From NCBI GenBank assembly GCA_025928585.1, contig JAICJG010000007.1, forward strand, positions 1-46,285: a stretch of DNA of 46,285 bases, read 5' to 3'. The notes under the pieces are model-generated. The model was not told the DNA's origin. It worked only from the letters and a program-made list of their open reading frames with translations, and made no database searches. Made by a program: the position numbers and the translations under genes. Source of the DNA: Rhodanobacteraceae bacterium (lineage in GTDB: Bacteria; Pseudomonadota; Gammaproteobacteria; Xanthomonadales; Rhodanobacteraceae). Shown in pieces: positions 1 through 46,285 of the stretch (the stretch's first letter is position 1; each line of letters starts with the position of its first letter).

Positions 1-405
1 CGGCAGATCGCACAACTCCGCGACTGGCGAGAACGGTGGCGGGACGGTGCGATCAAGCTGCATGTGCTGCGCCGACTGTTGCGCCTCCGGGCCGCGGAAC
101 CGGAGCTCTTCTCGGAAGGCGCCTATCGCCCCCTCGAGCTGCCCGACGTGGCCGACGACAGCGCGATCGCGTTCGAGCGTGTGAATGGAGCTCGTCGCAC
201 GGTCATTGCCGCAATCCTGCGCGCGCAGGATGCGGTCACCGTTGCGGACAGTCTCTCACGCGCAATTGTGCCACCCGATGGCGGAGACTTTATCGATGTC
301 CTGAGCGGCGTACGTTTGCGGGCGGCTGCGCCGTCGTCGCCCGATTTGCTGTTCACGCACCTGCCCGCCGCCGTGTTGCTGGAACAGGGCGGCACCCGCG
401 CGTGA
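1..405 (+). CDS. treY: Malto-oligosyltrehalose synthase, C-terminal fragment (5' end outside window)
   Basis: The reading frame is open from base 1 and ends at TGA 403-405, leaving 134 C-terminal residues. The text resembles the end of TreY, the GH13 enzyme that isomerises the reducing end of maltodextrins to a trehalosyl unit: it has the RDW..RW.DG.IK helix, then LRRLLRLRAAEPELF and a GAYRPLEL beta segment, and ends in a short hydrophobic strand. TreY normally works with TreZ to release trehalose from glycogen, which fits the sugar-phosphate genes that follow. The catalytic barrel lies upstream of the window, so the call rests on the tail only. Another GH13 enzyme is possible but less likely. 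Confidence 0.72.
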   Translation, partial: RQIAQLRDWRERWRDGAIKLHVLRRLLRLRAAEPELFSEGAYRPLELPDVADDSAIAFERVNGARRTVIAAILRAQDAVTVADSLSRAIVPPDGGDFIDVLSGVRLRAAAPSSPDLLFTHLPAAVLLEQGGTRA

Positions 406-437
406 GTTGGGGCGCGGATTCAGCGCCGTCGGCATCC

Positions 438-830
438 CTATTCGGGATGGATGATGTTGCCGTCGCGCGCGGGATGCGTCGGGTAGTGCTGCCGGATCTC
501 GCTTGCGAAGGTCGGCTCGGCGAAATTCGGCCAGTGGTCCTCGTCGAAGCCTGGCGCGTCCTTCAGGCGCTCCTTCGGGACGTCGAGTATCAAGCGTTCG
601 GTTTCCGCATCGACCCGGAAGTTCTCCCAGGGGATCGCAAACAACTTGTTGCCGATGCCGAGGACGCCGCCGAACGACAGCACCCCATAGGCGATCTTGC
701 CGCTGGCCGTGTCGATCATGAAGTCCTTGAGGTCGCCGAGGGATTCATCCTGCGGGTTGCGGACGTGGGCGCCGACCAGCGTGGATGCCGAGAGGAAGCG
801 TGAAGAAAGGAATTTGACGGGCTCGGTCAT
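438..830 (-). CDS. PRC-barrel domain protein
   Basis: This 130-residue protein has a PRC-barrel over roughly residues 10-85 (STLVGAHVRNPQDESLGDLKDFMID, then a conserved YGVLSFGGVLGIGNKLFAIPW strand pair). The C-terminal tail is rich in charged and aromatic residues. PRC-barrel proteins of this small cytoplasmic type are common in proteobacteria, often near stress genes, and their function is usually unknown. The ATG at 828-830 is chosen because AAGGAG lies just upstream on the minus strand; the longer open frame up to 1007 has no such support. The neighbour at 1004-1246 is on the same strand, 173 bases upstream. Confidence 0.85.
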   Translation of the reverse strand: MTEPVKFLSSRFLSASTLVGAHVRNPQDESLGDLKDFMIDTASGKIAYGVLSFGGVLGIGNKLFAIPWENFRVDAETERLILDVPKERLKDAPGFDEDHWPNFAEPTFASEIRQHYPTHPARDGNIIHPE

Positions 831-1003
831 GTGGGTGCTCCTTGCGGTGAATGCGCCTTGGACTGCTGCGCGCGCGATCCTCCCACAGCCTAGAGACCGG
901 GTACTGAACACCAACGATATCCGTCTTCGCGCCTGCCTTGGCCCCACGCAACCGGATGTTCTGACGCGCCATGCCACCGAACCGCACATGACACGACCTG
1001 CAT

Positions 1004-1246
1004 TCACCTGGCGAGCCTGGTCAGCGCCCTGCCCTTGTGCGCCGCGACGTGGTCGGTCTTGTCGCTCTTGATCTCGTATTGCGGATCGTCCTTGCTGGCG
1101 CGGTGGGTGTGGCCCTTGTAGGCGAAGTCGCTGGTGTGCACCTTGATGATGGTGCCGCTGACGTGCCCGGCCTCGGAGTTCCAGCCGACGTGGTCGCCGA
1201 CCTTGAAGCGCGGCGGGGCCGACTGTTTATCCTTGCCGTTGCTCAT
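1004..1246 (-). CDS. DUF2945 (hypervirulence-associated, TUDOR-like) protein
   Basis: An 80-residue protein with the DUF2945 pattern: a basic N-terminus, then FKVGDHVGWNSEAGHVSGTI, then a second beta segment containing YKGHTHRASKDDPQYEIKSDKT, and a basic, Ala-rich tail. The family folds as a small SH3/TUDOR-like barrel. In fungi a relative was named hypervirulence-associated; in bacteria it is a small soluble protein of unknown role, often encoded beside general-stress genes. Here it sits upstream of the PRC-barrel gene on the same strand, which would fit a stress-induced pair, though no promoter was recognised. Confidence 0.85.
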   Translation of the reverse strand: MSNGKDKQSAPPRFKVGDHVGWNSEAGHVSGTIIKVHTSDFAYKGHTHRASKDDPQYEIKSDKTDHVAAHKGRALTRLAR

Positions 1247-1435
1247 GGCACCGAGCCCTCTTCGTTCCTGGCAACCAGAAATTGAACCTCGAATACTCTT
1301 TCCCGGGATTCATTCGCGACATCCATGGCGCTCACCCTTCGGGCCGGCCGCCTTCGCCGCTCGCGGTTGCAGCCCTGCAAACGCTGTTCGCTGCGCTTCA
1401 TCCGGGCGGCGCTACGCGAAGGTCCGGCGGTACCG
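1247..1435. repeat. Intergenic stretch with two dispersed-repeat motifs
   Basis: No gene is supported here. Bases 1327-1344 match, as reverse complement, the 18-mer at 31456-31473 exactly. Bases 1396-1407 carry the cttcatccgggc core that recurs inverted at the end of pgl (around 14698-14711). The stretch lies upstream of DUF2945 and downstream of the pgm stop, so it may also hold the 3' end of the pgm operon transcript. The repeat call rests on shared words within this window only. Confidence 0.45.
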
Positions 1436-3085
1436 TCAGGAAATCGCCTTGTCCACCACCTGCTGGGCTTCCGCGAGGATCGCGTCGAGGTGCTGGCGGT
1501 CCCGGAAGCTCTCGGCGTAAATCTTGTAGATGTCCTCGGTACCCGATGGCCGGGCTGCGAACCAGCCATGTTCCGCGATGACCTTGATGCCGCCGATGGG
1601 CGCACCGTTGCCGGGCGCCTTGTCGAGAATGTGCACCACCTTGCTGCCGGCCAGGCTATCGAGCTCTATTTCATCGGAGGATAGCTTGGCAAGCTTCTGT
1701 TTCTGCTGCGCATTGGCGACTGCCTGCACGCGGTCGCTGCACGGTGACCCGAACTCGTCCGCAATAGACCGGTAGCATTCGCCGGGATCGCGGCCCGATC
1801 TGGCAGTGATTTCCGCCGACAACAGCGCCGGCACGATACCGTCCTTGTCGGTGGTCCAGGCGCCGCCGTCCCGGCGCAGGAAAGTCGCGCCCGCGCTCTC
1901 CTCGCCCGCGAACGCGAGCGATCCGTCGGCCAGTCCCGGCGCGAACCACTTGAAGCCGACCGGGACCTCGTACAGCTTTCGTCCCAGCCTTTCTGCGACC
2001 CGATCGATCAGCGCGGTGCTCACGACGGTTTTCCCGATGGCGACATCGGCGGGCCATCGTTCGCGGGTACGGAACAGGAAGTCGATCATCACCGTGAGGT
2101 AATGGTTCGAGGTGAGCAATCCCGAAGAGCGGGTCACCACGCCGTGGCGGTCGTGGTCGGTATCGCACCCGAAGGCGACGTCGTACCGATCCTTCAATCC
2201 GATCAGGCGTTGCATGGCATACGGCGAGGACGGGTCCATCCGGATCTTGCCGTCCCAGTCGACTGTCATGAAAGCAAAGCGCGGGTCGACCTCCTCGCTC
2301 ACCACGGTGAGGTCGATGTTGTAGCGTTCCGCGATCAGCGACCAGTAGTGCACCCCGGCGCCGCCGAGCGGATCGACCGCGAGCTTCAACCCGGCACCAC
2401 GGATCGCATCGAAGTCGATCACCGACGCGAGATCCGACACAAAGGCGTCACGATAGTCGTGGGTCCGGGTCGTGGCCGCCGCACAGGCCTGCGCGAAGGG
2501 AACGCGCTTCACGCCCGCCAGCCGCTTCTCGAGGTACTGGTTCGCCTGGTTCTGGATCCAGCCCGTGACCTCGGTGCCGGCCGGCCCACCATTCACCGGG
2601 TTGTACTTGAAGCCGCCACTGTCCGGAGGATTGTGCGAGGGCGTGACCACGATGCCGTCGGCACGTCCGGAATCCCGCCCGCGGTTGTGGCAGACGATCG
2701 CATGCGAGATCGCGGGCGTAGGCGTGAATTCGCCACCCTTGGAGGCCAGCACCGTGACGCCGTTCGCCGCCAGTACCTCCAGCGCCGACTTGAACGCGGG
2801 CTTCGACAGCGCATGGGTGTCGTAGCCGATGTACAGCGGTCCGTCGACGGACTGTCCCGCGCGGTAGTCGCAGATCGCCTGGGTGATCGCCAGGATGTGC
2901 CACTCGTTGAAGCTGCCGTCGAGCGATGAACCGCGGTGGCCGGACGTGCCAAACGCGACGCGTTGCGAGGGTTCGGATGCATCCGGATGGATATCCGCAT
3001 AGGCGGCCAGAAGCCTGGCGACATCGACCAGGATCGAGGCGGGTGCCGGCTTGCCCGCCAACGGACTGATCTTCTCCGCGCTCAT
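1436..3085 (-). CDS. pgm: Phosphoglucomutase (alpha-D-glucose phosphate-specific)
   Basis: This 549-residue protein matches E. coli Pgm (546 residues) in length and motifs. The active-site serine loop is TPSHNPP with Ser150, the metal loop is DTDHDR at 308-313, a sugar-binding GEESAGA loop follows, and the C-terminal phosphate loop is [11 protein letters not shown]. It interconverts glucose-1-phosphate and glucose-6-phosphate in the cytoplasm. The ATG at 3083-3085 overlaps the pgi stop by 4 bases (ATGA), so the two genes are probably translationally coupled. It is the last gene of the leftward zwf-HAD-tal-pgi-pgm run. In context it would feed glucose-1-phosphate from glucan or glycogen phosphorolysis to Pgi and Zwf. 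Confidence 0.96.
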
Positions 3086-4722
3086 TCGGCGCGCTCCCGG
3101 CCGCGGCGGTAGCGGCGGATCAATGCGTTGGTGGAGCTGTCGTGCTGAAGGCTGGGTTCGCTTCGATCCTGCAGCTCGGGAATCACCTTCTTCGCGAGCT
3201 GCTTGCCGAGTTCGACGCCCCACTGGTCGAACGAGTCGATGTGCCAGAGCGCGCCCTGCACGAACACGCTGTGCTCGTACAGCGCGACCAGTGTCCCGAG
3301 CGCGCGTGGCGTGAGGCGCTCCACCAGCATCGTGTTGGTCGGACGGTTGCCTTCGCATACCCGGTGGGGGACCAGCCATTGGGGGGTGCCCTCGCGGCGC
3401 ACCTGTTCGGCGGGCTTGCCGAATGCCAGCGCCTCGGTTTGCGCAAACAAATTGGCCATCAACAGATCGTGCTGTCCGGCCATCGCATTCAGCGGCTGAT
3501 TGAAACCGATGAAATCGCACGGGATCAGTCGCGTGCCCTGGTGGATCAGCTGGTAGAACGAATGCTGGCCGTTGGTGCCGGGTTCGCCCCAGTAGATCGG
3601 CCCCGTCGGACAATCGACGGGAGCACCGCCGAGCGTGACGTGCTTGCCGTTGCTCTCCATGGTCAGTTGCTGGAGGTAGGCCGGGAACCGCTTGAGATAT
3701 TGCGCGTACGGCAGCACCGCGACCGTCTGGGCGCCGAAGAAATCGTTGTACCAGATCGACAAAAGGCCCATCAGCACCGGCAGATTCTTTTCGGGCGGAG
3801 CCGTCCGGAAGTGCACGTCCATCGCATGGAAACCGGCGAGCATTTCGCGGAACCCGGCGGGCCCGATCGCCAGCATCGTCGACAGCCCGATCGCGGAATC
3901 CATCGAGTAGCGGCCACCGACCCAGTCCCAGAACCCGAACATGTTGTCGGTATCGATCCCGAACTTCGTGACTTCGTCGGCGTTGGTCGAAACGGCAACG
4001 AAGTGCTTCGCCACGGCGGCCTCGTCGCCGCCCAGCGCCTGCAGGCACCAGTCGCGTGCCGCGTGTGCGTTGGCGAGGGTTTCCAGGGTGGTGAAGGTCT
4101 TGGAGCAGACAATGAAGAGCGTCTCGGCCGCATCGAGATCGGCGGTCGCCTCGACGAAATCGGTGGGATCGACGTTCGAAACGAACCGGAACGTCATGTC
4201 GCGGCGGCTGTAGTGCTTCAGGGCTTCGTACGCCATCACGGGGCCCAGGTCGGAGCCGCCGATGCCGATGCTGATGACGTTCCGGATCGGCTTGCCGCTG
4301 TGCCCCCGCCACTCGCCGGAACGCACCTTCTCGCTGAAAGCAGCCATGCGGTCCAGCACCGCGTGCACTTCCGGCACCACGTCCTTGCCATCGACCACGA
4401 TGCGTTCGTCACGAGGAGCGCGCAGCGCAATGTGCAGGACCGCGCGATGCTCGGTTTCGTTGACCCTGTCGCCACGGAACATCGCCTCGCGCCGCCCGAA
4501 CACGCCGCGGGCCTTGGCGAGCCGCTGCAGCAGGCGCAGCGTATCCGCCGTCACGAGGTTCTTCGAATAGTCGAGATAGACCCCGGCGCCTTCGACCACC
4601 AGCCGCGTCCCGCGCGCGGGATCGCCGGCGAACAGCTCCTTGAGGGTCGTGCCGCGCAAGCCGTGCCAATGGCTCGCCAGCGCCTTCCACTCCGGGGAAC
4701 TTCGCAGCGACGACACCGTCAT
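3082..4722 (-). CDS. pgi: Glucose-6-phosphate isomerase
   Basis: A 546-residue phosphoglucose isomerase, the usual size for the bacterial enzyme. Seen in order: the SIS-domain loop [11 protein letters not shown], the phosphate-binding SKTFTTLET, the PGI signature DWVGGRYS, the catalytic-glutamate segment TMESNGK, and [18 protein letters not shown] with the catalytic histidine. It interconverts glucose-6-phosphate and fructose-6-phosphate. The start overlaps the tal stop by 4 bases and the stop overlaps the pgm start, placing it in the middle of a coupled operon. This joins the product of the transaldolase branch (fructose-6-phosphate) back to the Zwf substrate, allowing a pentose phosphate cycle. 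Confidence 0.97.
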
Positions 4723-5825
4723 GCGCGCGCCCCCTCGCCCGCCGCCTTCGGCCCCAGCTTCGATGTCTTCTGGTCGAGCTTGCCCAAAAGATCGCTCCAG
4801 GACTTGACGAATTTTTCGGCGCCTTCCTTCTGCAGTCGTCCGGCGAGCGCCGCATCATCGATGCCGGCGGCGTTGAATTCGTCAATCACCTTCTCGCAAT
4901 CGCCGCCGTCGTCCGGCATGCTGCCGCGCAGCTTCCCGTGGTCGGCGAACGCGAGCAGGGTTTCGTCCGGCATGGTGTTGATGGTGCCGGGGGCGGCCAG
5001 CGCTTCCACGTAGAGGGTGTCGGACGCCTTGGGATCCTTGGTGCCGGTGCTGGCCCACAACAGCCGCTGCGGATGCACGCCGGCGGCGACGAGTTTCTGC
5101 CAGCGCGGCGTTTCGCGGAATTCCTGCCAGGCCTTCCAGGTCCGCTGGCTGATCGCGATGCCGAGGCGGTCCTTGAGTTCGCCAGGAACCTTGTCCGCCA
5201 CCGCCACGTCCCAGCGGCTGACGAACAGCGACACCACCGAATCGACACTGGGATCGAGCCCCTCGCTGATCCGCCGCTCGATCCCGCGCATCCACGCCTC
5301 GGCCGCGGCGAGCGTCTGCTCGCGCGAGAACAGCAGGGTGACGTTGACCGGAATGCCGCGGTAGATCGACTCCTCGATCGCCGGGATGCCGGCGGGCGTG
5401 CCGGGAATCTTGATGAACAGGTTGTCGCGGCGGGCCTTGTGGTGCAGCACCCGCGCGGACTCGATCGATCCTTCGGTGTCGTCGGCCAGCAGCGGGGAAA
5501 CCTCGAGCGACACGAATCCGTCCTCGCCGTCGCTGGCGTCGAACGCGGGGCGGAACAAGTCGGCCGCACGGCGCAAGTCCTGCAACGCGAGCTCGAAGAA
5601 CATCTCCTCGCCCGACTTGCCTTCGGCCAGCAGTTCGGCAATGGCGTCGTCGTAGTCGCTGCCGCCGGAAATCGCCTTGTCGAAGATCGACGGGTTGGAG
5701 GTCAGTCCGGTGACGTGCTGCTCGTCGATGTAGCGGGCGAGCGTGCCGTCGTCGAGCATCCCGCGGGTGATGTTGTCGAGCCAGATGCTCTGGCCGAGGT
5801 CGCGCAATTGCCGGGTCGGGTTCAT
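4719..5825 (-). CDS. tal: Transaldolase
   Basis: This 368-residue protein is of the longer transaldolase type, rather than the 317-residue TalB form. The N-terminus has [13 protein letters not shown] and the family motif [15 protein letters not shown]. The Schiff-base lysine lies in [18 protein letters not shown], followed by NVTLLFS. The C-terminal part has the [10 protein letters not shown] strand. The enzyme moves a dihydroxyacetone unit from sedoheptulose-7-phosphate to glyceraldehyde-3-phosphate. The ATG is supported by GGAG 8 bases upstream on the minus strand. It lies between the HAD phosphatase gene (4-base gap) and pgi (4-base overlap). No transketolase gene is in the window. Confidence 0.95.
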
Positions 5826-5829
5826 GGAT

Positions 5830-6528
5830 TCACTCCGTAGTCGTGGCGGGTGGCGCCGGTGATCGGAACGCTTGGGCGCCGAGGGCGCGCAGTTCGCCGA
5901 TGCCTGCGAGTTCGATTTGCGCGGCGGGGTATTCCCTTCGCGCGGCGGGATCTGTGGCGTAATGGCCCTGGCGGACGAACACCGTGGTGAGGCGATCGCC
6001 CCAGCGACGCTTCATGGCGTCGAGGACGCGCAGCTTGTCCTCGACCATCACGTAATGATCCGCCGGGTGGCGGCGGGCCACGTCGTCCAACATGCGCTCC
6101 TTGTGGACATAGATCAAGACCCTGCCCTCCACCGCATCGGTGATGCCGGACACGTCGATCTTGCGCGGCTGCAGCACGACGTCGCCGTCGGACAGCACCA
6201 CGCAGGTGCCGAACCGCGACAGGTGCCGGATCGCATCAAGGGCACCGGGGTACAGCCGTTCGGCGAAGTTGTAGTCGAGCAGGAACGCGGCCACCTGCTG
6301 CGCGCGCGGTTCATCCCCGCACACCAGCCGGAACTTCTGGACCGCGCCGAGGTAGTCGGCATACCCCAGCTCGCGGCGCAGGTCTTCGTAGATGTCCCAG
6401 TACCTACGCGCGGCGTCGGCACCGAACGCCTGCGTGAGGTAACGGTCGATGTCGGCATACACCGCATCGTTGTCGAGCAGCGTGTTGTCGACATCGAGCA
6501 GGAAAACGAGGGACGCCGCCGGGTTCAT
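5830..6528 (-). CDS. HAD-family hydrolase in the pentose phosphate operon
   Basis: A 232-residue HAD-superfamily protein. Motif I is [13 protein letters not shown] (nucleophile and acid/base aspartates about residues 11 and 13). A helical cap follows, then motif II in CVVLSDGD, a lysine in VHKERML for motif III, and the acidic motif IV in [11 protein letters not shown]. The layout suggests a soluble phosphomonoesterase of the phosphoglycolate-phosphatase-like type. Its ATG overlaps the zwf stop by 4 bases and tal begins 4 bases after its stop, so it is made together with pentose phosphate enzymes. The substrate is unknown; a sugar-phosphate or a metabolite-repair role is inferred from position only. 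The tail is Pro/Ala/Thr-rich. Confidence 0.87.
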
Positions 6529-7925
6529 TTGCCGTTCCCCGGCGGCGGTTCGAGCCGGGGATCGTTCCAGCCGCCGGCATCGGCGATCAGCGCGTCGGCC
6601 TGTTTCGGTCCCCAGGTTCCGGGTTTGTATTTGTGGACCGGCACCTTGTTGCCGAGGATCGGATCGAGCACCCGCCACGCCTCCTCGACGCAATCGTCGC
6701 GGGTGAACAGGACCGAATCACCCTGGATCGCATCACCGAGCAGCCGCTCGTAGGGCGCCCTGGCGGCCCGGATGTTGCGATGCGCAACCAACTCCACCGG
6801 GTGGCCGCGCATGGCTTCGCCGGGCTGCTTGACCCGCGCCCCCAGCGAGATCACCACGTCGGGGCTCAGCCGGAAACGGAAGAAGTTCACCGCGCCGTCA
6901 CCCGGCACGCCGTCGAACACTTGTTGCGGCGGGTTCTTCAGCCGCACCAGCACCTCGGTGCATTTCACCGGCAGCCGCTTGCCGGCACGGATGAAGAAAG
7001 GCACGCCCGCCCAGCGCCAGGTATCCATGCGGATGCGCAGTGCGGCGAAGGTTTCCACCTTTGAACTCCGGGCGACACCGGGCTCATGGTGGTAGCCGTC
7101 GAACTGGCCGCGCACCACGTCGCCGGCCTCGAGCGGGCGCATCGAACGGAACAGCCGCAGCTTCTCGTCGCGCATCGCATCGGAGCTGCGATCGACGGGC
7201 GCGCCCATCGTGAGCAGCGCCAGCACCTGCAGCATGTGGTTCTGGACCACGTCGCGGATCGCGCCCACTTCGTCGTAGAACTTGCCGCGCCCCTCGATGC
7301 CGAAGTCCTCGGCCATCGTGATCTGCATGCTGGCGATGTGGTTGCGATTCCAGATGGGCTCGAGCAACGAGTTGGCGAAGCGGAAATACAGGAGGTTCTG
7401 CACCGGCTCCTTGCCGAGGTAGTGGTCGATGCGGAAGATGTCGTGCTCGTCGAAGAACCGGTGCAGGACCCGGTTCAGTTCGCGCGCCGACTTGAGGTCC
7501 CGACCGAACGGCTTCTCGACCACCACCCGCGCGCCGCGCGCGCAGCCGGCGGCATCCAGCCCCTTGACCACGGTCTCGAACATGCTCGGTGGAATCGCGA
7601 GGTAGTGCAGAGGATGCCTGGCCTTGCCCAGGCACTCGCGCAGGTGCGCGAAGGTCGCGGGATCGTTGTAGTCGCCGTTGACGAACTGCAGCAACCGGCA
7701 CAACTTGTCCGCGGCCTTGCGATGGATACCGCCGTGCGCCCGCAGGCTCGCGCGCGCACGCTCGCGCAGGCGCTCGAGGTTCCAGTCCGAACGTGCCACG
7801 CCGATGATCGGGATATCGAAGTTGTCGGCGTGGATCAAGCCTTGCAGGGCCGGGAAGATCTGCTTGTAGGCGAGGTCGCCGGTGGCGCCAAAAAACACGA
7901 ATGCATCGGACGTTGCCGCGGTCAT
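6525..7925 (-). CDS. zwf: Glucose-6-phosphate 1-dehydrogenase
   Basis: A 466-residue G6PD. The N-terminal nucleotide-binding loop is FGATGDLAY at 12-20, EKPFG is at 137-141, and the active-site signature RIDHYLGKE is at 165-173, followed by RFAN and WNRNHI. It oxidises glucose-6-phosphate to 6-phosphogluconolactone, the substrate of the Pgl encoded at 13991. The start ATG at 7923-7925 has AAGGA upstream. It is the first gene of the coupled run zwf-HAD-tal-pgi-pgm. A 164-base gap with an inverted repeat separates it from the GH94 gene upstream, so it may have its own promoter as well as read-through. Confidence 0.96.
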
Positions 7926-8020
7926 CGAGGGGATCCTTCAGTGAAAGTCTGGTTTGCGCTGATCGGTCCTCCACCCCATCGCCACGCTTCCACGTCCCCA
8001 AAACCATTGCTGCGCAACGG

Positions 8021-8052
8021 TTTCCGCCCGCCTTGATTCGAGGGGGCGGAAA
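8021..8052 (-). terminator. Inverted repeat between GH94 gene and zwf
   Basis: Bases 8021-8029 (tttccgccc) are the exact reverse complement of 8044-8052 (gggcggaaa), and a further cct/agg pair extends the stem inside. It lies 37 bases past the GH94 stop on the minus strand. No clear run of U follows in that direction, so it may be a partial terminator, an RNA-processing hairpin, or part of the zwf leader. Confidence 0.4.
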
Positions 8053-8089
8053 GTCCGGAACTGTTTCGGCAGGGTGGACCAGAGGCTCC

Positions 8090-11000
8090 TCAGATCAGCA
8101 TGGTGGCGTGGATGAGATGGGTTTGTCCGTCGTCGTGCAGCTCGATGCCGGCGCCGGGATCCTGCAACCGTACACCATCGACCTCCACGCTGGCGATGCC
8201 GCGGCAGGCGTGGCCGGGATTCTCCACCTCGATCCGGAAGCGTGTCCCGGCGCGCAGGTACTCGAATGCATAGCCCTTCCAGCGACGCGGCAGGCACGGA
8301 TCAAGCAGCAAGCGGTCGCCGCGCAGGCGGATGCCGAGCACCCATTCGACGATCGCGCGATAAAGCCAGCCAGCGGAGCCGGTATACCAGGTCCAGCCGC
8401 CGCGGCCGACGTGCGGGGCGACCGAATAGACGTCCGCGCACTCGACGTACGGTTCGACCTGGTAGCGTGCCACCTTTTCGGGCGTGTCGGACTTCCGGAT
8501 CGGATCGAAAATTTCCAGCAGCTCGCCGGCCTTGTCGCCGTCGCCCTGCATCGCGAACGCAATCAGCGACCAGATCGAGCCGTGGGTGTACTGGCCGCCG
8601 TTCTCGCGGAGCCCCGGCGGATAGCCCTTGATGTACCCGGGGTCGCGCTCCGTTTCATCGAAGGGCTCGGTGAACAGTGCGACGAGCCCGTCGCCCGGGC
8701 GCACCAGTTGCTCGTTCACTGCGCGCATCGCCGCACGGGCGCGCTCCGGATCACCCGCGCCGCTGATCACGGACCAAGACTGGGCCATGGATTCGATCCG
8801 GCACTCACGGTCGCGCGAGCTGCCGAGCGGCGTGCCGTCATCGTAGAACGCACGCCGGTACCAGGCGCCGTCCCATGCCTTGGTTTCCGCGGCGAGTTGC
8901 AGGGCGCGCACGTGGTCACGCCAGCGGGCGGCACGTTGATCGCCACGCGCTTCGGCAAAAGGTGCGAAGTCGGCGATGACCTTGCACAGGAACCACGCCA
9001 TCCAGACGCTCTCGCCCGTGCCGCCCGCGCCGACGCGGTTCATGCCGTCGTTCCAGTCGCCGGTGCCGATCAGCGGCAGCCCGTGCACCCCGGTGGCGAG
9101 GCTGGTGTCGATCGCCCGCGCGCAGTGTTCGAAGAGGGTGCCCGATCTCGCCGAACATCCGGGTTCGAAAAACGCGTCGCTTTGCCCGGTCGCCAGCGCA
9201 TCGCCGTGCAGGAACGGCACGTCGGCGCCGAGGATCGCGGCATCGCCGGTGGTCTCGACATAATGCGCGACCGCGAATGGCAGCCACAGCCGGTCGTCCA
9301 CGATCCGCGTGCGCACGCCCTTGCCGCTCGGCGGCAGCCACCAGTGCTGGGCGTCGCCCTCCTCGAACTGCCGTGACGCGGCCATCAGGATGTGCGCGCG
9401 CGCGAGGTCCGGCCGCGCGATGCACAGGGCCCCGATGTCCTGCAATTGGTCGCGGAAACCAAAGGCGCCGCTCGCCTGGTAGAAGCCGGTGCGCGCCCAC
9501 AGCCGGCAGGCGAGCACCTGGTATGGCAGGCAACGGTTGACCAGCAGGTCGAGCGAGCGGTGCGGCGTTTCGACCTGCAACGGGCCGAGGACGCTGTTCC
9601 ATGTCGCCTCGACCTCCGTGAGCACCGCATCGAAATCGCAGCCACGGTAACGGTCGACCAGCCGCTCCGCCGTGGCGCGATCGCTGCCCTCGCCCAGCAG
9701 GAACAGCAGGTCACGGCTGGTACCGGGCTCGAGTTCCACCACGGCAACCGACGCGCTGCGCAGGTTGGCGTCGCTGACCAGCTGCGCGCCGTCGGCGCCG
9801 CACGCGACGAAGGCGACCTCGTCCGCGAACTCCGGGCGCGAGGCGTTTCGCGCGAACACGGCGCCACGCGCGGCGTCGGGTTCGAGTTGGGTGGTCGGGC
9901 GCGGGTCGTGGCCGATCGGCCCGAGCCGCCAGTTGGCGACCGCGGCGACCGCGATTTGGCGGGTACGCCGTCCGCGATTGTGCAGCCGCAGGCGCGACAG
10001 CTTGACCGGATCGGACGCGGCCACGCATTGCACGAGTTCCGATTCGATCCCGTGCACGCTTGCATCGAACCGCGCGTAGCCGGGGCCGAAGCGCGCGAGG
10101 TAGGTCGCCCCGCCCGCGCGGATCGGCGCCGCGGTCGCGCTCCACGAACCACCGTCTTCGAGGTCCCGCAGCAACAGGCAATCGCCCGGTGGATCGCACA
10201 CCGCATCGTTCGACCATGGTGTGACCTGGTTCTGCTGGCTGTTGATGGCCCAGGTGTAGCCGCCACCCGTGGCGGTCACGAGAAACCCGAAACCCGGGTT
10301 GGCGACGACGTGCGACCACGGCACGGGCGTCGTCTGCGCCTCGTGCAGGACCACGATGTACTCGCGTCCGTCGCGGGTGAAGCCGCCGAGGCCGTTCCAG
10401 AATTCGAGATCGGCGGGTGCCGGCATCGATGCAGGCTTGCCGCCACGTACGGGGGGCGCGTGTGCGGCGCTGGACGCGGCACCCGCGATGCCTTCCGCCT
10501 CCGATGCACACGCCGATTGCCCGGCGAGCCTGCCGTTTGCGCCATCGAGCACCACCCGTGCGGAGGCCAGCAAACCGTCGAGCACGCGCTGCTCGAGGCG
10601 ATCCGCCCGCAGCACGAACACCGAACCGCGCGCCTTGTCCTGCTGCTCCTGGACCGGGACGATCGCTTTCAGCGTTGCCTCCACCGCATCGGCGTCCTTG
10701 CCGGAGGCGACATCAAGCGCCACGAGGTCGGCCGGCAACTGGCGGTTCCGCCAATACCGCTGCGCCCTCAGTAGGTCTTCCACCAGCGCGCATTCCTCCG
10801 GATGCGCGATTCGCGCGACGACGACCGGCAGGTCGCCGGAGATGCCCGCGGTCCACAACACCGGGGCGCCGCCCTCGCCCTTGGCAATCACCGCACGCGC
10901 CGGCCGCAAGGTCGGATCGTCGTACACCAGCGCGCCGGCGAGCCGCTGGCAAAGCGCTGCTTCGGCCGGTGCGATCGGGGCCCCATCCTCGTCGCGCGCA

Positions 11001-11857
11001 GGATTGCACCGGGCGCGCGCGAACACTTCGGCGCACGCCGACGCATCGAGATAGCGGCGGATCAGTTGCAGCACGGCATCGCGCGAATCCGCGACCGCGG
11101 TGACGAATGCAGCGCGCCGCGTCGCGCCGGGATCCACCATCAGCCGCGTGCGCAGGCTGAAGATGGGATCGAGCACGGTGCCGGTAGTCCCCGACAAGCG
11201 CGCGCCGGGCTGCATGGCCGCGGGATCGCCGAGCGAGCGGTCGCGCCCGATGAATCGCGCGCGATCGGTTTCGTATTCGTGCGCGCCGTCATCAACACCA
11301 TCGACGACGAGTGCGTGCGCCGCCCAGATGGCCGGATCCGATGCGTCGCGCTTGCGCCGCCGCGCCAGCAGGATTCCGTCCTCGACCGCGGTCTGCACGA
11401 ACATCCTGGAAAACGCCGGATGTGCCGCGTCCGCCGCTGCCGAACCCAGCACCAGTTCCGCATAGGAAGTGATCTCGACGGTGCGCGCGAGAGCGCCATT
11501 GTTGCGCAGGCCGATACCACGGACTTCGACAGCCTGTCCCGGGTCGACGGCGACCTCGAACGTGGTCGTCAGCACGCCATCGCGCCGCGCGAAGCGCGCA
11601 ATCGATTCACCGAACCAGTAACGGACCTCACCGCCCATGGGCTGCGCGGTCGCAGACCATGCCGCCTCCCGCTCGAGGTCGCGGACATAGACATACCCGC
11701 CCGGCTCGCCGCCGACCTGTCCGGCCTGCCAGCGGGTGACGGCGAGACTCTTCCAATGGCTGTAACCCGCACCCGACGCGGCGAGCATCACGGCATAGTC
11801 GCCGCTGCCGAGCAGGTGGACGGTCGCGGCCGGCGATTGGGCATCTGCGAGCATCAT
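8090..11857 (-). CDS. GH94 family beta-glucan phosphorylase-like protein (NdvB C-terminal-like)
   Basis: This is a 1255-residue protein that resembles the C-terminal half of cyclic beta-1,2-glucan synthase (NdvB/ChvB) and stand-alone 1,2-beta-oligoglucan phosphorylases. Two similar beta-sandwich units are visible (YSHWKSLAVTRWQ.. near residue 35 and ATGGGYTWAINSQQNQVTPW near 545). They are followed by an alpha/alpha-barrel with LIGTGDWNDGMN, whose WNDG aspartate (about residue 937) is the GH94 general acid, then SWSVISGAG, KGYPPGLRENGGQYTHGS and GWTWYTGSAGW. The NdvB glycosyltransferase part is absent. Such enzymes release glucose-1-phosphate from beta-glucans. The ATG at 11855-11857 has GGAGG 5 bases upstream; a GTG 15 bases earlier is less well spaced. 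Substrate linkage is not proven. Confidence 0.85.
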   Translation of the reverse strand: MMLADAQSPAATVHLLGSGDYAVMLAASGAGYSHWKSLAVTRWQAGQVGGEPGGYVYVRDLEREAAWSATAQPMGGEVRYWFGESIARFARRDGVLTTTFEVAVDPGQAVEVRGIGLRNNGALARTVEITSYAELVLGSAAADAAHPAFSRMFVQTAVEDGILLARRRKRDASDPAIWAAHALVVDGVDDGAHEYETDRARFIGRDRSLGDPAAMQPGARLSGTTGTVLDPIFSLRTRLMVDPGATRRAAFVTAVADSRDAVLQLIRRYLDASACAEVFARARCNPARDEDGAPIAPAEAALCQRLAGALVYDDPTLRPARAVIAKGEGGAPVLWTAGISGDLPVVVARIAHPEECALVEDLLRAQRYWRNRQLPADLVALDVASGKDADAVEATLKAIVPVQEQQDKARGSVFVLRADRLEQRVLDGLLASARVVLDGANGRLAGQSACASEAEGIAGAASSAAHAPPVRGGKPASMPAPADLEFWNGLGGFTRDGREYIVVLHEAQTTPVPWSHVVANPGFGFLVTATGGGYTWAINSQQNQVTPWSNDAVCDPPGDCLLLRDLEDGGSWSATAAPIRAGGATYLARFGPGYARFDASVHGIESELVQCVAASDPVKLSRLRLHNRGRRTRQIAVAAVANWRLGPIGHDPRPTTQLEPDAARGAVFARNASRPEFADEVAFVACGADGAQLVSDANLRSASVAVVELEPGTSRDLLFLLGEGSDRATAERLVDRYRGCDFDAVLTEVEATWNSVLGPLQVETPHRSLDLLVNRCLPYQVLACRLWARTGFYQASGAFGFRDQLQDIGALCIARPDLARAHILMAASRQFEEGDAQHWWLPPSGKGVRTRIVDDRLWLPFAVAHYVETTGDAAILGADVPFLHGDALATGQSDAFFEPGCSARSGTLFEHCARAIDTSLATGVHGLPLIGTGDWNDGMNRVGAGGTGESVWMAWFLCKVIADFAPFAEARGDQRAARWRDHVRALQLAAETKAWDGAWYRRAFYDDGTPLGSSRDRECRIESMAQSWSVISGAGDPERARAAMRAVNEQLVRPGDGLVALFTEPFDETERDPGYIKGYPPGLRENGGQYTHGSIWSLIAFAMQGDGDKAGELLEIFDPIRKSDTPEKVARYQVEPYVECADVYSVAPHVGRGGWTWYTGSAGWLYRAIVEWVLGIRLRGDRLLLDPCLPRRWKGYAFEYLRAGTRFRIEVENPGHACRGIASVEVDGVRLQDPGAGIELHDDGQTHLIHATMLI

Positions 11858-12166
11858 CGAAGCCTCCAGCACAGACCCTCAAACCGGCGATTATCGCGCC
11901 GCCCGTATCAATCGTGCGTGAAACGGCAGTGGTCTGTTCTTCGATCCGTTTGCGCCGAGCGCTGGCCGCCGGGCTGGAATCGAATGGCAACCGGCGTTTC
12001 GACTCCATTCGCTTCGCTCATCAGGCTCAACGCGAACGGCCACCCAGGCCAGGCCCGTACCCGTGAAACGCGCGGCTTGACGGTCTCGGCGAAACGCCAG
12101 ACGATCACCGGCTGGCGCAGCGAGCGTGCGCCGGAACCCTCCTGCGGTTGCCATGGACCGATATCG
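11858..12166. other. Divergent intergenic region, no gene seen
   Basis: This 309-base stretch separates the leftward GH94 gene from the rightward DUF6065 gene and must hold both promoters. Bases 11908-12108 can encode a 66-residue minus-strand frame rich in Arg, Ala, Pro and Trp (VKPRVSRVRAWPGWPFALSL). I recall this kind of text as a recurrent spurious ORF in Xanthomonadales intergenic repeats, so it is not called as a gene. No convincing -10/-35 pair was found. Confidence 0.4.
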
Positions 12167-12967
12167 ATGACCGAAACCGAAGCGCGATCGGGTACGGATC
12201 CCGCCGGGAATGCGGCACCTGCGGCGTCCGGCGTGCCGCGCCTCGCCTGCTATCGGCTCGATCCACGTGCCGCACCGATCGTGCCCGGCCGGCGCGAGCG
12301 CGAATGGATGGATCAGACCAGCGATCACTATGCTTACCGCTGCCTGCCGCTCACGATCGCCAACACCAGCGGCTGGGAGTTGACCTCGCCATTCGACTTC
12401 ACGGTGACCTGGAATGGCAACCAGGACAACGATGCGATCACTGCGCACGCAACCGGCCTCGACCCGGACGCCCTGCGCGCATTCGTCACCTCCCACTTCG
12501 GCCACGGCATCCTCACCTTCCACACCGGCTGGTTGTTCCGCACCTCTCCCGGCTGGGGCCTGTGGGTGCGCGGCGCACCCAACTTCGCCAAGGACGGCAT
12601 CCACGCGCTTGATGGCATCGTCGAGAGCGACTGGCTGCCGTTTCCGTTCACGATGAACTGGCGCTTCACGCGCCCCTGCACGGTACATTTCCGGACCGGC
12701 GATCCGTTCTGCTTCATCACCCTTTGTCCGCACGCGCTGCTGGACCGTGTCCGGCCCGAGCGTGCCGACATGGACGACGATCCGAAGCTCAAGGCCGACT
12801 ACACCGAATGGGGCCGCTCGCGCGCCGAGTTCAACAAGCTGCTGCGCGAGGGCGATCCCGCGACCGTCTCGCGCAAGTGGCAGCGCGGCTATTTCCAGGG
12901 GACGGCCAGCGACGGCGACCACGCGCCTTTCCATGTCGCCAAGCGGCGCCTCAAGCCGCTCGAATGA
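12167..12967 (+). CDS. DUF6065 family protein
   Basis: A 266-residue soluble protein that I recognise as DUF6065. Conserved-looking blocks run along its length: CYRLDPRAAPIVPGRREREWMD, then YAYRCLPLTIANTSGWEL, then SHFGHGILTFHTGWLFRTSPGW, then a DWLPFPFTMNWRFTRP block, and a C-terminal KWQRGYFQG with a basic end. The function is unknown; the dense aromatic conservation suggests a small-molecule or cofactor pocket. The ATG at 12167 is preferred because the family-like sequence begins about 25 residues later. It stands alone, 121 bases before gnd on the same strand, and could share its transcript. Confidence 0.8.
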   Translation: MTETEARSGTDPAGNAAPAASGVPRLACYRLDPRAAPIVPGRREREWMDQTSDHYAYRCLPLTIANTSGWELTSPFDFTVTWNGNQDNDAITAHATGLDPDALRAFVTSHFGHGILTFHTGWLFRTSPGWGLWVRGAPNFAKDGIHALDGIVESDWLPFPFTMNWRFTRPCTVHFRTGDPFCFITLCPHALLDRVRPERADMDDDPKLKADYTEWGRSRAEFNKLLREGDPATVSRKWQRGYFQGTASDGDHAPFHVAKRRLKPLE

Positions 12968-13088
12968 GGCAGGCTTGGGACGATGCGCGCGGCGTCCGCG
13001 CGCGCGCGGTTCACCCGCGGGCGCGTACCATGGAGCATTTCGCGCGCCCGCCGGCGCGTCCATCGCCACACACTTCAAGGAGAACCCA

Positions 13089-13990
<902 letters not shown>

Positions 13991-13994
<4 letters not shown>

Positions 13995-14707
13995 TCGCCG
14001 TACCCGCGCAGTCCGTCCGCTGGCACGTGTTCCCGGACGACGTTTCGCTGCTGGCCGACGCGCGCTCGAGGGTTCTCGGAGCTGCCCGCGATGCGATCGC
14101 CCATCGCCAGGCGTTCGACATCGTGCTGGCCGGCGGCAACACGCCGCGCAAGCTCTACCGGGCGCTGCGCCAGAGCGATGCCGACTGGAGCCGCTGGCAC
14201 GTCTGGTTCGGCGACGAGCGCTGCCTGGCGTCCAACGATCCGGACCGCAACAGCACGATGGCACGCGACGAATGGCTCGACCACGTCCCGATCCCGCCAT
14301 CAAACGTGCACCCGATCCCCGCCGAGCGCGGCGCCCGCGAGGCCGCCGCCCTGTGCGCGCGCGAGCTGCGGATGGTGGATGCGTTCGATCTCGTGCTGCT
14401 CGGGCTCGGCGAGGACGGCCACACGGCCAGCTTGTTCCCCGGTCACGAGTGGGGCGTGCACGAGGATTCACCGGGTGCACTCGCGGTGTTCGACGCGCCC
14501 AAGCCACCGCCCGAACGGGTGTCGCTCGGCGCGCACCGGCTGTCGCACGCGCGCTACGTGCTGTTCCTGGTGGAAGGCACCGGCAAGCGCGCAGCCGTCG
14601 CGGCATGGAAACGCGGCGAGGCGATCCCCGCGGCGTCGATCAGGCCGGCAGCCGGCGTGGACGTGCTGCTGGATGCAGCTGCCTCCGGCACGACGCAGCC
14701 CGGATGA
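13991..14707 (+). CDS. pgl: 6-phosphogluconolactonase
   Basis: This 238-residue protein has the SugarP_isomerase/DevB-type fold: VLAGGNTPRKLYRAL, then HVWFGDERC, then the family signature LLGLGEDGHTASLFPG, and a C-terminal ARYVLFLVEGTGKR block. It hydrolyses 6-phosphogluconolactone to 6-phosphogluconate, between Zwf and Gnd. The ATG overlaps the gnd stop (ATGA), giving a coupled gnd-pgl pair. The last residues (TTQPG) and the stop codon lie inside a REP-like element whose cggatgaagcg core also occurs near 1396, so the extreme C-terminus may be shaped by that insertion. Confidence 0.94.
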
Positions 14708-14846
14708 AGCGAAGCGGACTCCGGGTATTCGCCCAAGCTGTCCGGATTGCGGCACCGCGCGGCTGCATCCGGGCCGTGGACATAGAGAAATGGCCACGGC
14801 ACCCGGTGCTGTTGTAGGTTGGCGCTGAGCGCGGCGAAGCCCAACG
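14698..14846. repeat. REP-like repeat cluster after pgl
   Basis: Three elements lie here. A GCCCGGATGAAGCG core near 14698-14711 overlaps the pgl stop. A near-perfect hairpin follows at about 14744-14775, with ccggat and atccgg arms. At 14814-14845 is a gtaggttggc...gcgaagcccaac element whose gggcttcgc core recurs at 22331-22358, 34231-34261 and 38949-38974. Such elements are known REP-type intergenic repeats in gammaproteobacteria; membership is judged here from the window alone. Confidence 0.5.
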
Positions 14847-14960
14847 AACCACGGTTCGTCCCGCTCGCCACCGCTTCGAAGGTTGTTGGGCGTCTCCCGG
14901 AACAAGTCCGGAACCTGCCCGGGCCGCCCAAGCCGCAGGCAGCGCCGGAGACCGGGGTAC

Positions 14961-15518
14961 TTACAGACCCCCCAGCTCACCCATGTGCGCCCGGTAATAG
15001 CGCAGTTCGTCGATCGAGTCGTGGATGTCCGAGAGCGCGGTGTGCGCCGGGTCCTTGCTGAAGCCCTTGTAGACCTCGGGCGCCCAGCGGCGCGCCAGCT
15101 CCTTCAGCGTCGACACGTCGAGGTTGCGGTAGTGGAAATACCGCTCGAGGGCGGGCATCTGCCGGTGCAGGAAACGGCGGTCCTGGCAAATCGAATTCCC
15201 GCACATCGGCGACTTGCCCGGCGCGACCCGCGACTCCAGGAACGCGAGGGTTTCCGCTTCGGCGCGACCGTGGTCGACGCCCGACTCCAGCACCCGTTGC
15301 CACAGCCCGGACTTGTTGTGCTGGTGGCGGTTCCAGTCGTCCATCGCGAGCAGGCGTGCCTCCTCGTGGAGGATCGCGAACTGCGGCCCTTCGGCGAGCA
15401 CGTTGAGGTCGCGGTCGGTGACCACGGTCGCGATTTCGATGATCGAATCGGTGTCGGGGAACAGCCCGGTCATCTCGAGGTCGATCCAGATCAGGTTGTC
15501 GCTCACGCTATCGCTCAT
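14961..15518 (-). CDS. orn: Oligoribonuclease
   Basis: A 185-residue DEDDh 3'-5' exoribonuclease that degrades very short RNAs (and, in many bacteria, pGpG) to mononucleotides. ExoI motif [10 protein letters not shown] carries Asp13 and Glu15. [14 protein letters not shown] and [11 protein letters not shown] form the middle motif, and [22 protein letters not shown] holds the final His and Asp. Length and text match the E. coli enzyme (181 residues). The ATG at 15516-15518 is preceded by CGGAGG. It is divergent from sbcB, with an 82-base shared promoter region, and terminates near a REP-like cluster. Confidence 0.97.
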
Positions 15519-15600
15519 CGTGTCCTCCGATTGGGCAGTCTAGCAATACCCCAGCGGCACATGGATTGTCACGCGCACATCCCTCCCCTACGCTGCCGCG

Positions 15601-17058
15601 ATGCCTGTCCCGACCCTGCTGTGGTACGACTACGAAACCACCGGCACCGATCCCGCGCGCGACCGTCCCGTGCAGTTCGCCGCGCTGCGTACCGATGCAG
15701 CGCTGCGACCCGTCGGCGAGCCGGAAGTCCTGTACTGCCGCCCGACTCGCGACGTGCTGCCCGATCCGGAAGCCTGCCTCATCACCGGCATCGCGCCGCA
15801 GGATGCCGAGCGTGACGGCCTGATCGAAGCGGGGTTCGCCGCCGCGGTGCACGAGCGGATGGCCGAGCCCGGCACCTGCTCGACCGGCTACAACTCGATC
15901 CGCTTCGACGACGAGGTCAACCGCCACCTCTTCTACCGCAATTTCTTCGACCCCTACGAGCACGCTTGGAAGAACGGCAATTCGCGCTGGGACCTGATGG
16001 ATCTCGCGCGCGCCTGTTACGCCTTGCGGCCCGCGGGCATCGAATGGCCGCTTCGCGACGACGGCGCGCCGTCCTTCAAGCTGGAGCACCTCGCCGCCGC
16101 CAACCATCTCGAGCAGCGGCGTGCGCACGATGCGTTGTCGGATGTGGAGGCGACGCTCGCGCTGGCCCGCCTGCTCCGCGAACGCCAGCCCCGCCTGTAC
16201 GAATGGTGTTTCGCGTTGCGCGGCAAGAGCTCCGCCGCCCCGAGACTCGCTGCGGCGGTGCCGACGCTGCAACCGCTGCTGCACGTTTCCGGCCGCTACG
16301 CGCCCACGCGTGGTTGTCTCGCGATGGTCGTGCCGATCACCGAACACCCGGGCCGCACCGGCACTTTCATCGTCGCCGACCTCGAGGTCGATCCCGGAGC
16401 CTGGATCGACCTCGAGCCCGAGGACCTCGGCGAGCGGATGTTCACCCCGCGCGCGGACCTTCCGGACGGAATGGAGCGGCCGCCGCTCAAGGAGGTGCAC
16501 GCCAACCGTTCGCCGTTCCTTGCGCCCGTCGAGGTGCTGCGCGATGCCGACGTACGCCGCATCGCGCTCGACCCCGAGCGCTGCCTGCGCAACCTCGAGC
16601 GCATCCGCGCGAGCGTGGGACTCGCCGAACGCGTGCGCCGGACGTTCGCGGCGCGCGTCGCCGAATGGAGGGACCGCGCAGATCCCGAGCTCGGGCTCTA
16701 CTCCGGATTCGCCTCGCTGGCGGACCGGCGCCTCTGCGACCGGGTGCGTGCCACCCCGGCAGCGCAGCTCGGTGCAACCGAATTCGGATTCGAGGATCCG
16801 CGCTATCGCGAACTGCTGTTTCGTTACCGCGCGCGCAACTGGCCCGACACGCTCGCTGCGCACGAGCGCGACCACTGGCTCGACTACGTGCGCCGCAAGT
16901 TGACCCTCGACGACGGGGTGGCGGGTCTCACCCTCGAGCAATTCTTCGCCCGCATTGGAAGGCTGCGGCAGGCAAGCCCGCCCGGCGCGAAGCAGGTCCT
17001 GCTCGACCGCCTGCAGACCTGGGGCGAAGCCGTCCGGCAGGATTTCGAGATCCCCTGA
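15601..17058 (+). CDS. sbcB: Exodeoxyribonuclease I
   Basis: A 485-residue exonuclease I, close in length to E. coli SbcB (475). The DEDDh exonuclease domain opens with WYDYETTGTDP (Asp10, Glu12), then GYNSIRFDDEVNRHLFYRNFFDPYEHAW, and LEHLAAANHLE...AHDALSDVEAT supplies the last His and Asp. The SH3-like and helical C-terminal domains follow (LPLLH-like strand, then FARIGRLRQA near the end). It degrades single-stranded DNA 3'-5' and serves in recombination and mismatch repair. No strong ribosome-binding site precedes the ATG. It is divergent from orn. Confidence 0.95.
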   Translation: MPVPTLLWYDYETTGTDPARDRPVQFAALRTDAALRPVGEPEVLYCRPTRDVLPDPEACLITGIAPQDAERDGLIEAGFAAAVHERMAEPGTCSTGYNSIRFDDEVNRHLFYRNFFDPYEHAWKNGNSRWDLMDLARACYALRPAGIEWPLRDDGAPSFKLEHLAAANHLEQRRAHDALSDVEATLALARLLRERQPRLYEWCFALRGKSSAAPRLAAAVPTLQPLLHVSGRYAPTRGCLAMVVPITEHPGRTGTFIVADLEVDPGAWIDLEPEDLGERMFTPRADLPDGMERPPLKEVHANRSPFLAPVEVLRDADVRRIALDPERCLRNLERIRASVGLAERVRRTFAARVAEWRDRADPELGLYSGFASLADRRLCDRVRATPAAQLGATEFGFEDPRYRELLFRYRARNWPDTLAAHERDHWLDYVRRKLTLDDGVAGLTLEQFFARIGRLRQASPPGAKQVLLDRLQTWGEAVRQDFEIP

Positions 17059-17093
17059 CGAGGCAGGTACGGCTGTCGATCGGCCGCGTCTGC

Positions 17094-17726
17094 TCAGCGG
17101 CGCTGGTAGACGTACACCGATGCGGGCGGCAGGTTGCGCAAGGTCGCGCCCGCGCGCTGCACGCGCAGGCCGAGCGCGTCGCGTTCGCGTGCCTTCACCG
17201 GACTGGACGGCCCGTAGGTGAACTGGATGAATCGGCCCTCGTCCGACAGTACGGAAAACGCCGCGCGCAGGATGCCGGTCCGCAACGCGCTGTTCATCGA
17301 CAGCATGCCGAGACCGCTCACCACCGCATCCAGCTTGCCCTCACGGAGCAAGCCGTGCTCGGCAGCCAGCGCATCGAGGTGCCGGGCGTCCGCGCAGACC
17401 ACCGTCACCGCGGGAAAACGCCTGCGCAGGAAATCGGCGAGGTCCGGATTGATCTCGATGACCAGCAGTCCGGAGGGCGCGATGCCGTGGTCCAGCAGCG
17501 CGCGGGTGAAGACGCCGGTCCCGGCGCCGATCTCGACGACGCGCGAGCATCGCTCCGGCAACTGCGCGATCATCAAGCGTGCCAGCCGCCGTCCCGATGG
17601 CGTCACCGACGCCGTCTTCACCGGGTCGCGCAACCACTGCCGCAGGAAAGTGCGGATGGAATGCAGATCGCGCGCGGCTTCGCCGGCGCTGGGCTGGTCC
17701 AGGGGCGGACCCGACGTGGGCTTCAT
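17094..17726 (-). CDS. Class I SAM-dependent methyltransferase (phospholipid methyltransferase-like)
   Basis: A 210-residue methyltransferase. The amphipathic N-terminal helix (IRTFLRQWLRDP) and VKTASVTPSGRRLARLM precede motif I, VVEIGAGTGVFTRAL, which binds SAM; then come VIEINPDL, the acidic CADARHLD and the VVSGLGMLSM strand. A QFTYGPSSPVK segment resembles PmtA-type phosphatidylethanolamine N-methyltransferases, and a KsgA-like relative is the main alternative. The ATG at 17724-17726 is preferred; an upstream in-frame ATG at 17756 would add ten residues with no better ribosome-binding site. It converges on sbcB with only 35 bases between the stops. Confidence 0.78.
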   Translation of the reverse strand: MKPTSGPPLDQPSAGEAARDLHSIRTFLRQWLRDPVKTASVTPSGRRLARLMIAQLPERCSRVVEIGAGTGVFTRALLDHGIAPSGLLVIEINPDLADFLRRRFPAVTVVCADARHLDALAAEHGLLREGKLDAVVSGLGMLSMNSALRTGILRAAFSVLSDEGRFIQFTYGPSSPVKARERDALGLRVQRAGATLRNLPPASVYVYQRR

Positions 17727-17768
17727 GGGTGCGTTGTTGTACCACACTGCGCGCATCGACTACGCAGG

Positions 17769-17850
17769 ACCGTCCGCCCGCGGACGGTGCGTGCCATCAG
17801 CGATGATCGCAGTAGCGGTGGGCCCGGTGCGGGTGCCTGCCACCGGGCCC
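17769..17850. other. Two perfect inverted repeats in a gene-free stretch
   Basis: Between the methyltransferase start and the rlmKL stop (17727-18022) no gene is supported. Bases 17769-17777 and 17780-17788 form a perfect 9-bp hairpin with a 2-base loop (accgtccgc / gcggacggt). Bases 17820-17829 and 17841-17850 form a perfect 10-bp stem around an 11-base loop (gggcccggtg / caccgggccc). They lie just upstream of the methyltransferase gene and 170-250 bases past the rlmKL stop. Their role may be regulatory, RNA-structural or REP-like. Confidence 0.5.
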
Positions 17851-18022
17851 GCAGCCAGCATGCCCGTAGCGGTCACCGCGCCGATGATCACCGGCGCCAC
17901 GAACCTCTTGCAGTTGTGCTGATCTGCTGTTCATGCGGCCATGCTTGCGTCTTGGTACTGAATCCGTCCTGAAGTTTTTGCCAGGGATCGAGCACGATCA
18001 TGCATCGAGCGGGCACCCGCGT

Positions 18023-20188
18023 TCAGTGCTTTCTCAATAGCCAGCATCCATGAATCCTCGGCCGACGCACGAAATCCGGGGGAATGCTGGCGCGACCGAT
18101 GTCTTCGACCGCGAACATGCGGGACAGTGCATCCACATCCAGGCGAAAGCGCCGGTAGTTGTTGGAGAACAGGATCACGCCGTCGTCGCGCAGGCGCCTA
18201 CCGCAGGCTTCCAGCAGCGCGACGTGGTCGGCCTGCACGTCGAAATCGCCCGCCTTCGCCGAATTGGAAAAGGTCGGCGGATCGACATAGATCAGCCCGT
18301 AGTGCGCCCGGTCTTCGCGAACGAAGGCCGTCGCATCGGCCTGCACGAGCTTGTGCGCGGCGCCGGTGTAGCCATTGAGGGCGAGGTTCCGCGACGCCCA
18401 TTCGAGGTACACCGGCGACAGGTCCACGCTGGTGGTGCTGCGCGCACCTCCGGCCGCGGCATACACGCTTGCGGTCCCCGTGTACGCGAAGAGGTTCAGC
18501 AGGTCGCGTCCCGGCGCAAGTTCGCGCAGGCGGGCGCGGACCAGCCGGTGGTCGAGGAACAGGCCGGTGTCCAGCCGATCGTGCAGGTTCACCAGGAAGC
18601 GCAGCCCGCCCTCCCCCACCACGAGATATTCGTCGCGCGCGGCAAGCCGGCCGTAGTGGCTGCCGCCGCGGCCGCGGGCACGCGTCTTCAACACCATCCG
18701 TTGGCGAGGCACGTCCAGCGCCGTGCACGCGGCGCGCTGCAGCTCGCGCCAGCGGGTCTGCGCGGCCGCGGCGTCCACGGTGGCGGGCGGCGCGTATTCC
18801 TGGACATGCAACCATGTCTCCATTGCTTCGACGTGGACGGGCGCCGACGCATGCTCCGGCCTGCCGCGATACACGTCGATCGCCGCGGCGTATTCGGGCA
18901 GGTCCGCGTCATACGCGCGAAAACACGTGACACCGGATCGCGACAGCTCCTTGCGCAGGTGCCGCAGGTTCTTGCGGATCCGGTTCGCGACCATTTCCGC
19001 GCCCGCCGACAGCGGAGCGGGCGCTCGCGCGGCCGGTCGCTCGTGGACTTCGAACAGCCCGAGCCGGCACTCGAGCGCGCCGTTGAACAATGCGTAGTGC
19101 TTCACCGCACGCAGGCCGAGCGCGCGTTCGAGCTCCACCTCCGAAGTCAGTACCGCGGCACGCCAGCCGGCAAATCCGGCACGCAGCCGCTCACCGAGTT
19201 GCGCGTACAAGGCCGGAAGCGTTTCGACATCGCCCATCCGTTCGCCGTACGGCGGATTGGTGATCACGAGGCCCGTGCTGAACCCTGCCGGCGGCTCGAG
19301 GTGTTCGACCGGACGCTTGTCGAGATGGGCGAACCCCGCGACGCCCGCGTTCTGCAGGTTGTGGGTGGCAGTCGCAACCATGTGCGGATCGCTGTCACTG
19401 CCGAAGAAGCACGTGCGCAAGCCGAGCAGCCCTTCCTGTGCGCGCTCCCGCGCGGCATCGACCAGGCGCTGCCAGAGCGCGGCGTCATGTCCGCGCCAGC
19501 CGAGGAAACCGAAATGATCGCGCTGCAGGGCCGGCGCCACGTGGGCAGCCATCCAGGCCGCCTCGATCAGCAGGGTGCCGGAGCCACACATCGGATCGAC
19601 CAGCGCACCGCCTTGCGCATAGGTTTCCGGCCAACGCGCGCGCAGCAGCATCGCGCACGCCAGGTTCTCCTTGAGCGGCGCTTCGCCCTGACCGCGCCGC
19701 CACCCGCGCCGGTGCAGCGGTTCGCCGGAAAGATCCACCGCCAGGCTGGCACGCCCCTGGCGGAGATGCAGGTTGAGCCGCAGGTCCGGCCGCTCCGGCT
19801 GCACCGTCGGTCGCACGCCGAAGCGTTCGCGGCACTGGTCGGCGATCGCGTCCTTGACCTTCTGCGCCGCGAATCCCGAATGCACGAGCGAGCCGCTGCT
19901 GCCGGTTGCATCGATGGCGAGTGTTGCCTCCGGCGCGAGATGCTGCGACCAGTCGATCGCGCGCACGCCGGCATACAGGCCATCGGCATCGACGGCGGCG
20001 AATTCGGACAGCGGCAGCAGGATCCGGCTGGCGAGGCGGGACTCGAGGCAGGCGCGGTACGCGCATTCCAGGTCGCCTTCGAAGTGCACGCCTGCCAGGG
20101 CCTCGCGCGCCGCCGCGCCGAGCGCGGTCAGTTCATCGCGCAACAGGTATTCGAGTCCCTTCGGACAGGTCGCGAAAAATGCTGCCAT
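18023..20188 (-). CDS. rlmKL: Bifunctional 23S rRNA methyltransferase RlmKL
   Basis: A 721-residue fusion of two methyltransferases that modify 23S rRNA (m2G2445 by the N-terminal half, m7G2069 by the C-terminal half, E. coli numbering). The N-terminus reads FFATCPKGLEYLLRDEL, followed by a THUMP domain (about 45-155), PMCGSGTLLIEAAW and the catalytic NPPYGER at 311-317. The RlmK half has NLFAYTGTASVYAA as SAM motif and DPPTFSNS from 636. Length matches E. coli RlmL (702). The ATG at 20186-20188 lies 3 bases after the stop of the hydrolase gene upstream, so both are probably one transcript. Confidence 0.97.
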   Translation of the reverse strand: MAAFFATCPKGLEYLLRDELTALGAAAREALAGVHFEGDLECAYRACLESRLASRILLPLSEFAAVDADGLYAGVRAIDWSQHLAPEATLAIDATGSSGSLVHSGFAAQKVKDAIADQCRERFGVRPTVQPERPDLRLNLHLRQGRASLAVDLSGEPLHRRGWRRGQGEAPLKENLACAMLLRARWPETYAQGGALVDPMCGSGTLLIEAAWMAAHVAPALQRDHFGFLGWRGHDAALWQRLVDAARERAQEGLLGLRTCFFGSDSDPHMVATATHNLQNAGVAGFAHLDKRPVEHLEPPAGFSTGLVITNPPYGERMGDVETLPALYAQLGERLRAGFAGWRAAVLTSEVELERALGLRAVKHYALFNGALECRLGLFEVHERPAARAPAPLSAGAEMVANRIRKNLRHLRKELSRSGVTCFRAYDADLPEYAAAIDVYRGRPEHASAPVHVEAMETWLHVQEYAPPATVDAAAAQTRWRELQRAACTALDVPRQRMVLKTRARGRGGSHYGRLAARDEYLVVGEGGLRFLVNLHDRLDTGLFLDHRLVRARLRELAPGRDLLNLFAYTGTASVYAAAGGARSTTSVDLSPVYLEWASRNLALNGYTGAAHKLVQADATAFVREDRAHYGLIYVDPPTFSNSAKAGDFDVQADHVALLEACGRRLRDDGVILFSNNYRRFRLDVDALSRMFAVEDIGRASIPPDFVRRPRIHGCWLLRKH

Positions 20189-20191
20189 GCC

Positions 20192-20713
20192 TCAACCCGC
20201 CCGCGATTCGAGGAACAGCCGGAACTGCCGTTCGATCATCGGCACCTGCCCCGCCAGGCGATGATCGCCGTCCAGCAACAACGCCGGGATCGGTCGTCCG
20301 CGTGCAAACCCAAGCGCGGCATCGACCGGGCACAGTTCGTCACGGTAGCCGTGCACCAGCATGCCGGGCACGCCGGGCGCCATGTCGAAGCGCCGCGCAC
20401 ATTCGGGGATCGCGATCGGCAGCGCGACGAGGAACAAGCCGTCGCACCCGGCTTCCAGCGAGGCCAGGCCCGACACGAATGCGCCCATGCTGGAGCCGGC
20501 CAGCACCAGTGGCCGCGGTGCGCGCCGCATCGCTTCGACGAGGCGGGCGACGCGCAAGGCCACCGAGCCGGCGTAGCCGGCGGCGTCATCGCCACGGTAA
20601 TCAGGGCGCGACGTGCTCCAGCCGAGCCCTTCGGCAACGCGCGCGAGGGCACTGACCTTGGTCGCATCGGGACCGCTGTCGGAACCGTGCGAGAGAATGA
20701 CATGGCCGGGCAT
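20192..20713 (-). CDS. Small alpha/beta hydrolase (YqiA/UPF0227-like or dienelactone-like esterase)
   Basis: A 173-residue single-domain alpha/beta hydrolase. It starts with HVILSHGSDSGPDATK, and the nucleophile elbow is GSSMG with Ser75. Candidates to complete the triad are Asp125 in HGYRDELCP and His151 in GDHRL. The lack of a lid and the short length point to a small esterase or thioesterase; the natural substrate is unknown. It lies just upstream of rlmKL with a 3-base gap. The divergent amidase gene begins 85 bases away, so the shared stretch 20714-20798 should hold promoters for both. Confidence 0.83.
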   Translation of the reverse strand: MPGHVILSHGSDSGPDATKVSALARVAEGLGWSTSRPDYRGDDAAGYAGSVALRVARLVEAMRRAPRPLVLAGSSMGAFVSGLASLEAGCDGLFLVALPIAIPECARRFDMAPGVPGMLVHGYRDELCPVDAALGFARGRPIPALLLDGDHRLAGQVPMIERQFRLFLESRAG

Positions 20714-20798
20714 GGCGAGGCCGGGGATCCATCAAGGCAATCGGGAAAGCGTAGCAGGCGACCCTCGATTCCACGGCAATCCGTGCAACACTGCCGCC

Positions 20799-21362
20799 AT
20801 GGAACGTAGGCCCGTGATCCGCGACCAGTTGCTGCCCTACGTCGGCCGCCTCCCAACGCGGCCGCTCACGGACATCGACCTCGTGGTGATCCACTGCACC
20901 GAATTGCCCGATCTCGCGACGGCGCGGACCTTCGGCGAGCGGATCGTGCATCCGAGCGGCACCGGCAACAGCGGGCACTACTACGTCGATCGCGACGGCC
21001 GCGTGCTGCGCTACGTACCGGCGGAGCGGATGGCGCACCACACCCGCGGCTACAACGAGCGTTCGATCGGCATCGAACTGGTCAACGCCGGCCGCTACCC
21101 CGATTGGTTCGACTCGCGCCGCCAGACGATGCGCGAGCCCTACTCCGAGGTCCAGATCGAGTCTCTCCGGGCCCTGCTCGCGCACCTCGGCGAGAGCCTG
21201 CCCGCGCTCCGCGGAATCGCCGGCCACGAAGACCTGGACACGGGCCTCGTGCCCGCCAGCGATGATCCGGAGCGCACGGTGCGGCGCAAGCTCGATCCGG
21301 GAATCCTGTTCCCGTGGGAACGCGTGATGGCCGGGTGTACGCTGCAGCGCAACCTTCGTTGA
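20799..21362 (+). CDS. N-acetylmuramoyl-L-alanine amidase (AmpD-like)
   Basis: A 187-residue amidase_2 (PGRP-type) protein. The zinc ligands expected for the family are His32 (VVIHCTEL), His143 (IAGHEDLD) and Asp166 (KLDPG). Between them are GHYYVDRDGRV and AHHTRGYNERSIGIEL, typical of AmpD. There is no signal peptide, so it is probably cytoplasmic, where AmpD cleaves anhydro-muropeptides during wall recycling. The ATG at 20799 begins the family-like sequence; the frame is open further upstream without support. It is divergent from the hydrolase/rlmKL pair and 64 bases before tesB. Confidence 0.87.
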   Translation: MERRPVIRDQLLPYVGRLPTRPLTDIDLVVIHCTELPDLATARTFGERIVHPSGTGNSGHYYVDRDGRVLRYVPAERMAHHTRGYNERSIGIELVNAGRYPDWFDSRRQTMREPYSEVQIESLRALLAHLGESLPALRGIAGHEDLDTGLVPASDDPERTVRRKLDPGILFPWERVMAGCTLQRNLR

Positions 21363-21385
21363 CGCCCGCGGAAATGCGGCTGGTG

Positions 21386-21404
21386 CGCGCATTTATAATG
21401 CGCG
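21386..21404 (+). promoter_or_regulatory. TATAAT -10 box inside an 8-bp palindrome before tesB
   Basis: Bases 21394-21399 read TATAAT, a perfect -10 hexamer, 27 bases before the tesB ATG. It sits at the centre of a perfect inverted repeat, cgcgcatt-tat-aatgcgcg (21386-21404). The overlap of a dyad with the -10 box suggests an operator. No good -35 hexamer was found 17 bases upstream, so an activator or extended contact may be needed. Confidence 0.5.
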
Positions 21405-21426
21405 GACTTTTGCCCGGCACGCAGCG

Positions 21427-22302
21427 ATGATCCAGACCCACGTCTCCGAGTTGATCGAACTGCTGGAACTCGAGCGGCTGGAAGACAACCTGTTCCGCGG
21501 TCAGAGCCGCGACATCGGGACGCGCTACGTGTTCGGCGGCCAGGTGCTCGGCCAGGCCCTGTCCGCGGCCCAGCAGACGGTCGACCCCGCCCGCGGGGCG
21601 CATTCGCTGCACGCCTACTTCCTGCGCGCGGGCGACGTCGAAAAGCCGATCGTGTATTCGGTGGACCGCGCCCGCGACGGGCACAGCTTTTCGGTTCGCC
21701 GCGTCGAGGCCATCCAGCACGGCCAGCCGATCCTGAATTGCGCGGTGTCGTTCCAGGTGGACGAACCCGGTTTCGAGCACCAGACCGGGATGCCGGAGGT
21801 ACCGAAGCCGGAGGATTTGGCCCGGCCGACGCGGTTGCCGGACGCGGAACTCGCCAAGCTGCCGCCGAAGCTGCGGCGCTGGCTCAGCACCGACGGCCCG
21901 TTCGAATACCGATTCGTCTGGCCGCGCGACGAACTCCATCCGGCCAAGCGCCCGCCCTACCAGCACATCTGGTTCCGGCTCGCCGATCGCATCGACGCGC
22001 CGCCAGCCCTGCACCGCGCGCTGCTCGCCTACGCTTCGGATTACCACCTGATCGGCACCGCGCTGCTGCCGCACGGCGTGTCCTACCTTACGCCCGACTT
22101 GCAGATGGCCAGCCTCGACCACGCGCTCTGGTTCCACCGCCCGTTCCGTGCCGACGACTGGTTGCTGTACGCCTGCGAAAGTCCGACCGCGCAGGGTGCC
22201 CGCGGATTGGTGCGCGGCCAGTTGTTCGATACCCAGGGCAGGCTGGTCGCGTCGAGCGCCCAGGAAGGATTGTTGCGGCTGCGGGAACCACGCGGCCGCT
22301 GA
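21427..22302 (+). CDS. tesB: Acyl-CoA thioesterase II
   Basis: A 291-residue double hot-dog thioesterase, close to E. coli TesB (286). The first hot-dog has FRGQSRDIGTRYVFGGQVLGQAL and HSLHAYFLRAGD, with RDGHSFSVRRVEAIQ. The second has YASDYHLIGTALLPH, then MASLDHALWFHRPFRADDWLLY, which holds the catalytic aspartate of the family, and a QG..GQLFD..G strand. It hydrolyses medium- and long-chain acyl-CoA to free acid and CoA. It is preceded by a TATAAT/palindrome site and followed by a repeat-bearing gap, so it looks monocistronic. Confidence 0.95.
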   Translation: MIQTHVSELIELLELERLEDNLFRGQSRDIGTRYVFGGQVLGQALSAAQQTVDPARGAHSLHAYFLRAGDVEKPIVYSVDRARDGHSFSVRRVEAIQHGQPILNCAVSFQVDEPGFEHQTGMPEVPKPEDLARPTRLPDAELAKLPPKLRRWLSTDGPFEYRFVWPRDELHPAKRPPYQHIWFRLADRIDAPPALHRALLAYASDYHLIGTALLPHGVSYLTPDLQMASLDHALWFHRPFRADDWLLYACESPTAQGARGLVRGQLFDTQGRLVASSAQEGLLRLREPRGR

Positions 22303-22622
22303 CGTCGCACTAGCGCTGGGGTGTCTGCCCAGGTTGGGCTTCGCCGCGCGCAGCCTACGGGATGAGGCCCGGTACGTCGGGCTGATTCCGTACTTGCTCC
22401 GCGAGAAGCCCAGCCGCCGAAACCTGGAGAGGACCGCCTCGCTGACCAGCGGGACGAACTGCAACAGTTGGACTGCGCGCAGCACCAACCTGCGCGCTGC
22501 TGCGCTGCGTGAAACGAAGCCCGGCATCGCACGCACCCACGTTCAGAGCGGCTTCAGGGTGCAGCGGTCGGGGATGATCACGTTCAGTTGCAACCCCGCA
22601 CGGCTGTCGTACACTTTCTTCC
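22303..22622. repeat. Gene-free stretch with a REP-like element
   Basis: No gene is supported in these 320 bases. The element at 22331-22358 (aggttgggcttcgccgcgcg...) shares its core with 14814-14845 (inverted), 34231-34261 (inverted) and 38949-38974. The rest is not recognisably repeated within the window. The 3' part must contain the promoter of the gene at 22623, though no clear hexamers were found. Confidence 0.45.
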
Positions 22623-23015
22623 ATGCGCAGAATCTATACCTCGCCACGGATGGAAAACATCGACCGCCTGGTGGCGGTGATGGCCGAGAACGGCATTGCG
22701 ACCAGGATCACCAATCGCCGCGTGTACGCCGGTTCCAGCTACCGGCGTTTCTCGTACGCCCGTCCGGGCCACAGCGACAACTGGCCCGCCGTGTGGGTGT
22801 GCCACGCGAGCGACCACACCCGTGCCCGCAAATTGATGCGGGACATGGGGATCGAACCGGTCACGCGCTACGCGGAGGAACTCGCCGCGTATCGCGCCCG
22901 CAAGGGTGGCGGCCGCAGTCCCGCGCTCACGGCTGCGCGGGTGCGCACCGCGGTGCTGGTCGCCGTTTGCATCGCCATCGCCGTCTACGGAGCCAAGCTG
23001 ATCTCGGTCTGGTAA
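22623..23015 (+). CDS. Small membrane protein ('pathogenicity-like', DUF2007-like N-terminus)
   Basis: A 130-residue protein. The N-terminal domain (about 1-90) starts RRIYTSPRMENIDRLVAVMAENGI and resembles the DUF2007/PII-like fold annotated in xanthomonads as pathogenicity-like protein. A basic stretch (about 90-108) leads to one C-terminal transmembrane helix (TAVLVAVCIAIAVYGAKLI), giving a tail-anchored, cytoplasm-facing layout. The function is unknown. Its TAA stop shares one base with the bpt ATG (TAATG), so the two are translationally coupled. Confidence 0.75.
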   Translation: MRRIYTSPRMENIDRLVAVMAENGIATRITNRRVYAGSSYRRFSYARPGHSDNWPAVWVCHASDHTRARKLMRDMGIEPVTRYAEELAAYRARKGGGRSPALTAARVRTAVLVAVCIAIAVYGAKLISVW

Positions 23016-23737
23016 TGACACTGCGGAGCGAACGCGTCCGGCTGTTCCAGACCCTGCCCCATGCGTGCGGTTACTTCCATTCGCGCACGGCGCAGAATCT
23101 GGTGCTCGACCCGGCCGCGCAGAACCTGCCGAGGTTGTATGCGCTGTCGCTGGCCCGCGGCTTTCGTCGCGCCGGCGGCCACGTCTACCATCCGCACTGC
23201 CTGCGCTGCCACGCCTGCGAGCCGTGCCGGATCGATGTCGCCACGTTCGTCCCCGACCGCAGCCAGCGTCGCTGCCTCGCGCGCAATCGCGACGTCGCCG
23301 TCGCCGAGTGCGCCCCCGGCCTGACCCGGGAACGCCAGGATCTGTACGCCCGTTACCTGCAGGCACGCCATCCCGGCGGCGGGATGGACGAGGCAAGTGA
23401 CGAGGACTTCTCGCATTTTCTCGCCGCGCCCTGGAGTCCGACGCTGTTCCTCGAATTCCGCGCAGCGGGACGGTTGCTCGCGGTGGCAGTCACCGACGTG
23501 TGCGACACCGGGCTCTCCGCGGTGTACACGTTCTTCGAACCCGAGCTGCCGCGGCGGAGCCTCGGCACCTATGCGATCCTTCGCCAGGTCGAGTTCGCAC
23601 GCGAGCGCGGACTGCCGCACCTGTACCTCGGCTACTGGATCGCCAACCACCCCAAAATGGGTTACAAGGCGCGCTTCGACAGCCTCCAGATCCTCGGTCC
23701 CGGCGGCTGGCTGCCGGCCCCGCCGACACGGTGTTGA
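23015..23737 (+). CDS. bpt: Aspartate/glutamate leucyltransferase (arginyltransferase family)
   Basis: A 240-residue N-end-rule aminoacyl-tRNA protein transferase. The N-terminal ATE domain has HACGYFHSRTAQNLVL and the cysteine block HCLRCHACEPCRID. The C-terminal domain has SAVYTFFEPELPRRSLGTYAILRQVEFAR and YLGYWIANHPKMGYK, which are typical. The bacterial enzyme attaches leucine to N-terminal Asp or Glu, marking proteins for ClpS/ClpAP. The ATG (23015-23017) shares its first base with the upstream stop. No clpS or clpA is in the window. Confidence 0.94.
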   Translation: MTLRSERVRLFQTLPHACGYFHSRTAQNLVLDPAAQNLPRLYALSLARGFRRAGGHVYHPHCLRCHACEPCRIDVATFVPDRSQRRCLARNRDVAVAECAPGLTRERQDLYARYLQARHPGGGMDEASDEDFSHFLAAPWSPTLFLEFRAAGRLLAVAVTDVCDTGLSAVYTFFEPELPRRSLGTYAILRQVEFARERGLPHLYLGYWIANHPKMGYKARFDSLQILGPGGWLPAPPTRC

Positions 23738-23988
23738 GCGTCCGGTGTGAGCCGCCGGGCGGCCCGCGCGGACATCGGCTGCGCCGCCACGGATGCTCCT
23801 GGCCTCGAAAACAGTCGAAACAATATCGGTAACGTACTGCTTTCACAGCAAGCACAGCGTGTGCTGACCGGCGCGTAACGCTTCTCCGTGCGACGGACTC
23901 CCCGGTTTACGAATACCCCCATGGCACCAATCCTTGTCGACCGGCCCGGCCGGCAGCCGGCGCGGCCCATCACGCCCGTTCGCAACAT

Positions 23989-24005
23989 GACATCATTGTG
24001 ATATC
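23989..24005. promoter_or_regulatory. Candidate operator before the SPFH gene
   Basis: In an AT-richer patch just before the SPFH gene, bases 23989-24005 form an imperfect dyad, GACATCA-TTG-TGATATC, with 6 of 7 positions pairing. It ends 27 bases before the ATG at 24033, a position that would overlap the promoter. A ribbon-helix-helix protein is encoded directly after the SPFH gene, and such proteins bind short dyads, so autoregulation is a reasonable inference. No binding data are available. Confidence 0.4.
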
Positions 24006-24032
24006 TTTATTTCTGGCAAACGGGAGAACCCC

Positions 24033-24902
24033 ATGAACGAAACCCGCGCTTCGTCGCTGTCCGGCATCCCCTTCGCAGTCCTGTTCGCGCTGCTCCTGGG
24101 CTTGTTCGTTGCCGGTTTTGTCCATGGCGTATGGCACCAGGTGATCGGCATCGCCATCCCCTCGGTGATCCTGTTCGCAATCGTCGCGTTCCTGTGCAAG
24201 GGCTTTTTCCAGGTGCAACCCAACCAGGGCGTGGTGTTGCTGCTGTTCGGGCGCTACGCGGGCACCGCGCGCGAGCCTGGGCTGCGCTGGACCAATCCGT
24301 TCTACGCCAAGCGCGCGGTTTCCCTGCGCGTGCGCAATTTCGAATCATCGAAGCTCAAGGTCAACGACGCCGACGGCAATCCCATCGAGATCGCCGCGGT
24401 GATCGTGTGGAAAGTCGTCGACACCGCCGAGGCCGTGTTCCAGGTGGACGCCTACGAGAACTACGTGCAAATCCAGGGTGAATCGGCGCTGCGCCAGATG
24501 GCGCAAAGCTATCCCTACGATTCACACGAGGAGCCCAGGCCCAGCTTGCGCAGCCATGGCGACGAAATCACCCGGCACCTGCGCGAGCAGATCCAGGAGC
24601 GTCTCGGCAAGGCCGGCGTCGAGGTGCTGGAAGCGCGCATCAGCCACCTCGCCTACGCGCAGGAAATCGCGCAGGCGATGCTGCAGCGGCAGCAGGCGGG
24701 CGCGATCATCGCCGCGCGCACGCGGATCGTCCAGGGGGCGGTCAGCATGGTCCAGATGGCGCTCGAACAATTGAGCCGCCAGGACATCGTCAACCTCGAC
24801 GAGGAACGCCGGGCCGCGATGGTGTCGAACCTGCTGGTGGTGCTGTGCGGCGAGCGCGCCACCCAGCCCGTGTTGAACACGGGCACGCTTTACCAGGGTT
24901 GA
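24033..24902 (+). CDS. SPFH (band 7) domain membrane protein
   Basis: A 289-residue protein. Two N-terminal hydrophobic helices (about 12-33 and 36-56) precede the SPFH domain (about 60-240). Visible blocks are [29 protein letters not shown], then [28 protein letters not shown], the YPYDSHEE insert and an [36 protein letters not shown] helix. SPFH proteins oligomerise in the inner membrane and organise lipid or protease complexes. It has no partner NfeD gene here; instead an RHH gene begins 4 bases after its stop. GGGAG sits upstream of the ATG. Confidence 0.93.
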
Positions 24903-24906
24903 CCCA

Positions 24907-25101
24907 GTGGGCGCGGAGAAATCCGACAAGAAGGCATATCCGCTGCGGATCAATGCGGCGGTGCTCGGTGCGATGCAGCGCTGGTCCAACGACGAGTTGC
25001 GCTCGCTCAATGCGCAGATCGAATACGTGCTGCGCGACGCACTGCGCAAGGCTGGCCGCCTGACGAACGGCGCCCGCCACGACCCTCCATCACGAAGCTG
25101 A
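24907..25101 (+). CDS. Ribbon-helix-helix (Arc-like) DNA-binding protein
   Basis: A 64-residue protein with a GTG start. The core KKAYPLRINAAVLGAMQRWSNDELRSLNAQIEYVLRDALRKAG has the RHH pattern: one beta strand (YPLRIN), a helix, a turn, and a second helix with the Arc/HicB-type RSLNAQIEYVLRDAL. It should dimerise and bind DNA through the strand. It follows the SPFH gene by 4 bases and precedes the DUF4177 gene by 10, so it is likely co-transcribed. It may regulate its own cluster through the dyad at 23989-24005. No toxin gene is adjacent, so a toxin-antitoxin role is not favoured. Confidence 0.85.
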   Translation: MGAEKSDKKAYPLRINAAVLGAMQRWSNDELRSLNAQIEYVLRDALRKAGRLTNGARHDPPSRS

Positions 25102-25111
25102 CAGGGAATCC

Positions 25112-25309
25112 ATGCCAATGAGCCCGGACACACGGTGGATCTACAAGGTCGTGCGCTTCAAATCCTCAACATTCTTCAAGCTGCGCCCGGACCCAGAGGA
25201 AATCACGGACCAGCTCAACCAGCTCGGTCGCGAAGGTTGGGAACTGGTGCAGGTGGTGGAGGGCTACGGCGTCCCCTCGCCCGTGTTCTACCTGAAACGG
25301 CCGGCCTGA
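25112..25309 (+). CDS. DUF4177 domain protein
   Basis: A 65-residue protein. After the start it reads WIYKVVRFKSSTFFK, then DPEEITDQLNQLGREGWELVQVV and a final FYLKRP strand, which is the DUF4177 pattern of strand, helix with LN.LG.EGWELV, then strand. The family is small, soluble and of unknown function, often in membrane or regulatory clusters. GGGAA precedes the ATG at 25112; a second ATG two codons later is possible. It is the third gene of the SPFH cluster. Confidence 0.85.
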   Translation: MPMSPDTRWIYKVVRFKSSTFFKLRPDPEEITDQLNQLGREGWELVQVVEGYGVPSPVFYLKRPA

Positions 25310-25338
25310 TACTTGCCCTCTCCGCGGGAGTCGTCCAC

Positions 25339-25833
25339 ATGCACCCCAACCTGATTGCCGTCGCCCTGATCGCAGCGCCCGCGCTCGCGCTGGCAGCCCC
25401 GCAGCAACCCCCAGCCGAACGTGCCCGCACGCACCCCTCCTCCGGCGCCCAAGCCAACGCAATCGCCGGACAAGCCGACGCCGCCCGCATGGAGGCCTGC
25501 GAACAGCTCTCCCACGCCTTCCTGGACGACCTCGCCAACGGCGATTTCCATGCGGCCAGCACAAGCTTCGATGACCGGATGAAGGGTGCGCTGAGCGGGG
25601 ACAAGCTCGGCAAGGTCTGGCGCTCGCTCGCCAGCCATTTCGGCAAACTGGAATCGCGAGGCGAGCCGCAGGCCGTGATGTACCAGGGCTTGCCGGTCGT
25701 CGGTACGGCGCTTCAATTCGAAAGAGGCGACCTCGTCGCGCAACTCGCCTGCGACCATGACGGCAAGATTGCGGGTTTCTACGTCCGCCCCCTGCCCGCT
25801 GCGAGCGCAGCGCCCGCATCCTCCGCACGGTAA
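25339..25833 (+). CDS. Exported DUF3887-like protein
   Basis: A 164-residue protein with a probable signal peptide (about 1-20, hydrophobic IAVALIAAPALALAA, cleavage likely near ALA). The mature part has a Pro/Ala-rich linker (about 21-50). A DUF3887-like domain follows (LSHAFLDDLANGDFHAASTSFDDRMKGALSGDKL, then KVWRSLASHFGKLESRG, YQGLPVVGTALQFERGDLVAQLACDHDGKIAGFYVRP). In other bacteria this domain precedes hydrolases or acts alone in the periplasm; its role is unknown. It starts 29 bases after the DUF4177 stop and ends 6 bases before the peptidase gene. Confidence 0.72.
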   Translation: MHPNLIAVALIAAPALALAAPQQPPAERARTHPSSGAQANAIAGQADAARMEACEQLSHAFLDDLANGDFHAASTSFDDRMKGALSGDKLGKVWRSLASHFGKLESRGEPQAVMYQGLPVVGTALQFERGDLVAQLACDHDGKIAGFYVRPLPAASAAPASSAR

Positions 25834-25839
25834 TCGGGC

Positions 25840-26412
25840 GTGGCCGGACAGGCGCCGCTGCAGCGCTGTCGCGATCCAGCCGCGCGCCGGGCGCTGCTCG
25901 AACGCGCGTTCGCGCTCGGGGTGCCACGTGACTACGGCCGCGCCCGCGGCCTTCGGCTGCAACGCGAACCCACGCGGCTGGTATCGATCGGGCGCGACAT
26001 CCAGGGCCGGGAGCAGTGGCTGCAGCCGCGCGCGGCGAGCGCACTCCGCCGCGCGCGCGAGGCGGCGGCGCGGGCGGCTGTGACGCTGCAAGTCGTTTCG
26101 GCATTCCGTTCCGTCGAATACCAGCTCGGCGTCCTCGAACGAAAACTCGCGCGCGGACTGGCAATGGACGAAATCCTGCGCGTCAGCGCCGCGCCGGGCT
26201 ACAGCGAACACCACAGCGGACGCTGCGTGGATTTCACCACCCCCGGCTGGCGCGCGCTCGAAGAAGAATTCGAGCGCTCGCCGGCCTTCGCATGGCTCGT
26301 GGACAACGCCGCGCGGTTTGGTTTCGCCCTCTCCTATCCCCGCGGCAATCCCCACGGTATCGCGTATGAGCCTTGGCACTGGTGTTGGCACCCGCGCCCG
26401 GCCCGGCGTTGA
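25840..26412 (+). CDS. VanY-like D-alanyl-D-alanine carboxypeptidase/endopeptidase
   Basis: A 190-residue LAS-family metallopeptidase. The zinc motif SEHHSGRCVD supplies His124 and Asp131, and EPWHW supplies His180; VVSAFRSVEYQ before them matches the family arginine. It would trim D-Ala from peptidoglycan stem peptides or recycle wall peptides. The start is GTG with no clear ribosome-binding site and no signal peptide was seen, so it is either cytoplasmic or exported by another route. No vancomycin-resistance genes are nearby. It ends the SPFH cluster. Confidence 0.83.
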   Translation: MAGQAPLQRCRDPAARRALLERAFALGVPRDYGRARGLRLQREPTRLVSIGRDIQGREQWLQPRAASALRRAREAAARAAVTLQVVSAFRSVEYQLGVLERKLARGLAMDEILRVSAAPGYSEHHSGRCVDFTTPGWRALEEEFERSPAFAWLVDNAARFGFALSYPRGNPHGIAYEPWHWCWHPRPARR

Positions 26413-26448
26413 CTGGGCAACACCGAGGCATTGTGTGTGGCCAGCAGT

Positions 26449-26514
26449 TGCCTGATATCACCCGTGGGAACATCCGCCCGGCGTCGGGCAGAAATTCGCC
26501 GTCGACATCAGGCA
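26449..26514. other. Wide inverted repeat between convergent genes
   Basis: Between the peptidase and glycosylase stops, tgcctgat at 26449-26456 is the exact reverse complement of atcaggca at 26507-26514, and a gcccg/cgggc hairpin lies between them. The layout suits a bidirectional 3'-end structure. No U-rich tail is seen. Confidence 0.35.
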
Positions 26515-26541
26515 TACCCAATTCGTCTGCCGCCGCCCGCC

Positions 26542-27228
26542 TCAGTCCTGTGAACGCTTGAACGGCTTGGCGCCTGCTTTTGGCGGGGTGGCGGCCTCGA
26601 CGATCTTCCACAGATAGAAACTGGCGAGGGTCCGATACGGACCCCAAAGCTCGCCGAATTCCTGCAACGCGAGCGGCGTCGGCAGCTCCTCGAAGCGATG
26701 CACGATCTGCGCGCCCTTGCGGATGCCGAGGTCGTGGACCGGCAGGACGTCGGGACGGCCCAGCCGGAACATCAGCAGCATCTCGACCGTCCAGCGTCCG
26801 ATGCCGCGGACCTGGATCAAATGGTCGATCAGGTCCTGGTCGGGCATCCGCGCGAGTTGCGCCGGCGTCGGCACAATTCGCGCGTGCGACTTGGCGGCGA
26901 GGTCGCGCAGCGCCGCAATCTTGTTTCGCGAGACGCCCGCTGCGCGAAGCGCGGCGTCGTCCACGGCGTCGATGCCGTGCGTGGTGATCCGCCGCCAACC
27001 CGGCATCAATGCCTCCACCCTGCCCGCGATCGTCGCCGCGGCCTTGCCGGAGAGCTGCTGGTACAGGATCGAGTGCGCAAGCGCATCGACCGGATCGAAG
27101 CGGACCGAAAAATCGCGCTCGATCGGCCCGATCCGGCGCATCCATTTCGCCAGCCTGCGATCGCGCTTCCCGAGGTACGCGGCGGCAGCCTGGACATCGA
27201 AGCCGCGTGCGATCACTTCCCGTCTCAT
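26542..27228 (-). CDS. DNA-3-methyladenine glycosylase II (AlkA-like, HhH-GPD)
   Basis: A 228-residue DNA repair glycosylase that removes alkylated bases. It has the HhH-GPD core: LAHSILYQQLSGKAA, then the helix-hairpin-helix VRGIGRWTVEMLLMF (about 140-154), and the catalytic aspartate in LPVHDLGIRKG (Asp166 from this start). It lacks the AdaA/N-terminal domain of full-length E. coli AlkA, as is common in short members. The ATG at 27226-27228 has GAGAAG upstream; an in-frame ATG at 27246 would add six residues. It lies 45-65 bases after DUF423, on the same strand. Confidence 0.9.
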   Translation of the reverse strand: MRREVIARGFDVQAAAAYLGKRDRRLAKWMRRIGPIERDFSVRFDPVDALAHSILYQQLSGKAAATIAGRVEALMPGWRRITTHGIDAVDDAALRAAGVSRNKIAALRDLAAKSHARIVPTPAQLARMPDQDLIDHLIQVRGIGRWTVEMLLMFRLGRPDVLPVHDLGIRKGAQIVHRFEELPTPLALQEFGELWGPYRTLASFYLWKIVEAATPPKAGAKPFKRSQD

Positions 27229-27291
27229 TGGAGTCTTCTCGATCATGTGGCCAACACCATCCCCACCAACCCTCCCCTTGCAGGGGAGGGC

Positions 27292-27699
27292 TCATTCACG
27301 GTGTCGATACAGCGCAACGCCGAGCGCGATCCACGCCACGATGAAACACAAACCGCCGAGCGGCGTAACCACGCCGACCGCGCGCGGCGCACCCAGCGCG
27401 AGCGCATACAGGCTTCCGCAAAACAACACGATGCCGACCGAAAACAGCGTCGCACCGAGATACGCTGCATGCGAACGGCGCGCCAACAGGGTGCATGCGA
27501 CCAGCGCCAGCGCGTGCCAGAACTGGAAGCGCACCGCGATCTGCCAGATCTCCAGCACCGGCGGCGCCAAGGTGGCGCGGAGCGCGTGCGCGCCGAGCGC
27601 GCCGAGCACCACCGCGCTTGCGCCGGCAACACCCGCCGCGATCGCAGGCCAGCGCGGAAGCCCGGGGCCGCTTGCCGGGGATGCCAGGCTCATCGCCAT
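27292..27699 (-). CDS. DUF423 small membrane protein
   Basis: A 135-residue protein with four predicted transmembrane helices. Family motifs are LGALGAHAL near residue 35, then a WQIAVRFQFWHALALVA helix, FSVGIVLFCGSLYALAL and the C-terminal TPLGGLCFIVAW. DUF423 (YgdD-like) proteins sit in the inner membrane and their role is unknown. Its start overlaps the last 10 bases of the GldG-like gene, so it is coupled to the ABC system. Confidence 0.92.
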   Translation of the reverse strand: MAMSLASPASGPGLPRWPAIAAGVAGASAVVLGALGAHALRATLAPPVLEIWQIAVRFQFWHALALVACTLLARRSHAAYLGATLFSVGIVLFCGSLYALALGAPRAVGVVTPLGGLCFIVAWIALGVALYRHRE

Positions 27700-29495
27700 T
27701 CACCGCCCGCGCGCCGCCTGCGCAAGCGCCACGCGCCATACAGCAGTCCCACCAGCGACACCACGATCGGCATCAACAGGATGTCGATGAATTTCAGCAG
27801 CATCGACAACCGTTCGATGTCGGCGTCGAGGCTGCGCTGCACGGCGCGGAGTTCACCGCGAATCGCCAGCTTGCGTTGCTGGAATTCGTCGACCGCAGCC
27901 TTCTGCGCGGCGGTCTGGTCGCGGCCATGCGAGGCCTGCTTGAGCGCGGCAATGCGTTGTTCGGTGTCGCTCAATTCCTGTTCCAGTTCGTGCTGCTTGG
28001 CCTTGAACTTCTCGTCGGCCTGGCGTCGCAAGTTGTCGACCCTGGTGAAGCGGGGCTCCGCCACCGCGCGGCCCCGAATCGAAATCAGGTCGGAGGGGCC
28101 CGCGAGGTCGTCGACCGCGTTGACGAAGAGATCACCGTTGTTGGCGAACGGACTCACCAGCGTCTGCCCCTGCGAGGCGCTGGTCTGGACCCACAACCGG
28201 TCGGACAGGACGTCGGTATCGCCGACCAGGATCACCTCGGGCTTGCGCGTGGGCTCGACCGAAAGTTGGTCACCGGGAAACGCGCCCGGCAGGTCCCCCT
28301 CGAGCCGCACGGCGATGGCGTAGTGCTTGCCTTCCGAATGGTAGTCCTTGTAGAGGCTCGATGGATCGGTCGCTCCCCGGACGCGCGCGGCGGTGACCGC
28401 CATCGCCTCGGTCGTGCTCTGCACCAACGGATCGAGCCGGGTGCTGGTGTTCGCCGCGAGCCCGAAGTAGCCGGCCGTCGAAACGTCGAACACGCTGAGG
28501 GCCGCGGTGACTGGATCGCGGCGATTGAGCTCGTCCCCCGTGAGCCCCAGCACCGCCGGGTCGTACGCCCGCGCATCGCTCCCCGGGACCTGCACCTGCA
28601 GTGCGCGGGACCGGTCGAGCAGTACCCGCCCGGGATCGAAGGTCACGCCCCACGCGCGGAACAGTTCCGGCAAGTCGGACGGCTCGCCGCCCGCCACCTC
28701 CGAATCCGGATCCACGAACACCAGCAGATGCCCGCCCTGCTGCACGTAACGATCGAGCCCCCGCAATTCCGGCTGCGACATCGCCACCGGCTGGATCAGC
28801 ACCAGCGCGTCGACGCTCGCGGCTTGCAGGGAGGCCAGGCCCTCCGAATCCAGGCGCCGCACCGCGAACAATTGCCGGAGCTGCTGCAGCGCGGTCCAGG
28901 GCGGCGCGCCATCGCTGTCGCCCCAGATCGGCAGCCCGCTGTAGATCGCGACCCGCGGCTTGTGCGGCGTACTCAGGTCGTAGAGCAGCTTGGCGATGTC
29001 GTATTCGATGAAACGCTCCTTGGCGAGCAGGAAGAACGGGATCGAGGCGTCGCGGCCGTTTTCGGAATTGCGGCCGGCGAGCCCGAAAAAGATCGCCTCG
29101 CCGGTGCTGCCCGGCGCGGACGTCAGCCCCGCCGCGGTGGCGCGGTCTTCGTCCTCCGAATACGGCAGCGGATCGACCTGCCTGAAGTGCACGCGTCCGT
29201 TCGAGTGGCGCACCACCTCGTCGAGCAGGTTCACGACGCGCTGGTGGTAGGCACGCATCTGCGGCAGGCTGCGGCTCGCGCGATCGGAAAAATACAGCGT
29301 GAGATCGAGCGGCTCCTTCAGATGATCAAGGATGTCGAGGGTCCCGGGCGCGAGCGTATAGAGGTGGTCGCGGGTCAGATCGATGCGTTCGGCATCGAGC
29401 CACTTCGACGCGGCCAACACCGCCACCACATAGGCCGCGGCGAGCATGGGCAGCAGTACCCACAGACGCAGCCGGACCGACGCGCCGATCCTCAT
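27690..29495 (-). CDS. GldG-like ABC transporter auxiliary membrane protein
   Basis: A 601-residue protein. One transmembrane helix lies near residues 11-29, then a large periplasmic-type domain opens with ERIDLTRDHLYTLAPGTLDIL, typical of the ABC-type GldG family, and continues with KPRVAIYSGLPIWGD and GGHLLVFVDPDSE. A coiled-coil stretch (about 500-560) leads to a second helix (about 570-592) and a basic tail. In gliding Bacteroidetes GldG works with GldA and GldF; in proteobacteria the same trio is an ABC exporter of unknown substrate. The start overlaps the GldF-like stop by 4 bases. Confidence 0.85.
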   Translation of the reverse strand: MRIGASVRLRLWVLLPMLAAAYVVAVLAASKWLDAERIDLTRDHLYTLAPGTLDILDHLKEPLDLTLYFSDRASRSLPQMRAYHQRVVNLLDEVVRHSNGRVHFRQVDPLPYSEDEDRATAAGLTSAPGSTGEAIFFGLAGRNSENGRDASIPFFLLAKERFIEYDIAKLLYDLSTPHKPRVAIYSGLPIWGDSDGAPPWTALQQLRQLFAVRRLDSEGLASLQAASVDALVLIQPVAMSQPELRGLDRYVQQGGHLLVFVDPDSEVAGGEPSDLPELFRAWGVTFDPGRVLLDRSRALQVQVPGSDARAYDPAVLGLTGDELNRRDPVTAALSVFDVSTAGYFGLAANTSTRLDPLVQSTTEAMAVTAARVRGATDPSSLYKDYHSEGKHYAIAVRLEGDLPGAFPGDQLSVEPTRKPEVILVGDTDVLSDRLWVQTSASQGQTLVSPFANNGDLFVNAVDDLAGPSDLISIRGRAVAEPRFTRVDNLRRQADEKFKAKQHELEQELSDTEQRIAALKQASHGRDQTAAQKAAVDEFQQRKLAIRGELRAVQRSLDADIERLSMLLKFIDILLMPIVVSLVGLLYGAWRLRRRRAGGEWR

Positions 29496-30265
29496 CCGCC
29501 GCGCCTCACTTCCAGCACCACCGCGTTCGCAGCGAGCCAGAACACGATGGTCAGCACGAAGTACGCGACGTCGGCGAAATCGAGCACGCCGCGCGCGATC
29601 GCCTGGAAGTGCGCGAGCAGGCTCAAGTCCGAGAGCGCGTCGGCCACGCGCCTGGATCCGAGCGCGAGCAGTGGCTGCTGCACCAGCGGGTCACCCGCAA
29701 GCAGGAACAACAGGCACACTGCGAGCGCGAGGATGAAGGCGATGACTTGGCTGCGGGTCAGCACCGACAGGCACTCGCTGATCGCGAGGAATGCCCCGGC
29801 CATCAGGAAGCTGCCGGTGTAGCCGGCCAGGATCACGCCGTTGTCCGGCTGGCCGAGATAGTTCACGGTGAGCCACATCGGAAAGGTCAGGATGAGCGCG
29901 CAGCCGATGTAGATCCACGCCGCGAGGAACTTCGCGAGCACCGCCTGCCACGGGCGGATCGGCAGCGTCATCAGAAGTTCCAGGGTGCCGCTGCGGCGCT
30001 CTTCCGCCCACAGCCGCATCGCGAGCGCCGGCACCAGCACCAGATACAGCCACGGGTGGAACCGGAAGAATGGATCGAGATCGGCCTGCGCCCGCTCGAA
30101 GAACGCGCCTAGGTAAAACGTGAAGGAGCCCGCGAACACGAGGAAGATGACGCTGAACAGCCACGCGACCGGCGTGATCAGGTAGCCGCGCAACTCGCGC
30201 AGCAGCACGCCCGCGAAGGGTCGTCCGCGCATATCGGTGGCTGCGCCGGAAGTCACCGTCGGCAT
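29492..30265 (-). CDS. GldF-like ABC-2 permease
   Basis: A 257-residue ABC-2 permease with about six transmembrane helices. It opens with LRELRGYLITPVAWLFSVIFLVFAG. The LRMRLWAEER-type loop (AMRLWAEERRSGTLELLMTLP) follows, as in GldF/NosY relatives, then helices through to the C-terminus. The ATG at 30263-30265 is preferred over a longer frame, which would overlap the ATPase stop; purine-rich GAGGGGAAG lies upstream. It forms the membrane channel for the ATPase encoded 22 bases upstream, and its stop overlaps the GldG-like start. Confidence 0.9.
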   Translation of the reverse strand: MPTVTSGAATDMRGRPFAGVLLRELRGYLITPVAWLFSVIFLVFAGSFTFYLGAFFERAQADLDPFFRFHPWLYLVLVPALAMRLWAEERRSGTLELLMTLPIRPWQAVLAKFLAAWIYIGCALILTFPMWLTVNYLGQPDNGVILAGYTGSFLMAGAFLAISECLSVLTRSQVIAFILALAVCLLFLLAGDPLVQQPLLALGSRRVADALSDLSLLAHFQAIARGVLDFADVAYFVLTIVFWLAANAVVLEVRRGG

Positions 30266-30287
30266 GCGTGGATTCTTCCCCTCGCCT

Positions 30288-31229
30288 TCAGGCCGCGCGC
30301 CGGGTGTCGATGGCATCACCCGTGACGCTCCGGAACACGTCATCCAGGCGGCCGCGCTCGAGCTGCAGTTCGTCGACCCGCACGTGCTGTTCCTCCAGCA
30401 GCTTCACCACGCTCCCGAAAATCTCGTGGCCATCGCGCGGAAACACCGTGATCCGGCCGTCGACGGGATCCACTTCCACGGCGTCCACCTCCGGAAGCCG
30501 CCCCAGCAACTCCCGGGCCAGCGCGCTCGCCGGCGCGCGGAAACTGACCGCGCGGTGGTAGCGCGATTGCTGCTCCAGTTCGGACGGCGTTCCCTGCGCG
30601 CGCAGGCGACCGTGCGCGAGGATCGCCACCCGGTTGCAGGCGGCCCGCACTTCATCGAGCGCGTGGGTCGAAACGATGATGGCGCGGTCGCGCGCCATGC
30701 CGCGGATCAGCGCATGCACCTCGCGCTGCTGGTTCGGGTCGAGGCCATCGGTCGGCTCGTCGAGGATCAACGCCGGCGGGTCGTGCAGCATCGCCTGCGC
30801 GAGACATACCCGGCGCCGGTAGCCCTTCGACAACGTCTCGATGCTCTGCGCCAGCACCGGCTGGAGCTGCAGCCGCTCGATCATCTCGTCCAGCCGGCGG
30901 TTGCCGGCGATGCCGGTGACTCCCCGTACCCGGGCGGCGAATGCCAGGAACTCCGCCACCGACAGCTCCCCGTAACTCGGCGCGCCTTCGGGGAGGTAAC
31001 CCAGCGAGCGGCGGGCCCGCATCGGGTCGCGAACCACGTCGTGCCCGCATACGCACGCGCGCCCGGAACCCGGCACCAGGAAGCCCGCGATCATCCGCAT
31101 CGTGGTGGTCTTGCCCGCGCCGTTCGGCCCGAGCAGCGCCAGCACCTGCCCCGGCGCCACCTTGAGGCTCAGGTCGGCGACCGCGTCGATCCGGCCGTAG
31201 CGCTTGCCGAGGTGTTCGGTTTCGATCAT
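30288..31229 (-). CDS. GldA-like ABC transporter ATP-binding protein
   Basis: A 313-residue ABC ATPase. Walker A is LLGPNGAGKTTTMRM, the Q-loop region is LGYLPEGAPSYGELSV, the signature is LSKGYRRRVCLAQAML, Walker B is ALILDEPTDGLDPNQ, and the H-loop is VSTHALDEV. A C-terminal regulatory domain of about 90 residues follows, as in the GldA/CcmA-type DrrA family. The ATG at 31227-31229 is chosen because the domain starts right after it. It heads the gldA-F-G-DUF423 run and powers export or membrane remodelling; the substrate is not indicated. Confidence 0.93.
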   Translation of the reverse strand: MIETEHLGKRYGRIDAVADLSLKVAPGQVLALLGPNGAGKTTTMRMIAGFLVPGSGRACVCGHDVVRDPMRARRSLGYLPEGAPSYGELSVAEFLAFAARVRGVTGIAGNRRLDEMIERLQLQPVLAQSIETLSKGYRRRVCLAQAMLHDPPALILDEPTDGLDPNQQREVHALIRGMARDRAIIVSTHALDEVRAACNRVAILAHGRLRAQGTPSELEQQSRYHRAVSFRAPASALARELLGRLPEVDAVEVDPVDGRITVFPRDGHEIFGSVVKLLEEQHVRVDELQLERGRLDDVFRSVTGDAIDTRRAA

Positions 31230-31577
31230 CAGCAAAGAATCGCGGGAGTGCGTGCGCAAACTCTAGCAGGGTGCGCTGACGCGTTTACGCGATGCCGGGG
31301 CATCGCGTGCGTCGGCGAACGCCCGCACAGGGATGTGTGGGCCCGCGGCCCGCACCATGGGTGGTTGCCGGACACAGCGGCGCTCGCGGGATGCCAGTGG
31401 CATCACGCGCCGCTTCGACGAGGCGCGCCGGGAGCGCGTCCGAATGCCAACGGCAGCCCGAAGGGTGAGCGCCAGGACTGGTGCGAATAACGGGCGGCCA
31501 CGGATGGCCACGACGGTGCTCCACGCCGCGGAGGGCTGCTCGAGAAGGATTTCAAAGAGGCACGACAATGCAGAAAG
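31230..31577. other. Gene-free stretch with a hairpin and a dispersed 18-mer
   Basis: No gene is supported. A perfect 10-bp hairpin with a 2-base loop lies at 31287-31308 (acgcgatgcc / ggcatcgcgt), upstream of the GldA-like gene. Bases 31456-31473 repeat, inverted, the 18-mer found at 1327-1344. The stretch lies between the terminator of the SRPBCC gene and the ABC operon and should contain the ABC promoter, though no clear hexamers were found. Confidence 0.45.
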
Positions 31578-31604
31578 AGAAGGCCCGCACTGGGCGGGCC
31601 TTCT
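31578..31604 (-). terminator. Strong hairpin terminator after the SRPBCC gene
   Basis: Bases 31578-31588 and 31594-31604 form a perfect 11-bp stem (agaaggcccgc / gcgggccttct) around a 5-base loop. It starts 21 bases past the SRPBCC gene stop, on the minus strand, and is followed there by a CTTTCTG tract. It would insulate the SRPBCC transcript from the ABC operon. Confidence 0.75.
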
Positions 31605-31625
31605 TGTCCAACGAGCGCTGCGCCC

Positions 31626-33095
31626 TCAACGGTGATGTCGCTTCCTCGTGTGCGCCGGGCGCTTGCGCGCTGCCGGCTTCTTGTTCTTCTGCCCGGATTC
31701 GGCATTCTTCGCTTCCGGTGCTTGTCCCGACCAGAGCGCCGGATCCAGTCCGGTGAGCGGCTTGGCGCGACCGGAGATCTGTTCCGGAGTTTGTGCCGGG
31801 GCATTCGTCACCGGCAGGAACACCCGATAAATCTGGTCCTGGTCGGCGACCGTCGGCAGCGAAGCCAACTCGTCGTAGATGCGGTACTCGGTGTCGTTGA
31901 ACTGGTAGCCGTGGGTACCGGCGTAGGCCATCAATGCCAGCCGCACCAGCGGAACCCCGGCTTCACCGGTCCAGGTGGCTTCCAGAACTTCGCGGGCCGG
32001 CATCATCACCGCGCGCACGTTGTCATTCACGATCAACTGGTTCTGCTTGTCGAGACTGCCCGGCGCCGGCCCCTTGGCAGCCGCCGCACCCGTCGACGAT
32101 GCCGAGGCGGGCTCGCCGGCGCTTGCCACCGCCGCGGGATTGCCTGCACTGGACGCCGCGGCCGCCGTTGCGGAGGACGCCGGCTTGCCGGCGCTGGCAG
32201 CGGACGACGGCGCTGCGAACTGCGCCGTGGTCGGCCGTGGCGGCAACTGCGTCAGGTCGTAGTCCTTGCCATCAACCTTGATGGTGGTGGTATCGATCGG
32301 AATCGCCACGTCGAAGGTATACGTGGTGTCGCCCCATTCGGTGGTAATGAAGGTCGTCGGTCCCGCGGCCTTGACGCCGAGCTTGGACATCGCGTCCCTG
32401 ATCTGCTTGATCGCCGCGGTCTTGGCGGTATCGATGTCGTCCAGCGTGCGCGTGGCCTTGGTCGAGACCAGCAGCATCGGGTTCGCCTGGGTGCGATACA
32501 GGCCGGGGTTGAGCTTGTCGTAATCGACGTTCGGGATGCCCGCCAGCATCGTCTGCAGCGAGTCGAGCCCGTACTGGATCATGGTGTCCGGTGCGCCATG
32601 GATCCACAACTGCGAATAGCGGTCGATCAGGTTCCAACCGTAGTCGACGTCGTAGCCCCAGGTCACGCTGCTGACGCGCTGGCCGTGGCTGGGCGCAACC
32701 TGCAACGTGAAGACCTTGTTCTCGCCGCGCCAGTGGTTGGTGAGGTCCCAGGTCACGGTGCTGTTGCCGGCGAGGTCGATGTTGCCCGACTTGTTGACCA
32801 GCGTGCCGTTGCCGACCTTGCCATCGTTGCCACCGGTCCAGTGGATCGTCGCGCCCGGGCCGTAGGCGGGACCCGAGAACGAGAACTTCACCTGCGGATC
32901 CTGTGCCTGCAATTCACCGCCGACATAGTCCGGGAAGCGCCGGAAGTTGTTCAGCACGTCGAAGATCTGCTGCGGGTTGTGGCTGATGTCGAGCGAGCGC
33001 TCGACGTGCGCGTGGCTGGGCAGGAACAGTCCCACGATCACGGCGATGATGAACACGATGATCAGGGCGACGACGAATTCGAGCACACGGGTCAT
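31626..33095 (-). CDS. Membrane-anchored SRPBCC domain protein with GyrI-like modules
   Basis: A 489-residue protein. An N-terminal transmembrane helix (about 5-25) anchors it. An SRPBCC/polyketide-cyclase-like domain follows (about 30-175, with SLDISHNPQQIFDVLNNFRRFPDYV and TWDLTNHWRG). A GyrI-like module is at about 200-270 (TKATRTLDDIDTAKTAAIKQIRDAMSK, EWGDTTYTFDVAIPI). A second half-module is at about 355-430. The two are split by an Ala/Ser-rich linker (about 292-345). The tail (470-489) is Lys/Arg/His-rich. Both domain types bind hydrophobic small molecules, so a sensing or carrier role facing the periplasm is inferred. It has its own terminator. Confidence 0.8.
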   Translation of the reverse strand: MTRVLEFVVALIIVFIIAVIVGLFLPSHAHVERSLDISHNPQQIFDVLNNFRRFPDYVGGELQAQDPQVKFSFSGPAYGPGATIHWTGGNDGKVGNGTLVNKSGNIDLAGNSTVTWDLTNHWRGENKVFTLQVAPSHGQRVSSVTWGYDVDYGWNLIDRYSQLWIHGAPDTMIQYGLDSLQTMLAGIPNVDYDKLNPGLYRTQANPMLLVSTKATRTLDDIDTAKTAAIKQIRDAMSKLGVKAAGPTTFITTEWGDTTYTFDVAIPIDTTTIKVDGKDYDLTQLPPRPTTAQFAAPSSAASAGKPASSATAAAASSAGNPAAVASAGEPASASSTGAAAAKGPAPGSLDKQNQLIVNDNVRAVMMPAREVLEATWTGEAGVPLVRLALMAYAGTHGYQFNDTEYRIYDELASLPTVADQDQIYRVFLPVTNAPAQTPEQISGRAKPLTGLDPALWSGQAPEAKNAESGQKNKKPAARKRPAHTRKRHHR

Positions 33096-33233
33096 GCCAG
33101 GGATCTCCGGACGGCTTGTACGTATGGCCGACGCCCGCCGCGACCCCCCGGGTCACCTGCTCGTGCGTCGCTGTGAAACACATGAAAGGCGGATGTTACT
33201 TGCTTCACGGGATTCGCGCCATGGCATGTTTGT

Positions 33234-33251
33234 GCGATCGTCCCTGATCGC
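33234..33251. repeat. Stem-loop repeat, copy 1
   Basis: Bases 33234-33251 read gcgatc-gtccct-gatcgc, a perfect 6-bp stem. With the preceding t it matches 46016-46034 over 19 bases. It lies in the gap 33096-33359 upstream of the SRPBCC gene and past the response-regulator stop, where no gene was found. Confidence 0.5.
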
Positions 33252-33359
33252 CATTTCGTTGCAGGGCGATGCGAGGTTTCCGCGACCCGCGCTTGCCCGA
33301 CACCGGCACGGCCTTCCGTGACCTGCCCCTGGACATCCACCCGCTTCGAAGAAAGGCTC

Positions 33360-34001
33360 CTAGACGATCCCCAGTTCCAGCGCCTTCAGCACGGCGCGCG
33401 TGCGGTCGCGCACCCCGAGCTTGGAAAGGATGTTGGATACATGGTTCTTGACGGTGCCCTCGGCCACTTTCAACGAATTGGCGATTTCCTTGTTGCTGTA
33501 GCCGCCGGACATCAGGCGCAGGATTTCGGTCTCCCGCTCGGTCAGCGGATCCGGCTGGCCGAGGCTCGAGAACTGGTTGTGCATGCGCCCCACCCCGGCC
33601 AGCAGGCGCTGGGTCACCACCGGCGCGATCAGCGAACCGCCGGTCGCGACGGTCTTGACGGCATCCACGAGTTGCTCCAGCGAGACGTCCTTCAGCAGGT
33701 AACCGCGAGCGCCGGCCTTCAGTCCCGCGAGGACCAGTTGGTCATCGTCGAACGTGGTGAGGATGATGGTCGGCGGCACCCTGCCCTGGGCCGCGAAGGC
33801 GTTGAGGACGTCGAGGCCGCTCTTGCCCGGCATCCGCATGTCGAGCAGCACCACGTCCGGCTTCAGCTTCGGGATGGTTTCGAGCGCCGCGGCCCCGTCG
33901 CTGCATTCGGCCACCACCTGGATTTCCGGCGAGAGTTCCAGCAGCGAACGGATTCCCTGCCGGACCAGCGTCTGGTCATCCACGAGACAAACGGAAATCA
34001 T
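33360..34001 (-). CDS. NarL/FixJ-type response regulator
   Basis: A 213-residue response regulator. The receiver domain has the acidic pair Asp8-Asp9, the phospho-acceptor Asp54 in VVLLDMRMPGKSG, Thr82/83 and Lys104 in YLLKDVS. The C-terminal LuxR/NarL helix-turn-helix is LTERETEILRLMSGGYSNKEIANSLKVAEGTVKNHVSNIL. The ATG at 33999-34001 is preceded by GGGGAGGG, a good ribosome-binding site, and gives the usual family length. The sensor kinase lies 333 bases upstream on the same strand; the gap suggests a separate promoter or read-through. Its targets are unknown. Confidence 0.94.
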   Translation of the reverse strand: MISVCLVDDQTLVRQGIRSLLELSPEIQVVAECSDGAAALETIPKLKPDVVLLDMRMPGKSGLDVLNAFAAQGRVPPTIILTTFDDDQLVLAGLKAGARGYLLKDVSLEQLVDAVKTVATGGSLIAPVVTQRLLAGVGRMHNQFSSLGQPDPLTERETEILRLMSGGYSNKEIANSLKVAEGTVKNHVSNILSKLGVRDRTRAVLKALELGIV

Positions 34002-34334
34002 GCAACCCTCCCCACAGCCGGTCTGCTCCCCAAGCGACTTCCCGCGAGAAACCTGCACCCCCCCGGTGGTCAGCGCGCCCATGCCCAGGAGCCGGAGTGT
34101 ACAGGCACATGCCCTTTTTGCCGCCCGTGCAGCCTGCACGATGCGGCGATTGCGTTGACGAGCCCTCCGATGCGTTGCGCTTCCGCCGGATGAAACCAGG
34201 CGTCAGCCCGACCTGCCCTTTCGCGTTGGGAGCCTGGTGCCCAGCGGCAGCGAAGCCCAACATGGACGGCGGTGCTGGAAACCCCGCGCGTTATCGGCGA
34301 TGGAGCACGCGGACCTGTTCGGCCTTGGAGCCGC
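34002..34334. other. Gap between response regulator and sensor kinase, with a REP-like element
   Basis: No gene is supported in these 333 bases. A REP-like element at 34231-34261 has the inverted form of the gggcttcgc core found at 22331 and 38949. It lies about 75 bases past the kinase stop, so it may shape the 3' end of the kinase mRNA. The rest shows no motif I could name. Confidence 0.4.
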
Positions 34335-35540
34335 TCATGCAATCCGCTCGGTCGGCAGCGACGCCTCCAACGCGAAGCCCTGGTTGCGCTGGGTATGGAT
34401 CGCCAGTTGCCCACCGACTTCCGCCAGCCGTTCGCGCATGCCGGTCAGCCCGTTGCCCGGTTTCAATTCGAGGGCGCCGCAGCCGTCGTCGCGGGCCTTG
34501 AGCAGCAGCAGGCCGCCGGGGCCTTCCTCGAACCGCAACCAGAGGTTGCGCGCGCGCGCGTGCCGGACAGCGTTGGTGATGATTTCCTGGGTGCAGCGCA
34601 ACAGTACCTGGGCCCGCCGCGAGTCGCCGACCGCGAAGCGCTGCGGCAATTCCAGGTGAACCTCCAGGCCCGGCACGCCTTCCGTCAGGTCGCGCAGCGC
34701 GGTGGTCAGTTCGATGCCCTCGTCGTCGCGCAGCTCGCTGACCACTTCGCGTACATCCGCCAGCAATTGCTTGGCGGTCAAGCGCGCGCGCGCGACGTGG
34801 TCGGATGCTGCTTCGTTCACCACCAGGTGGCCGGCGACCTCGAGGTTCAGGCTGAGCGCGGTAAGGTGGTGGCCGACGAGATCGTGCAGTTCGCGAGCGA
34901 TCCGCATGCGTTCGGAAATCCGGCTGGATTCGGCGAGCAGCGCCCGGGTCGCGCGCAATTCGGAGTTGAGCCGCCGCTGGTCCTCGCGCGCATCCGCCTG
35001 CTGGCGCGCGACCTCGGACGCAATGAACACGATCACCGAGTAGCCGAGATACAGGGCCGCCTGCATCAGGGCCATCCCGAGGGTGAAGGACGGGAACGTC
35101 GCATATACCGGAACGGTTGCCGCCGACTGCAGCACCAGCCAGGCGATCGCGACCGGCAGCGGCAACAGCCAGGGCAGCACCATGCCCGCGACCGCCAGCA
35201 GGATCGCGCCGAGGCCGCTCACGCTGTACCAGCTGATCGCGACCGCCGCGACGGTCAGCACCAGCAGCCCGAGCAGCTTGACGCCCCAGTAACGGCGCGA
35301 GCCGAGATCGCGGGTGAGCAGCCAGTACACCACCCCGAATACCACGTAGCTGGTTGCCCACAACAGGAGATCGGAGTGACTCTGCGCGTGCAGCGCGCGG
35401 GTCACGTGGATCTGGGTGCGCTCGTCGCTGACGTTGGCCAGCATCCAGTCGCGCCGCGCCAGCGGCACCCCCACGCACGCATACGTGACGAGGCCTGCGT
35501 AGCGGAGCAGGGAAATCGGACTCAGGGAAGGGCTTCGCAC
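34335..35540 (-). CDS. NarL-family sensor histidine kinase (DesK-like)
   Basis: A 401-residue kinase. About five transmembrane helices occupy residues 57-175. A short coiled coil leads to the HisKA_3 block ERMRIARELHDLVGHHLTALSLNLE with the phospho-acceptor His219. The ATP-binding domain has the N-box EIITNAVRHARARN and the G-box DDGCG...GNGLTGMRERL. There is no long periplasmic loop, so it probably senses the membrane itself, as DesK does, or a cytosolic cue. The start is GTG (35538-35540) without a clear ribosome-binding site; a later ATG at residue 33 would cut no recognised domain. It pairs with the regulator at 33360. Confidence 0.92.
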   Translation of the reverse strand: MRSPSLSPISLLRYAGLVTYACVGVPLARRDWMLANVSDERTQIHVTRALHAQSHSDLLLWATSYVVFGVVYWLLTRDLGSRRYWGVKLLGLLVLTVAAVAISWYSVSGLGAILLAVAGMVLPWLLPLPVAIAWLVLQSAATVPVYATFPSFTLGMALMQAALYLGYSVIVFIASEVARQQADAREDQRRLNSELRATRALLAESSRISERMRIARELHDLVGHHLTALSLNLEVAGHLVVNEAASDHVARARLTAKQLLADVREVVSELRDDEGIELTTALRDLTEGVPGLEVHLELPQRFAVGDSRRAQVLLRCTQEIITNAVRHARARNLWLRFEEGPGGLLLLKARDDGCGALELKPGNGLTGMRERLAEVGGQLAIHTQRNQGFALEASLPTERIA

Positions 35541-35624
35541 GCGCCGATCTTAACCCAGGCTTGCCCGCGGGAACCGTGCCTTGCCTGGAATACCCGGGAC
35601 GTATACCGGCAGGCGTGCGATAAT

Positions 35625-35644
35625 GCCCGGCCATTGGGCCGGGC
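35625..35644 (+). promoter_or_regulatory. Hairpin in the leader of the GNAT-minCDE genes
   Basis: Bases 35625-35632 and 35637-35644 form a perfect 8-bp GC-rich stem (gcccggcc / ggccgggc) with an ATTG loop, ending 33 bases before the GNAT ATG. A GATAAT hexamer (35619-35624) abuts it and could be a -10 box. The kinase gene reads away from here, so this is not its terminator. A leader or operator role is inferred. Confidence 0.35.
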
Positions 35645-35677
35645 CAGCCGGCCCTGCATGCCGGAATACCGCACACG

Positions 35678-36295
35678 ATGACGTTCACGCCCCAACTGAC
35701 CCTCCGCGACGTGCGCGCGAGCGATCTCGCCGCCGTGGCCGGCCTCAACAACACCGCGGGATCGTCGATCCTGCCGATGGACGCGGCACAGGTCGACCAT
35801 TTCTACCGGCACGCGGATTACTTCCGGGTGGCCGAAGTGGAGGGTCACCTGGCCGGATTCCTGATCGCGCTGCGCGACCGCACCGAACACGCGAGTTCCA
35901 ATTTCCAGTGGTTCCGCAGGCACTGCAAGCAGTTCGTGTACATCGACCGGGTGGTGGTCGGGAACCTGCACCGCGGGCATGGCCTCGGGCGGTTGTTCTA
36001 CAGCGACGTGCAGAGCTATGCCGAGGTGCGCTCGCCGAACCTGGCCTGCGAGGTATTCCTCGAGCCGCGCGACGACGTGTCGGTGCTGTTCCACGGCGTC
36101 TTCGGTTTCCATGAACTCGGCCAGCAGGTGATGCCCGAATCCGGCCGGCGGGTCAGCCTGCTGGTCAAGCCGCTCGAGTGTCACGCGTTCGTGCGCGAAA
36201 CCTACCCCGGGGGATTGCCCGAAATGCCCGGCCTCGCGGCGCGTAGGCTGCCCGCCGAAGCCCAGCCTTCCTTGCGCGTCGCGGGGCAGGCGTGA
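35678..36295 (+). CDS. GNAT family N-acetyltransferase
   Basis: A 205-residue acetyltransferase. The GNAT fold is visible from LRDVRASDLAAVAGLNN. The acetyl-CoA site is VYIDRVVVGNLHRGHGLGRLFYSDVQSYA, with the R-G-x-G-L-G loop near residue 105, and VSVLFHGVFGFHELGQQ follows. The substrate is unknown. The last 25 residues (LAARRLPAEAQPS) are encoded by a gtaggctg...gaagcccagcc stretch resembling the REP-like elements nearby, so the tail may be recruited repeat DNA. The stop overlaps the minC start by 4 bases (GTGA), tying it to the division genes. Confidence 0.85.
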   Translation: MTFTPQLTLRDVRASDLAAVAGLNNTAGSSILPMDAAQVDHFYRHADYFRVAEVEGHLAGFLIALRDRTEHASSNFQWFRRHCKQFVYIDRVVVGNLHRGHGLGRLFYSDVQSYAEVRSPNLACEVFLEPRDDVSVLFHGVFGFHELGQQVMPESGRRVSLLVKPLECHAFVRETYPGGLPEMPGLAARRLPAEAQPSLRVAGQA

Positions 36296-37068
36296 GCGGC
36301 TCGGCAGCGGAATGCCGCACCGAAATCCTGGAGGCCGCCGACCTGCGCTTCGGCCAGGTCGGAATCGCCAGCGTGCGCGTGCGCAGCAGCGACCCGGCGG
36401 CCCTCAAGGCCGCCCTGGAAGTGCGCGTGCGCGAGGCTCCACAACTGTTCGTCCGCGCGCCGGTGGTGGTGGACCTGTCGTTCCTCTCCCCGCACCCGGA
36501 CGATGAAGCGGTGCACGCCATGCTGGCCGCGGTACGCGCTGCCGGCATGCTTCCGGTCGGTCTCGCCTATGGCGACAGCGAGACCGACGCGCTGTCGCTG
36601 CGCCTGGGATTGCCCCTGATCGCCAAGTTCCGCGCGGCCTACGAACGCGCGGAGCGCACGTCGCCCAGCGACGCAGAATCCATCGCCGTTCCCGAGACCG
36701 GCGCCCCCGCGGCACCCGCTCCCGCCGGCGCAGACGGGCCGAAGGTTGCGCTCCAGCAGCACGGTTCGGTCCGCACGGGCCAGCAGGTGTACGCGCGCGG
36801 CGCGGATCTCGTGGTGGTCGGCGCGGTTGCCAACGGCGCGGAAGCCTTGGCCGATGGCAACATCCACGTCTATGGCGCGTTGCGCGGCCGTGCCTTCGCG
36901 GGCGCGCTGGGTGACAAGTCCACGCGCATCTTCTGCAGCGAATTCCGGGCCGAGATCGTGTCCATCGCGGGCCATTACCGCGTGTTCGAGGAATTGCCGG
37001 AGGAATTCGCCGGCCGCGCGGTGCAGATCTGGCTGGAACACGACAAACTGCGGATCGCCGGCTTCTGA
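36292..37068 (+). CDS. minC: Septum site-determining protein MinC
   Basis: A 258-residue FtsZ-ring inhibitor. The N-terminal domain (about 1-110) carries the FtsZ-binding fold (APVVVDLSFLS, LPVGLAYGD). After an Ala/Pro-rich linker (about 130-150), the beta-helical C-terminal domain has VRTGQQVYARGADLVVVGAVANGAEALADGNIHVYGALRGRAFAGA, which binds MinD. The start is GTG, overlapping the GNAT stop. minD begins 77 bases after the stop. With MinD and MinE it keeps the division site at mid-cell. Confidence 0.95.
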   Translation: MSGSAAECRTEILEAADLRFGQVGIASVRVRSSDPAALKAALEVRVREAPQLFVRAPVVVDLSFLSPHPDDEAVHAMLAAVRAAGMLPVGLAYGDSETDALSLRLGLPLIAKFRAAYERAERTSPSDAESIAVPETGAPAAPAPAGADGPKVALQQHGSVRTGQQVYARGADLVVVGAVANGAEALADGNIHVYGALRGRAFAGALGDKSTRIFCSEFRAEIVSIAGHYRVFEELPEEFAGRAVQIWLEHDKLRIAGF

Positions 37069-37145
37069 CATCGAGCATTCCCGTCCCGCCCGCGTCATCG
37101 GCGCGGCACCCACCACCACCTGCCATTGCAACCCGGAGCATCCCC

Positions 37146-37958
37146 TTGAGCGAAACCCTAGTCATCACGTCCGGCAAGGGCGGCGTCGGCAAAACCACGA
37201 CGTCCGCCTCGCTCGCCAGCGGACTGGCCCAGCGCGGCCACAAGACCGCCGTCATCGACTTCGACGTCGGCCTGCGCAACCTCGATCTGATCATGGGCTG
37301 CGAACGGCGTGTGGTGTATGACTTCGTCAACGTGATCCAGAACGAAGCCACGCTGAAGCAGGCGCTGATCCGCGACAAGCGCCACGACAACCTGTCCGTG
37401 CTCGCGGCTTCGCAGACCCGCGACAAGGACGCCCTGACCCAGGAGGGCGTCGGCCGCGTGCTGGACGAGCTGAAACAGGATGGCTTCGACTACATCGTGT
37501 GCGATTCGCCGGCCGGCATCGAGAAAGGCGCACACCTCGCGATGTATTTCTCCGACCGTGCCGTGGTGGTGGTGAACCCGGAAGTCTCGAGCGTGCGCGA
37601 TTCCGACCGCATCCTCGGGCTGCTGTCGTCGAAGACGCGCCGCGCCGAACAGGGCGAAGGTCCCGGCCCGCAGCACCTGTTGCTGACGCGCTACAACCCC
37701 GCGCGCGTCGAAGCCGGCGAAATGATGAGCGTCGGCGACGTCGAGGAAATCCTCGGCATCCCGGTACTCGGCGTGATCCCGGAATCCGAACAGGTGCTGG
37801 CTGCGTCCAACTCCGGCGTGCCGGTGATCCACGACGCCGGATCCATCGCAGGCCAGGCGTACGGGGATGCCGTCGCGCGCCTCGTCGGCGAGGACGTGCC
37901 GATGCGGTTCCTCGAAGCCCCGAAGAAGGGCTTCTTCAAACGGATGTTCGGAACCTGA
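37146..37958 (+). CDS. minD: Septum site-determining protein MinD
   Basis: A 270-residue ParA-type ATPase. The deviant Walker A is [10 protein letters not shown] with Lys11 and Lys16, followed by [27 protein letters not shown], the [11 protein letters not shown] Walker B region and [14 protein letters not shown]. The C-terminal amphipathic membrane-targeting helix is FFKRMFG. It recruits MinC to the membrane and oscillates with MinE. The start is TTG at 37146, which is unusual, and matches the family N-terminus ([12 protein letters not shown]); no in-frame ATG is nearby. minE begins 10 bases later. Confidence 0.97.
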
Positions 37959-37968
37959 GGACGAAGCA

Positions 37969-38241
37969 ATGAGCCTGCTCGATTTCCTGCGCCCGCGCCC
38001 GAAGAACACCGCGAACATTGCGCGCGAACGGTTGCGCATCATCGTGGCGCAGGAGCGCGCGACCCGCGGTGGACCGGATTACCTGCCGCTGCTGCGCAAC
38101 GAACTACTGGAAGTGATCCGCAAATACGTGCACGTAGGCGCCGACGCGGTGCAGATCAACGTGGAGCGCAGCAACGAAGGCGAAGTGCTGGAGCTGTCGG
38201 TAGCGCTGCCGGAAGTGCCCGGCGCAAGCGGAACCGGGTAA
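37969..38241 (+). CDS. minE: Cell division topological specificity factor MinE
   Basis: A 90-residue MinE. The N-terminal membrane-binding and anti-MinCD segment is [30 protein letters not shown]. The topological-specificity domain contains [17 protein letters not shown] and [10 protein letters not shown]-like text, both typical. It stimulates the MinD ATPase and drives the pole-to-pole cycle. The ATG at 37969 has GAGG 8 bases upstream. It is the last gene of the minCDE run; a REP-like stretch (38242-38357) follows. Confidence 0.96.
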
Positions 38242-38357
38242 CTTCGTTCGCCGGTTACGTCGCTGCGCTCCGTGAACCCGCCTGCGGCGCCACCGGCCGG
38301 AGAATGGCTGCCGTAGGCCGGCTCAAGACGCCAGCCGGAGCCGGCGGCCAGCGGACA

Positions 38358-38870
38358 ATGCATGCACCTCCCGCCATCGTGAACGTCCTTCGTCTCGCCG
38401 ACATCGGTTTCGATGAACCGGCCGCCCTGCTCGCGCGGCACGGCCTGACACTCGTGCGCGTCCAAGGCTCTGCGCCGATCCCCGGCAGCTACTGGGGCGA
38501 ACCCGAAGCCGGCGTGATCGCAACCACGGTCTACGCCCGCGCCGACACGCCAGTGCATTCGCTGCTGCACGAGGCCTGCCATCTGCTGGTCGCGGAACCT
38601 GCGCGGCGCGCATCCATCCACACCGACGCCAGCGATTCTCTGGAGGAAGAGGACGCGACCTGCTACCTGCAGATCATGCTGGCCGACGCCCTGCCCGGCT
38701 TCGGCCGCGAACGCGCGTTCGCGGACATGGACGCCTGGGGCTATTCGTTCCGGCTTGGCTCCGCGCGTGCGTGGCTCGAGCACGATGCCGATGAGGCGCG
38801 CGCGTTCCTGGAAGCACGCGGACTGCTGCCACGGCCGTCTCCCGCGCCCGAGAGCTTGCGCTTCCGGTAG
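38358..38870 (+). CDS. Hypothetical protein with HExxH motif (putative metalloprotease)
   Basis: A 170-residue protein that I do not recognise by name. LLHEACHLL holds an HExxH motif (His71-His75), and EEEDATCYLQI (about 96-106) lies 21-31 residues later, where ImmA/IrrE and related zincins have the third ligand (Glu) and a helix. Together they suggest a gluzincin-like fold. The N-terminal domain (GSYWGEPEAGVIATTVYA) is a beta-rich part. No signal peptide was seen. The ATG at 38358 follows a poor ribosome-binding site; the frame is open to 38304. It stands between minE and the riboswitch on the same strand. The substrate is unknown. Confidence 0.68.
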   Translation: MHAPPAIVNVLRLADIGFDEPAALLARHGLTLVRVQGSAPIPGSYWGEPEAGVIATTVYARADTPVHSLLHEACHLLVAEPARRASIHTDASDSLEEEDATCYLQIMLADALPGFGRERAFADMDAWGYSFRLGSARAWLEHDADEARAFLEARGLLPRPSPAPESLRFR

Positions 38871-38948
38871 GACGGGAGCGTGCTCGCGATCGCCGCCGGC
38901 AACCGTGGCCTGCACGCAGCTTCTGCAACAACCATGGGTACCAAGCCG

Positions 38949-38974
38949 CTTGGGCTTCGCTGTGCGCAGGCCCC
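38949..38974. repeat. REP-like element before the riboswitch
   Basis: Bases 38949-38974 read cttgggcttcgctgtgcgca..., sharing the gggcttcgc core with 22331-22358 and, inverted, with 14814-14845 and 34231-34261. It sits in the 284-base gap before crcB, 41 bases upstream of the riboswitch. Confidence 0.5.
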
Positions 38975-39014
38975 TGTAAATCCAATGGTGGCTGCTACCA
39001 TGCGCCATCGATCG

Positions 39015-39072
39015 ATGGGAGATGGCATGCCTCCCCGAACCGCCGGGACATCGGCTGATGATGCCTGCACGA
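39015..39072 (+). promoter_or_regulatory. Fluoride riboswitch (crcB motif)
   Basis: The aptamer reads GGAGATGGCATGCCTCC, then an AACCGCC...CGGC hairpin, then TGATGATGCCTGC, which follows the fluoride (crcB) RNA consensus closely, notably the Pseudomonas syringae version. Predicted pairs are ggag (39018-39021) with ctcc (39032-39035), gccg (39042-39045) with cggc (39052-39055), and the long-range GGCAT (39024-39028) with ATGCC (39061-39065). It lies 82 bases before the crcB ATG. A palindrome (accggcgcgccggt, about 39083-39096) just downstream may be part of the expression platform. Confidence 0.9.
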
Positions 39073-39154
39073 CCGGGAGACCGGCGCGCCGGTATTGCCG
39101 CGTGACGGCGCAAGACGCGCGGTTCCCGACCACCTGACGGGAGTCGAGACACAC

Positions 39155-39547
39155 ATGCTCACCTACGCCCTGCTCGCCACCGGATGCGGCGCGTTCCTCG
39201 GAGCCTGCCTGCGCTATCTCTTCGGCGTATGGCTCAATCCGGTATTCCCGACCGTGCCGCTCGGTACGCTGGCCGCGAACCTGCTCGGGGGCCTGCTGAT
39301 GGGCCTGATCCTCGGCGCGTTTGCCCAATTCCAGGCGCTCTCCCCCGAGACTCGCGTATTCGTCACCACCGGGTTCCTGGGCGGCCTCACGACGTTCTCG
39401 ACCTTCTCCGGCGAAACGGTGACGCTGCTGCTGCGCCAGCAATACGGCTGGACCTTCGCGATCGTGGGCGTACACGTCATCGGCACGCTCGGGATGACAC
39501 TCCTGGGCTTCGCGCTGATGCAGACGTTGCTGAGGCATTTCGCATGA
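39155..39547 (+). CDS. crcB: Fluoride channel CrcB/Fluc
   Basis: A 130-residue protein with four transmembrane helices and the Fluc motifs GACLRYLFG, then GTLAANLLGGLLMGLILG and GFLGGLTTFSTFSGE (Na+ and F- pore residues). It forms dual-topology dimers in the inner membrane that export F-. It is directly behind a fluoride riboswitch and begins with ATG after GGGAG. Its TGA overlaps the DUF190 ATG by 4 bases. Length is as expected for the family. Confidence 0.97.
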   Translation: MLTYALLATGCGAFLGACLRYLFGVWLNPVFPTVPLGTLAANLLGGLLMGLILGAFAQFQALSPETRVFVTTGFLGGLTTFSTFSGETVTLLLRQQYGWTFAIVGVHVIGTLGMTLLGFALMQTLLRHFA

Positions 39548-39891
39548 ACGCCCGACCGACGACCCAAGGCGTGTACCTGCGTTTCTTCATGCACGAAAAC
39601 CGCCGCCATGCAGGTGTGCTGCTGTACGACTGGCTGCTGGCGGAAGCGAAGAAACTCGGGCTTGCCGGTGGCACCGCGTTTCGTTCGATCGCGGGCTATG
39701 GCCGCCATGGCGTCACCCACGAAGCGCATTTCCTGGAACTCGCCGGACACGAAACCATACGGGTGGATTTTGTGGTGACGCGCGAGGCGGCCGAGAAGAT
39801 GCTCGCGCGCGTGCGCGAGGAAAAGCTGCAGCTGTTCTACGCGATATTGCCCGCCGAATTCGGCACCCTCGGCGGCGGCGACAGCCGGTGA
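39544..39891 (+). CDS. DUF190 family protein
   Basis: A 115-residue soluble protein. Family blocks are YLRFFMHENRRHAGVLLYDWLLAEAKKLGLAGGTAFRSIAGYG, then LAGHETIRVDFVVTREAAEKML. DUF190 has a PII-like fold and is often encoded beside crcB, so a role in regulating or assisting the channel has been suggested; the function is not established. Its start overlaps crcB and its stop overlaps the MFS gene start (GTGA), giving strict coupling in the riboswitch operon. Confidence 0.93.
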   Translation: MNARPTTQGVYLRFFMHENRRHAGVLLYDWLLAEAKKLGLAGGTAFRSIAGYGRHGVTHEAHFLELAGHETIRVDFVVTREAAEKMLARVREEKLQLFYAILPAEFGTLGGGDSR

Positions 39892-41081
39892 ATCGGGACC
39901 AGCCGGTGTCATCCTTCCCGGCGCGCCGCCGCGCATTGGTTTTCGTCGTGCTGCTCGGCATCGTCAGCCTGTTCGCCGACATGACCTACGAAGGGTCGCG
40001 CTCGATCTGGGGGCCGTTCTTCGGCACCCTGGGCGCGACGGGAACGATCGTCGGACTGGTCGCGGGTGGCGGCGAACTGCTGGGCTACCTGCTGCGCCTC
40101 TTCACCGGCGCACTCGCCGACAGGACCCGGCGCTACTGGGCGATCACGATCGCAGGCTATGCCATCAACCTGCTGGCCGTGCCGGCGCTGGCGCTCGCGG
40201 GCAACTGGCCGGTGGCGGCCGGCCTCGTGATCCTCGAGCGAAGCGGCAAGGCGCTGCGCACCCCGGCACGCGACGCGATGCTTTCCTACGCCGCGAAGGA
40301 CATGGGCGGCGCGGGTTGGGCGTTCGGATTGCACGAGGCGCTCGATTCCATCGGCGGGTTGCTCGGTCCGTTGATCGCGGCGCTGGTGCTGTTCCTGCAC
40401 GGCGGGTACCGGCATGCATTCGCGTGGTTGTTGCTGCCGGCGCTGGCCGCGCTGGTGACGCTGGTGATCGCGCGGATGAAGTTTCCGCAGCCGCAGGAGC
40501 TCGAACCGCATCCGGCGCCACAGGCGGCCGACGCGCGTGCCCTCCGCGACCTGAAGGTCTTCCTGGTCGCCACCGCGCTGATTGCCGCCGGCTTTGCCGA
40601 TTTCGCCCTGATCGCCTTCCACTTCGCCAAGGACCAGATCGTCGCGAATGACGCGGTACCCGTGCTGTACGCGCTGGCGAGCCTCGCCGGCGGCACCACG
40701 GCGCTCGTGCTCGGAAGGCTGTTCGACCAGCGGGGGCTGTCGGTGTTGCTGTGGACCACCCTGGTGCCAGCGTTGTATGCCCCGCTGGTCTTCCTGGGCG
40801 GCGCGTGGGCGGCCATTGCCGGCATGATCCTGTGGGGCATCGGCTTCGGCGCGCACGACTCGCTGTTTCGCGCCGCGGTCGCGCAGCGCATCCCGCGCGA
40901 GCGGCGCGCGACGGTGATGGGCGTGTTCAACGCGATCTACGGGAGCGCCTGGTTCGCGGGCAGCCTGCTGCTGGGTGCGTTGTACGACCTGAACCCGCTG
41001 TATACGGTGATCGCGGCGCTCCTGCTGCAACTCGCCGCCTGCCCGCTGCTGTGGAGCCTGCGCAGTGGCGCTCCCGGCTGA
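39888..41081 (+). CDS. MFS transporter in the fluoride-riboswitch operon
   Basis: A 397-residue major facilitator protein with 12 predicted transmembrane helices. The first loop carries DMTYEGSRSIWGPFFGTLGATGTIVG. Loop 2-3 has LADRTRRYW (MFS motif A variant), SGKALRTPARDAML follows helix 4, and the second half has GRLFDQRGLSVLL and HDSLFRAAVAQRIPRERRATVMG. The start is GTG, overlapping the DUF190 stop. The substrate is unknown; because it is co-transcribed with crcB under a fluoride riboswitch, a link to fluoride or to a metabolite affected by it is inferred. A general multidrug exporter is an alternative. Confidence 0.9.
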   Translation: MNRDQPVSSFPARRRALVFVVLLGIVSLFADMTYEGSRSIWGPFFGTLGATGTIVGLVAGGGELLGYLLRLFTGALADRTRRYWAITIAGYAINLLAVPALALAGNWPVAAGLVILERSGKALRTPARDAMLSYAAKDMGGAGWAFGLHEALDSIGGLLGPLIAALVLFLHGGYRHAFAWLLLPALAALVTLVIARMKFPQPQELEPHPAPQAADARALRDLKVFLVATALIAAGFADFALIAFHFAKDQIVANDAVPVLYALASLAGGTTALVLGRLFDQRGLSVLLWTTLVPALYAPLVFLGGAWAAIAGMILWGIGFGAHDSLFRAAVAQRIPRERRATVMGVFNAIYGSAWFAGSLLLGALYDLNPLYTVIAALLLQLAACPLLWSLRSGAPG

Positions 41082-41222
41082 GCCTCCCGCGCCCGCTGGC
41101 GTGCCGGCGCTGCACGCAATCATCATGCAGCGAGCGGTAGACTCCGGTGGCCGTACGGGGGACCCGCGATCCGCCTCCACCCGCGATGTTTCTTCCGCGA
41201 TTCCATTGATGGAGCTCAAGCC

Positions 41223-42395
41223 ATGAACGATCTTGCGACGATCACCGCGCCCGCCACCCGCGCCAGCCGCCATGACCAGGCGCTGCGCGAGAAGGCGCAG
41301 AAGTTGCTGGCCCTCGCCGACGTGCGGATCGACGGCGATCGACCGTGGGACCTGCGGGTGCACGATGAGCGGGTGTTCGCCCGCGCTTTCGCGCACGGCT
41401 CGCTGGGGCTTGGCGAGGCCTACATGGACGGCTGGTGGGACACGCCCTCGCTCGATCAATTCTTCCAGCACGTGCTCGGCGCGCGGCTCGACGAACACCT
41501 GCGCAATTTCGATGCGCTGAGGGCGCACCTGCGGGCGCGCTTCATCAACATGCAACGGGGCCGCAAGGCCTTCAGGATCGGCAAGGCGCACTACGACATC
41601 GGCAACGACCTGTTCGCCAGGATGCTGGGCAAGCGGCTGGTCTATTCCTGCGGCTACTGGAAGGACGCGGGCAACCTCGACGACGCCGAGGAAGCCAAGC
41701 TCGACCTGGTCTGCCGCAAGCTGCAATTGAAGCCCGGCATGAGGATCCTGGACATCGGCTGCGGCTGGGGCGAGGCGCTCAGATACGCCGCCGAAAAATA
41801 CGGCGTGTCGGGCGTCGGCGTCACCGTGTCGGAACAGCAGGCACGGTTCGCGCGCGAGTTGTGCAAGGGACTGCCCGTGGAAATCCGCCTGCAGGATTAC
41901 CGCGAGGTCAACGAGACATTCGACGCGGTGTATTCGATCGGCATGTTCGAACACGTCGGCTGGAAGAACTATCGTGCCTACTTCGAGGTATGCCGCCGCT
42001 GCCTCAAGGAAGATGGGCTTTCGGTATTGCATTGCATCGGCGTCAACTCCACGCCTTCCCGGCCGGACCCCTGGATCGAGAAATACATATTCCCGAATTC
42101 GATGGTGCCGGCCGCCTCGCAAGTGGCACCGGCGCTGGAGAACCTGTTCGTGGTCGAGGACTGGCACAATTTCGGTGCCGACTACGATAAGACGCTGATG
42201 GCCTGGCTCGCCAACTTCGACGTGGCCTGGCCGGAACTGTCCGCTTCCAACCCGCGCTACGACGAACGCTTCCGCAGGATGTGGCGCTATTACCTGTCCG
42301 GATCCGCCGCCACCTTCCGCACCCGCCGCGACCAGCTTTGGCAACTGACGCTCTCGCCGCACGGCGTGCCGGGCGGCTACCGCGTGCCGCGCTGA
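41223..42395 (+). CDS. cfa: Cyclopropane-fatty-acyl-phospholipid synthase
   Basis: A 390-residue enzyme that adds a methylene group from SAM to unsaturated acyl chains in membrane phospholipids. The N-terminal domain has FAHGSLGLGEAYMDGWWD, typical of Cfa. Next come AHYDIGNDLF and YSCGYWKDAGNLDDAEEAKLDLVC (Cys143 equivalent to the E. coli active-site region), SAM motif I ILDIGCGWGE (175-184) and SIGMFEHVGWKNY, with the glutamate that binds bicarbonate. Length is as in E. coli (382). GGAG precedes the ATG. It stands alone, 141 bases after the MFS gene. Confidence 0.95.
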   Translation: MNDLATITAPATRASRHDQALREKAQKLLALADVRIDGDRPWDLRVHDERVFARAFAHGSLGLGEAYMDGWWDTPSLDQFFQHVLGARLDEHLRNFDALRAHLRARFINMQRGRKAFRIGKAHYDIGNDLFARMLGKRLVYSCGYWKDAGNLDDAEEAKLDLVCRKLQLKPGMRILDIGCGWGEALRYAAEKYGVSGVGVTVSEQQARFARELCKGLPVEIRLQDYREVNETFDAVYSIGMFEHVGWKNYRAYFEVCRRCLKEDGLSVLHCIGVNSTPSRPDPWIEKYIFPNSMVPAASQVAPALENLFVVEDWHNFGADYDKTLMAWLANFDVAWPELSASNPRYDERFRRMWRYYLSGSAATFRTRRDQLWQLTLSPHGVPGGYRVPR

Positions 42396-42598
42396 GGGTG
42401 TTTATCGGCGCAAGGCAAGCCTGAAGCGACCGGGATCGTTCTTCGTCGCCACCGGCCAGCTGGCCCGCCCGGTGACAGGCATGAGCGGCCGGCGGACCCC
42501 CGGTGCCCGCACCCAGGGCGTGCATTGCGGCGCGCATCCCGCGACAATTCCCGGCTTTGAACGCACAGTCCCCGGCTTTCCCGGGACGACGGAAGCCC

Positions 42599-44842
42599 AT
42601 GACCGCTTTGCCGAGCAACTTCGAACAGATTCCCTTGCGCGAATACGCCGAGCGTGCCTACCTCGACTATTCCATGTACGTGGTGCTGGACCGCGCCCTG
42701 CCCTTCATCGGTGACGGGCTGAAACCGGTCCAGCGGCGCATCGTGTACGCGATGAGCGAACTCAGCCTCGCCGCCACCGCCAAGCCCAAGAAATCCGCGC
42801 GTACCGTCGGCGACGTGATCGGCAAGTTTCATCCGCACGGCGATACCTCGGTGTACGAGGCGATGGTGCTGATGGCGCAGTCGTTCTCGTACCGCTATCC
42901 GCTGATCGATGGGCAGGGCAATTTCGGTTCGCCCGACGATCCGAAGTCGTTTGCCGCCATGCGGTACACCGAGTCGCGCCTCACCGCGATCGCGGAGCTG
43001 CTGCTGGGCGAACTGGCGATGGGCACGGTGGATTGGGCATCGAACTTCGATGGCACCCTGAAGGAACCCTCGTGGCTGCCGGCGCGGATGCCCCATGTAC
43101 TGCTGAACGGTTCGACCGGCATCGCGGTCGGCATGGCCACCGACATTCCGCCGCACAACCTGCGGGAAGTCGCCTCCGCATGCATCCATCTGCTGGACGA
43201 GCCGTCCGCCAGCATTGCGGACCTGTGCGAACACGTCAGGGCGCCGGATTTCCCCACCGCCGCCGAAATCATCACCCCGCGCAATGAACTCGTGTCAATG
43301 TATGCGACCGGCAATGGCTCGGTGCGCTGCCGCGCCGTGTACACGGAGGAACGCGGCAACGTGGTCCTGACCGCGCTGCCGCACCAGGTTTCCCCGGCCA
43401 AGGTGGTCGAGCAGATCGCCTCGCAAATGCGCGCGAAGAAACTGCCGATGCTGGAGGACCTGCGCGACGAATCCGATCATGAGAACCCGGTACGGCTGGT
43501 GCTGATCCCGCGCTCGAACCGCGTCGACACCGGCGCGATGATGCAACACCTGTTCGCGACCACCGACCTCGAAAAGAGCTTCCGCATCAACCTCAACATG
43601 ATCGGCCTGGACGGTCGGCCGCAGGTCAAGACGCTGAAGCAGATCCTCGAGGAATGGCTCCGCTTCCGCAGCAACACCGTGACGCGGCGCCTCCAGCATC
43701 GCCTGGAGAAGGTCGAACGTCGGCTGCACCTGCTGGAGGGCCTGCGCATCGCCTTCCTGAACCTCGACGAGGTCATCCGCATAGTCCGCCACGAGGACGA
43801 GCCCAAGTCCGCGCTGATCAAGCGTTTCAAGCTTTCCGAAGAACAAGCCGATTACATCCTCGAGACCAGGCTGCGGCAACTCGCGCGACTGGAGGAAATG
43901 AAGCTCAATGCCGAACGCGACGAACTGGAAGAGGAACGCGCGAAGATCGAGGTCACGCTGGGATCGAAGGCCCGGCTGAAAACGCTGATCAAGCAGGAGC
44001 TGAAGGCGGATGCCGAGAGATACGGAGATCCGCGCCGCTCGCCGCTGATCGAACGCGCGGCCGCGCAGGCGCTCGATGAGAGCGCGCTGGTGGTGGCCGA
44101 ACCGGTGACCGTGGTGCTGAGCGAAAAGGGATGGGCGCGCGCGGCCAAGGGCCACGAGGTGGATGCCGCGGAGCTTTCCTATCGCGAAGGCGACAAGTAC
44201 CTCGCCAGCGTGCGCGGCAAGAGTTCGCAACAGGCGGTGTTCATCGATTCGACCGGGCGCTGCTACTCCACGCCTGCGCACACCCTGCCGTCCGCGCGCG
44301 GCAACGGCGAGCCCTTGACCGGGCGTTTCACGCCGCCACCCGGCGCGCGCTTCGATGCCCTTGCGATCGGCGACAACGCGGCCAAGCTGATCCTCGCCAC
44401 CGATGCCGGGCACGGCTTCCTGACCCGTTTCGAAGGCCTGCTCGCGAACAAGAAGGCCGGCAAGCAGGTCATCAACATGGACGCCGATGCGCGCGTGCTT
44501 GCGCCGGCATACGTCGCCGATCCTGCGCGCGACCGCATCGTCGTCGTGACCAGCGAAGGCCATTTGCTGATGTTCTCGGTGGCCGATCTGCCGGAACTCG
44601 AGCGCGGCCGCGGCAACAAGCTGATCGAGATCCCGAAGGCGAAGCGTTCCTCCGGCGGGGAACGCGTCGCCGGCATCGCCGTCGTCACGGAAGGCTCGGG
44701 CGAAGTCACGCTGTACGCGGGCCAGCGCAAGCTGATCCTCAAATGGTCCGACCTCGTCGCGTACGGCGGCAGCCGCGCACAGCGAGGGGGGTTGCTCCCG
44801 CGCGGCCTGCGCCACGTCGACCGCATCGAAACCAGCGGCTGA
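42599..44842 (+). CDS. parC: DNA topoisomerase IV subunit A
   Basis: A 747-residue ParC, close to E. coli (752). The N-terminus has [20 protein letters not shown]. The quinolone-resistance region is [16 protein letters not shown] with Thr83 and Glu87 at the positions of E. coli Ser80 and Glu84. The catalytic tyrosine is Tyr123 in [10 protein letters not shown]. The C-terminal domain has GyrA-box-like beta pinwheel repeats. With ParE it decatenates sister chromosomes. The ATG at 42599 is preferred to a longer frame, which lacks the family start. Thr83 keeps a hydroxyl, so it is not itself evidence of resistance. parE is not in the window. Confidence 0.97.
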
Positions 44843-44953
44843 GGCGGGCGCAACGCGTTGCAGGACCGTTCTTTCCGGGCGCGGGCGAAGGAGTGCCCGC
44901 GATTGGCTGGTCGTTGGCCGCACCCATCCGTCGAGTCAAGGCACAATCACGCG

Positions 44954-45238
44954 ATGCACGGCGAATACAAGATGCCCGGCGGCAAGCTGGTGGTTGCCGA
45001 CCTCGAGGTGAGCAACGGGAACTTGTCGCGCGTCCGGATCAGCGGCGACTTCTTCCTCGAACCGGATACCGCACTTACCCTGATCGATGTCGCACTGAGC
45101 GGACTGCCGGCCACGGCCGACGGCGAGGAACTGGCCGCCGCCGTGCGCGCGATGCTCGGACCGCACGTCGGGATGTATGGAGTCTCGCCCGAGTCGATCG
45201 CGGTCGCGGTGCAGCGGGCCCTGGAGGCGCCGCCGTGA
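44954..45238 (+). CDS. Lipoate-protein ligase accessory (C-terminal) domain protein
   Basis: A 94-residue protein. It reads HGEYKMPGGKLVVADLEVSNGNLSRVRISGDFFLEPDTAL, then LIDVALSGLPATADGEELAAAVRAML, matching the small lipoate ligase C-terminal domain found as a separate protein (LplB) in Thermoplasma and as the tail of E. coli LplA. It should be needed for lipoate activation by the partner enzyme. Its TGA overlaps the ligase GTG by 4 bases (GTGA), so the two are made in equal amounts. It lies 111 bases after parC on the same strand. Confidence 0.82.
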   Translation: MHGEYKMPGGKLVVADLEVSNGNLSRVRISGDFFLEPDTALTLIDVALSGLPATADGEELAAAVRAMLGPHVGMYGVSPESIAVAVQRALEAPP

Positions 45239-46011
45239 GCCGCACGGACTGGAACGAGCACGCGTGGCGCCTGATCCACGATGCGCCGCAGCCGCCTGCC
45301 CTGCACATGGCGATCGACGAGGTGCTGACCGACGAGGTGGCGGCGCGCCGCAGGCCGCCGACGCTCAGGGTCTGGGAATGGTCGTCGTCATGCGTGGTGA
45401 TCGGGCGTTTCCAGTCGCTGCGCAACGAAATCGACCCGGATGGCGCATCGCGGCACGGCATCGAGGTGGTGCGGCGGATCAGCGGCGGCGGTGCGATGTT
45501 CATCGAGCCGGGCAACACCATTACGTATTCGCTGTACGCCCCTGACACGCTGGTCGCAGGGATGGGCTTCCAGGAATCGTACGAATTCATGGACCGATGG
45601 GTAATCGATGCCTTGCACGGCCTGGGCATCGATGCCTGGTACCAGCCGCTCAACGACATCACCTCACCGTCCGGCAAGATCGCCGGCGCCGCACAGACGC
45701 GCCGCGGCGGGGCCGTGCTCCACCACGTCACGATGGCCTATGACATCGACACTACGAAGATGCTCGAAGTCTTGAGGATCGGGCGCGAGAAATTGTCCGA
45801 CAAGGTCACGCAAAGCGCCGCCAAGCGGGTCGATCCGCTGCGCAGCCAGACGGGCCTGCCGCGCCCCGAGATCATCAACCGGATGATCGAAACCTTCCGC
45901 TCCGCCCATGGCCTGGCGCGGCATCGGCTCTTGCCGCACGAACGGGAACGCGCCGTGGCACTGGCTGCGACCAAGTTCGCGAGTGCGGCCTGGACCGGAA
46001 TCGTTCCTTGA
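45235..46011 (+). CDS. lplA: Lipoate-protein ligase A, catalytic subunit
   Basis: A 258-residue LplA/BPL-fold protein. The lipoyl-AMP site is VVRRISGGGAMFIEPGN (80-94), and the lysine motif is SGKIAGAAQTRRGGAVLHH with Lys148. MAIDEVL and the FQESYEFMDRWVIDALHGLGIDA helix also fit. It activates lipoate with ATP and attaches it to E2 and GcvH domains. At 258 residues it lacks the C-terminal domain of E. coli LplA (338), which here is encoded by the gene upstream. The start is GTG, overlapping that gene. A stem-loop repeat follows 5 bases after the stop. Confidence 0.9.
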   Translation: MSRTDWNEHAWRLIHDAPQPPALHMAIDEVLTDEVAARRRPPTLRVWEWSSSCVVIGRFQSLRNEIDPDGASRHGIEVVRRISGGGAMFIEPGNTITYSLYAPDTLVAGMGFQESYEFMDRWVIDALHGLGIDAWYQPLNDITSPSGKIAGAAQTRRGGAVLHHVTMAYDIDTTKMLEVLRIGREKLSDKVTQSAAKRVDPLRSQTGLPRPEIINRMIETFRSAHGLARHRLLPHERERAVALAATKFASAAWTGIVP

Positions 46012-46016
46012 TTCTT

Positions 46017-46034
46017 GCGATCGTCCCTGATCGC
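46017..46034. repeat. Stem-loop repeat, copy 2
   Basis: Bases 46017-46034 (gcgatc-gtccct-gatcgc) match 33234-33251, and with one flanking base the match is 19. Its position 5 bases past the lplA stop would suit a 3'-end structure. No gene is seen between 46012 and 46188. Confidence 0.5.
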
Positions 46035-46188
46035 GGCATGGCAGGACTAACGAGTAGCCGGCCCAACCCGGCGTTGTGATGGATCAGAACGGCCATCCAT
46101 GGCCTGACTTTTCGCAACAGCTGCGGCGCCGTGGTTGGAGAACGCACTTGCAACCGGCACAATTGCGCCGACTGCGGAAGGACGATCC

Positions 46189-46285
46189 ATGCGCTGGCTG
46201 CGACGCACTGTCGTTGTGCTGATTGTCGTGCTCGTCATCGTGTCCGCGATCGGCTGGCGCCTGCTCGCGGGGAGCCGCCCGCAAA
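46189..46285 (+). CDS. N-terminus of a membrane or exported protein (3' end outside window)
   Basis: Only 32 residues are visible. They begin with a basic stretch (RWLRR), then a hydrophobic helix (VVVLIVVLVIVSAIGW) and LLAGSRPQ, typical of an inner-membrane signal anchor. The GGAAGGA upstream of the ATG at 46189 is a good ribosome-binding site. The short SRPQ after the helix recalls the start of penicillin-acylase-family proteins of xanthomonads, but that is a weak guess; no domain is in the window. Confidence 0.6.
   Translation, partial: MRWLRRTVVVLIVVLVIVSAIGWRLLAGSRPQ

Follow-up and report, generated by a model that had tools for sequence, protein, structure and literature searches.

A fluoride-riboswitch operon from a Rhodanobacteraceae genome includes a major facilitator transporter whose clade recurs beside fluoride riboswitches

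The window, by which we mean the whole analysed stretch of 46,285 nucleotides from a Rhodanobacteraceae bacterium, contains a fluoride riboswitch followed on the same strand by crcB, a DUF190 gene and a gene for a transporter of the major facilitator superfamily (MFS). The features of the locus are as follows.

38996..39001, plus strand: TACCAT, a −10-like hexamer immediately 5' of the aptamer, kept in the 12 genus leaders aligned
39009..39074, plus strand: fluoride riboswitch aptamer (RF01734), 48.9 bits (gathering 34)
39075..39154, plus strand: leader from aptamer to crcB, candidate expression platform
39155..39547, plus strand: crcB, fluoride channel (Fluc family), 130 aa, PF02537 89.5 bits
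39544..39891, plus strand: DUF190 protein (COG1993), 115 aa, PF02641 64.1 bits (gathering 23.4)
39888..41081, plus strand: MFS transporter, 397 aa, GTG start, PF07690 93.5 bits (gathering 33.4)

A preliminary description of this DNA had placed a crcB RNA consensus ahead of the three genes, and the covariance search with the Rfam fluoride model bears this out, with a cmscan match over the full model (positions 1-64, E 1.2e-10) that is the sole above-threshold Rfam match within the window; genome G000, a 2.73-Mb draft in 183 contigs, likewise holds a single RF01734 match at E 0.001. Of the aptamer span given in that description, 39015-39072, the riboswitch stands and the start does not, since the match begins 6 bases earlier. 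The first loop and 3' strand, which form the pseudoknot in the known aptamer structure, are complementary (GGCAU/AUGCC, against GGaGU/ACUCC in the Rfam consensus, read off the covariance alignment), and the two pairs that differ from the consensus are each compensated on both sides in the predicted pairing. Aptamers of this type are stabilised by Mg-bound fluoride, which turns expression on. The 80 bases between the aptamer match and the crcB start show no T-tailed stem in a terminator scan of 38800-41300, the free and aptamer-constrained folds pair the ribosome site similarly, and across 12 leaders RNAalifold found no convincing shared structure apart from the aptamer. Upstream, TACCAT is a weak promoter candidate because the consensus promoter scan does not report it; the TTGACG that precedes it in most congeners is absent from the window.

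The described order of riboswitch, crcB, DUF190 and MFS gene, with 4-base overlaps at both gene junctions (ATGA and GTGA), agrees with the coordinates and with the Pfam and NCBIfam scores. All three Pfam matches lie above their curated cut-offs, and CrcB, a channel through which fluoride exits the cell, also exceeds those of NF010792 (fluoride efflux transporter CrcB; 140.2 bits, cut-off 125) and TIGR00494 (91.5 bits, cut-off 80.45). The DUF190 protein, which has relatives of solved structure in TM0021 and PH1503, is weakly P-II-like (21.4 bits, under the Pfam P-II cut-off of 25). An internal promoter or terminator might have uncoupled the MFS gene; the scan of 38800-41300 shows nothing above chance: promoter-like sites are absent, and the 2 terminator-like sites (1.3 in shuffled sequence) both fall within the MFS reading frame. 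As a known partner of the fluoride riboswitch, crcB is supported by the available text of PMC11139923 and PMC5533749; for DUF190, put forward in the same way, the pairing is present in genomes, but we found no publication that supports it. By all sequence tests applied, the locus is a fluoride-riboswitch operon, of which the riboswitch, CrcB and DUF190 are ordinary parts.

Across the genus, the MFS protein is found at 78-88% identity in 13 of the 15 other genomes, with G007 carrying only a 48% relative and G009 no MFS. The three genes are contiguous in 13/16 genus genomes (the G011 trio being interrupted by some 120 bases), and the riboswitch lies 5' of the trio in 12 of 13; in G004, the TTGACG/TACCAT pair precedes an operon from which the aptamer is absent. 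DUF190 lies about 0.8 kb from the MFS gene in G002, on a contig without crcB, and G009 and G007 have a riboswitch-crcB-DUF190 arrangement with no adjoining MFS gene in the flanks read. The "strict coupling" first ascribed to the MFS gene is therefore upheld within the window by the 4-base overlap but is looser across the genus, where 9/14 loci keep the 4-base overlap of MFS start and DUF190 stop, and the comparison makes the MFS gene a usual yet separable third gene. The loci closest to that of the window come from Rhodanobacteraceae and other Lysobacterales MAGs.

A scan of a genome collection confirmed 280 encoded MFS relatives, and the loci of 80 of these were analysed. The distant set comprises 69 loci at 48-58% identity together with L016-L018 (same family and genus), giving 72; L022-L032 (77-88% identity) were excluded from the distant counts and L019-L021 (33%) served as the outgroup. 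The distant relatives span many phyla, including some archaea, and the clade is rare in Pseudomonadota (4/398 genomes, including the window's own). Within flanks that extend at most 4 kb either way (1.5 kb for L016-L018) and are often cut short by contig ends, a riboswitch at the Rfam gathering threshold is found at 18/69 distant loci (L033, L035, L037, L039, L041, L042, L044, L046, L047, L055, L059, L061, L067, L083, L088, L095, L096 and L100, among which L042 from Methanoperedens and L100 from Jordarchaeia are archaeal). With L016 and L017, a riboswitch thus stands beside 20/72 distant relatives. These counts are Rfam scores, a mismatch-tolerant search with an aptamer pattern having given several chance matches, and sub-threshold riboswitches at L098 (31.4 bits), L100 (26.7) and L076 (33.8) are outside the 20. 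Seven loci contain crcB (L050, L058, L072, L088, L090, L097 and L098), so that riboswitch or crcB is present at 26/72; the other 46, including those of Legionella, Chlamydiota and Verrucomicrobiota, have neither in the flanks read. The crcB-DUF190-MFS trio itself recurs in L098 (Chloroflexota), after its sub-threshold riboswitch, and in L050 and L097 with no riboswitch found, the latter with a DUF190-CBS fusion.

Compared with random placement, given riboswitch numbers and genome sizes, riboswitch-bearing loci are strongly overrepresented in 50 chosen genomes (18 seen versus 0.21 expected; P about 1e-31, kinship ignored). These 50 of the 69 distant loci were picked with their contexts already known and the 19 omitted were without a riboswitch, so that both 18/50 and the 39/50 genomes with a riboswitch are biased upward, the figure for all loci being 18/69. 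In a tree built quickly from 83 MFS sequences, loci with and without a fluoride link are intermixed, with 20 state changes, where the only basis for calling L018, L043, L051, L053 and L078 linked was an enolase, MutS, pyrophosphatase or Usp neighbour; wholly unlinked groups are formed by Chlamydiota, by Verrucomicrobiota with an Acidobacteriota row, and by Legionella. This tree is compatible both with an old fluoride link followed by losses and with repeated gain.

An evenly drawn sample of 251 Chloroflexota genomes (MFS at E 1e-60, riboswitch at E 0.001) shows the same association. The MFS is present in 48 and the riboswitch in 81 of these genomes, with both in 31, MFS only in 17, riboswitch only in 50 and neither in 153 (odds ratio 5.6, p 3e-7); when only above-threshold riboswitches are counted, the figures become 26, 22, 34 and 169 (odds ratio 5.9, p 3e-7). 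At the level of loci, an above-threshold riboswitch lies within 5 kb of 12/49 Chloroflexota MFS genes, or of 16/49 when weaker ones are included, and an MFS gene lies within 5 kb of 16/81 above-threshold riboswitches.

Neighbouring genes point in the same direction. After clustering of the ORFs from the 72 loci, a single representative of each of 20 clusters was scanned against Pfam, with 8 of the 20 giving no match; by this count, enolase occurs at 13 of the 72 loci, MutS-like proteins at 12, Usp/CBS proteins at 12, Na+/H+ exchangers at 6, histidine phosphatases (phosphoglycerate-mutase-like) at 6 and pyrophosphatase at 3. In L083 (Dyella mobilis), the order is riboswitch, an unassigned gene, MFS, phosphoglycerate mutase, pyrophosphatase and two MutS genes, and in L043, with no riboswitch in the span, it is enolase, MutS, MutS, MFS, Usp, Na+/H+ exchanger, an unassigned gene and Usp/CBS. 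Exporters, Na+/H+ antiporters, enolase and pyrophosphatase are among the associates of fluoride riboswitches named in the available text of PMC11139923, as is mutS in that of PMC2864571. The suggestion that the MFS transporter is tied to fluoride stress is thus backed by comparative genomics, through riboswitches, crcB and defence genes at distant loci. The MFS clade occurs beside fluoride riboswitches and defence genes far above chance placement, and the MFS gene is not a bystander.

Relatives of the MFS protein also appear in 28 plasmid records, of which 7 regions were inspected, 4 of them with an Rfam scan; the clade, spread through bacteria and some archaea, is carried on conjugative plasmids. 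A conjugative plasmid of Chroococcidiopsis thermalis has riboswitch (39.9 bits), crcB, DUF190 and MFS in the order of the window, and plasmid 4 of Aquicella lusitana has crcB-DUF190-MFS with no riboswitch found by Rfam. On a Burkholderia cenocepacia plasmid, four riboswitches accompany crcB, a histidine phosphatase, CLC, MFS and a MutS gene; here the annotated MFS gene is shorter than the match, which falls in two pieces. The riboswitch of a Rubrobacter plasmid lies 3.7 kb from the MFS gene. No annotated crcB was present in the plasmid regions from Nostoc, Rhizobium and Legionella fallonii, the Rhizobium region having a Usp gene that adjoins the MFS gene.

Assignment of the protein to the MFS follows from both its PF07690 score and its predicted fold (pLDDT 92.8, pTM 0.90). 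It stays far below the Tet and 2A0121 drug/proton antiporter models (TIGR00900, 32.9 bits against 319.6; NF012174, 27.5 against 475), and none of the curated NCBIfam transporter models reaches its cut-off. The model's top fold match is OxlT (8hpk; Z 38.6, rmsd 3.5, 376 aligned), followed by VMAT2 (Z 35.6, rmsd 3.2, 352 aligned), with SotB (6kki) at Z 32.9, rmsd 3.4 and 357 aligned; identity to OxlT and SotB is 14-15%, and a profile search finds NorA (E 0.0026). The modelled protein has the fold of proton- or anion-coupled MFS exchangers. The substrate is unreadable from the fold because 730/999 chains score Z 2 or more, and the top rank of OxlT may reflect its occluded state rather than its substrate. 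An alignment of 60 of 81 proteins (window plus 80 loci) contains 52 invariant columns, many of them charged, including D31, T33, Y34, E35, R38, E117, R118, R124, D153 and D238, all of which fall in predicted helices except D238, at a predicted break between two helix segments. This conservation of charge suggests one small ionic substrate.

Taken together, we consider it likely that the locus is a fluoride-inducible resistance operon in which the MFS protein acts as a fluoride-induced, probably proton-coupled accessory exporter beside CrcB. The fluoride aptamer, which looks intact, would control the three overlapping genes on one shared message, DUF190 would tune CrcB or the transporter, and the MFS protein, working alongside CrcB, would export a small ionic substrate linked to fluoride stress, with proton coupling and direction read from fold and family. 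The foremost candidate substrate would be an organic or phosphorylated acid that accumulates on poisoning of enolase and pyrophosphatase; fluoride, free or in a complex, would come second, and a cation exchanged for protons last. Three results count against this explanation: no clear terminator or ribosome-site switch was found in the leader, 46/72 distant loci are without riboswitch or crcB, and G009 and G007 keep the operon with no adjoining MFS gene. Since distant relatives so often adjoin fluoride-sensing RNAs and fluoride-defence genes, the MFS protein is nevertheless probably a real, unstudied part of fluoride resistance.

We regard it as unlikely that the MFS protein itself exchanges fluoride for protons, as an antiporter with the MFS fold serving as backup to CrcB and CLC-F, and we have similar doubts about the wider proposal that fluoride exporters include its clade as a third family, in which a proton-driven antiporter would move fluoride (or metal-fluoride) alongside the CrcB channel. 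Such an antiporter would serve where the passive channel cannot get fluoride low enough, and D31-E35-R38, E117-R118, D153 and D238 would form the ion path, in keeping with the conserved charges within helices. The idea draws on the MFS gene being first after its own riboswitch in L033 (where one of four riboswitches lies directly 5' of it), L037 and L017, and in the Chloroflexota genomes G574, G606 and G694 (105, 148 and 110 bases downstream of it, same strand). It draws also on the 50 chosen genomes, of which 24 have CrcB, 24 have CLC and 20 have neither, 14 of these 20 falling among the 39 with a riboswitch; PF00654 takes in any CLC, fluoride type or otherwise, sub-cut-off matches (1 CrcB, 2 CLC) were left out, and gaps in draft genomes affect all exporter counts. 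Replacement of CrcB and CLC by the MFS, hinted at by these 20/50, was dropped because the Chloroflexota control ran the opposite way, riboswitch-bearing genomes without both exporters being fewer with the MFS (3/31) than without it (15/50; p 0.05). In the same sample the MFS is positively tied to crcB (both 32, MFS only 16, crcB only 84, neither 119; odds ratio 2.8, p 0.002) and to CLC (28, 20, 63 and 140; odds ratio 3.1, p 7e-4). The MFS thus accompanies CrcB and CLC where tested, with which fluoride transport by the MFS is still compatible. Many MFS genes without fluoride context speak against the antiporter as well, and no MFS protein is known as a fluoride carrier, which also counts against it.

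It is less plausible that the MFS protein is an efflux pump of general type, brought into fluoride islands by drift on mobile elements and playing no role in fluoride resistance. The 46/72 loci without fluoride markers and the 28 plasmid records, several without annotated crcB alongside, would suit such a pump; same-strand upstream riboswitches that recur across phyla, and 18 riboswitch-bearing loci where 0.21 are expected, are hard to fit, and the strong conservation is ill-suited to a broad drug pump. We give still less credence to a cation/proton antiporter that aids pH or cation balance under fluoride: Na+/H+ exchanger genes recur at 6/72 loci, and Na+/H+ antiporters rank next after exporters among the riboswitch-associated classes in the available text of PMC11139923, but the loci with an exchanger also have the MFS gene, so the two would be redundant. 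As for the fluorinated compound suggested in the preliminary description, export of such an organic molecule, or of a product of its breakdown, with fluoride as the signal, is highly improbable: the riboswitch would respond equally to fluoride released by such molecules, and OxlT, the best fold match, carries small carboxylates, but none of 30 scanned locus proteins matches dehalogenase or fluorinase families in Pfam (11 without any match), and the named neighbours are inorganic-fluoride targets and exporters.

Bacterial resistance to fluoride is accounted for by two families of exporters, along with stress genes and extra copies of the enzymes that fluoride poisons. The recurrence of a transporter family in these loci across several phyla, and in archaea, points to a missing step, which would be either a further route of fluoride expulsion or the export of something that accumulates under fluoride. 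Resolving the role of the MFS protein would help the engineering of organofluorine degraders, an effort that fluoride toxicity undermines according to the abstract of PMC11139923. Partners named in the available portions of the fluoride-riboswitch papers (PMC11139923, PMC2864571 and PMC5533749) are exporters, Na+/H+ antiporters, enolase, pyrophosphatase, mutS, uspA and others, with no MFS among them. Literature searches for the fluoride riboswitch with the major facilitator superfamily returned, in the text available, nothing on such an operon, and those for the riboswitch with DUF190, or with enolase and MutS, returned no publications. The survey by Baker et al. 2012 (Science) aside, we found no account of this MFS in fluoride resistance; since that survey of riboswitch-associated genes may list MFS genes, the novelty of the association is unproven.

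Like described RF01734-crcB operons, the operon in the window has an aptamer above the curated threshold and crcB as first gene, and it differs from them in that its third gene encodes an MFS transporter. This transporter has the MFS fold in common with OxlT and SotB, at low identity, and is matched to NorA by profile, all three being exchangers of small anions or drugs. A close parallel in plan is the fluoride operon of Enterobacter cloacae FRM (ppaC-uspA-eno-gpmA-crcB-orf5249 in the available text of PMC5533749), in which one fluoride riboswitch drives crcB and other stress genes, as in the riboswitch-crcB plan of the window. As far as that text goes, the FRM operon is without an MFS gene and the window operon is without the FRM enzyme genes, while relatives of the window's MFS protein occupy islands with the same enzyme families as the FRM operon.

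In the congener genome G004, the locus around the MFS relative (L008) lacks the fluoride aptamer within 481-760, between a promoter-like TTGACG/TACCAT pair and the crcB operon, both of which are retained. The missing aptamer is a natural loss, and because the promoter-like pair and the operon stay while the aptamer is gone, the sequence suggests that this crcB operon may no longer be coupled to fluoride. In the window itself, a reading frame 5' of the riboswitch (38304-38870) contains an HExxH-like stretch (HEACH) and had no match in Pfam or NCBIfam searched at E 0.001.

Among the distant MFS relatives, a methionine sulfoxide reductase gene lies near the transporter at five loci, four from Legionella and one from Chloroflexota (L054, L056, L057, L065 and L070), where fluoride markers were not found. 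Another locus, L058, has a tandem pair of MFS genes adjoining MutS-like genes (2740-5146), one of the two forming a very long branch in the MFS tree.

In two Bacillota loci, a fluoride riboswitch is observed with a dynamin-like GTPase reading frame at it or shortly 3' of it:

L088 1948-3921, dynamin-like GTPase reading frame
L041 7287-9101, dynamin-like GTPase reading frame

A Prenyltrans (alpha-alpha toroid) protein is a repeated MFS companion in fluoride-linked loci of both archaea and bacteria:

L042 298-1137, Prenyltrans protein
L095 3162-3983, Prenyltrans protein
L100 5281-6231, Prenyltrans protein

ORF clustering of the MFS loci places further members of this protein cluster in L078 and L096. 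At L097, CBS domains are joined to DUF190 in one protein (925-2199), which is flanked by crcB and the MFS gene.
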